Source: an uncultured Bacteroidales bacterium
Lineage (GTDB): Bacteria > Bacteroidota > Bacteroidia > Bacteroidales > Bacteroidaceae
Direction: 5' to 3'
DNA length: 34,873 nt
Assembly: GCA_902776455.1 (NCBI GenBank)
Contig: CACYQI010000023.1
Location: forward strand, 1 to 34,873
The translations under genes were made by a program, and so were the position numbers. Position 1 is the first letter of the stretch. Each line of letters begins with the position of its first letter. The notes under the pieces are model-generated. The model ran no database searches. It saw only the letters and a list, made by a program, of their open reading frames with translations, and was not told the DNA's origin. Positions 1 through 34,873 of the stretch are shown here, in pieces.

Positions 1-1
1 C

Positions 2-616
2 ATGAGCGTCTTCATCTCCGTCGCCTTCTACTTCATCGGCACAGGTCTCTACACGTTCTACAAGACGCACCCCCAGAGCCTCGACATCACGATGCAGCAA
101 GGCGACGCCATCTTCCCGTACTTCATGATGAGCCAGATGCCCGCAGGCGTAGCCGGACTGCTGATTGCCGCCATCTTTGCAGCCACGATGAGCACGATAT
201 CGAGCAACATCAACTCCGTCTCGACAGCCTTCAGCGTGGACTTCATCCAGCGGTTCCGTCCCTCAATCAAGGACGCGACGCTTCTTCGTGTAGCCCGTTG
301 GACGTGTATCGTCAGCGGACTGATGGGCTTGGGAATCGCCTTGCTGATGGCCACATGGGACATCGCCTCGCTACTCGACTACTTCAACACCATCCTCGGC
401 CTGCTGACGAGCGGCCTCGGAGGCCTCTTCGTGATGGCCGTCTTCTTCCCGCGCATCAAGGGACGAGCCGCCCTGACAGGCTTCATCGCAGGCGAACTGG
501 TCGTCTTCCTCATGTACCTCTACACGGACGTCAACTTCTTCCTCTTCGGAGCAACAGGAATTGTAGTGAGCGTTATCACAGCATGGCTTGTCAGTCATGC
601 TGTAAGTGAAAAGTGA
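2..616 (+). CDS. Sodium:solute symporter (SSS family), 3' part only
   Basis: This is the C-terminal ~204 residues of an inner-membrane Na+-coupled symporter. The window cuts off the 5' end, so the Met at position 2 is probably internal, since family members run ~480-600 residues. Several hydrophobic segments are visible, and the stretch around residues 40-75 (PAGVAGLLIAAIFAATMST followed by NSVSTAFSVDF) matches the conserved late transmembrane region of the family. The next gene is an N-acylglucosamine 2-epimerase, so sialic acid or an N-acetylhexosamine is the likely substrate, but that is inferred from context. The last codons (VSEK, stop) lie in a short-repeat array that continues beyond the stop. 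Confidence 0.85.
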   Translation: MSVFISVAFYFIGTGLYTFYKTHPQSLDITMQQGDAIFPYFMMSQMPAGVAGLLIAAIFAATMSTISSNINSVSTAFSVDFIQRFRPSIKDATLLRVARWTCIVSGLMGLGIALLMATWDIASLLDYFNTILGLLTSGLGGLFVMAVFFPRIKGRAALTGFIAGELVVFLMYLYTDVNFFLFGATGIVVSVITAWLVSHAVSEK

Positions 617-648
617 ATAGTGAAAAGTGAAAAATCAAAGATACAAAG
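604..648 (+). repeat. AGTGAAA-type short-repeat array, solo copy of the four-helix cassette left end
   Basis: Tandem AGTGAAA/AGTGAAT units end in AATCAAAGATACAAAG. The same order (AAGTGAATAGTGAAAAGTG, more units, then AATCAAAGTTACCAAA) occurs at 28270-28314, ahead of the four-helix-bundle gene. Here no such gene and no facing TTTCACT array follows. The array begins inside the symporter gene and supplies its stop codon. Read on the minus strand, the end contains TATCTTTG, which fits a Bacteroidota -7 box. Confidence 0.7.
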
Positions 649-673
649 TTAATTCGTCAAAACATAAATAACC

Positions 674-1849
674 ATGGTTGATTTCAATTTATTGGCCGCT
701 CAGTACAAGAGCGAGTTGCTGGACAGGGTGATGCCCTTCTGGATGGAGAACAGTATTGACAAAGAGTTCGGTGGGTACTTCACGTGCATCGAGCGAAACG
801 GCGAGGTCTATGACACCGACAAGTTCATCTGGCTGCAAGGCCGAGAAGTGTGGATGCTCGCTACATTATATAATAAGGTAGAGGCGCGGCAGGAATGGCT
901 CGATGCTGCTATTCAGGGCGCCGAGTTCCTCAAGAAGTACGGCCACGACGGCCAACTGAACTGGTACTTCTCGCTCGACCGCCAGGGACGTCCGCTCGTG
1001 GAGCCATACAACATCTTCTCCTACACCTTTGCCGTGATTGCCTTCGGGCAGCTCTACAAGGCAACAGGCAACAAGGAGTATGCCGACATTGCCAAGAAGA
1101 CTTTCGACATCGTGCTTGCGAAGCGCAACAATCCCAAAGGCAAGTGGAGCAAGGCGGCACAGGGCGCTCGTGCTTTGAAGGACTTCGCCTTGCCCATGAT
1201 ACTCTGTAATGTCGCTCTCGAGATTGAGGATTTGTTGGAACCAAAGTTCCTGCAGGAGACCATCGATATCTGCCTGCACGAGGTACTGGACGTCTTCTAT
1301 CGTCCCGAGCTCGACCTCGTCGTGGAGCACGTCAGCAAGGACGGCAAGCTCGTCGATTGCCACGAAGGTCGCCTCCTCAATCCAGGTCACGCCATCGAAG
1401 CCATGTGGTTCATCATGGACCTCGGCAAGCGTCTGGGTCGTCAGGACCTCATCGACAAGGCCGTTCACATCGCCCTTCGCGAAGCTGAATACGGTTGGGA
1501 CAAGCAGTACGGCGGCATCTTCTACTTCATGGACCGCCTGGGCCGCCCGCTTCAGCAGCTCGAGTGGGACCAGAAACTCTGGTGGGTTCACATCGAGACG
1601 CTCATCACGATGATAAAGGGCTACGAGCTGACGGGCAAGCAGGAATGCCTCGATTGGTTTATGAAAGTACACGAGTACGTGTGGAGCCACTTCATGGACC
1701 CCGAATATCCCGAGTGGTTCGGCTACCTGAACCGTCGCGGCGAGGTGCTGCTGACGCTCAAGGGCGGCAAGTGGAAAGGCTGTTTCCACGTGCCTCGCGG
1801 CCTGATGCAAGTCTATCAGACGTTGGAGCGTATTGCGGCAAAGCAATAG
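674..1849 (+). CDS. N-acylglucosamine 2-epimerase (AGE/RnBP family)
   Basis: This predicted cytoplasmic enzyme interconverts N-acetylmannosamine and N-acetylglucosamine, a step after sialic-acid lyase in Bacteroides-type nan pathways. It has 391 residues, the usual length for the (alpha/alpha)6-barrel AGE family. Visible family motifs are FIWLQGREVWM (51-61), GRLLNPGHAIEAMWF (232-246, His239), KLWWVHIET (301-309, His306) and EYPEWFGYLNRRGE with KGCFHVPRGL (344-377, His372). GRLLNPGH and KGCFHVPR favour AGE over cellobiose 2-epimerase, which shares the fold. It follows the symporter by 57 bp and precedes the polymerase by 6 bp, so the three may be co-transcribed. The symbol nanE is used for such genes in Bacteroides but is not asserted here. 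Confidence 0.88.
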   Translation: MVDFNLLAAQYKSELLDRVMPFWMENSIDKEFGGYFTCIERNGEVYDTDKFIWLQGREVWMLATLYNKVEARQEWLDAAIQGAEFLKKYGHDGQLNWYFSLDRQGRPLVEPYNIFSYTFAVIAFGQLYKATGNKEYADIAKKTFDIVLAKRNNPKGKWSKAAQGARALKDFALPMILCNVALEIEDLLEPKFLQETIDICLHEVLDVFYRPELDLVVEHVSKDGKLVDCHEGRLLNPGHAIEAMWFIMDLGKRLGRQDLIDKAVHIALREAEYGWDKQYGGIFYFMDRLGRPLQQLEWDQKLWWVHIETLITMIKGYELTGKQECLDWFMKVHEYVWSHFMDPEYPEWFGYLNRRGEVLLTLKGGKWKGCFHVPRGLMQVYQTLERIAAKQ

Positions 1850-1855
1850 CAGCCC

Positions 1856-3277
1856 ATGCCGGAGCCTCAGCGGACATATATTGCCATCGACCTGAAGTCG
1901 TTCTACGCTTCGGTTGAGTGTGTGGACAGGGGACTCGACCCCCTGTCCGCCAATCTCGTAGTAGCCGACGCCAGCCGTACGGAGAAGACGATTTGTCTGG
2001 CCGTATCGCCATCGCTGAAGCGGTACGGCATCGGCGGTCGGGCAAGGCTCTTCGAGGTCTATCAGAAGGCACGCGGCATCGATTTCATCATCGCGCCGCC
2101 GCGAATGGCTCACTACATAGAGGTCAGCAGCCGTATCTATGGCATCTATCTGAAATACATCGCCCCGGAGGACATACACGTCTATTCCATCGACGAGGTC
2201 ATCATGGACGTGACGGCCTACCTCGGCTCGTACCGCATGACAGCACACGAGCTGGCTATCAAGATGGTGCGCGACGTGCTGTCGCAGACGGGCATCACGG
2301 CTACAGCAGGCATCGGCACGAACATGTACCTTTGCAAGGTGGCTATGGACATCGTGGCCAAGAAGATGCCTGCCGACAAGGACGGGGTGCGCATAGCCGA
2401 GCTGGACGAGATGTCGTACCGGCGGACGCTATGGAACCACCGGCCGCTGACGGACTTCTGGCGCGTGGGGCACGGCATAGCAGACAAGCTGGCACAATAC
2501 GGCATCGACACGATGGGCAAGCTGGCACGCTGTTCCATCGAAGGCGAGGAGTTGCTCTATCGTCTCTTCGGCGTGAATGCGGAACTGCTGATTGACCATG
2601 CTTGGGGCTGGGAGCCGTGTACGATGGAGGCCGTGAAGGCCTACCGCCCGGAAACCAACTCCCTGAGTAGCGGACAAGTGCTGCAGTCGCCCTACGACAC
2701 GAAGAAGGCTCGCATCGTGGTAAAAGAAATGGCCGAAGGGATGGCGCTCGACTTGGTGTCGAAGCAACTGGTGACCGACCAACTCGTGCTGACGGTCAGC
2801 TACGATGCCGAATGCCTTACCCGCCCCGAGATACGCGACAACTACCACGGAGAGATAACCCTCAACCACTACGGCAAGCCCGTCCCGAAGCATACCCACG
2901 GCACCTTCAACTTTGCTGAGCCTACTTCCTCCTCGCGGCTCATCATGGAGGGAGCAGCAAAGCTCTACGACCGCATCGTAAACCCCGACCTGTTGGTCCG
3001 AAGGCTGAACCTTACCACGAACCACGTGGTGGGAAGGGCTTCCATAGTACAGAAACAAGAGACTTCGCCGCAACTCGACCTCTTCACGGACTATGAGGAG
3101 CAGGAGGCACAACATCGCAGCCGGCAGGCACAACTCGAAAAGGAGCGCCGGATGCAGGAAGCACAACTCAGAATCAAGCAACGTTTCGGCAAGAACGCCA
3201 TTCTGCGGGGCTTGAACTTCGAGGAAGGAGCCACAGCCAAGGAACGCAACAGACAGATAGGCGGACACAAGGCATGA
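1856..3277 (+). CDS. Y-family DNA polymerase (UvrX/UmuC/DinB-like)
   Basis: This is a translesion DNA polymerase of 473 residues. Catalytic acidic residues are visible at Asp12 (AIDLKSFYASVE) and Asp113-Glu114 (YSIDEVIMD). A fingers/palm region, a helix-hairpin-helix-like stretch (DFWRVGHGIADKLAQYGIDT, ~200-219) and a little-finger domain follow. QLDLF at 406-410 is a textbook beta-clamp binding motif, followed by a charged helix. The domain layout and the YolD-like gene just downstream match the UvrX-type subgroup known from Firmicutes and their mobile elements. No LexA-type operator was seen. It lies only 6 bp after the epimerase, an unexpected metabolic neighbour, so this pair may have been inserted into a sugar operon. 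Confidence 0.9.
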   Translation: MPEPQRTYIAIDLKSFYASVECVDRGLDPLSANLVVADASRTEKTICLAVSPSLKRYGIGGRARLFEVYQKARGIDFIIAPPRMAHYIEVSSRIYGIYLKYIAPEDIHVYSIDEVIMDVTAYLGSYRMTAHELAIKMVRDVLSQTGITATAGIGTNMYLCKVAMDIVAKKMPADKDGVRIAELDEMSYRRTLWNHRPLTDFWRVGHGIADKLAQYGIDTMGKLARCSIEGEELLYRLFGVNAELLIDHAWGWEPCTMEAVKAYRPETNSLSSGQVLQSPYDTKKARIVVKEMAEGMALDLVSKQLVTDQLVLTVSYDAECLTRPEIRDNYHGEITLNHYGKPVPKHTHGTFNFAEPTSSSRLIMEGAAKLYDRIVNPDLLVRRLNLTTNHVVGRASIVQKQETSPQLDLFTDYEEQEAQHRSRQAQLEKERRMQEAQLRIKQRFGKNAILRGLNFEEGATAKERNRQIGGHKA

Positions 3278-3278
3278 T

Positions 3279-3322
3279 TAGTTGAAAGTTGAAAGTTGAA
3301 AATTGAAAGTTGAAAGTTGAAA
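3279..3322 (+). repeat. GTTGAAA short-repeat array
   Basis: About six units of AGTTGAAA/AATTGAAA fill the gap between the polymerase stop and the start codon of the YolD-like gene. The same unit recurs at 21456-21476 (end of the serpin gene) and, on the other strand sense, inside the first M60 gene at 10872-10905. Confidence 0.8.
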
Positions 3323-3502
3323 ATGAACTCTCAAGATACCGACCGGCAGTATGCGGACATCATCGACTTGCCGCATCACGTCTCAGCCAGCCATCCGCAG
3401 ATGTCGATGTGGAACCGGGCCGCCCAGTTCGCGCCATTCGCCGCCCTGAACGGCTTCGAGGAAGCCATCAGAGAGACGGAACAAAAGCCCTTAACACCCT
3501 GA
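3323..3502 (+). CDS. Short YolD-like protein, possibly C-terminally truncated
   Basis: This 59-residue protein carries the YolD-like core: DIIDLPHHVSASHPQMS, then NRAAQFAPFAALNGFEEAI. YolD-like proteins commonly accompany UvrX-type Y-family polymerases and are thought to modulate them. Firmicute relatives are about 100-120 residues, while this one stops soon after the core (QKPLTP), so it may be a natural short form or have lost its 3' part. The ATG at 3323 is preferred over the upstream TTG at 3317, because the TTG is part of the repeat array. No frame continuing the family could be recognised downstream. Confidence 0.7.
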   Translation: MNSQDTDRQYADIIDLPHHVSASHPQMSMWNRAAQFAPFAALNGFEEAIRETEQKPLTP

Positions 3503-3546
3503 AAACGGACTATTATTACTGCAATCCGCTAAATAAACACCCAGGT

Positions 3547-4221
3547 TCAGCCGACGAGTTTCAGTATCTGTCGCTCGGAAGCTTCGGGCAGAATCTTACG
3601 GAACTGCGCGACGAGTTTCTTTAGCGACGCTTCGGGGGAGCAGTCCTGGCAACAGGCCTCTTTGCCATACAGGGCTTCGGGTGTGTTCAGGAGCGACCAG
3701 CCCCAGCCGTACTCCCTGCCCCGCTTGTCGAGGGGATAAACGAAGTCTTCGGTCACGACGTATGTTGCCATCTCCAAGCGGGTGACGTAGCTGTCGAACT
3801 TCGACCGCATGCCTTTCCCGTTGAAGCCGCAAGCCGACCTCAACTCTCTGGTGATGAGGCTTCCCGTGGTCCTGAGTGTATCGAGTATCGTGCCTTCGAT
3901 GGTGTCGTCTTGCGGACGTGGATACTTGCTGCGGCGGTAGTTGCAGAAGTCGCCCCACCACTCGCGGCTGATGAAGCCTGCCTTCTTGTTGAAGAACTTC
4001 CCGTAGAGGCAAGGCATCTCGGTAACGATCTGTCCCTTCCACTTCCACAGCGGCCAGTCCCATCCGCCATCGGCGAACACGACATAGCGGCAGTCCTCAT
4101 CGACGATTTCCTCTGCCGAGAAGCCCGGTATGCCGCTGTCGAGCAGAGGCAGAAAACCGATGTCATCAATAAGCTCCACCACTTCTGCGGCGGAGCTTAT
4201 ACGTGGGAATCTGCCAGTCAC
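3547..4221 (-). CDS. AlkZ-related winged-helix-type protein
   Basis: This 224-residue soluble protein has no signal peptide. Its sequence (DIGFLPLLDSGIPGFSAEEIVD, WDWPLWKWKGQI, YGKFFNKKAGFISREWW, NYRRSKYPRP) matches a family annotated as AlkZ-related in Bacteroidales. AlkZ proteins are DNA glycosylases that unhook crosslinks, but no activity is established for this subgroup, so the role is tentative. The start is a GTG, one base after the rubredoxin stop codon, which implies translational coupling and a two-gene operon. It converges with the YolD-like gene. Confidence 0.6.
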   Translation of the reverse strand: MTGRFPRISSAAEVVELIDDIGFLPLLDSGIPGFSAEEIVDEDCRYVVFADGGWDWPLWKWKGQIVTEMPCLYGKFFNKKAGFISREWWGDFCNYRRSKYPRPQDDTIEGTILDTLRTTGSLITRELRSACGFNGKGMRSKFDSYVTRLEMATYVVTEDFVYPLDKRGREYGWGWSLLNTPEALYGKEACCQDCSPEASLKKLVAQFRKILPEASERQILKLVG

Positions 4222-4222
4222 G

Positions 4223-4381
4223 TTACTCGGCAGCGAATTGGTCCTTACCTACTCCACAGAGCGGGCACACGAAGTCCTCGGGAACTTCCTCCCAAGGCGT
4301 GCCGGGTTCGATGCCTGCTTCGGGCACTCCTACTGCGGGATCGTACTCCCAACCACACACTTCACATACATACTTTGCCAT
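4223..4381 (-). CDS. Rubredoxin
   Basis: This 52-residue one-iron electron carrier is complete. The four iron ligands are Cys6 and Cys9 ([12 protein letters not shown]) and Cys39 and Cys42 ([13 protein letters not shown]), with the usual aromatic core and PWEEVPEDF segment between them. Length and spacing are canonical. Rubredoxins act in the cytoplasm, often in reactive-oxygen defence of anaerobes. It is the first gene of a pair with the AlkZ-related protein (1 bp gap). No clear -7 box was found upstream. The gene is too short for many ORF callers but is unambiguous. Confidence 0.95.
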
Positions 4382-4527
4382 AGTTGTAATTGATTTAAAA
4401 GGGTTTATACTATAATTGAACGTAAACTCTTCGGGGTTTATTAAAGTCTCATCTTCGCCTCTCCTCTCGCTCTCTCACGTCCTCCTTGCAAGGGAAGGGC
4501 TTAACGTTTCTCCCTGAACGGGCAGGT

Positions 4528-4842
4528 TTATTGGGGGGTGGACGATGAAATCTCGTTCTCCACGACATCGCTCTCCGAGATGAAGCGCAACCCCTTGTAC
4601 ACCACGAGAGTCAGAAGGAAACCGATAATGAGGAGGCATAGGGCGCCACCCCACTTGCGCAAGCTCAAAGCGACGAACATGAGCACGACCTGAAACAGCA
4701 GCAGCAAGGCGGAAAGGCAAAGGCAGACATAGGAAAGTCCGCCCACCATAGCATGGTAGTTAACGCCCACAAAAAGCAGGGGGAAAATGAGTAGCGAAGG
4801 CACGTACCACAATTGCAGCAGAAATGCAAGCTTATTTTTCAT
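4528..4842 (-). CDS. Small multi-pass membrane protein, unknown function
   Basis: This 104-residue protein has three to four hydrophobic segments (about residues 5-25, 30-60 and 66-85), so it is an inner-membrane protein. No family was recognised. The last residues (SSSTPQ) are encoded at the edge of a C-rich repeat (CCCCCCAATAAACC on the coding strand), so the C-terminus may be repeat-derived. A TACCTTTG -7-like box lies ~30 bp upstream of the start. It stands alone between the rubredoxin operon and the gene-free region before nrdD. Confidence 0.6.
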   Translation of the reverse strand: MKNKLAFLLQLWYVPSLLIFPLLFVGVNYHAMVGGLSYVCLCLSALLLLFQVVLMFVALSLRKWGGALCLLIIGFLLTLVVYKGLRFISESDVVENEISSSTPQ

Positions 4843-4874
4843 TTCTCAACGAGATTTATAGTCCAATTCACGAG

Positions 4875-4882
4875 CAAAGGTA
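4875..4882 (-). promoter_or_regulatory. Candidate -7 box of the small membrane protein gene
   Basis: On the minus strand this reads TACCTTTG, a match to TAnnTTTG, ~33 bp before the ATG at 4842. No good TTTG -33 box was seen at the right distance. Confidence 0.4.
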
Positions 4883-5049
4883 CTAAATAAATCTGAATAA
4901 TGGTGCATTCCAAGCAGAAAAGTTTAGCTTTGGCCTCAATTTATTTCATCATGTACCTCAATTGTTGCATAACGCACATGAATAAATTCATAATACATTA
5001 TATATAATTCACAATAAGGCTACACTCCAAGCAGAGCGAAGGTAAGTTC

Positions 5050-5249
5050 TCTCCCTGAGGGGGGAGGCTTTCCTTACCTGGAGTAGGCTTATCATTATAT
5101 CGCCGTACTTCGGTTTACTTCGTCGACCTTCGGTTTTCCCCCTAAAGGGGGAGTTAGAGGGGGTCCGTTCCGTGCTTTCCGTGTGAGATTGATACCCCAC
5201 CCCTAACCCCTCCCCTTCGAGGGGAGGGGAAGGAGGCGGTGGAGAATTG
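5050..5249. repeat. C/G-rich hairpin repeats, GACCCC/GGGGTC family parts
   Basis: The stretch holds CCCCCTAAAGGGGG followed by GTTAGAGGGGGTCC (5138-5170), which is the right half of the terminal-inverted-repeat elements seen at 24841, 30001 and 32120. It then holds GTGAGATTGATACCCC and CCCCTAACCCCTCCCC with a facing GGGGAGGGG (5185-5235). The latter block recurs nearly unchanged at 30681-30725. Confidence 0.7.
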
Positions 5250-5603
5250 TCAGAAGTTTTCGCAACGAGACGCGTTCTGACGGCGTTTTTTTGCTTCTGT
5301 GGCACTTTGGTCCAACGAAAGCGGGAAATGAGCTTATTTTTAATGGCAGTTGGAAATCAACGGGTTACAAAGGGACGTTTTATCGGAGAAAGTTAAGAAA
5401 GTATAAGAACGGCACAAAGCACTGTCAAACGGAACAAAGAATGAGGCTGAAAACTGAACGTTGAGAGGGGAAAGTTAACGTGGAGGAAAGAGCAACATAA
5501 CGTGGAGAATCGACCGACTTAACGTGGAGTGTTGAAAGACATAGCGTGCGAGGTTAGGGATTTCTTCATGGAGAGGACGAAAATAGTGTCAATAATTTTC
5601 GGG
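5250..5603 (+). repeat. Copy 1 of ~360-bp dispersed element with 22-bp-phased AACGTGGAG
   Basis: Landmarks in order are a T-rich stem region (GACGCGTTCTGACGGCGT then a T tract), GGCACTTTGGTCC, GGGAAATGAGCTTA, a variable middle, three AACGTGGAG units starting at 5477, 5499 and 5521, and an ending with AATTTTCGG. The same landmarks occur in the same order at 23891-24255 and 30186-30552. No convincing reading frame was found in it. Confidence 0.75.
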
Positions 5604-6100
5604 AACACACCATTCTCCTTTCGACGAAGCCCCACGCCCTCCCGGCCGCTTCTCCCTTCGGAATCCCCTCCCCCGCCGTCCCGTATGTTGCGTTGCCAAC
5701 GCAACACCACCAACGCCCCTGCTTCCGAACCGCCCGCTCCAGGCCACCAGCCTCGCCTCCGGCATAAGCCTCGTTCAGCTCTGCTTCATGGCCTGCCGAA
5801 CTTTTCTTCCTTCATCCTTCATTCATCATTCACGTCAGCCCGCTCCCCTACCCTCGAATGCCGAGGAGATAATCCTGCTTCCTTCATCCGTAATTCCACG
5901 TTTTGGGAGACTTTTCCCCTTTTGGGAAACAATTCTTCGCCCTTCTTCATCAATTCTTATTTCTTAATTCATCATATATTCAAGCACAAATATACTTTTT
6001 GGAAAACTTTCTGTTTGACCAAACGCTATTAAACGAATGAAGCTTAACGACTTAACTTTTTGTTTTGGAAAACTTTTATTTTTTTTCAACTTTTCTTGTG
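5604..6100. other. Gene-free stretch before nrdD with small repeats
   Basis: No plausible gene was found. A perfect 8-bp stem (GTTGCGTT / AACGCAAC) lies at 5687-5705. TTCATTC-type short repeats lie near 5805-5832 and 5940-5980. Four related TTTTGG(A/G)(A/G)A(A/G)AC motifs start at 5901, 5920, 5997 and 6063. The rest looks unconstrained. Confidence 0.5.
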
Positions 6101-6106
6101 ATTTAT

Positions 6107-6138
6107 TTTGGTCAAGTCAGAAAGTTTTTCTACCTTTG
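6107..6138 (+). promoter_or_regulatory. Promoter of nrdDG
   Basis: A TTTG -33 box (6107-6110) and a TACCTTTG -7 box (6131-6138) are separated by 20 bp, a near-ideal Bacteroidota promoter. A second TACTTTTG at 6161-6168 could be an alternative -7 box. The leader to the nrdD ATG would be about 60 nt. Confidence 0.75.
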
Positions 6139-6203
6139 TAGTCGTTTTCGAAAGATAGCGTACTTTTGCTCGAAAGAAAAGACTAAACAACACAATACAC
6201 ATT

Positions 6204-8363
6204 ATGATCGTAATCAAAAGAGACGGCTCGCAGGAAGAGTTCAACAGAGCCAAAATCAAGAATGCCATCATAGGGGCATTACAGTCGGTACACAAGATGG
6301 ACGAAGAGAAGGCCAAGAGTGTGGCAACCGACTTGAGTGAAAGCATCTCCGTGCGCGACGGCTTCACCGTGGAAGAGATACAGAACCGCGTGGAGCTTGC
6401 CTTGATGCAAAACGGCTACTACGACGAGGCCAAGGCGTACATCCTCTATCGCCAGCAGCACGCCGAAGCACGCTTCATCAAGGAGCGCATCGACTATATG
6501 AACGAGTACAGCCACAGCGACGACAACGCCGCCACAGCCTCGGAAACGGACGCCAACGCTAACGTAACGATGAAGAACGTGGCCAACCTGGAGGGCGAGG
6601 TGTACAAGACCACCAACCGCGTCATTCAGCGGCAGCGAATGAAGGACAAGCTGAACCAAATGTACCCCGAAGTGTCGAAGCAATACGAAGCAGACCTCAA
6701 CCACCATATTATATATACACACGACGAGGCTTCCACCCCCGTTCTCAAACAGTACTGCATGGCCGTCAGCCTCTACCCCTTGATGACCGACGGCGTGGGC
6801 AACATCGACGGCGTCACACCCGGCCCGCCAAACGACCTGCAGTCTTTCTCGGGGCAAATCACGAACCTCACCTTCCTGCTCTCTTCCCAATGCAAAGGCG
6901 CCGTAGCCTTCGGCGAGTACTTCGTCGTGCTGAACTACTACATCATCTCCGAGTTCGGCCAGAAGTGGTACGAGCACCTCGACGACGTGGCCACAACGAG
7001 CGTCTGCCTGCAGCAACGCACGGTGCGCGAGCACATCCTCAAGGCCTTCAAGCAGTTCATCTGGGGCATCAACCAGCCCGCAGGCAACCGCTCCTACCAG
7101 TCGCCCTTCACCAATGTCTCCTATTACGACCATACCTACTTCGAAAGCCTCTTTGCCGACTTCTGCTATCCCGACGGGACAAAGCCAGAATGGAAAGCAG
7201 TCGATACGCTGCAACGCATGTTCATGAAGTGGTTCAACAAGCTTCGCCTCAAGCAGTTGCTCACGTTCCCCGTCGAGACAATGGCTATGGTGTACGACCC
7301 CAAGACGAAGGACATCATCGACAAGGACTACAAGGACTTTACCGCAGAGATGTATGCCGAGGGCCACTCCTTCTTCACCTACATCTCCGACAGCGCCGAC
7401 TCGCTCGCTTCGTGCTGCCGACTGAAGAACGAGTTGACAGAGAACACCTTCAACCCCACCTCGGGTCTGACAGGCGTAATGACCGGCTCGTGCAACGTCA
7501 TCACCCTCAACATCAACCGCATCGTGCAGGATGCCAAGCGCTCAGTCTCCGTAGCAGAAGGCAACTTCGACTTCTACGCCTTCCTGCGCCTCTACCTGAC
7601 AACCATCCTGGAGCGCGTCTATAAGTACCACATCGCCTACAAGACCATGCTCTACGAAATGGAGGACCGAGGCATGTTCGCAGCCTCCAACGGCGGATAC
7701 ATCTACATCAGCAAGCTCTACTCCACCATCGGCATCAATGGACTCAACGAGGCAGCACGCTTCCTCGGCATGGAAGTGGGCAACAACCCCGAGTACATAC
7801 AGTTCCTGCAGCTCATCCTGGGTACCATCAAGGAAGAGAACAAGCGCCACAGCATCCACGACAAGAAGAAGCCCTTCCTCTTCAACTCCGAAGTGGTTCC
7901 CGCAGAGGGACTCGGCGGAAAGAACTATCGATGGGACAAGGAAGACGGCTACTGGGTGCCCGAAGACGAGAACCTCTACAACTCATACTTCTACGACGCA
8001 CACGACGACACACGCGTCCTCGACAAGTTCATCCTCCACGGACGTCAGACCTACCAGTTCACCGACGGCGGAAGCGCACTCCATTGCAACCTGCAAGACC
8101 ATCTCTCCAAGGAACAGTACCTCAAGCTCATCGACTTTGCCATAGAGAACGGAACCTCCTACTACACGTTCAACATCCCCAACTCGAAGTGCGAGGACTG
8201 CGGCCACATCATCAAGAAGCCCATCGAGGTCTGCCCGTGTTGCGGCAGCACCAACATCACTCAGTACACGCGCATCATCGGCTACCTGCGTCCCATCCCT
8301 GCCTTTGGCAAAGACCGACAGATTGAAGCCGCCAAGCGCACCTACAGCTGCGGACTCGGATGA
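6204..8363 (+). CDS. nrdD: Anaerobic ribonucleoside-triphosphate reductase (class III)
   Basis: This oxygen-sensitive glycyl-radical enzyme reduces ribonucleotides for DNA synthesis. It has 719 residues. An N-terminal ATP-cone (MIVIKRDGSQEEFNRAKI, ~1-95) provides allosteric control. The core follows, with SSQCKGAVAFGEYF and MTGSCNVITLN as candidate positions for active-site cysteines. The C-terminus has a zinc site of two CxxC pairs (Cys663/666 and Cys677/680) and the radical loop TRIIGYL, with Gly693 the expected radical glycine. Its stop overlaps the nrdG start by 4 bp (ATGA), so the two are translated together. It has its own promoter (6107-6138). Confidence 0.95.
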   Translation: MIVIKRDGSQEEFNRAKIKNAIIGALQSVHKMDEEKAKSVATDLSESISVRDGFTVEEIQNRVELALMQNGYYDEAKAYILYRQQHAEARFIKERIDYMNEYSHSDDNAATASETDANANVTMKNVANLEGEVYKTTNRVIQRQRMKDKLNQMYPEVSKQYEADLNHHIIYTHDEASTPVLKQYCMAVSLYPLMTDGVGNIDGVTPGPPNDLQSFSGQITNLTFLLSSQCKGAVAFGEYFVVLNYYIISEFGQKWYEHLDDVATTSVCLQQRTVREHILKAFKQFIWGINQPAGNRSYQSPFTNVSYYDHTYFESLFADFCYPDGTKPEWKAVDTLQRMFMKWFNKLRLKQLLTFPVETMAMVYDPKTKDIIDKDYKDFTAEMYAEGHSFFTYISDSADSLASCCRLKNELTENTFNPTSGLTGVMTGSCNVITLNINRIVQDAKRSVSVAEGNFDFYAFLRLYLTTILERVYKYHIAYKTMLYEMEDRGMFAASNGGYIYISKLYSTIGINGLNEAARFLGMEVGNNPEYIQFLQLILGTIKEENKRHSIHDKKKPFLFNSEVVPAEGLGGKNYRWDKEDGYWVPEDENLYNSYFYDAHDDTRVLDKFILHGRQTYQFTDGGSALHCNLQDHLSKEQYLKLIDFAIENGTSYYTFNIPNSKCEDCGHIIKKPIEVCPCCGSTNITQYTRIIGYLRPIPAFGKDRQIEAAKRTYSCGLG

Positions 8364-8812
8364 AGTATGTAGATGTCAAGGAAGTCTTTGCCGAGATTCC
8401 CGACGAAATAACGCTTGCCGTCAGCATCAGCGGTTGCCCCATCCGCTGCCCTGGCTGTCACAGCCAATACCTCTGGGCCGACGTGGGCGATCCGCTCACC
8501 GTCGAGGCCGTGTCAGCCATGTTGGAGAGCCACGTCGGAGTGACGTGTCTCTGCATGATGGGCGGCGACCAGGACCCTGCCGAGATTGACAGGCTGGCCT
8601 GCTGGGTGAAGGAGAACTCCAAAGTGCGTACAGCATGGTACAGCGGTCGGAGCGAACTGCCGACCGAGATAAGCCTGAGCAACTTCGACTACCTCAAGAC
8701 AGGCCCCTACGACGCAGCCAGCGGACCGCTGAACGTCAGGACAACCAACCAAAGACTCTACCGCGTAGAAGCCGGCAAGCTTACCGACATCACCCACCGC
8801 TTCTGGAAGTAA
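8360..8812 (+). CDS. nrdG: NrdD-activating radical-SAM enzyme
   Basis: This 150-residue enzyme installs the glycyl radical on NrdD using S-adenosylmethionine and a [4Fe-4S] cluster. The cluster motif CxxxCxxC is visible as CPIRCPGC, with Cys26, Cys30 and Cys33. A glycine-rich SAM-contact motif (CMMGGD) follows at ~65-70. The length is typical of the short NrdG family. The gene overlaps nrdD by 4 bp, which fixes the start. Confidence 0.95.
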   Translation: MKYVDVKEVFAEIPDEITLAVSISGCPIRCPGCHSQYLWADVGDPLTVEAVSAMLESHVGVTCLCMMGGDQDPAEIDRLACWVKENSKVRTAWYSGRSELPTEISLSNFDYLKTGPYDAASGPLNVRTTNQRLYRVEAGKLTDITHRFWK

Positions 8813-8856
8813 GAAGCACAACGAAACGGAAACGAGACTCCGCCATCGTTAGCAAC

Positions 8857-8938
8857 AACGGATTACACCGATTCCTCGGATTACTTTATCAGCAGACTCT
8901 CAGCCTTGCACACATCCGAGAAACCCGCGTAATCCGTT
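8857..8938. repeat. Facing ACGGATTA-type short repeats
   Basis: AACGGATTAC (8857-8866), followed by a second CGGATTAC unit, faces GTAATCCGTT (8929-8938) across a ~45-bp core. Similar units (ATCCGTTTAATCCGTTAAAT) lie at 17223-17245. This is another example of the window's short repeats set in inverted orientation around a core. Confidence 0.55.
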
Positions 8939-9034
8939 GCTTGATTATAAAGGCTGCATTAGTTGTCCAGGCGTCCCACCATTTCTTTTTTCTTTGCCAA
9001 CACAGGAGGGCCACGGCCCCCTTATGGAGTGTCG

Positions 9035-9102
9035 CCAGTACTACCACGGGAAAACTGCAGTACCACCACGGTAGTACTGGAGTTTTCCCACGGTAGTACT
9101 GG
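9035..9102. repeat. 68-bp near-palindrome, copy 1
   Basis: The segment starts CCAGTACTACC and ends GGTAGTACTGG. By hand, 29 of 34 positions pair with the mirror position. Two central mismatches (A-C, C-A) arise because CCACGG occurs in direct orientation in both arms. A second copy of identical length and layout is at 13436-13503. Confidence 0.85.
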
Positions 9103-9107
9103 GAAGG

Positions 9108-9345
9108 CTACTGGAAGAGGTACTTCTCGCCCTTTACGATGCGACCTTCCCTGATGAGCGAAACAACGTAGCGCCTGCAGGCAGGTCAACGGTCATAATG
9201 CTGCGATTAGTGTCCAAGCTACAGCCGTTTCTGGCACGAACCTGCTCCACTAGGTCGATGTTCCAGCTGTCGTTTAACTCAAAGACATACAGACTATTAT
9301 CTTTCCATATACAAGCCTGAAGACTTGACGAAACAGAGCTTGCGG
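9108..9345 (-). pseudogene. Decayed C-terminal end of a protein gene, frameshifted
   Basis: Read on the minus strand, one frame gives a protein-like stretch: CIWKDNSLYVFELNDSWNID, then a further run ending in TVDLPAGATLFR. A shift by one base at about 9165 continues as LIREGRIVKGEKYLFQ and stops at 9108. The combined sequence looks like the end of a secreted Bacteroidota protein. No start or upstream body exists, because the TA promoter begins at ~9379. The parent family was not recognised. Confidence 0.35.
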
Positions 9346-9378
9346 GAGTTGAATGTTTTGAATTATTTAATTTTGAAT

Positions 9379-9409
9379 TTTGTTTTTCAAATAATAATGT
9401 GTATCTTTG
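9379..9409 (+). promoter_or_regulatory. Promoter of the toxin-antitoxin pair
   Basis: TTTG (9379-9382) and TATCTTTG (9402-9409) are separated by 19 bp. Transcription would begin near 9416, so the ATG at 9437 is the usable start for the antitoxin. The longer reading frame that opens at 9407 cannot be the real start. Confidence 0.75.
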
Positions 9410-9436
9410 CAGCCAGAAACCAAACAAATTACGATT

Positions 9437-9691
9437 ATGACTGCAATAGCATTGAACAATCTCTGGACGTATATCCAAGGAATGTCTCTGAAAAAGAAGG
9501 ACCGCGAGTGGCTGGCCGGCAAACTGATGGAGCCGACAACTGACGAGGCCAAGGCTGTTGAACGTCAGAAGGCGTACGTAAAAGAGTCATTATATCGTGC
9601 CCTCGACGAAGTGGAACAGGCTAAACGCGGAGAAATCAAGCTACGCACCCTAGACGAATTCCTCGACGAACTTGAAAAAGAAACCGTATGA
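9437..9691 (+). CDS. Putative antitoxin of a type II TA pair
   Basis: This 84-residue, highly charged protein begins MTAIALNNLWTYIQGMSLKK and ends LDEFLDELEKETV. It has no signal peptide or membrane segment, and no DNA-binding family was recognised with certainty. It is called an antitoxin because it immediately precedes and overlaps (ATGA, 4 bp) a RelE/HigB-like toxin and has its own promoter. Such antitoxins bind and neutralise the toxin and usually repress the operon. The start at 9437 follows the promoter position. Confidence 0.7.
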   Translation: MTAIALNNLWTYIQGMSLKKKDREWLAGKLMEPTTDEAKAVERQKAYVKESLYRALDEVEQAKRGEIKLRTLDEFLDELEKETV

Positions 9692-10023
9692 AGGTAACAA
9701 TTTCCACTATTGACGAATTCGAACGGCAAGCCCGCAAACTGGCGAAAAAGTACAAATCGCTGATGAACGACCTGAGGGTTCTTCAAGAGGAGCTGAAGGA
9801 GGATCCCTTCCGCGGCATCAGTTTGGGAGGCGGTGTGCGCAAGATTCGCATGGCCATCGGCTCGAAGGGCAAGGGTCGCAGCGGCGGTGCACGCGTGCTG
9901 ACCCTGAACGTGCTGGTGAGCGACGATGCCGACGTGACGTTGCTGACTATCTACGACAAGGATGAAATCGACAACGTCACCGACAACTACATCAAGTGGC
10001 TCGTGAGCGAGGCGAAGAAGTAG
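9688..10023 (+). CDS. RelE/ParE-superfamily toxin (HigB-like)
   Basis: This 111-residue basic protein has FERQARKLAKKYKSLMNDLR, PFRGISLGGGVRKIRMAIGS, SGGARVLTLNVLV and LLTIYDKDEIDNVTDNYIKW. The beta-sheet core with Arg/Lys-rich strands and the final YDKDE...DNYIKWLV motif match RelE/HigB-type mRNA interferases of Bacteroidota. These toxins cut mRNA at the ribosome. It overlaps the antitoxin by 4 bp and converges on the first M60 gene with a 14-bp gap. Activity is inferred from family only. Confidence 0.75.
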   Translation: MKVTISTIDEFERQARKLAKKYKSLMNDLRVLQEELKEDPFRGISLGGGVRKIRMAIGSKGKGRSGGARVLTLNVLVSDDADVTLLTIYDKDEIDNVTDNYIKWLVSEAKK

Positions 10024-10037
10024 CGATTGATTCCCGT

Positions 10038-13000
10038 TTATTTGATAATATACTTCTTTCCTTTTCTAATATAAATAGTGTTGGGCTTCACGTCGCTAAC
10101 CCTGCGGCCTGTGAGGTCGAAGCAGGCAGATGGATTGCTGTTATCGGAGTTGTCGGAGTATTCTGAGCAATCTGAAAAGTCTGAAATCTCTTCGATGCTG
10201 TCGATGATTTCATCGGTTAGGTCGCCGACGATGGTGCCGAACTTTGCCCAACTCGATGCCTGATACTTGGCGAGAGCGCTGGCATAGACGTGGATGGTGG
10301 GGTTGCTGTTGAAGATGTAGTCCGCGAGGGACGGGGGCGTGAGTGCTTTGACATAGACATCCTTGACGGGCGAGTTGTAGAAGACGCCTTGGCTCAAGCT
10401 CGACACCTTCCCTCCGATGATGACAGTCGTGAGCCGCTCGCTGCCGCCGAAGGCTTCGAGGCCGATGGAGGTGACGGCATCGGGAATCTGTATCATCCTA
10501 AGCCCCGAGAAGCGGAAAGCCCTTTCCTCTATCTTCGTAGTCCTGAGAGGCAAACGCATGGCAACGAGGTTCTTGAAGTTGTCGAAAGCGTAGGGACCAA
10601 TCACGTTGAGCGTCGTGGCGTAGTTCTGGTAATAGGTATAGGTGCCTGACGTCACTCGGGCGCCTTCGATGTCTATCGCCTGAAGGTTTCCTTCCGTGAG
10701 GAGCTGGCGCAAATACTTGATGTCCTTGCCGTTGATGCTGCCGGTGATGGTCGCCTTGATGGCTTTGGCTGAGAGCGAATCCTGCAGGACGCCCGCCCTC
10801 GGCATGGCCACGTATTCCGCGCCGCTGCCTGCCCTTGCGATTTCGTGGAGCGAGCCGTCGGCGTCGAGAGAGTAAAGTTGAAAGTTAAGAGTTGAGAGTT
10901 GAGAGGCCGGGATGCAGAAGTTCTTGGCGTTGGCAGCGAACAGGAGGTTGCCGAACTCGTCGAGAGCCATGAAGCCCAAGCCGCCTTCGCCATCAAGGGC
11001 ATAGAGCGAGTCGGCACTCAGATAGGTATAGGACGAAGGCGCACATGCTCCGGGCAGATAGGTGGTGTACTGTCCTACGTTGCCGCATTGGCCCACCTGT
11101 TCCGAGTCGCGCCGCTTTTTGCCGGCTGTGGTGAGGAAGTCCGTGGTGAGCACATAGTCGGCACGGTCTTCGATGAAGAGTATTTCGCGGTTCTTCTTTG
11201 GGTACTTCGCGATGTCGGCCAACGTGTTGTCTATGTCGGCCTGCCGCACGGTCATGGAGTGCGCGCCGTAGTCGTTGACGGTATAGTTCGTGAGCGGTTC
11301 GAAAAAGCCCCACACGCGGAAGAAGTCGGTGAGGTCTTCCCCGGCGACCTCGCACACCTTGCGGACGAACTTCAGACAGCCGCTGTTGGAGCTGTAGAGG
11401 GTGAGCGGGTCGGCTCGGAGTGCCTTGAAGAGTTCGGGATAGAACGAGGTATTCCGCTGGGCCAGATGGTAGTAGAGATAGAGTTGCCAGTACATGCGCA
11501 TCTGACTGTCAAGGGGACGTGTGAAGAAAGGCTCATGGTGCATGTACTCGTCCATGATGGTGGAGAGGGGCGAGCCGCTGGAGGTGACGAGTCCTGTGTG
11601 GAAGCGGATGTAGTTGGAGAAGAGGTTGTTCGAGACTTCCGTACCGCCTTCTACGGTGATAGCGCCCTGGTTGTTGTGTCCGCACTCGTGGGCTGCGCAC
11701 CATTCGTCGAAGGTAGCCGTCTTGTTTACGTTGAAGGAACTTTCGACGCAGCCGTTGTACATCGTCCTGAAGGAAGCGGAGTTAGCATAGCCGCCATCTG
11801 TCGTCTCGCCCTCGACGGCGAAGTTCGGGTTGTTGTAGTAAGAGGGGAAAAAGGCCTCGCCGCCTGTTATGAAGAACGGAGCGCCTGCACGACTGCCGGA
11901 AGCCACACTTTCGCAGATGCCCATCAGTTCTTTTTCCCAAACGGTAAGGCTGTCGAACCAGCAGATGCTTTTGTCGATGGAGGAAGGCCAAGCCGACCGA
12001 TAGGTGGCCGTCTTGAAGTTGAAGAGCGACTGTCCGCCCTTGACGGTAAAGCGCTCGTGGGTGGCGGCCTTGAGGATAGCCCTGTAGTCGGCGTCGCTCT
12101 TTCGACGGATGTCGTAGTAGCCGTTCACGGTGCCGCCCTCGATGTGTATCTTGATGTCGGGCCACTCGCCGAGGGTCTTGGTCATCGCCTTCGTGTCGGC
12201 TATATATAATATGTAGTAGAGGGCATTCGGTTTGCCTTCCACGATGTTCAGTCCCTTCCCAAGCATTTTGCCCTGTCTGGCAGAAGTGACGAGGTCGTTG
12301 CCTGTGCAGCCGGCGATGTAGAGAGTGGCATCGGCGGGGATGTCGCTATCGACGAAGACGTAGAGCGGGTCGGAATCCTTCGTGTAGATGCCGGTGGGAT
12401 TGCCCATGAAGGAGCCGCCCGTGCTGCGCAGCCTGCTGTTCCAGTAGCCCGCATCGCTGTAGGGGCTGTAGCTGTGGATGCGGAAGTCCTTCTCGTAGGC
12501 CTGCCAGTCGTCGTTCTTCAGTTTGAGGGCGATGGCCTTCATGTAGGAGGGCATGCCGGCTTCTGCCAGCGAGGCCAAGAGTTCCTCGTCGCTCATGGCC
12601 CGATAGTCGGCTTTCAGCTCGGTGCAGGCGGCATCGTCGAAGAACCGACTTGCCAGCGTGCCTGCCACGTCGCTCGAGTCGGATTCCTCGGGATAGAAGT
12701 TCTCCAGCCTCCCCGTTATGTTGCCGTATTGGCTCCACGAGGATGCCTTGTAGTCATCGACGGCACTCGAATAGACGCGTATCGTAGGTCGAGCCGTGAA
12801 GATGTAGGCATCGAGCGAAGGCGGTGTCTTGGGCATCACGGAAGCCGTTGTTATGGCGGAGGAATTGTAGAAGACAGCCTGTTCGAGGTGCGACACCTTT
12901 CTGCCGATGACGACCGTCTTGAGGGAACTGCAGTTGGCAAAGGCCGCTCCGCCCAACCTCGTGACGCCATCGGGGATTTCCACCTTCGTGATGCCGGTGA

Positions 13001-13391
13001 GTTGGAAGGCGGACTTGCGGATGGCGGTGATGGTTGTGGGCAAGGTGATGCCGGTGAGTTTGGAGCAATTATAGAACATGGAGTCGCCTACGACGTCGTT
13101 CTCCGTCCTGTGCGACCCGAAATAGGGGTCGCCGCCGCTCTTGATGCGGACTTCTTCGAGGTCGAGCCTGATTAGCTTCCCCGCGTTGATTCGCTCGCGC
13201 AGAAGCTTGATGTCGGTGCCGTTGATGAAGCCTGTCAGCTTGAGCTGCCTTCCGCTGTTCTCGATGAGCGTGGAGAGCGTTCCTGCCGTCTCCACATGAA
13301 TGGTGTCGGCTGCCCAGCCATGTGCCGCCGCGAAACAGGAGATGCCGACCAGCATCCCCCGAAGCATACGCTTGATTCCCTTGTCTTCCAT
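10038..13391 (-). CDS. Secreted LRR_5 (BspA-like) + M60-like metallopeptidase, paralogue 1
   Basis: This 1117-residue surface or secreted protein has a signal peptide (~1-27, cleavage near GWAAD). An N-terminal LRR_5/BspA region (~30-230) is followed by a large central M60-like peptidase region and a second LRR_5 region (~880-1050). The C-terminal sorting-type tail contains FDLTGRRV and IYIRKGKKYIIK. The zinc motif HECGH (568-572), with downstream Glu581/Glu585, fits the HExxH-x(8,28)-E gluzincin pattern of M60 enzymes, many of which cleave mucin-type O-glycoproteins. The two LRR modules resemble each other, suggesting internal duplication. It is a tandem paralogue of the next gene upstream. 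Insertions from DNA repeats are visible at 10141-10190 and 10872-10905. Confidence 0.85.
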   Translation of the reverse strand: MEDKGIKRMLRGMLVGISCFAAAHGWAADTIHVETAGTLSTLIENSGRQLKLTGFINGTDIKLLRERINAGKLIRLDLEEVRIKSGGDPYFGSHRTENDVVGDSMFYNCSKLTGITLPTTITAIRKSAFQLTGITKVEIPDGVTRLGGAAFANCSSLKTVVIGRKVSHLEQAVFYNSSAITTASVMPKTPPSLDAYIFTARPTIRVYSSAVDDYKASSWSQYGNITGRLENFYPEESDSSDVAGTLASRFFDDAACTELKADYRAMSDEELLASLAEAGMPSYMKAIALKLKNDDWQAYEKDFRIHSYSPYSDAGYWNSRLRSTGGSFMGNPTGIYTKDSDPLYVFVDSDIPADATLYIAGCTGNDLVTSARQGKMLGKGLNIVEGKPNALYYILYIADTKAMTKTLGEWPDIKIHIEGGTVNGYYDIRRKSDADYRAILKAATHERFTVKGGQSLFNFKTATYRSAWPSSIDKSICWFDSLTVWEKELMGICESVASGSRAGAPFFITGGEAFFPSYYNNPNFAVEGETTDGGYANSASFRTMYNGCVESSFNVNKTATFDEWCAAHECGHNNQGAITVEGGTEVSNNLFSNYIRFHTGLVTSSGSPLSTIMDEYMHHEPFFTRPLDSQMRMYWQLYLYYHLAQRNTSFYPELFKALRADPLTLYSSNSGCLKFVRKVCEVAGEDLTDFFRVWGFFEPLTNYTVNDYGAHSMTVRQADIDNTLADIAKYPKKNREILFIEDRADYVLTTDFLTTAGKKRRDSEQVGQCGNVGQYTTYLPGACAPSSYTYLSADSLYALDGEGGLGFMALDEFGNLLFAANAKNFCIPASQLSTLNFQLYSLDADGSLHEIARAGSGAEYVAMPRAGVLQDSLSAKAIKATITGSINGKDIKYLRQLLTEGNLQAIDIEGARVTSGTYTYYQNYATTLNVIGPYAFDNFKNLVAMRLPLRTTKIEERAFRFSGLRMIQIPDAVTSIGLEAFGGSERLTTVIIGGKVSSLSQGVFYNSPVKDVYVKALTPPSLADYIFNSNPTIHVYASALAKYQASSWAKFGTIVGDLTDEIIDSIEEISDFSDCSEYSDNSDNSNPSACFDLTGRRVSDVKPNTIYIRKGKKYIIK
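10141..10190 (-). repeat. ACTCAGA-type short repeat encoding an acidic Ser-rich linker (paralogue 1)
   Basis: Units of the TCAGAATACTC type are translated as Ser/Asp/Glu (SDFSDCSEYSDNSDNSN) just before the C-terminal sorting-type tail. The same unit forms a non-coding array at 27165-27253. Confidence 0.65.
10872..10905 (-). repeat. GTTGAAA array inside a coding region
   Basis: This plus-strand array of AGTTGAAAGTTAAGAGTTGA units is read in frame on the minus strand as QLSTLNFQL. The paralogue at the same alignment point reads SVGRDFTIYS without the array, so the repeat was probably inserted in frame. Confidence 0.65.
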
Positions 13392-13435
13392 GTCGATTTC
13401 CTTTTGGTCTGATTTTTATCCTCCGTGCCGTGTTC

Positions 13436-13503
13436 CCAGTCCCTCCACGGAGAAACTCCAGTCCTCCCGTGGTGGGACTGGAGTTTCTCCACGGTAGGAC
13501 TGG
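13436..13503. repeat. 68-bp near-palindrome, copy 2
   Basis: This element has the same length and arm layout as 9035-9102, starting CCAGTCCCTCC and ending GGTAGGACTGG. Compared with copy 1, several pairs have changed on both sides (for example A-T to C-G at pair 6, G-C to A-T at 16, A-T to G-C at 17, A-T to C-G at 28), preserving pairing. The direct CCACGG motifs and their central mismatches are kept. It lies between the two M60 genes. Confidence 0.85.
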
Positions 13504-13553
13504 CGAGACTGCACGCGGCGTCGTCTGATACCCTTCTTTGTGTTGATTATTGA

Positions 13554-16500
13554 CTATTGCCGCAGCATGAACTTCTTGCCGCCACGGATATAGATGGTGC
13601 CGGGCTTGAGTTCTGTCACTTTGCGGCCCATGAGGTCGAAGCAAGTCGAAGGATTGCTGTTGTCGGAGTCTTCGGAGAATTCTGAATAATCTGAACTCTC
13701 TGAAATCTCTTCGATGCCGTCAATGATTTCGTCGGTGAGGTCGCCCACGATAGTGCCGAACCTATCCCAAGCCGCTGCCTTGTAGGCATCTACAGCGCTG
13801 GGATAGACGTGGATGATGCGGTTCTTGCCGGAGAAGAGATAGTCGGTGACTCCGTTCAAAGTGGGCGGCACGAGCGGCTTGACGTAAGCATTGGTGATGT
13901 TGCCGGAACCGTAGAAAACGCCCTGCCCCATCGTCTTCACGCTCTTGCCGATGATGACTGTGGTGAGGTCGTTGCAGTAGGCAAAGGCATCGCCCTCAAC
14001 GCTTGTCACCTTATCGGGTATCTCGATGAACTTGACACCCGAGCCGGAGAAGGCACCCGAACCGATGGCGGTCATCCCGAGAGGCAGCCGCATGGAGATA
14101 AGCTTCTTGTAGTTCTGGAATGCGGACGCGGGGAAGGAGCCGATTTTGGCCTGTTCGAGGTCGATGGATTGCAGGTTCTCCTTGTTGACGAGCTGCTTCA
14201 TGTAGGTGATGTCCGTCGAGTTGATCGGACCTGAAACTATCAGCTTGATGACCTGATTGTTCTGGAGCAAAGCCCTGAGCTTGCCGGCAGCAGGAAGGGC
14301 CACGTACTCTGTGCCGTTTCCGTTCCGCTTCACTTCGTGGAGCGAACCATCGGCATCGTAGGAGTAGATGGTAAAGTCGCGACCTACGCTCGAAGGGATG
14401 CAGAAGTTCTTGGCATTGGAGGCATACTTGATGTTACCCTCGGCATCGAGCATGAAGAAGCCCAATCCGCCCGTACCTTCGGCAGCATAGAGGCTGTCGG
14501 ACTGGTAATAGACGTACTCGGAAGGCTCGCAGCCGTCGGGGAGATAGCTGGTGAACTGGCCGAGCTCGCCGCATTGTCCCACCTTGTCCGACCCGCGGCG
14601 CTTCCTGCCGGCCGTCTGAAGGAAGCCTGTAGAGAGCACATAGTCGGCTCGGTCCTCCACGAAGATTATCTCGCGATTCTTCTTCTCGTATTTGGCGATG
14701 TTGTTCAGAGTGCTCCTGATGCCTGTAGCGGTAACGGCAATGGGGTGTTCGCCGTAGTCTTCTATCTTCGTTCCTGTCTTGATTGGCTCAAAGAAGCCCC
14801 AGATGTTGAAGAAGTCGGTAAGGTCCTCCTGAGCCACTTCGCAAACCTTGCGCACAAACTTCAAGCCGCCGAAGTTGTTGTTCGAGCCGTTATAGAGCAC
14901 CAGCGGGTCTTTGCGCAGAGCCTTGAAGAGTTCGGGATAGAAGGAGGTGTTCTTCTGCCCCAGATGATAGTAGAGATAGAGATTCCAATACATGCGGAGA
15001 CGGCTGTTCACGTCTCTGAAATAGAAAGGCTCGTGGCGTGCGAACTCGTTCATCACGGTGGAAAGGGTGGAGCCGTTGGAAGTGTTGAGTCCGTCGAGGT
15101 AGCAAACGAGGTTCGAGAACACGTTGTTCGAGGCTTCGGTACAGCCTTCGAGGTTGATGGCCCGCTGGTTGTTGTGGCCGCATTCATGGCCTGCACACCA
15201 GTCGTCCATCTCCGAGTTGAGGGCATTGAGGCAGTTCCTGATGCAGTCTATCCCGTTGTAGGAGGTGCGGTAAGGCGTCGAGTTGGCATAGCCGGCATCG
15301 CTGGGTTCGCCTTCGATGGCGAAGTTCGGGTTGTTGTAGTAGAGAGGATAGATGGCTTCGCCGCCCGTCATGTACCAGGGATAGCCGGCACGCTTGCCTG
15401 TAGCCACAGCTTCGGTCATGCCCATCAAGTCCTTCTCCCAGACGGCCACGCTGTCGAACCAGGCGATACTCTTATCTACGGAACGCGGGAAGACGGTCTT
15501 GTAGGAGGAGCGCTTGAGGTTCCAGAGCGAATGGCTTCCCTTGACGGTAAAGCGCTCGTGCGTAGCGGCGGCAAGGATGGCCTTGTAGTCGCTGTCGCTG
15601 TGGCGGGCTGCAGCGTCGTAGTAGCCGTTCACCACGCCGCCTTCGACGTGAATCTTGATATCGGGCCACTCGCTGAGGGTCTTGGTCATCGACTTCGTGT
15701 CGGCCACATAGACGATGTAGTAGAGGGCGTTCTTCGTGCCTTCGATGATGTTGAGACCTTTCGAGAGCCTCGTACCGGTTCTGGCACTATAGACGAGCTG
15801 ATTGTCAACGCATCCGGCAGCATAGAGCGTAGCGTCCTCGGGCACATCGTCTTCCACGAAGAAGTAAAGCTCGTCGCCGTCGTTCTTGGCGTAAATGCCG
15901 GTGGGATTGCCCATATACGAGCCTCCGCTGCTCATCATCTTGTCGTTCCAGTAGCTGGCGTCGCTATAGGGCTGGTAGCTGTGGATGCGGAAGTCCTGCT
16001 CGTAGGCAGCCCACGACTGGTTCTTCACTTTGAGGGCCGTCTCTTTCATCAGTTGCGGCATGCCCGCTTCGTCAAAGGCGGCTGTCAGTTCCTCGTCGCT
16101 CATGGCCTCGTATTCGGGCTTGAGCTGCGTACAGCAGGCATCCTCGAAGAACTTGCTGCAAAGCGTCTTTGCTATGGTATTGGGGTCTTCTTCCATCGGG
16201 TAGTATCGCTCCAGGTTGCCGTAGATGGTACCATAGGTCTTCCAGTCCGATGCCCGATAGTCTGTCAAGGCTTCCGAATAGACGTATATCTTGGGGCTTG
16301 ACGAGAAGAGGTAGGCGGGCGTTCCCGGAGGGGTGACGGGCTTGACGTACGCCACCTTGACGGCAGAACTGTAGAAGACGCCCTGTCCGAGTTGGTTCAC
16401 TTTCTTGCCGATGACGACGGTCTCCAGCGAGTTGCAATAAGCGAAGGCATCGCCGCCGAGGCTCGTCACGGTGTTGGGAATGTCGATGGCCTTCAGTCCT

Positions 16501-16895
16501 GTCCGCGCGAAAGCATTCGCCTGAATGGCAGTAACTTTCGCGGGCAACACCATCGACTGAAGGTTGGCGCATTCGTAGAACATCTTTTCGCCTACCACGT
16601 CGTTGGCCGTCTTGAAGTTCTCCACGTACGCATCTCCGCCGCCGACGATGCGCACTTCTCCCCAGTCGAGGTCGGTCACTTTGCCCGAAGCGACGAGGCT
16701 ACGGACGTACTTGATGTCGGTGCCGTTGATGCTGCCGGTCAGCTTGAGCTGCTTGTCGGTAGAGGTCAGCAGAGAGGACAGCGTGCCAGCCGTCTCTACA
16801 TGGATTTCGGTGATTGCCCATAGACATGTCTGGACAAAGCAGAACGAGATTGCAAAAAGCAGTCTGAAGCATGTTGAGTAGTGATTTCTTTTCAT
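13554..16895 (-). CDS. Secreted LRR_5 (BspA-like) + M60-like metallopeptidase, paralogue 2
   Basis: This 1113-residue protein has the same architecture as its neighbour: signal peptide (~1-27, ending CLWA), N-terminal LRR_5 region, central M60-like peptidase region, second LRR_5 region (~900-1050), and a tail with FDLMGRKV and IYIRGGKKFMLR. The metal site is HECGH (570-574), followed by LEGCTE. It is collinear with paralogue 1 over nearly its whole length, so the pair is a tandem duplication. It is the first gene of the pair and has a promoter-like region at 16925-16990 that is nearly identical to one upstream of the serpin. Mucin-type glycoprotein cleavage is the likely role by family, not shown here. 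Confidence 0.85.
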   Translation of the reverse strand: MKRNHYSTCFRLLFAISFCFVQTCLWAITEIHVETAGTLSSLLTSTDKQLKLTGSINGTDIKYVRSLVASGKVTDLDWGEVRIVGGGDAYVENFKTANDVVGEKMFYECANLQSMVLPAKVTAIQANAFARTGLKAIDIPNTVTSLGGDAFAYCNSLETVVIGKKVNQLGQGVFYSSAVKVAYVKPVTPPGTPAYLFSSSPKIYVYSEALTDYRASDWKTYGTIYGNLERYYPMEEDPNTIAKTLCSKFFEDACCTQLKPEYEAMSDEELTAAFDEAGMPQLMKETALKVKNQSWAAYEQDFRIHSYQPYSDASYWNDKMMSSGGSYMGNPTGIYAKNDGDELYFFVEDDVPEDATLYAAGCVDNQLVYSARTGTRLSKGLNIIEGTKNALYYIVYVADTKSMTKTLSEWPDIKIHVEGGVVNGYYDAAARHSDSDYKAILAAATHERFTVKGSHSLWNLKRSSYKTVFPRSVDKSIAWFDSVAVWEKDLMGMTEAVATGKRAGYPWYMTGGEAIYPLYYNNPNFAIEGEPSDAGYANSTPYRTSYNGIDCIRNCLNALNSEMDDWCAGHECGHNNQRAINLEGCTEASNNVFSNLVCYLDGLNTSNGSTLSTVMNEFARHEPFYFRDVNSRLRMYWNLYLYYHLGQKNTSFYPELFKALRKDPLVLYNGSNNNFGGLKFVRKVCEVAQEDLTDFFNIWGFFEPIKTGTKIEDYGEHPIAVTATGIRSTLNNIAKYEKKNREIIFVEDRADYVLSTGFLQTAGRKRRGSDKVGQCGELGQFTSYLPDGCEPSEYVYYQSDSLYAAEGTGGLGFFMLDAEGNIKYASNAKNFCIPSSVGRDFTIYSYDADGSLHEVKRNGNGTEYVALPAAGKLRALLQNNQVIKLIVSGPINSTDITYMKQLVNKENLQSIDLEQAKIGSFPASAFQNYKKLISMRLPLGMTAIGSGAFSGSGVKFIEIPDKVTSVEGDAFAYCNDLTTVIIGKSVKTMGQGVFYGSGNITNAYVKPLVPPTLNGVTDYLFSGKNRIIHVYPSAVDAYKAAAWDRFGTIVGDLTDEIIDGIEEISESSDYSEFSEDSDNSNPSTCFDLMGRKVTELKPGTIYIRGGKKFMLRQ
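13661..13710 (-). repeat. ACTCAGA-type short repeat encoding an acidic Ser-rich linker (paralogue 2)
   Basis: In-frame units give SESSDYSEFSEDSDNSNPS just before the C-terminal sorting tail. The array is equivalent to 10141-10190 but differs in sequence and unit order, as expected of a slipping repeat. Confidence 0.65.
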
Positions 16896-16924
16896 ATTTA
16901 GTGTTAGTTTTACGGTTTTCCGTG

Positions 16925-16990
16925 CAAATTTACAAATAAATAATGAATAATCGATAATGTATAACGATTTTTTTTGTAGCTCGTGTCTTT
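16925..16990 (-). promoter_or_regulatory. Promoter region of M60 paralogue 2, shared with the serpin upstream region
   Basis: On the minus strand this region carries GACACGAGCTACAAAAAAAA, then TCGTTATACATT and TTATTCATTATTT, and ends in a TAAATTTG -7 box (16925-16932), ~30 bp before the ATG. The same ~65 bp, with few changes, occurs on the plus strand at 18684-18748. Confidence 0.65.
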
Positions 16991-16995
16991 TTTTT

Positions 16996-17160
16996 CCGTG
17001 TTTGAGTTTTTTAGTTTTGAGTTTTTAGTTTGGCTTGAGTGTTTAGAGTCTGTTTGAACTCTAAACTTGCGCGAAGCGCTACTGTCTCTCAACACTAAAC
17101 TCTCAATTTTCAGCCTCTCCCCAACCCTCTCCCGTGGGAGAGGGGGAGTTGCGGCGGTGT
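16996..17160. repeat. TTTAGTTTTGAG short repeats and a C/G-rich hairpin
   Basis: TTTGAGTTTTTTAGTTTTGA-type units lie at ~17000-17045, with partly facing AACACTAAACTCTCAATTTT at ~17089-17110. A CCCTCTCCC / GGGAGAGGG hairpin lies at 17125-17144. No gene was found between 16896 and 17503. Confidence 0.5.
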
Positions 17161-17452
17161 TTTTCGTAGTTTAGATGTTATCCGTATCAATTCATAATTC
17201 TTAATTATTTGTGTGGTAGTCATCCGTTTAATCCGTTAAATCCGTGGTCATTATTCAATTCATCATTCATAGTTTTCTGTGTTTTTCGTGGTTTTAGATG
17301 TTTGTTTATTCTCCTTGCAGGTTTTGCTCTTTCTTCATTGAGATTTCGCTAAATCTCCGAGCAGACTTTTTTTCTTTCACGATGCAAAGTTACGACATTC
17401 TCCAGCAGCGTTGATAAGATTTGAAAAGATTTGAAAAGATAAGGCAAGATAA

Positions 17453-17484
17453 TTTGCATAATTCATTTATTTTTAGTAACTTTG
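17453..17484 (+). promoter_or_regulatory. Promoter of the small DUF4248-like gene
   Basis: TTTG (17453-17456) and TAACTTTG (17477-17484) are separated by 20 bp. Just upstream (17415-17450) are repeated AGATTTGAAA units, which could bind a regulator or be another short-repeat array. Confidence 0.7.
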
Positions 17485-17503
17485 TATAAAAATTAAACAT
17501 ACC

Positions 17504-17692
17504 ATGAAAAGCGCATACAAATATGAGTTGGCCGACGCGGCGGGAGTGAGTTACGCAACCTTTTACCGCTGGCTAAATAGTAAGCAGAGAGAGTTGGCTG
17601 GCTTGGGAGTAAAGCCCTCAGCGAAGATGCTCCCACCGAAAGCGGTGGAGTGGGTTTGCCGCGAATACGGCATCGATTTCGGACGAGCGTGA
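17504..17692 (+). CDS. Small HTH-like protein, DUF4248-like
   Basis: This 62-residue protein (KYELADAAGVSYATFYRWLN ... MLPPKAVEWVCREYGIDF) has a helix-turn-helix-like pattern, with the ELADAAGVS-type helix pair and the LPP-x-AVEWVC motif of the DUF4248-like group in Bacteroidales. In many genomes, from memory, such genes sit beside DUF3987/VirE-type primase genes. None is here, so it may be a remnant of such a module or a free-standing regulator. It has a clear promoter. Its stop codon (TGA) is the first base triplet of the inverted 9-mer arrays that follow. Confidence 0.6.
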   Translation: MKSAYKYELADAAGVSYATFYRWLNSKQRELAGLGVKPSAKMLPPKAVEWVCREYGIDFGRA

Positions 17693-17860
17693 CAAACGTT
17701 ACAAACGTTACACGGAAAAAAAAGACATAAGCACCTGCTTATATATATATAATAAAATAACAAACAATACACTTAATAATATAAGTATTATAAATGCAAC
17801 CGCTTTTGTCTCAAAAAAACATGTAACATTTGTAACATTTGTAACGTTTTTTTTTGTAAC
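17690..17860. repeat. Inverted 9-mer arrays around an AT-rich core
   Basis: Left are two ACAAACGTT units plus a partial unit (17692-17712). Right are three facing TGTAACATT/TGTAACGTT units (17822-17860). Between them lie ~110 bp that are very AT-rich, including TATATATATA near 17741. This could be an iteron-type origin, a recombinase site, or another member of the window's inverted short-repeat elements. Confidence 0.65.
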
Positions 17861-18683
17861 CTTACACCCGAAAACATAGTTTCAAACACACACATCATGC
17901 GAAGAAACTCTCATAAATCATTGAGTCACAAGGTGCTGCCATCCTACCCCTGCCATCCTGTTTGCAACATGCGGTAAGAGTGTTTCTGCCCGATTGTGTA
18001 GGATTTCTTTGTGATTATCACCTCTCCTGCCTGCTGTTTTTACCTTCCAAGTAGCGTATCTTTGTGGTTTTTCCTGCTCTTTTTGCGTTTTCATCGTGCC
18101 AAAACGAAGAAATCCGGTTTTTGGAGATAGATGCCAATTATGCCGAGTTGTGTCGTCAGAATGCCATGTAAGAGTACGAAACAGCCGTTTTGCAATGGCA
18201 CAACCCCTAAATAATTTACGATTTTACGATTTACAATTTACAATTTATGTACTATTTAGTAATTTAGCCATTTACTCCCTGTCTCCCCTCTCCCGCGGGA
18301 GAGGGGATGGGGGAGAGGCCTCACTTTTCACTTCGCCGAAGGCGATGGGGGGAGGCTCTCAAATCTTCCATACCCTCTAAAACCCCTTTATTTTGCCTCA
18401 GAATCGCTTCCGAGTGCCTCGGGCGTATATTGGACTACCCTGAGCAAAAAGATGCGCTCTACGGGCTTAAAAAACGAGAAATTAAAATTCATAGAATTTT
18501 AAGATATATAATTTAAAGTGAGTTCTTCGGCAAGCCTCAGGCGCAGGAGCGTGTTTATCTTTAACATACAATTGACCATTAATCTCCATTATATTTTTCG
18601 TCGAATTCACGCTATTTAGCGGACATCAGTATTTTTCATTCTTTCTTCACCAACACCATCAACATATCAAACACACGATTTTA
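17861..18683. other. Gene-free stretch with small repeats
   Basis: No supportable gene was found; the longest open frame (18096-18380) runs through repeats and has no family likeness. Contents are TTTACAATT/TTTACGATT short repeats (18206-18262), a CCCCTCTCCCGC / GGGAGAGGGG hairpin (18285-18306), and TTCTTCGGCAAGCCTCAGGC (18525-18544), which resembles the loop of the inverted repeat at 23705-23767. Confidence 0.5.
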
Positions 18684-18748
18684 AGACACAAGCTACAAAA
18701 AAATCGTTATACATTGTCTGTTATTCATTATTTTTTTGTATCTTTGCT
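18684..18748 (+). promoter_or_regulatory. Promoter region upstream of the double serpin, shared with M60 paralogue 2
   Basis: GACACAAGCTACAAAAAAA, TCGTTATACATT, TTATTCATTATTT and a TATCTTTG -7 box (18739-18746) match the minus-strand region 16925-16990 almost base for base. The predicted leader to the serpin ATG at 18986 would be ~230 nt and contains the inverted-repeat element 18803-18952. Confidence 0.65.
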
Positions 18749-18802
18749 GACAGAAAGCTGAAAAAAGGCTATATAACTCAAGTTTCGCAAGCTCCGCTTG
18801 CC

Positions 18803-18952
18803 ATGTAGATAGAAGGAGTTAGAAGTAGATAGAAGAAGATAAATGACGTTAGTATTGCCGCTTGGCTTGCCACCTGCCGTGGGGGTATCGTCCTCTATCT
18901 TCGCCGCTAAAAGCGGCATATCTTCCTTTATCTTCTTATATCTTCTTGACAT
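18803..18952. repeat. AGATAGAAG inverted short-repeat element (150 bp)
   Basis: Left arm units are of the AGATAGAAGAAGAT type, and the right arm has TATCTTCTTATATCTTCTTG. The core contains TGACGTTAGTATTGCC and GGTATCGTCC, plus a perfect hairpin GCCGCTAAAAGCGGC (18903-18917). A separate GCAAGCTCCGCTTGC hairpin precedes it (18787-18801). It lies in the presumed serpin leader. Confidence 0.65.
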
Positions 18953-18985
18953 GCGAATGTTGAATATATAACAAATTGAAATACT

Positions 18986-21475
18986 ATGAAACGTTTATTC
19001 TTCCTTTCCATTGTTCTCGTTGCTTCCCTTCTTGCCTTTGCAGAAGGAAGCCAGCCGAAGGGCATCGAGCTGAGTGCCGACGAGCGTCAGCTTGTGACAA
19101 ACAACAACGACTTCGCTCTCAATCTCTTTCTGAAAGTCAGGGAACACCAACTCTCGAAGACTCCCTCTTTCTCAACGGTACTCTCCCCTTTGAGCATCAC
19201 CTTCGACTTGGCCATGCTCAGCAATGGTGCCGACGGCATCACACGCGAAGAGATTGGTGCCGTGCTGGGCGAACTCCCCGCTTCTGGGGCAGGAACACTC
19301 AACCAGTTCTGCCACAAACTGCTCACGCAAAGCGGCGAGCTGGACGACATGACGCGCATCGCCATTGCCAACAACATCTACGTCAACACGGCGATGGGCT
19401 GTGAACTGCTGCCCGAATTTGTGAAGACGGCGAGCCAGTACTACGGTGCTACGCCCGAGAGCCGCGACTTCGGCGACGGTCTGACGCGCAACGTCATCAA
19501 CCAATGGGGCTGCGACCATACAGAAGGCATGATAGAGGAAGCCATCAAAGCCGACGAGTTCGAGCCGCAAGCCCTTAGCTACCTGCTCAACGCCCTCTAC
19601 TTCAAGGGCGAATGGACACACAAGTTCAACGCCGGAGAGACACGTCGCTGCCAGTTCGACGACGGGAAAGCCGAGGCACTGATGATGCACCAAGTGACCG
19701 ACCTCCCTTATGCAAGAAACGATGTCTATCAGTCTGTCATCCTTCCCTACGGCAACACAGCCTACCAGATGACTGTCTTCCTGCCGAATTACGGCAAAAG
19801 CATCGACGACGTGCTCACCGAGCTGAAGGGCGGAAAGTGGAAGGACAAGTACAATCCCTGCAACGTTGACCTCTACATGCCCAAGTTCGAGACCTCCACC
19901 GACATGCGCCTCGAAGACATCATGAAAGCCCTCGGCATGCCCAACGCCTTCGAGGGAGGCTACGGCTTCAACCGCTTCTGCAACGAGAAGAACGTCTTCA
20001 TCGGCCTGATGAAGCAAGTGGCTAAAATCAAGCTCGACGAGGAAGGCACCGAAGCCTCTGCCGTGACTGTCATCGACATACGCAAGAACGGCGGCTACCC
20101 AAGCTACGCCTCGCTCGTCTGCGACCGTCCCTTCCTCTACATCATCAGCGAGCGAAGCACGGGAGCCATCTTCTTCATCGGCCAGTACATGGGCGAACCC
20201 CTGAAGAACGTCCGCCACGACATCAGCCTCACGGACGAAGAGAGGCAGCTCGTGCAAAGCAACAACGACTTCGCCTTCAACCTCTTCCGCAAGGCACGAG
20301 GCGAAGAGAGCAGCATCATGTCGCCCCTAAGCATCACCTACGCCCTCGGCATGATGAACAACGGAGCAGCAGGGCAGACGCAGCAGGAAATCAACGAGGT
20401 GCTGGGCTTTGGCGAGGCCGGAGCCGATGCCATCAACCAGTTCTGCCGCAAGCTCCTCAGCGAAGCTCCGACGCTCGACGAGACAACGGCTGCCGAGATT
20501 GCCAACACCATCTTCGTCAACAGCGGACAGGGCTACGAGTTGCAGCAAGGCTTCATCGACAAGGCCAACGCCTTCTACGACGCTCAGCCGCAGGCTCTCA
20601 ACTTCTACGAAAAGAAGCAGACCATCGACATCATCAACGGATGGGCTAATGAGCACACCCACGGCATGATTCCCTGGCTCTTCGACGACGAGAACAAATT
20701 CAACGCCGATGTTGCCACTTATCTGCTGAATGCCCTCTACTTCAAGGGGGCATGGACGAACAAGTTCGACAAGGAGTTCACCTGCGACGAGTCGTTCGAC
20801 GGCGGCATGACCGTACCCATGATGCACCAATGGGAGAACTTTGAATACACAGAGAACGACCTCTACCAAGCTGTCCGCCTGCCCTACGGCAACGAAGCCT
20901 ACAGGATGACCGTCTTCCTACCCCGCGAGGGCAAGACCATCGGCGACGTACTCGCCAATATGAACGGCAAAAACTGGGAGTTCAAATGCCAATGGAAAGA
21001 AGAAGTGGATTTGAAGCTCCCGCGCATACAGACAGGCACGAGCCTTCCGCTCAAAGACATAATGATGGAGCTGGGGATGCCCACAGCCTTCGACCCTTGG
21101 AGTGCCGAGTTCCCTTACTTCGGCAACCAGAATGTCTGTATCACCACCATGTTCCAGAAGGCCGTCATCGACCTTGACGAGGAAGGAACAGAGGCCGCAG
21201 CCGTCACAGTGATTGGTGCAGAAACCACAGGCATTCCCCATTATGTCACCTTCTATGCCAACCGGCCTTTCTTCTACATCATCAGCGAGCAGAGCACAGG
21301 GGCCATCTTCTTCATCGGACAGTATGTCGGTCCCGACACGGCCTTGTCCATCGGCAAACCAGTCAGCACGCCAAAAGCCGAGAGCGCAACCTACGACCTC
21401 CAAGGCCGACAGCTCCCCCGCAAACCCACCAAAGGAATCTACATCAAGGACGGTAAATTGAAAGTTGAAAATTGA
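18986..21475 (+). CDS. Secreted tandem double serpin
   Basis: This 829-residue protein has a signal peptide (~1-20), two complete serpin domains (~29-411 and ~415-800), and a C-terminal sorting-type tail (YDLQGRQLPRKPTKGIYIKD). Each domain ends with the serpin signature (RPFLYIISE...TGAIFFIGQY near 380; RPFFYIISEQSTGAIFFIGQ near 758). Both reactive-loop hinges keep the small-residue pattern of inhibitory serpins (EEGTEASAVTV near 352; EEGTEAAAVTV near 731). The loops then differ (IDIRKNGG versus IGAETTG), so the two heads may trap different proteases. Bacterial serpins are uncommon; Tannerella miropin is a Bacteroidota example with one domain. The last residues (KLKVEN) come from a short-repeat array. 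Confidence 0.93.
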   Translation: MKRLFFLSIVLVASLLAFAEGSQPKGIELSADERQLVTNNNDFALNLFLKVREHQLSKTPSFSTVLSPLSITFDLAMLSNGADGITREEIGAVLGELPASGAGTLNQFCHKLLTQSGELDDMTRIAIANNIYVNTAMGCELLPEFVKTASQYYGATPESRDFGDGLTRNVINQWGCDHTEGMIEEAIKADEFEPQALSYLLNALYFKGEWTHKFNAGETRRCQFDDGKAEALMMHQVTDLPYARNDVYQSVILPYGNTAYQMTVFLPNYGKSIDDVLTELKGGKWKDKYNPCNVDLYMPKFETSTDMRLEDIMKALGMPNAFEGGYGFNRFCNEKNVFIGLMKQVAKIKLDEEGTEASAVTVIDIRKNGGYPSYASLVCDRPFLYIISERSTGAIFFIGQYMGEPLKNVRHDISLTDEERQLVQSNNDFAFNLFRKARGEESSIMSPLSITYALGMMNNGAAGQTQQEINEVLGFGEAGADAINQFCRKLLSEAPTLDETTAAEIANTIFVNSGQGYELQQGFIDKANAFYDAQPQALNFYEKKQTIDIINGWANEHTHGMIPWLFDDENKFNADVATYLLNALYFKGAWTNKFDKEFTCDESFDGGMTVPMMHQWENFEYTENDLYQAVRLPYGNEAYRMTVFLPREGKTIGDVLANMNGKNWEFKCQWKEEVDLKLPRIQTGTSLPLKDIMMELGMPTAFDPWSAEFPYFGNQNVCITTMFQKAVIDLDEEGTEAAAVTVIGAETTGIPHYVTFYANRPFFYIISEQSTGAIFFIGQYVGPDTALSIGKPVSTPKAESATYDLQGRQLPRKPTKGIYIKDGKLKVEN

Positions 21476-21476
21476 A

Positions 21477-21575
21477 AAGAGGTTAGAGGTAAGAGGTTAG
21501 AGGTAAGAGGACACCTTTGCCCCCTCAGCATCCCCAACTATCCTCTAACCTCTAACCTCTAACCACTAACCACAA
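21477..21575. repeat. GGTTAGAG inverted short-repeat element, copy 1
   Basis: GAGGTTAGAGGTAA units face TCTAACC units around a core ACACCTTTGCCCCCTCAGCA followed by TCCCCAACTATCC. The minus-strand sequence at 33373-33490 has the same arms and an alignable core. It lies between the serpin and the glycosidase. Confidence 0.75.
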
Positions 21576-21634
21576 GAAGAAAGTTATGGCGGTAGCAAAT
21601 TCTTCATTCTTAATTTACAAAGCGGCATTCCATT

Positions 21635-23662
21635 ATGAGAAAGATTCTCTTCTTCATCGCGCTCTTGAGTGCTTTCACGCTTCAAGTTGAGGCAGGCAGA
21701 TGGACCGTAAGCGGCAACCATTCCGTCAGTTGGGATACGTCGAAGGGCGAACTGCCCTATGCCGACCACATCGAGATGTCGGGCCTCAGAGCCTCTGTGG
21801 TGTATTATTGGGGCGTGAACGACAAGAAGCAGTTCACGATGGACCGTCACCTCGTGTTCCCCATGCTGCGAACCATCCCCGACAACACCCATGCCAGCTG
21901 GATGCCGCGCTGTGACGTGGATTTCCTGAAAGGCATGAGGGTTGGCGGAAGAAACGCGAGCGGCTGGGAACAGGTGAATGCAGTAAGCATCGACGGCCTG
22001 CTGAACATCTTCAGCTCCATAAAGGGGGACGGCAACGAGCTTGAGCTGACGCGACAGTACTTCCCAAGCCCTTCGAATGCGGCCGTCTGCGAAGCTTATA
22101 CCATCAAGAACGTCGGAGAGAAGAAGGCAACCATCCTTGTGCCAGCCCTCTATCAAGTCCGCACCACCAACAGGGAGGACGGAACACGCGGCTCCTACAG
22201 GCTGGTGGCTCGCACAGAGTTTCAGGAGGACTTCAAGGCGACTTTGGAACCGGGCGAAACCACCTGTTTCTTCTGTTCCATTCAAGCGTACGCCGTGGCA
22301 GACGAGAAGGAAGCAACGCTGAACGTGGCTGAGGAAAGGAATGGACGTCAGGCATTTATAGAAAAGGTGACGCAGGAGGAGTTGCAATTCTCCTGCCCCG
22401 ACGAAACCATACAGACGCTGTTCGCAATGAGCAAGATACGCGCCAGCGAAAGCATCTTCCTGACGCAAAACGGCCTGATGCACGCTCCGGGTGGCGAATC
22501 GTACTACGCTGCCATGTGGTGCAACGACCAGGCTGAATACGTCAACCCCTTCTTCCCCTTCCTCGGCTACGACAAAGGCAACGAGAGCGCCATGACCACA
22601 TGGCGATGCTACCTCAAGCTCATCAACCCCGAGTACAAGTTCGTGCCGTGGAGCATCATCTGCGGCGGCGACGACACCTACGGCCCCTTCGACCGAGGCG
22701 ATGCTGCCATGCTGGCCTATGGAGCCAGCCGATTCTGCTTAGAGAGAGGCGACAAGGAGATTGCAAGGGAGGTCTGGCCGCTCATCGAATGGTGTCTGGA
22801 GTACTGCCATCGCAGGCTCAACGAGCACGGCGTCGTTGCCAGCGAGGGCGACGAACTGGAGCATCGGCTGCCCAGCGGCGATGCCAATCTCTGCACAAGC
22901 AGTCTCTACTACGACGCGCTCATCAGTAGTGCCTTCCTTGCCGAAGAGTTGGGGGCAAGGAGCAAGGAGCAGGGAGCAAGAGGAAAGCAAGCGGCAACCT
23001 ATCGGAAACAAGCGGCCGAACTGCGTCGGAACATCGACAAGTTCTTCCACGCCACCGTAGAAGGCTACGACACCTATCGCTACTACGACGGCAACGACGT
23101 GCTCCGTTCCTGGATATGCATCCCGTTGACGATGGGCATCCACGACAGAGCCGAAGGAACCTTGCAGGCCATGTTCTCGCCACAGCTCTGGACGGAGAAC
23201 GGAATGCTGTCGCAGAGCGGCGACAAGATCTTTTGGGACCGCTCCACGCTCTACGGCTTCCGGGGTGCCTTCGCAGCAGGCTATGCCGACGTGGCACTGG
23301 AGTACCTGAAGAAGTTCTCGGCCATCCGTCTGCTTGGCGAACACGTCCCCTACGTCGTAGAGGCATGGCCCGAAGGCGGACAGCGTCACCTCTCGGCAGA
23401 GAGCGGACTCTACTGCCGCATCATCACCGAAGGCTTGCTGGGTTTCCGTCCCACCGGTTTCCGCAGCTTCACACTCACCCCGCAGATGCCAGCCGAGTGG
23501 GACAGCTACCGCCTCGCAGACATCTATGCCTGCACGGACGTTCCCTTCAGCATCGACGTACAGCGCAACGGCAGCAAGCTCTCTGTGAGAATAGAGAGAA
23601 ACGGCAAGACCTTCAAGACCATGAAGGTAAAACCCGGCGAGACGATGCAAGTAAGGTGGTAA
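21635..23662 (+). CDS. Secreted six-hairpin glycosidase-like protein
   Basis: This 675-residue protein has a signal peptide (~1-21, VEAG). An N-terminal beta-rich domain (~25-250) is followed by an (alpha/alpha)6-type catalytic region with MHAPGGESYYAAMWCNDQAE, GGDDTYGPFDRGD, VASEGDELEHRLPSGDANL and EAWPEGGQRHLSAESG, and a short beta C-terminal part. The pattern matches six-hairpin glycosidases related to GH78-type enzymes, but the exact GH family and substrate cannot be fixed. Acidic residues in the DQAE, DDTYG, EGDE and EAWPEGG motifs are candidates for catalysis. It follows the serpin in the same direction. A short in-frame repeat (GARSKEQGARGKQ, 22950-22990) appears to be inserted in a surface helix. 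Confidence 0.65.
   Translation: MRKILFFIALLSAFTLQVEAGRWTVSGNHSVSWDTSKGELPYADHIEMSGLRASVVYYWGVNDKKQFTMDRHLVFPMLRTIPDNTHASWMPRCDVDFLKGMRVGGRNASGWEQVNAVSIDGLLNIFSSIKGDGNELELTRQYFPSPSNAAVCEAYTIKNVGEKKATILVPALYQVRTTNREDGTRGSYRLVARTEFQEDFKATLEPGETTCFFCSIQAYAVADEKEATLNVAEERNGRQAFIEKVTQEELQFSCPDETIQTLFAMSKIRASESIFLTQNGLMHAPGGESYYAAMWCNDQAEYVNPFFPFLGYDKGNESAMTTWRCYLKLINPEYKFVPWSIICGGDDTYGPFDRGDAAMLAYGASRFCLERGDKEIAREVWPLIEWCLEYCHRRLNEHGVVASEGDELEHRLPSGDANLCTSSLYYDALISSAFLAEELGARSKEQGARGKQAATYRKQAAELRRNIDKFFHATVEGYDTYRYYDGNDVLRSWICIPLTMGIHDRAEGTLQAMFSPQLWTENGMLSQSGDKIFWDRSTLYGFRGAFAAGYADVALEYLKKFSAIRLLGEHVPYVVEAWPEGGQRHLSAESGLYCRIITEGLLGFRPTGFRSFTLTPQMPAEWDSYRLADIYACTDVPFSIDVQRNGSKLSVRIERNGKTFKTMKVKPGETMQVRW
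22950..22990 (+). repeat. GGAGCAA short repeat inside the glycosidase gene
   Basis: AAGGAGCAAGGAGCAGGGAG-type units are translated in frame as GARSKEQGARGKQ. The repeats are in keeping with other short-repeat insertions in this window. Confidence 0.6.
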
Positions 23663-23704
23663 TTAATTATTAGTGTCCGGGGGAAAAGCACCGGAGGTGC
23701 GAAA

Positions 23705-23767
23705 GAACACAGACGGGGGTTCTTCGCTTCGCTCAGGCGCAGGCGGAAAACACCCCCGTCTGTGTTC
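23705..23767. repeat. Long inverted repeat downstream of the glycosidase
   Basis: GAACACAGACGGGGGT (23705-23720) pairs perfectly with ACCCCCGTCTGTGTTC (23752-23767). The 31-nt loop contains TTCTTCGCTTCGCTCAGGCG, akin to 18525-18550. The 16-bp perfect stem could act as a terminator, although no T tract follows. Confidence 0.75.
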
Positions 23768-23890
23768 TGTCGTCTCTTCGAGACTTTGGTCAAGCCCCCT
23801 TAAAATGCTTTTCGTCAGGAAAGCTTTGGGGGATGATTTAGAAGAGGCTTTAGGAGAGGATTTAGAAGAGCCTTATGGGGAGATTCAGGG

Positions 23891-24255
23891 GAAGCCACTT
23901 TTGTCAAAACATTTCGCAATCGGACGCGCTCTGACGGCCTTTTTCGGTCGCGATGGCACTTTGGCACCCTAAACGCGAGAAATGGGCTTAAATCGAATGG
24001 GCATTGATTGTCAAGGCGTTACAACGGTGCTTTTTTTGATGCCGAGTTAAGAATATGTCAACGCATTACGCTCTTCTGTTAAAATCAGCATAAAATTCAT
24101 CCAAAAACGGCATTGAGCGATAGTGAAAAGAGCACGAGGCATGAGGCAACACAACGTGGAGTGTGAGCTTACACAACGTGGAGTGTTGACCGACTCACCA
24201 CTCCGCATCGCCCCGAAGACCTGCATGAAGCGGTTTTTGCTGTAAAGAATTTTCG
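23891..24255 (+). repeat. Copy 2 of ~360-bp dispersed element with 22-bp-phased AACGTGGAG
   Basis: Landmarks in order are CCACTTTTGTCAAAACATTT, GACGCGCTCTGACGGCC with a T tract, GGCACTTTGGCACC, GAGAAATGGGCTTA, a variable middle, AACGTGGAG at 24153 and 24175 (22 bp apart), and the end GCTGTAAAGAATTTTCG. It lies between the convergent glycosidase and GT2 genes. Confidence 0.8.
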
Positions 24256-24261
24256 ATGAAA

Positions 24262-24356
24262 ATGGTCAATGTTCAATGGTCAACGGTCAATGGTCAATGG
24301 TCAACGGTCAATGGTCAATGGTCAATGGTCAATGGTCAACGGTCAATGGTCAACGG
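24262..24356. repeat. GGTCAAT/GGTCAAC tandem array
   Basis: About thirteen units of AATGGTC/AACGGTC run up to the GT2 stop codon. The array's TTGACC (minus strand) supplies the last bases of the stop. Confidence 0.9.
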
Positions 24357-25385
24357 TCAAAAGACTCTGAGCACGAGGCTTGCCAGCCAGTAGCGCAGGG
24401 AGTAGCAGCGGACGGGTAGCGGCATGAACCTCTCTGCTCGAAGCTGACCGATGCGACGGCGCACTTCTTGGCGGCTGCGGGTCAACAACCAGGCTTTCTG
24501 CAAATAGTCAACCGTAAGCTGCCTGATGCGGCGCTCGAGCACAGGATTCCCAAGCGAATGCAAAGTCTTGATGACGTAATGAATGTCGTCGAGGCGTTTC
24601 TGTACCATGGCAGGCGATTGCGAATGCGTAATGGTGCCCGCATGCTGACGGTAGAAATAAGCCTTCTTCTTCACTTCGACGAGCTTCTCGGCCCTCAGGA
24701 AAAGCAGCGGCGTAAAGAGTTCGTCCTCGTGGAGAAGCCCCGGATGGAAGCGCAAGTTGCCAAGCAACTCACGCTTGAAGACGTAGCAACATGCAGCAGC
24801 GCGGAGGTTGTGGTGAAGGAGGAAGAACTGACCAGAGCTAGACCCCTCTCCATCTCCCCCAAGGGGGAGAGCTTTCGCGGCAGTAAGTCTCCCCTCGTGG
24901 AGAGTTAGAGGGGGTCGAACACTCCCCCTCGGGGGAGACGGAGAGGGGTCTGCCTTGAACAGCACCACGTCGGCTTCTTCTTTCCGCACTTCTCGCAGCA
25001 CAGCTTCGTAGGCAGAGGGGATGAGGCAGTCGTCGGCATCGACAAACTGGATGTAGCGACCGCGGCAGGATTCGATGCCTGTGTTGCGGGCCACTGAGAG
25101 ACCCGCCTGCTCCTGCTGGATAAGCCTCTCTCCTTCCGCCAAAAGGGAGTCGGAAAGCGTCATCCCGTCATCGACCACTATGACTTCGGCTTCGCCTTTC
25201 GCCATAGGAAGCGAGCGGATGCTCTCCAAGCATGCTTGCAGCAGAGCCATCGTCTCGTTGTGGTACGTGACGACGAAAGAGACCAAAGGGTACGTTCCCT
25301 TCAGAGGGGAGCAGGGAGTCGTGGAGTGTGTCAATTGCCAATAAAATAGCTTAGTTTGGGAAGACAAAGATACAACAAAAAACAC
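24357..25385 (-). CDS. Glycosyltransferase family 2 with a repeat-derived insertion
   Basis: This predicted cytoplasmic GT-A glycosyltransferase probably transfers a sugar to a surface polysaccharide or lipid. VSFVVTYHNE starts the nucleotide-binding fold, followed by VIVVDDG (68-74), GLSVARNTGIE and the metal-binding FVDADD (114-119). The ATG at 25385 lies upstream of a TATCTTTG box (25365-25372, minus strand), so translation more likely starts at the in-frame TTG at 25334, which still leaves the fold intact. Residues ~146-182 (PSPSPPRGS ... LGGDGEG) are encoded by a C/G-rich inverted-repeat element inserted in frame. It is divergent from folP. Confidence 0.8.
   Translation of the reverse strand: MFFVVSLSSQTKLFYWQLTHSTTPCSPLKGTYPLVSFVVTYHNETMALLQACLESIRSLPMAKGEAEVIVVDDGMTLSDSLLAEGERLIQQEQAGLSVARNTGIESCRGRYIQFVDADDCLIPSAYEAVLREVRKEEADVVLFKADPSPSPPRGSVRPPLTLHEGRLTAAKALPLGGDGEGSSSGQFFLLHHNLRAAACCYVFKRELLGNLRFHPGLLHEDELFTPLLFLRAEKLVEVKKKAYFYRQHAGTITHSQSPAMVQKRLDDIHYVIKTLHSLGNPVLERRIRQLTVDYLQKAWLLTRSRQEVRRRIGQLRAERFMPLPVRCYSLRYWLASLVLRVF
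24841..24950. mobile_element. C/G-rich terminal-inverted-repeat element inside the GT2 gene
   Basis: The ends GACCCCTCTCCATCTCCCCC and GGGGGAGACGGAGAGGGGTC are inverted over 20 bp with one mismatch. The interior also folds (AAGGGGGAGA; TCCCCTCGTGGAGAGTTAGA). It matches the elements at 30001-30144 and 32120-32215 in end sequence. It keeps the reading frame open and adds ~37 codons. Confidence 0.8.
25365..25372 (-). promoter_or_regulatory. Candidate -7 box of the GT2 gene
   Basis: The box reads TATCTTTG on the minus strand. It is divergent from an identical plus-strand box at 25468-25475, ~95 bp away. The -33 match is weak. Confidence 0.45.
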
Positions 25386-25433
25386 AATATGAGGGAATGA
25401 AAGAATGAAAATTTCGTTATCGCCTTAATAATT

Positions 25434-26339
25434 ATGGATAATGGGTTGCGAATTGTGAATTATTTTGTATCTTTGCATGGCATTTCAAGCAAAACTGTGT
25501 ATTCCTTGGCACCATCGTTCAGCATCAATGTGGGCGGCGAACTGCTTTCGCTGGACACCCCTATCGTGATGGGCGTCCTCAATGCCACGCCCGACTCCTT
25601 CTACCAGCATGACGAAGGAGCCGATGCTATCTGCCTGCATGCGAGGCGGATGCTCCGCGAGGGTGCAACCATCTTGGACGTCGGAGCCTGCTCCACTCGG
25701 CCCGGCTATACGCCCCCCGATGAGAAAGAGGAGATGCGACGGCTCCGCGAGGCCCTGACTGCCGTGAGAAGCGAAGCACCCGATGCTATCGTCAGCGTCG
25801 ATACCTTCCGAGCACAAGTAGCCAGAATGTGCGTCGAGGAGTTCGGCGCAGAGATGGTGAACGACATCAGCAGCGGCGAGCTCGACAAAGAGATGTGGCA
25901 AACCGTGGCTGACCTCGGAGTGCCCTACGTCCTGACCCACAACACCGCCATCGACGAAACGGAGGAAGCTCCTTTCATGGCAAAGCTCCTGCGCGACATG
26001 GGCAGCAGAGTGGAGGCGCTCCACGAACTGGGCGTCTGCGACATCATCATCGACCCGGGCTTCGGCTTCAACAAGACGCTCGAACAGAACTACATCATCA
26101 TGCGAAACCTCGACGTCATGCACGAACTCGGATTGCCGCTCCTCGTAGGCATCAGCCACAAGAGCATGATATACAAACTGCTGGAAACGACGCCCGAAGA
26201 GGCTCTCAACGGAACGACCGTCCTCAACACCATCGCCCTGATGAAAGGCGCCCACATCCTCCGCGTCCACGAAGTGAAGGAAGCAAAGGAGTGCATAACA
26301 ATTATTGAAAAGGTAAAAAGTGAAAAGGTGAAAAAGTAA
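25434..26339 (+). CDS. folP: Dihydropteroate synthase
   Basis: This enzyme condenses p-aminobenzoate with the pterin pyrophosphate in folate synthesis. TIM-barrel motifs are visible: PIVMGVLNATPDSF, ILDVGACSTRPG, IVSVDTF, MVNDISSG, IIDPGFGFNKT, GISHKSMI and ILRVHEV. The family's usual S-R-K-S is S-H-K-S here. A TATCTTTG box at 25468-25475 lies inside the longest frame, so the real start is probably GTG 25497 or TTG 25506, giving ~277-280 residues. The C-terminus (EKVKSEKVKK) and the stop codon are built from a short-repeat array. It is followed closely by cdaA. Confidence 0.93.
   Translation: MDNGLRIVNYFVSLHGISSKTVYSLAPSFSINVGGELLSLDTPIVMGVLNATPDSFYQHDEGADAICLHARRMLREGATILDVGACSTRPGYTPPDEKEEMRRLREALTAVRSEAPDAIVSVDTFRAQVARMCVEEFGAEMVNDISSGELDKEMWQTVADLGVPYVLTHNTAIDETEEAPFMAKLLRDMGSRVEALHELGVCDIIIDPGFGFNKTLEQNYIIMRNLDVMHELGLPLLVGISHKSMIYKLLETTPEEALNGTTVLNTIALMKGAHILRVHEVKEAKECITIIEKVKSEKVKK
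25468..25475 (+). promoter_or_regulatory. Candidate -7 box of folP
   Basis: The box is TATCTTTG. A TTG 22 bp upstream is a poor -33. The expected transcript start (~25482) is downstream of the ATG at 25434, which argues for a later non-ATG start codon. Confidence 0.5.
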
Positions 26340-26362
26340 AAAGTTAAAAAGTTAAAGAGTTA
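26312..26362 (+). repeat. AGTGAAA/AGTTAAA short-repeat array between folP and cdaA
   Basis: Mixed AGTGAAAA, AGGTGAAAA and AGTTAAAA units encode the end of FolP, give its stop codon, and fill the gap to the cdaA start. Confidence 0.8.
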
Positions 26363-26367
26363 AAGCC

Positions 26368-27147
26368 TTGCCTAACATCAGCTTCAAAGACATAATGGAC
26401 ATTCTCCTTGTGGCAGTAGTGCTCTACTATTGCTACAAGCTGATGAAGCAGTCGCGCTCCGTCAACATCTTCTATGGTGTCCTCCTCTTCGTGAGCGGAT
26501 GGATTATCGTCAGCAAAGTGCTTGAGATGAAGCTGCTGGGCGGCATCCTCGACCAGCTGGTGAGCGTCGGAGCGCTGGCCATCATCATCCTCTTCCAAGA
26601 GGACATTCGCCGCTTCTTCTACAACCTCGGCGCCCGACAGCAAGCCGACCGCTTCCTGCGCTTCTTCCGGCTCGACAAGCACAAGAACGCCGGCGAGTTC
26701 CGCAACGAGCGCGACACCATCTTCCCCATCGTCATGGCCTGCATGAACATGAGCAAGCAACACGTCGGCGCCCTCATCGTGCTGCAGAACGACCTCCCTT
26801 TGACCGAGTTCATGCGAACAGGCGAAGAGGTCGATGCCAAGATAACACAACGGCTCATAGAGAACATCTTCTTCAAAAACAGTCCCTTGCACGATGGCGC
26901 CATGATCATAGCGAAAAGCCGAATTGCCGCTGCTTCGTGCATCCTCCCCATCAGCCACGACCTCGACATCCCCAAGGAGTTCGGCCTCCGACATCGTGCC
27001 GCAAAAGGCATCAGCAAAGAGACGGACGCCCTCGCCATCGTGGTGAGCGAAGAGACGGGCAACATCAGTGCCGCCTACAACGACATGCTCAGGGCACACC
27101 TCTCGGCAGAAGAACTCGAAACGCTGCTGATGAAAGGGAAGTTCTAA
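26368..27147 (+). CDS. cdaA: Diadenylate cyclase (c-di-AMP synthase), CdaA type
   Basis: This membrane-bound enzyme makes cyclic di-AMP from two ATP and acts in cell-wall and potassium homeostasis. Two to three N-terminal transmembrane helices (~9-25, 35-52, 65-77) precede the DAC domain. The DGA motif (176-178, SPLHDGAMII) and the RHRAA motif (208-212) are intact, so it should be active. A TTG start at 26368 is preferred, since homologues have ~10 residues before the first helix; the next ATG (26395) would cut into it. It lies 28 bp after folP. Confidence 0.95.
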   Translation: MPNISFKDIMDILLVAVVLYYCYKLMKQSRSVNIFYGVLLFVSGWIIVSKVLEMKLLGGILDQLVSVGALAIIILFQEDIRRFFYNLGARQQADRFLRFFRLDKHKNAGEFRNERDTIFPIVMACMNMSKQHVGALIVLQNDLPLTEFMRTGEEVDAKITQRLIENIFFKNSPLHDGAMIIAKSRIAAASCILPISHDLDIPKEFGLRHRAAKGISKETDALAIVVSEETGNISAAYNDMLRAHLSAEELETLLMKGKF

Positions 27148-27164
27148 GAATGGTTTCGGACCTC

Positions 27165-27253
27165 TCACAACACTTCAGAACACTCAAAACACTCAAAACA
27201 CTCAGATCATTCAAAATACTCAGAACACTCAGATTACTCAGAACACTCAGAAT
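27165..27253 (+). repeat. ACTCAGAACA-type tandem array before pta
   Basis: About eight 10-bp units such as CACTCAAAAC, CACTCAGATC and TACTCAGAAC fill the gap before pta. The same unit is found in frame in both M60 genes, just ahead of their C-terminal tails. Confidence 0.85.
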
Positions 27254-27267
27254 AAAACAACACCACT

Positions 27268-28275
27268 ATGAAACTCATGGAACAAATCATCGCTCGGGCC
27301 AAGTCGCAGAAGCAGCGCATTGTGCTGCCCGAAAGCTTGGAAGAGCGAACCTTGACGGCTGCCGACAAAGCGTTGGCAGACGACCTTGCCGACATCATTC
27401 TCATCGGCGCACAGAAGGACATCTTTGCTCTCGCCGACAAGCTTGGCCTCAAGAACATCGCGAAAGCAACCATCATCGACCCCGCTACAAGCGAGCAGAC
27501 AGAAACCTACGTCCAGCTCCTCTACAATCTGCGAAAGAACAAGGGCATGACCGAGGAGCAGGCTCGCGAGAAGGTGAAGGACCCGCTCTACTACGGATGC
27601 CTCATCATCAAGAACGGCGATGCCGACGGACAGATTTCGGGCGCCCTCTCCACTACGGGCGACACGCTTCGTCCTGCCCTTCAAATCATCAAATGTGCCC
27701 CAGGTGTGAGTTGCGTGAGCGGTGCGATGCTGATGATTACACCTGCCAAGGAATACGGCGAGGACGGCGTGCTGGTGATGGGCGACGTAGCAGTCACCCC
27801 GATGCCCGACGCTAATCAGCTGGCTCAGATTGCTGTCTGCACGGCTCAGACGGCTCGCAGCGTGGCTGGTTTCCAAGAGCCTCGCGTAGCCATGCTCAGC
27901 TTCAGCACGAAGGGAAGCGCAAGCCACGAAGTGGTGGACAAAGTAGTAGAAGCCACGAAGAAAGCCAAGGAAATGGATCCCTCCCTTCAAATCGACGGCG
28001 AACTGCAAGCGGATGCAGCCCTCGTGCCGAGTGTCGGACAGAAGAAGGCACCAGGCAGCCACATTGCAGGCAAGGCGAATGTGCTTGTCGTGCCCTGTCT
28101 CGAAGTGGGCAACATCGGCTACAAGCTCGTCCAGCGCCTTGCCGGAGCCGAAGCCATCGGCCCCATCCTGCAAGGCATCGCCCGCCCCGTCAACGACCTC
28201 AGCCGCGGCTGCTCGGTGGATGATATATATAAGATGATTGCCATCACAGCGTGCCAAGCACAAGATGCTAAGTGA
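27268..28275 (+). CDS. pta: Phosphate acetyltransferase
   Basis: This enzyme converts acetyl-CoA and phosphate to acetyl phosphate, the first step of acetate formation with AckA. It has 335 residues, the short Pta form. Family sequence is clear: RIVLPESLEERTL, DPLYYGCLIIKNGDADGQIS, ALSTTGDTLRPALQ, VMGDVAVTPMPDANQLAQIA, SFSTKGSASH, GELQADAALVP and KANVLVVPCLEVGNIGYKL. The stop codon is the first TGA of an AAGTGAATAG short-repeat array, which opens the four-helix-bundle cassette separating it from ackA. Confidence 0.97.
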   Translation: MKLMEQIIARAKSQKQRIVLPESLEERTLTAADKALADDLADIILIGAQKDIFALADKLGLKNIAKATIIDPATSEQTETYVQLLYNLRKNKGMTEEQAREKVKDPLYYGCLIIKNGDADGQISGALSTTGDTLRPALQIIKCAPGVSCVSGAMLMITPAKEYGEDGVLVMGDVAVTPMPDANQLAQIAVCTAQTARSVAGFQEPRVAMLSFSTKGSASHEVVDKVVEATKKAKEMDPSLQIDGELQADAALVPSVGQKKAPGSHIAGKANVLVVPCLEVGNIGYKLVQRLAGAEAIGPILQGIARPVNDLSRGCSVDDIYKMIAITACQAQDAK

Positions 28276-28782
28276 ATAGTGAAAAGTGAAAAGTGAAAAA
28301 TCAAAGTTACCAAATTGAGTGCCATGTATGAGAACAACAAATCACCTTTGTCACAGAAGAGCGATGCTTTTTCTGCAAGGGTGATTAAGATGGTACGATT
28401 CTTGAACAAGGAGAAAGACAAATGCCTCAGCTCTGTCTATAATCAGGTTCTGCGTTCAGGAACATCAATCTCTGCTAACATTGGTGAATCACAATTCGCT
28501 CAGAGTCCAGCGGACTTTGTTACTAAACTTCACATTGCACTAAAAGAAGCCAACGAAACGCGCAAGTGGCTCAACATGCTAAAGTCGGCCGATTGTTTGA
28601 CAACAACACAATTCGAAAGCATGAATACCGATTTAAGCGAAATAATAGCCATGCTTATCTCATCAATAAACACATCAAAAAGGAATCAAAGTATAATCAT
28701 TAAATCATAGATATAAAGTGAGGGTGATGACGGAAGAATAAGTAACTCTTATTTTTCACTTTTCACTTTTCACTTTTCACTT
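28270..28782 (+). mobile_element. Four-helix-bundle cassette flanked by inverted short-repeat arrays
   Basis: The left array is AAGTGAATAG plus AGTGAAA units (28270-28300) and ends in TCAAAGTTACCAAA. The right array is TTTTCACTTTTCACTTTTCA and more, 28751-28782, in the facing direction. A single AT-rich gene lies between. The cassette separates pta from ackA and replaces the end of pta. No transposase or target-site duplication was seen. Type 'mobile element' is a hypothesis based on the arms, base composition, and a second left end at 604-648. Confidence 0.6.
28324..28710 (+). CDS. Four-helix-bundle protein (23S rRNA intervening-sequence / Avd-like)
   Basis: This 128-residue all-helical protein has SDAFSARVIKMVRFLNKEK, VYNQVLRSGTSISANIGESQ, FVTKLHIALKEANETRKWLN and MLKSADCL. 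The RSGTSISANIGE and LKEANETRKWL motifs are those of the family found in 23S rRNA intervening sequences and related to Avd of diversity-generating retroelements; these form pentameric bundles that bind nucleic acid. The ATG at 28324 is used; the upstream TTG (28315) lies in the element end. Base composition is visibly more AT-rich than neighbouring pta and ackA. Its function here is unknown. Confidence 0.85.
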   Translation: MYENNKSPLSQKSDAFSARVIKMVRFLNKEKDKCLSSVYNQVLRSGTSISANIGESQFAQSPADFVTKLHIALKEANETRKWLNMLKSADCLTTTQFESMNTDLSEIIAMLISSINTSKRNQSIIIKS

Positions 28783-28789
28783 AAAAACA

Positions 28790-29980
28790 ATGAAGATATT
28801 GGTTTTAAACTGCGGCAGCAGTTCAATAAAGTATGCACTTTACAACATGGACGACCAGTCCGTCATCACCAGTGGCGGCATTGAGAAAATAGGTCTGCCC
28901 GACTCGTTTATAACCGTCAAGCTCAATGGCGAGAAGCACAAGATGGAGCACCCCATAAAGGAACACACCGCAGGCGTGCAGTACATCTTCGAAGTGCTGA
29001 CCAGCGGCGAATACGCTGTCCTTGGGAGTCTCAACGAGCTGGATGCCGTAGGACATCGCATGGTACACGGCGGAGAGAAGTTCAACAAGTCCGTCCGACT
29101 CACTCCCGAAGTGATGGAGGCTTTCGCCGCCTGCAACGACTTGGCTCCCCTCCACAATCCTGCCAACATCAAGGGCGTGAATGCCGTCAAGGCTCTGTTG
29201 CCCGACATTCCGCAGGTTGGCGTGTTCGACACCGCGTTCCATCAGACAATGCCCGACTACGCCTATATGTATGCACTGCCTTACAACCTTTACAAGGAGT
29301 ACGGCGTACGCCGCTATGGCTTCCACGGAACGAGCCATCGCTACGTCAGCCAGCGTGTCTGCGAGTTCCTTGGCTGCAAGCCCGAAGGCAAGCGCATCAT
29401 CACCTGCCACATCGGCAACGGTGCATCGATTGCAGCCGTCAAGGACGGCAAGTGCATCGACACTTCGATGGGTCTCACCCCGCTCGAGGGCCTCATCATG
29501 GGCACACGCAGCGGCGACATCGATGCCGGTGCTGTCACTTACCTGATGGACAAGTTCCAGCTTGACACGAAGGGCATTTCCAACTTGCTCAACAAGAAGT
29601 CGGGCCTTGCAGGCGTGAGCGAACTGAGCAGCGACTTCCGCGACATCTTGGCAGGCATAGCGGCGGGCAACGACAAAGCACGTTTGGCAAAAGAGATGTA
29701 CACCTACCGCATCAAGAAGTACATCGGGGCTTACGCAGCCGCAATGGGTGGCGTTGACATCATCCTCTTCACCGGCGGCGCTGGCGAGAACCAGTGGGAA
29801 GTGCGCGAGGGAGCAACGAATGGACTCGAGTACATGGGCGTCAAGATGGACGTCACGAAGAACCGCAGCTGCCGAGCTACTGAGGCAATTCTCAGCGCCG
29901 ACGACAGCAAGGTGACAGTCTGCTGCATCCCAACCGACGAGGAACTTATGATAGCCCTCGACACACAAGCCCTCTGCTGA
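28790..29980 (+). CDS. ackA: Acetate kinase
   Basis: This enzyme converts acetyl phosphate and ADP to acetate and ATP. It has 396 residues. Motifs are LVLNCGSSSIKYALYNM at the N-terminus, VGHRMVHGGEKF, VGVFDTAFHQTMPDYAYMY, RRYGFHGTSHRYVSQR, THIGNG-like CHIGNGASIAAVKDGKCID, GTRSGDIDAG and ILFTGGAGEN. It would normally be adjacent to pta, but the four-helix cassette intervenes, and the right array ends 7 bp before the ATG. This may affect pta-ackA coupling. Confidence 0.97.
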   Translation: MKILVLNCGSSSIKYALYNMDDQSVITSGGIEKIGLPDSFITVKLNGEKHKMEHPIKEHTAGVQYIFEVLTSGEYAVLGSLNELDAVGHRMVHGGEKFNKSVRLTPEVMEAFAACNDLAPLHNPANIKGVNAVKALLPDIPQVGVFDTAFHQTMPDYAYMYALPYNLYKEYGVRRYGFHGTSHRYVSQRVCEFLGCKPEGKRIITCHIGNGASIAAVKDGKCIDTSMGLTPLEGLIMGTRSGDIDAGAVTYLMDKFQLDTKGISNLLNKKSGLAGVSELSSDFRDILAGIAAGNDKARLAKEMYTYRIKKYIGAYAAAMGGVDIILFTGGAGENQWEVREGATNGLEYMGVKMDVTKNRSCRATEAILSADDSKVTVCCIPTDEELMIALDTQALC

Positions 29981-30000
29981 AGAGAGGCTTCGGCTCCGCA

Positions 30001-30144
30001 GACCCCTCCCCGCTCCCCCATAGCCTCTCCTAAATCCTCCCCTAAAGGGAACCGATAGGTCGAAGGCCAAAGGGAAAGTCAAGGACTTCTCCCTCTCTTT
30101 TAGGAGAGGGTTGGTGAGAGGCTGTGGGGGAGCGGAGAGGGGGC
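30001..30144. mobile_element. C/G-rich terminal-inverted-repeat element after ackA
   Basis: GACCCCTCCCCGCTCCCCCA, then TAGCCTCTCC, faces GGTGAGAGGCTGTGGGGGAG then CGGAGAGGGGGC (about 29 bp inverted). The interior contains CCTCCCCTAAAGGGAACC and CTCCCTCTCTTTTAGGAGAG. It belongs with 24841-24950 and 32120-32215. Confidence 0.75.
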
Positions 30145-30185
30145 AGTGAGGAATTGGGAGTGTGGCTTGAAGTCAGAATGAACCG

Positions 30186-30552
30186 GAAAGGCAACTTTTG
30201 TAAACATTTCTCTAAGACACAAGCCCGTAGAAGGCTTGTGTTTTGTTTTGTGACACTTGATACCGGAAAACAAAAGAAATGGGCTGTATTCAAGTCGCCG
30301 CTAATAATCAAGCAGTTAGAAAGGGGCATTTTGAAAGGCAATGCAAAGGAAGTACAGACACTTTGTTATACTTCGGTAAAATAAGCATACTTTTGTGGTA
30401 AATTCGGCAGGTTGGGACACCAAACGCAACGTGGGGGAGAAGTCGATACAACGTGGAGTGTAAGCCGATGCAACGTGGAGTGTCGGAAAACCTTCCATGC
30501 AGGAAGACTTCCATCGACACGTTTCAGTCGATTTCGCTGTAAAGAATTTTCG
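30186..30552 (+). repeat. Copy 3 of ~360-bp dispersed element with 22-bp-phased AACGTGGAG
   Basis: Landmarks are GGCAACTTTTGTAAACATTT, a terminator-like hairpin, GACACTTGATACC, AAGAAATGGGCTGTA, a variable middle, AACGTGGGG at 30428, AACGTGGAG at 30450 and 30472 (both steps 22 bp), and the end CGCTGTAAAGAATTTTCGG. It lies between the convergent ackA and M23 genes. Confidence 0.8.
30217..30249 (+). terminator. Rho-independent-type terminator downstream of ackA
   Basis: ACACAAGCC and GGCTTGTGT form a perfect 9-bp stem with a 7-nt loop, followed by TTTTGTTTTG. It lies inside the dispersed-element copy 3. Copies 1 and 2 have a T tract here but a different, weaker stem. Confidence 0.65.
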
Positions 30553-30617
30553 GCCGCACAAGCAGAGCGGTTGCATGCAACCTAAAGGCACGAAAAGCAG
30601 AAAAGGCTACGCCGCAA

Positions 30618-30796
30618 GTCCCCTCCAAAGCCCCCTCCCAACTTTCCCCCTTTGGGGGAGGGGCTGTTTTTGTGGTTTCGGTGTGAGATACCCCACCCCT
30701 AACCCCTCCCCTTAGAAGGGAGGGGAGACGCGGCGAGGTCTTGCAAGACCCTTCCCCTTAGAGGGAAGGAGAGGCGCGGCGAGGTATTGCAAGACG
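30618..30796. repeat. C/G-rich repeats before the M23 gene end
   Basis: The region holds CCCCCTTTGGGGGAGGGG, then GTGTGAGATACCCCACCCCT with CCCCTCCCC/GGGAGGGG, as at 5185-5235. A direct repeat follows of GCGGCGAGGTCTTGCAAGAC and GCGGCGAGGTATTGCAAGAC. The last copy abuts the M23 stop codon. Confidence 0.7.
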
Positions 30797-31444
30797 CTAT
30801 TTCACTTCCTCGGAGGTAAAAATCAAAGAGCCGTTCTTCTGCCTTGTCACGATGAAGACTTGGCGGCGAAGTGTGCGGTTCTGGTGGTCGAAGATGCGTT
30901 CCGAGTCGAATGCCTTTCCCTTGACACGCGTCTCGAAATGCAGGTGGTCGGTGGTGGCACGGCCTGTGCGTCCCTCAATGCCGATGGGGTCGCCTGCATG
31001 CAGCCACTGGCCGACCTTCACGAGGTTGCGCGAATGATGGCTGTAAAGCGTTTCCAACCCGTTGGCATGACGCAAGACGACGCAGTACCCGTAGCCGTAT
31101 TGGGTGCCCGAAAGGATGACTTCTCCGGGAAAAGCAGCCCTCGTAGTGTCGCCGGCAAAGGTCTTGATGTCGGTGCCTCCATGATGTCGCTCCCCTCCGA
31201 AAGGGCTGAGCAGCTTGGCTCCGGGAAGCGGATAGCACCACTCTTCGACGGTATAGTTGGCAAAGTTAATGGTAAACTGGTTGCCATGAGCAAAGGGGTC
31301 TCTGGCTGCCGCCACCTTCATGACTTGCCACTCATCAATGTCAACCGGCTCGTCCTGAGCGTAAACCATTGAACATTGGACATTGAACATCAACCATTGT
31401 GCAATGAACAGAAGGATAACGTTAAGTGGATAGAGATTCTTCAT
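30797..31444 (-). CDS. Secreted M23 (LytM) peptidase
   Basis: This 215-residue exported protein is probably a periplasmic murein endopeptidase or a LytM regulator of wall hydrolysis. The LytM zinc residues are present: His88 and Asp92 (HHGGTD) and the HLHFE motif (His167, His169). The signal peptide (~1-29) ends MVYAQ. Its hydrophobic core (IAQWLMFNVQCSMV) is encoded by an AATGTTCAATGTCC-type DNA repeat, and the ATG itself is the last unit of an AATGAAGA array. It lies downstream of pgeF, 17 bp away, in the hpt-adk-obg-pgeF run. Confidence 0.9.
   Translation of the reverse strand: MKNLYPLNVILLFIAQWLMFNVQCSMVYAQDEPVDIDEWQVMKVAAARDPFAHGNQFTINFANYTVEEWCYPLPGAKLLSPFGGERHHGGTDIKTFAGDTTRAAFPGEVILSGTQYGYGYCVVLRHANGLETLYSHHSRNLVKVGQWLHAGDPIGIEGRTGRATTDHLHFETRVKGKAFDSERIFDHQNRTLRRQVFIVTRQKNGSLIFTSEEVK
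31364..31410 (-). repeat. AATGTTCAATGTCC repeat encoding the M23 signal-peptide core
   Basis: Minus-strand units GTTCAATGTCCAATGTTCAA encode FNVQCSM. The unit is an inexact short repeat like the intergenic arrays. Confidence 0.6.
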
Positions 31445-31473
31445 TCTTCATTCTTCATTCTTCATTCTTCATT
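31441..31473 (-). repeat. AATGAAG array joining pgeF end and M23 start
   Basis: Five AATGAAG-type units occur. The first gives PgeF its last codons and stop (AATGAAGAATGA = N-E-E-stop), and the last gives the M23 gene its ATG (ATGAAGAAT). Confidence 0.85.
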
Positions 31474-32172
31474 TATCAGGATGCCGTTGTAGTTTCGTCC
31501 CGTATTGATGGTCTCTCGGCGAGCGCTGTAGAAGTTTTCCGACGCGCGCGTACACGTACCTTCTATATATATATCGCTGACGCCCATCTCCTCGAGTAGC
31601 CACTTGTTTGCTTCCCAAAGGTCGAGGTGCCATTTTAAGTCCTTCCCTTGGGGGGAGGTTTGGAGGGGGGCTATCCTTTCCATCGGGAAACCTGCTGCCT
31701 TGAAAGCCTCATAGACCTCGTCGCCCACCTCGAACCACTCAAGCGAGATGCCTGGTCCGATGATAGCATGAAGGTCTGTCGGACAGAGGGGATGCATCTT
31801 CTCCATCGTCTTCTGCACGATGCGAGCCACAGTTCCGCGCCATCCCGCATGGACGGCTGCAACGATGCGCTGCCTTGTATCGTAGAGGAGGACGGGGATG
31901 CAGTCGGCAGTCTTGACGCAAACGCAAAGGCCCGGCTGGTCGGTGATGACGGCATCGGTTGCTTCCGGGCGACCTGCTTCCTTCATCCAAAGGACATTGT
32001 CGGAATGCACTTGACGAGGCAAAGCAAGGTCTTCGAGCCGAAGCCCAACGTCCTCTACCCCACTGCCCTTGCCCGTAGAGAAGGCCGTGAGCCAAGAGGG
32101 AGTCTTATAAATGATAACTGACCCCCTAGCCCCCTTTAGGGGGAACTCTTGATTGTGATTGGATTCAGTCAT
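31462..32172 (-). CDS. pgeF: PgeF/YfiH-family purine nucleoside phosphorylase / peptidoglycan editing factor
   Basis: This 236-residue cytoplasmic enzyme of the YfiH/laccase-domain family is linked in E. coli to correct muropeptide composition. Family motifs are ALPRQVHSDNV, DAVITDQPGLCVCVKTADCI, AVHAGWRGTVARIV, IGPGISLEWFEVGDEV, WHLDLWEANK and CTRASENFYSARR. The first ~20 residues (NHNQEFPLKGARGS) and residues near 155-165 (PLQTSPQGKDL) are encoded by C/G-rich repeats and are not expected from the family. It begins 3 bp after the obg stop and ends in the AATGAAG array. Confidence 0.9.
   Translation of the reverse strand: MTESNHNQEFPLKGARGSVIIYKTPSWLTAFSTGKGSGVEDVGLRLEDLALPRQVHSDNVLWMKEAGRPEATDAVITDQPGLCVCVKTADCIPVLLYDTRQRIVAAVHAGWRGTVARIVQKTMEKMHPLCPTDLHAIIGPGISLEWFEVGDEVYEAFKAAGFPMERIAPLQTSPQGKDLKWHLDLWEANKWLLEEMGVSDIYIEGTCTRASENFYSARRETINTGRNYNGILINEE
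31638..31672. repeat. Half C/G-rich element inside pgeF
   Basis: Plus-strand CCTTCCCTTGGGGGGAGGTT and then TGGAGGGGGGC resemble the right half of the terminal-inverted-repeat family. They encode PLQTSPQGKDL just before the conserved WHLDLWEAN. Confidence 0.55.
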
Positions 32173-32215
32173 CTGTTACTGTCCATTATCTCCCCCTAAA
32201 GGGGGTTGGGGGGTC
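32120..32215. mobile_element. C/G-rich terminal-inverted-repeat element spanning the obg-pgeF junction
   Basis: GACCCCCTAGCCCCCTTTAG faces CTAAAGGGGGTTGGGGGGTC over ~96 bp. It encodes the end of Obg ([13 protein letters not shown]), its stop, the 3-bp gap, and the start and first residues of PgeF. Confidence 0.75.
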
Positions 32216-33363
32216 CATTCCTCCTCGTCCACATCCTCTATGAAGTCATCATCAAGGATTTCTATCTCTTCGTCTTCGCCCTCGTCGAGCAGTTCCTGAC
32301 GGAAGGCGTTGATGTCCTTGTTGCGATGGACAATGCTTTCCTGATGCGTGATGGCTGCCAGCTTGTTGCTCTCGCTGTTCAGGGCTTTCCAAAGGAGGTC
32401 TTTCAGTTCGCCAAGTCCGCTTCCTGTGACTGCGCTGATGAAGACGTGCGGAAGGTCGTCGGGCAAGTCTTCCGAGAGCATCTGCTGCAGCTCGTCGTCG
32501 AGGAGGTCGCTCTTCGTGATGGCAAGAACCCTTTGCTTGTCGAGCATCTCGGGGTTGAAGTTGCGAAGCTCGCCAAGCAGCACCTCGTACTCATGACGGA
32601 TGTCGTCCGTGTCACCCGGTACCATGAAGAGCAACAGGGAGTTGCGCTCTATGTGGCGCAGGAAGCGAAGCCCCAGTCCTCGACCCTCGGAAGCACCTTC
32701 GATGATGCCCGGAATGTCGGCCATAACGAAGCTTTGTCCGTCGCGATAGGACACGATGCCGAGCGAGGGTTCCATCGTCGTGAAGGGATAACCAGCTATC
32801 TTCGGCCTTGCACTCGACACGGAACTCAGCAACGTGCTCTTCCCTGCATTGGGGAAGCCGACGAGTCCGACATCGGCCAACAACTTCAGCTCAAGGATGA
32901 CGGTACGTTCCATCATGGGTTCGCCCGGTTGTGCATAGCGCGGAGCCTGATTGGTGGCGGTGGCAAAGTGCTTGTTGCCCATGCCGCCGCGGCCTCCCTT
33001 GAGCAGCATCACAACTTGTCCGTCATCGGTCACGTCGCAGATGTATTCGCCTGTCTCGGCATCATAAACCACCGTGCCACAAGGGACATCGATGTAGCGG
33101 TCCTCTCCGTCTGCTCCCGTGCTTCCGCTTGGACCTCCGTTGCCTCCGTGCCCAGCAAAGACGTGACGCTCGAAGCGAAGGTGCAGCAGCGTCCAGTAGT
33201 TGTGGTTGCCTCTGAGATAGACATGACCTCCCCTACCGCCATCGCCGCCATCCGGGCCGCCCATAGGGACATACTTGGCACGATGCATGTGCATGGAACC
33301 TCTGCCACCCTTGCCCGAGCGACAGCATATCTTGACGTAATCTACGAAATTGCTCTCTGCCAT
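32176..33363 (-). CDS. obg: Obg-family GTPase
   Basis: This 395-residue ribosome-associated GTPase acts in 50S assembly and the stringent response. The glycine-rich Obg fold (~1-160, [18 protein letters not shown]) is followed by the G domain: G1 GFPNAGKS (169-176), G3 DIPG (216-219), G4 TKSD (283-286) and G5 SAVTGSG. The acidic C-terminal tail ([20 protein letters not shown]) is usual for Bacteroidota, but the final [13 protein letters not shown] comes from a repeat element. A promoter-like TACCTTTG lies in the upstream short-repeat element (33434-33441). Confidence 0.96.
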
Positions 33364-33372
33364 TGTATAATA

Positions 33373-33490
33373 TTGGGGGGTTAGGGGTTAGAGGTTAGGG
33401 GTTAGAGGATAGTTGTGGATGTTGATTTGGAGCCAAAGGTATTCTCTAACCCTTAACCTCTAACCACTAACCTCTACTCTAACCTCTATT
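33373..33490. repeat. GGTTAGAG inverted short-repeat element, copy 2
   Basis: GGGTTAGAGG units face CCTCTAACC units around the core GGATAGTTGTGGATG then GGAGCCAAAGGTATT. On the minus strand it aligns with 21477-21575. It fills the gap between adk and obg. Confidence 0.75.
33434..33441 (-). promoter_or_regulatory. -7-like box in the short-repeat core upstream of obg
   Basis: TACCTTTG on the minus strand, ~70 bp before the obg ATG. Copy 1 of the element has CACCTTTG here. It could drive obg-pgeF-M23 or be chance. Confidence 0.4.
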
Positions 33491-34064
33491 TTACCGTGTC
33501 CAGGAACTTGAAGATGGAGGCAATCATGTCTTCCTTGTTGGGGGTGTCGGCCCAACGGAATGTGTGGCGGATGCCTTCGCGCTCGAACCACTCAATCAGG
33601 GGAGCCGTCTGATTCTGATAGACTTCGAAACGCTTCTTGATGGTCTCTTCGTTGTCGTCCTCACGGCCTTGTTCCTTGGCACGACGAAGCAAGCGGAACA
33701 TCAGAATGTCCTCTTCCACAACCAGTTCAATCATGATGCCCAGCTCGTGACCGCGCTCTGCGAGCATCTTCTTGAGGGCTTCGGCCTGAGCAATCGTGCG
33801 CGGGAAACCGTCGAAGATGACGCCTTGACCTGCGGGTTGAGCGTCGTACGTCTTGGCAAGAATCTCAATCATGAGGTCATCGGGAATGAGTTGGCCTTTC
33901 GAGATATAGCCCTGAGCTATTTTGCCCAGCTCTGTTCCGTTCTTGATTTCGGCACGCAGCACGTCGCCTGTGCTGATGTGACCCATGCCGTACCTTGTTA
34001 CAATCTCGTCGCTGTAGGTGCCCTTGCCTGAGCCTGGGGCACCGAAAATGATGATGTTCTTCAT
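33486..34064 (-). CDS. adk: Adenylate kinase
   Basis: This enzyme interconverts AMP, ADP and ATP. It has 192 residues with the P-loop GAPGSGKGT (8-16), the AMP-site GHISTGDVLR, VIFDGFPRTIAQAEAL and RLLRRAKEQGREDDNEET, a short LID. The gene starts at ATG 34064, overlapping the hpt stop by one base (TAATG), so it is translationally coupled to hpt. Confidence 0.96.
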   Translation of the reverse strand: MKNIIIFGAPGSGKGTYSDEIVTRYGMGHISTGDVLRAEIKNGTELGKIAQGYISKGQLIPDDLMIEILAKTYDAQPAGQGVIFDGFPRTIAQAEALKKMLAERGHELGIMIELVVEEDILMFRLLRRAKEQGREDDNEETIKKRFEVYQNQTAPLIEWFEREGIRHTFRWADTPNKEDMIASIFKFLDTVK

Positions 34065-34609
34065 TACTTTATTATAGTATAAATATCTTTCGTGTTGCGT
34101 CCGAAGCCGTCGTAGTCAAGGCCGTAGCCGACGACAAAGTCATCGGGTATCTCCTTGCAGCAGTAGCGGATGTCGAGCTTCACCTGCAACTTGCTGGGCT
34201 TGAGCAAGAGGGTGCAGATGTCGATGCTTGCGGGGTTCTGCGCTTTCAGCGTGTCGAGCATGTGCGCCATGGTAAGACCCGTATCGACGATGTCCTCTAC
34301 GATGATGACGGGCCGTCCCGTGATGTCAACGTTGAGGCCAATCACCTCGCGGACACTACCTGTCGTTTTGGTGCCTTCGTAGCTCGCCAACTTGACGAAA
34401 GAGATTTCGCAATGGAGGTCGATCTCTCGAAGAAGGTCGGCTGCAAAAATGAACGAGCCGTTGAGCACGGCAAGGAATACCGGTTGGCAGCCCGCATAGT
34501 CGCGACTGATTTCGGCTGCCACGCGCTTTATCTGCTCCTGAAGCTCGGATTCAGGAATCGAAATGACAAAGGTCTTTTCCTTCACCTGTATGGTTTTATG
34601 TTCCTTCAT
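34064..34609 (-). CDS. hpt: Hypoxanthine(-guanine) phosphoribosyltransferase
   Basis: This purine-salvage enzyme joins hypoxanthine or guanine to PRPP. It has 181 residues with the flexible-loop and PRPP motif VIIVEDIVDTGLTM (101-114), GSFIFAADLLREI, VGYGLDYDGFGRN and an N-terminal Lys-rich start. It is the first gene of the hpt-adk-obg-pgeF-M23 run. No good -7 box was identified immediately upstream, where TTTACAATT short repeats (34625-34680) and an inverted-repeat element begin. Confidence 0.95.
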   Translation of the reverse strand: MKEHKTIQVKEKTFVISIPESELQEQIKRVAAEISRDYAGCQPVFLAVLNGSFIFAADLLREIDLHCEISFVKLASYEGTKTTGSVREVIGLNVDITGRPVIIVEDIVDTGLTMAHMLDTLKAQNPASIDICTLLLKPSKLQVKLDIRYCCKEIPDDFVVGYGLDYDGFGRNTKDIYTIIK

Positions 34610-34624
34610 GATAATTGAGGACTA

Positions 34625-34680
34625 CAATTTTATTTACAATTTGACGATTTACTATTTACTATTTATTTACAATTTAATAT
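34625..34680. repeat. TTTACAATTTA-type short repeats upstream of hpt
   Basis: Units TTTACAATTT, TTTACTATTT and TTTACAATTTAA occur. Related units are at 18206-18262. Confidence 0.6.
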
Positions 34681-34692
34681 AATTTATTTAAG

Positions 34693-34873
34693 TTTCGGAA
34701 GTTATAAGATGAAGTTAAATAGGAAGTTACGCCAGCGTTGCTGGCTGGAAGTAAATCACTTCGTGCTGGACGATAGCCTTGGATGCTAGCAGCTTCGTTT
34801 ACTATTGTCCATTTTAACTTCCATGAGTGTAGCGAATTAACTTCCATTTTAACTTCCATTTTTACTTCCGAAA
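34693..34873. repeat. GAAGTTAAAA inverted short-repeat element with terminal inverted repeats
   Basis: It begins TTTCGGAAGT and ends at the window edge with ACTTCCGAAA, exact inverted repeats. GAAGTTAAAA-type units on the left face TTTTAACTTCC units on the right. The core has the perfect hairpin GCCAGCGTTGCTGGC (34731-34745) and GGACGATAG facing CTATTGTCC. Confidence 0.75.

Follow-up and report, generated by a model that had tools for sequence, protein, structure and literature searches.

The window, the whole 34,873-nucleotide stretch of DNA that was analysed, contains a small cassette between two host genes. The upstream gene (27268..28275, + strand) and the downstream gene (28790..29980, + strand) are identified as open reading frames with homologues, and their names, pta and ackA, are those given in the first-pass annotation. 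The left (5') array (28270..28299, +) was found by TRF and from sequence positions and has four AGTGAA(A/T) units with a period of 7; AGTGAA copies start at 28271, 28278, 28285 and 28292. The pta stop codon TGA (28273-28275) falls within the first of these units, and the unit supplies the stop codon. Next is the left inner end AATCAAAGTTACC (28299..28311, +), read from the sequence, which pairs with the right inner end GTAACTCT (28742..28749, +). Between the inner ends is a four-helix-bundle gene of family PF05635 / TIGR02436 (28324, ATG, to 28710, +; alternative TTG start at 28315), assigned from its open reading frame, profile matches and fold. The right (3') array (28753..28782, +), also from TRF and sequence positions, has four TTTCACT units that face the left array with a period of 7, and TTCACT copies start at 28755, 28762, 28769 and 28776. 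The ATG of ackA at 28790 is seven bases past the end of this array at 28782. The GC content of the cassette gene is 39%, compared to 58% for pta and 56% for ackA. The first-pass annotation had described AGTGAAA arrays on the left and TTTCACT arrays on the right enclosing exactly one AT-rich gene of this family, with the left array beginning at the pta stop and the right array ending 7 bp before ackA. The TRF arrays, the positions, the base composition and the single family open reading frame between the arrays agree with this description in every part.

Aligning the left flank of the cassette (L008) against the reverse complement of its right flank results in a score of 69. The same-genus sliding controls reach a maximum of 26, and 0/240 reach 30. 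The predicted fold of the cassette RNA has a closing stem of 8+24 pairs with 6 more pairs inside (z = -5.4), and 0/100 shuffles are as stable. A model with five units wrapping a pentamer was dropped, since this cassette has four units per arm. An rRNA origin for the cassette was rejected: no Rfam family reaches its gathering score in the window, and the site is between pta and ackA. Elsewhere, 20 named loci selected among those without a clear array score held no rRNA, and only an SAH riboswitch was found, in L201. The window also has a 9-bp CTCAGAACA array at 27164-27252, before pta. This array is largely missing in G005 (L126), where the aligned blocks meet to within a few bases.

The cassette protein (P0001) matches PF05635 with an E-value of 3.4e-22 (79.1 bits; curated cut-off 33.8) and TIGR02436 with an E-value of 3.4e-27 (94.8 bits; cut-off 24). 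PF05635 was the sole match in the Pfam search, which returned no catalytic family. An AF2 model of the protein has a pLDDT of 92.6. In a Foldseek search, this predicted structure resembles BT_0352 (2rld, 1.3e-7) and XCC0516 (2gsc, 5.8e-4), and its resemblance to Avd (4dwl, 8ub7) is lower, with an E-value of 0.02 and weaker and TM values of 0.64-0.71. The NCBIfam Avd profile has no match listed for P0001. Weak Avd profile matches are seen for two other family genes of the same genome, L001 (26.6 bits against a cut-off of 80) and L004. The S23p protein of Xanthomonas is a toroidal homopentamer (PMC4990558).

The PF05635 profile has 12 matches in the 3.39-Mb assembly of the same genome, and 12/12 of these genes sit between facing short arrays as judged by eye. 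The units mostly differ from gene to gene, for example GATTAAA (L003), GGGGCAA (L004), AATTCAY (L005) and AGTTGAA (L007). Four of the genes (L009-L012) form a long subclass with open frames of 242-291 aa in which PF05635 matches only a part. Their units are about 9-10 bp long and include palindromes such as CTATAG, ACTAGT, CCTAGG and AACGTT; therefore, the length of the unit seems to go with the protein subclass. In an ORF-based flank test, 11/12 of the genes score 38-69, and none of the 408 mismatched pairs exceeds 29. The exception is L001, with 16 in this test, probably owing to a more distant right array, and 29 in a test anchored on the protein match.

The main flank test, a local alignment of the left flank against the reverse complement of the right flank, was anchored on the protein match and used a threshold of 30. 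It detects facing arrays at 28/30 same-genus loci, at 41/69 loci from the own genome, family and phylum and at 55/80 named loci; 2/30, 28/69 and 25/80 loci fall below the threshold. Sliding-control pseudo-cassettes reach 30 in 0/240, 0/345 and 1/400 cases (Fisher p < 1e-35 for each set). These sets hold the best-scoring 30 loci per search and the best 80 of 587 named loci, and 8/30 same-genus loci are pta-ackA copies and not independent. The sliding control was used since the mismatched control of the same-genus set is inflated (mean 22.6, max 69) because many of its loci have AGTGAA-like units in common. The earlier ORF-based test relied on the nearest ATG and stop and under-counted, with 21/30 same-genus loci at 30 or above; it left out L063 (21-bp flank), and the anchored test left out no locus. 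The long subclass L009-L012 escapes the anchored test, with scores of 16-18, but reaches 38-45 in the ORF-based one.

The named set spans Proteobacteria, Bacteroidota, Planctomycetota, Acidobacteria, Clostridia, candidate phyla and Methanophagales archaea. Periodic 28-bp windows occur in 73/160 named-set flanks compared to 10/320 control flanks. The period is 7 (with 14) in 55/73 of the periodic named-set flanks and 7 in 9/10 of the periodic control flanks. Homologues were also found in 25 plasmid records, of which 9 were fetched. In all nine, arrays can be seen by eye on at least one side of the gene; these nine come from Treponema, Bernardetia, Nostoc, Euhalothece, Planktothrix, Chlorohelix and Monoglobus. 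Two of the loci in Nostoc plasmids (L138, L141) have the gene beside xisH/xisI genes. The arrangement on which the first-pass annotation had built its proposal thus recurs at family genes elsewhere, and the association of gene and arrays is common but not universal. The arrays and the gene are almost certainly a real unit.

The unit and the protein covary only weakly. Among 58 array-confirmed loci out of 97, the mean array similarity between different loci rises from 0.16-0.18 (protein identity <35%) to 0.32 (>55%, 60 pairs), and different units are possible even in proteins that are 60% identical. Carriage by viruses was rejected, as P0001 has no relative in viral_contigs and the two loci from phage records (L145, L146) have no heptamer arrays by eye in the printed flanks. 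The homologues in these two records are beside longer-unit repeats, GTGATATT or TGAAAT alternating with small hairpins. It is possible that these repeats are another form of the same element.

Relatives differ in what lies between pta and ackA. A pta match was found in 56 genomes and 50 junctions were read, a number that includes two without readable sequence (L243, L246); L015 runs off its contig. Eight of the 50 contain the cassette, including a decayed copy in G037 and one cut by a contig end in G036. Two (G060, G019) contain gene-less facing arrays of other units, four contain other inserts, and 34 are 16-86 bp long. The short junctions of G005, G035 and G053 have an apparent remnant of the right array. 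Two more pta-ackA cassettes, in G042 and G070, were met in other searches. The G042 cassette has ATGACGA-type units in both arms instead of AGTGAAA and retains the inner end AGTAACC, so the two arms change together. The unit is present or absent at this junction as a whole. Neither of the two observations that the first-pass annotation had named as grounds for rejecting its proposal was made: the junction varies among relatives, and family genes elsewhere do have arrays. The filled and empty junctions are too diverged to define a target-site duplication or the exact insertion boundary, and in the fetched stretches the window aligns with relatives only over about 25.5-30 kb at 74-89% identity.

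In a protein tree, from which the decayed L273 was left out, the nine junction cassettes do not form one clade (AU p 3e-5), and L256 and L252 from other places fall among them. The p-value weakens to 0.03 if the group includes L061, a neighbour of ackA in a different genus, and to 0.14 if L252 joins it as well. Relocation of the junction cassettes is therefore likely, but the case is not overwhelming. The L252 cassette itself is between two diverged copies of a gene read as lpxH and has long heptamer arrays on its right. We infer that the unit moves, and it probably spreads through genomes.

The window has two gene-less hairpins of the same kind. One has the unit GAGGTTA (21477..21571; arms 21477-21510 and 21538-21571, core 27 bp) and the other belongs to the GAGGTTA class (33377..33488; arms 33377-33412 and 33444-33488, core 31 bp). 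The cassette's own unit occurs in a one-sided AGTGAAA array found by TRF at 604..633 (+), which has the inner end AAATCAAAGATAC and no facing partner within 700 bp. The first-pass annotation had taken the other inverted arrays of the window to be gene-less relatives of the cassette. This holds for their kind, as both hairpins are clear, but they carry GAGGTTA and are not copies of the AGTGAAA cassette. Separately, the window has 14 AATGGTC copies at 24261-24360, without a facing partner in the inverted-array scan.

Gene-less relatives do exist when more of the genus is considered. In 435 kb of genus sequence (the window, 13 stretches of the own genome and 7 of G012) there are many inverted array pairs with gaps of 22-39 bp, and others with gaps of gene size. 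In the small period-7 hairpins (n=16), the median length is 31.5 bp for the arms and 29.5 bp for the cores. Cores resemble one another within a unit class: among 13 cores, hand-picked by unit class from the hairpins found, the 16 same-unit pairs score 10-40, and 11 of these score above all 62 other pairs (8-16). Across 729 kb from the genus, inverted pairs that are 300-1000 bp apart have the gene inside in five cases (the window, L109, L112, L117, L124), most of them on contigs picked for bearing such a gene or pta, and have no gene in five. Four of the latter overlap in one repeat-rich region of L105 and the fifth is a weak pair in L120. The L105 region (10242-10999) has two facing blocks of repeats of about 88 bp, which are made of 9-bp units (ACGGATTTA, CAGATTAAG), and the blocks enclose no four-helix-bundle gene. 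In gene-rich phylum genomes, where stretches were picked regardless of gene position, 2/2 gene-sized inverted pairs hold the gene.

The cassette unit is dispersed through its own genome, with 58+66 occurrences (overlapping matches) compared to 13+11 for a reversed control. The motif AGTWAC is within 22 bp on the inner side at 14/26 AGTGAAA sites (12/24 without the two ends of the cassette itself) and on the outer side at 0/26. The AAATCAAAGTTAC sequence of the left inner end is found again at 10 further AGTGAAA arrays in the own genome, and a sequence like the right inner end is at the same place in the gene-less hairpin L100:11293. A local alignment of the cassette inner ends against the hairpin cores gave no consistent same-unit match and was not significant by unit class. 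Of the 26 AGTGAAA sites, 5 have a partner array facing them within 700 bp and the other 21 lack one. At many of the array sites L337-L366, CGCCTTCGGCGA, which is able to form a UUCG-loop hairpin, precedes the array. Within 700 bp, most of these arrays lack a facing partner, and several of the arrays continue into TTGTAAATAGCTAAATTA-type sequence.

The explanation that we prefer, with moderate confidence, is that the cassette is the gene-bearing member of an undescribed and widespread class of dispersed, probably mobile, element, in which the gene is enclosed by a stem and the gene-less hairpins are non-autonomous. The first-pass annotation had suggested that the arrays are the ends of a mobile unit and that the protein acts on them. 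The arrays and gene do behave as one unit that is present or absent as a whole; the part in which the arrays serve as transposing ends and the protein acts on them is still a matter of deduction. An action of the protein on its own arrays, presumably by binding, is more likely than not.

The orientation of the gene is tied to that of its host genes. Among 137 loci (57 survey, 80 named), as judged by a simple reading of the longest open frames, the gene has the direction of both neighbours in 76 cases and the opposite direction to both in 4 (p 3e-18); in 3/137 the neighbours are on opposite strands, and the rest are unclear on at least one side. The arms of an inverted pair are symmetric, so an insertion of DNA should orient the gene at random. 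The bias therefore suggests an RNA-level step or selection for read-through expression. The neighbours themselves vary by locus, and include pta and ackA, accB and accC (Xanthomonas, as read), a restriction subunit S gene and hsdR, and DISARM drmD and BREX pglX. In L142, L143 and L144 the surroundings of the gene are of defence type: its neighbours are a restriction subunit S gene and hsdR, drmD and pglX, and a DUF1156 protein gene and a Swt1 HEPN gene, respectively.

The co-direction with host genes and the predicted RNA stem could also be expected from a fixed regulatory module, in which the protein binds array RNA and tunes or processes the transcript of the host operon and the gene-less arrays are its targets in trans. 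Translational regulation has been proposed for TAACTGA arrays (PMC4679880), which is consistent with such a role. However, a fixed module is difficult to reconcile with neighbours that change from locus to locus, with a cassette at only 8/50 junctions when 34 are 16-86 bp long, and with the decayed copy in G037, and it is unlikely to be the explanation.

The abundance of arrays follows the presence of the gene. In the same genus, 2 period-7 arrays were counted in 196.5 kb of four gene-free genomes, and 157 in 929.5 kb of 14 genomes with the gene (Spearman 0.55, p 0.019); 92 of the 157 are from the own genome. Some stretches were taken near cassettes, and this choice favours the gene-bearing side. 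The genomes of the gene-free sample have no PF05635 match, with G056 only 62% complete; G009 and G039 are gene-free but outside the sample. At the phylum level, 20 stretches from 14 gene-rich genomes have 13 arrays of period 7/14 and 3 inverted pairs, compared to 3 and 0 in 20 stretches from 13 gene-free genomes. When all arrays of period 6-14 are counted the numbers are 30 and 28, and only period 7/14 differs.

These counts bear on the idea that the arrays came first, with heptamers arising from replication slippage and hairpin templating and the gene inserted as a passenger by unrelated means. A polymerase-slippage hypothesis for heptamers is cited in PMC4692102, and in this genus the gene-less and one-sided arrays outnumber the gene-bearing ones. 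Yet the four sampled gene-free genomes of the genus have very few period-7 arrays, both gene-sized facing pairs in the gene-rich genome stretches hold this gene, and the conservation extends to inner ends and cores and not to units alone. An origin in which the arrays came first therefore seems improbable. A mobile element with gene-bearing and gene-less members continues to be the preferred reading.

Known enzymes were considered as partners of such an element. A search for RVT_1 gave no match in the own genome (12 family genes, 87% complete), in G051 (17 genes), or in G005, G045, G046 and G059 (9 each), and a reverse transcriptase as partner is therefore unsupported. Y1_Tnp has no match in 38/61 genus genomes and three partial matches in the own genome (E 2e-5 to 4e-4) on contigs other than that of the cassette, so a Y1 transposase is likewise unsupported; both absences are judged on assemblies that are 61-97% complete. 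An element driven in trans by a DGR-like reverse transcriptase or a RAYT/IS200-like Y1 transposase would fit the fold in common with Avd, the weak Avd profile matches of L001 and L004, hairpin ends that recall REPs and the partial Y1_Tnp matches, but given these missing or partial matches, in assemblies that are incomplete, it is the least probable of the alternatives and very unlikely.

The comparison with these systems is still informative. In REP/RAYT (REPIN) systems, one gene is flanked by inverted short repeats and many dispersed gene-less repeats have the same ends. The cassette is similar in layout and in the AGTWAC inner end of its dispersed sites, though the alignment of ends to cores gave no match. 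It differs in having no Y1 transposase and in having ends made of 7-bp unit arrays whose units vary from gene to gene. Avd works in diversity-generating retroelements as an accessory protein. The cassette protein appears to have the fold of Avd in its model, and some family members match the Avd profile weakly, but here the genome has no RVT_1 match and the NCBIfam Avd cut-off is missed.

Among known systems, the cassette unit is best read as an intergenic counterpart of the 23S rRNA intervening sequences (IVSs) that carry an S23p ORF, such as the 428-nt IVS of Coxiella (PMC4990558). The two are alike in protein family, in similar total length, in patchy distribution and in having the ORF in a terminal inverted-repeat stem, which is 28 bp in the IVS and about 32 pairs in the cassette. 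The cassette differs in that it lies between protein genes and not in rRNA, its arms are tandem heptamers with locus-specific units, and it has dispersed gene-less derivatives. PMC4990558 cites a theory (Ralph and McClelland 1993) in which IVSs were mobile elements.

Cyanobacterial heptamer repeats have the name STRR. If heptamer arrays belong to this class of element, then XCC0516 should lie between facing GGGAATC arrays. PMC4692102 describes 186 GGGAATC arrays in X. campestris, with 70 cases of convergent pairs and a preference for four units, and states that the role of GGGAATC "remains to be elucidated". The homologue of XCC0516 in X. vasicola (L147, 82% identical), a frameshifted gene with neighbours read as accB and accC, is preceded by GGGAATC-type units and followed by their complement immediately ahead of the accC start. 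The predicted arrangement is therefore present in the one Xanthomonas genome tested, with arrays read by eye that the automatic flank test scored at 18 and missed.

The GGGAATC (Xanthomonas) and GGGGATT (Nostoc) repeats described in PMC4692102, which also mentions heptanucleotides in Calothrix, are like the cassette arrays in having a 7-bp unit and being mostly intergenic, and GGGAATC is also alike in its roughly four units and convergent pairs. The TAACTGA repeat of Beggiatoaceae, cyanobacteria and Bacteroidetes (PMC4679880) likewise has a 7-bp unit and is mostly intergenic. The terms "four helix" and "S23" are absent from the main text of both papers, which thus leave the arrays unconnected to the protein family by those names. 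A link between the family and heptamer arrays was not found in literature titles and abstracts (including PMC8700078, PMC3936711 and PMC10053308), a coverage that excludes most subscription journals. An undescribed element class, with its unit of gene and arrays seen across many bacteria, is the best reading of these results.

The element would consist of a four-helix-bundle gene inside a long stem, the arms of which are tandem arrays that face each other and repeat a unit of about 7 bp. The gene-less hairpins, with two arms of about 31 bp and a core of about 30 bp, would be non-autonomous derivatives, as REPs are to the RAYT gene. The protein, as a relative of the ring-forming XCC0516 and of Avd, may bind the array in RNA form or as a single-stranded DNA hairpin, and this binding might promote the copying of the hairpin into new sites by host enzymes. 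The stem could make an insertion between co-transcribed genes harmless, perhaps through RNase III processing as in rRNA IVSs.

A broader version of this proposal is held tentatively, at slightly less than even odds. It describes a pan-bacterial mobile class without a transposase, in which a ring-forming protein would recognize an array of about 31 bp as RNA or hairpin DNA and host enzymes would copy it, with or without the gene, into transcribed intergenic sites. The rRNA IVSs might then be members that landed in rRNA stems, and the heptamer repeats (STRR, GGGAATC, TAACTGA) might be gene-less progeny.

If true, this would define a class of mobile element without a recognisable transposase or reverse transcriptase, which raises the question of mechanism. 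A rule for annotation could follow, since genes with the name "four helix bundle protein" may in many cases belong to elements and not to the operons that they split. The proposal would also give one answer to two puzzles, the role of the S23/IVP four-helix-bundle proteins and the origin of over-represented heptameric intergenic repeats, and so offers an origin for the long-unexplained 7-bp repeats that are scattered in bacterial genomes.
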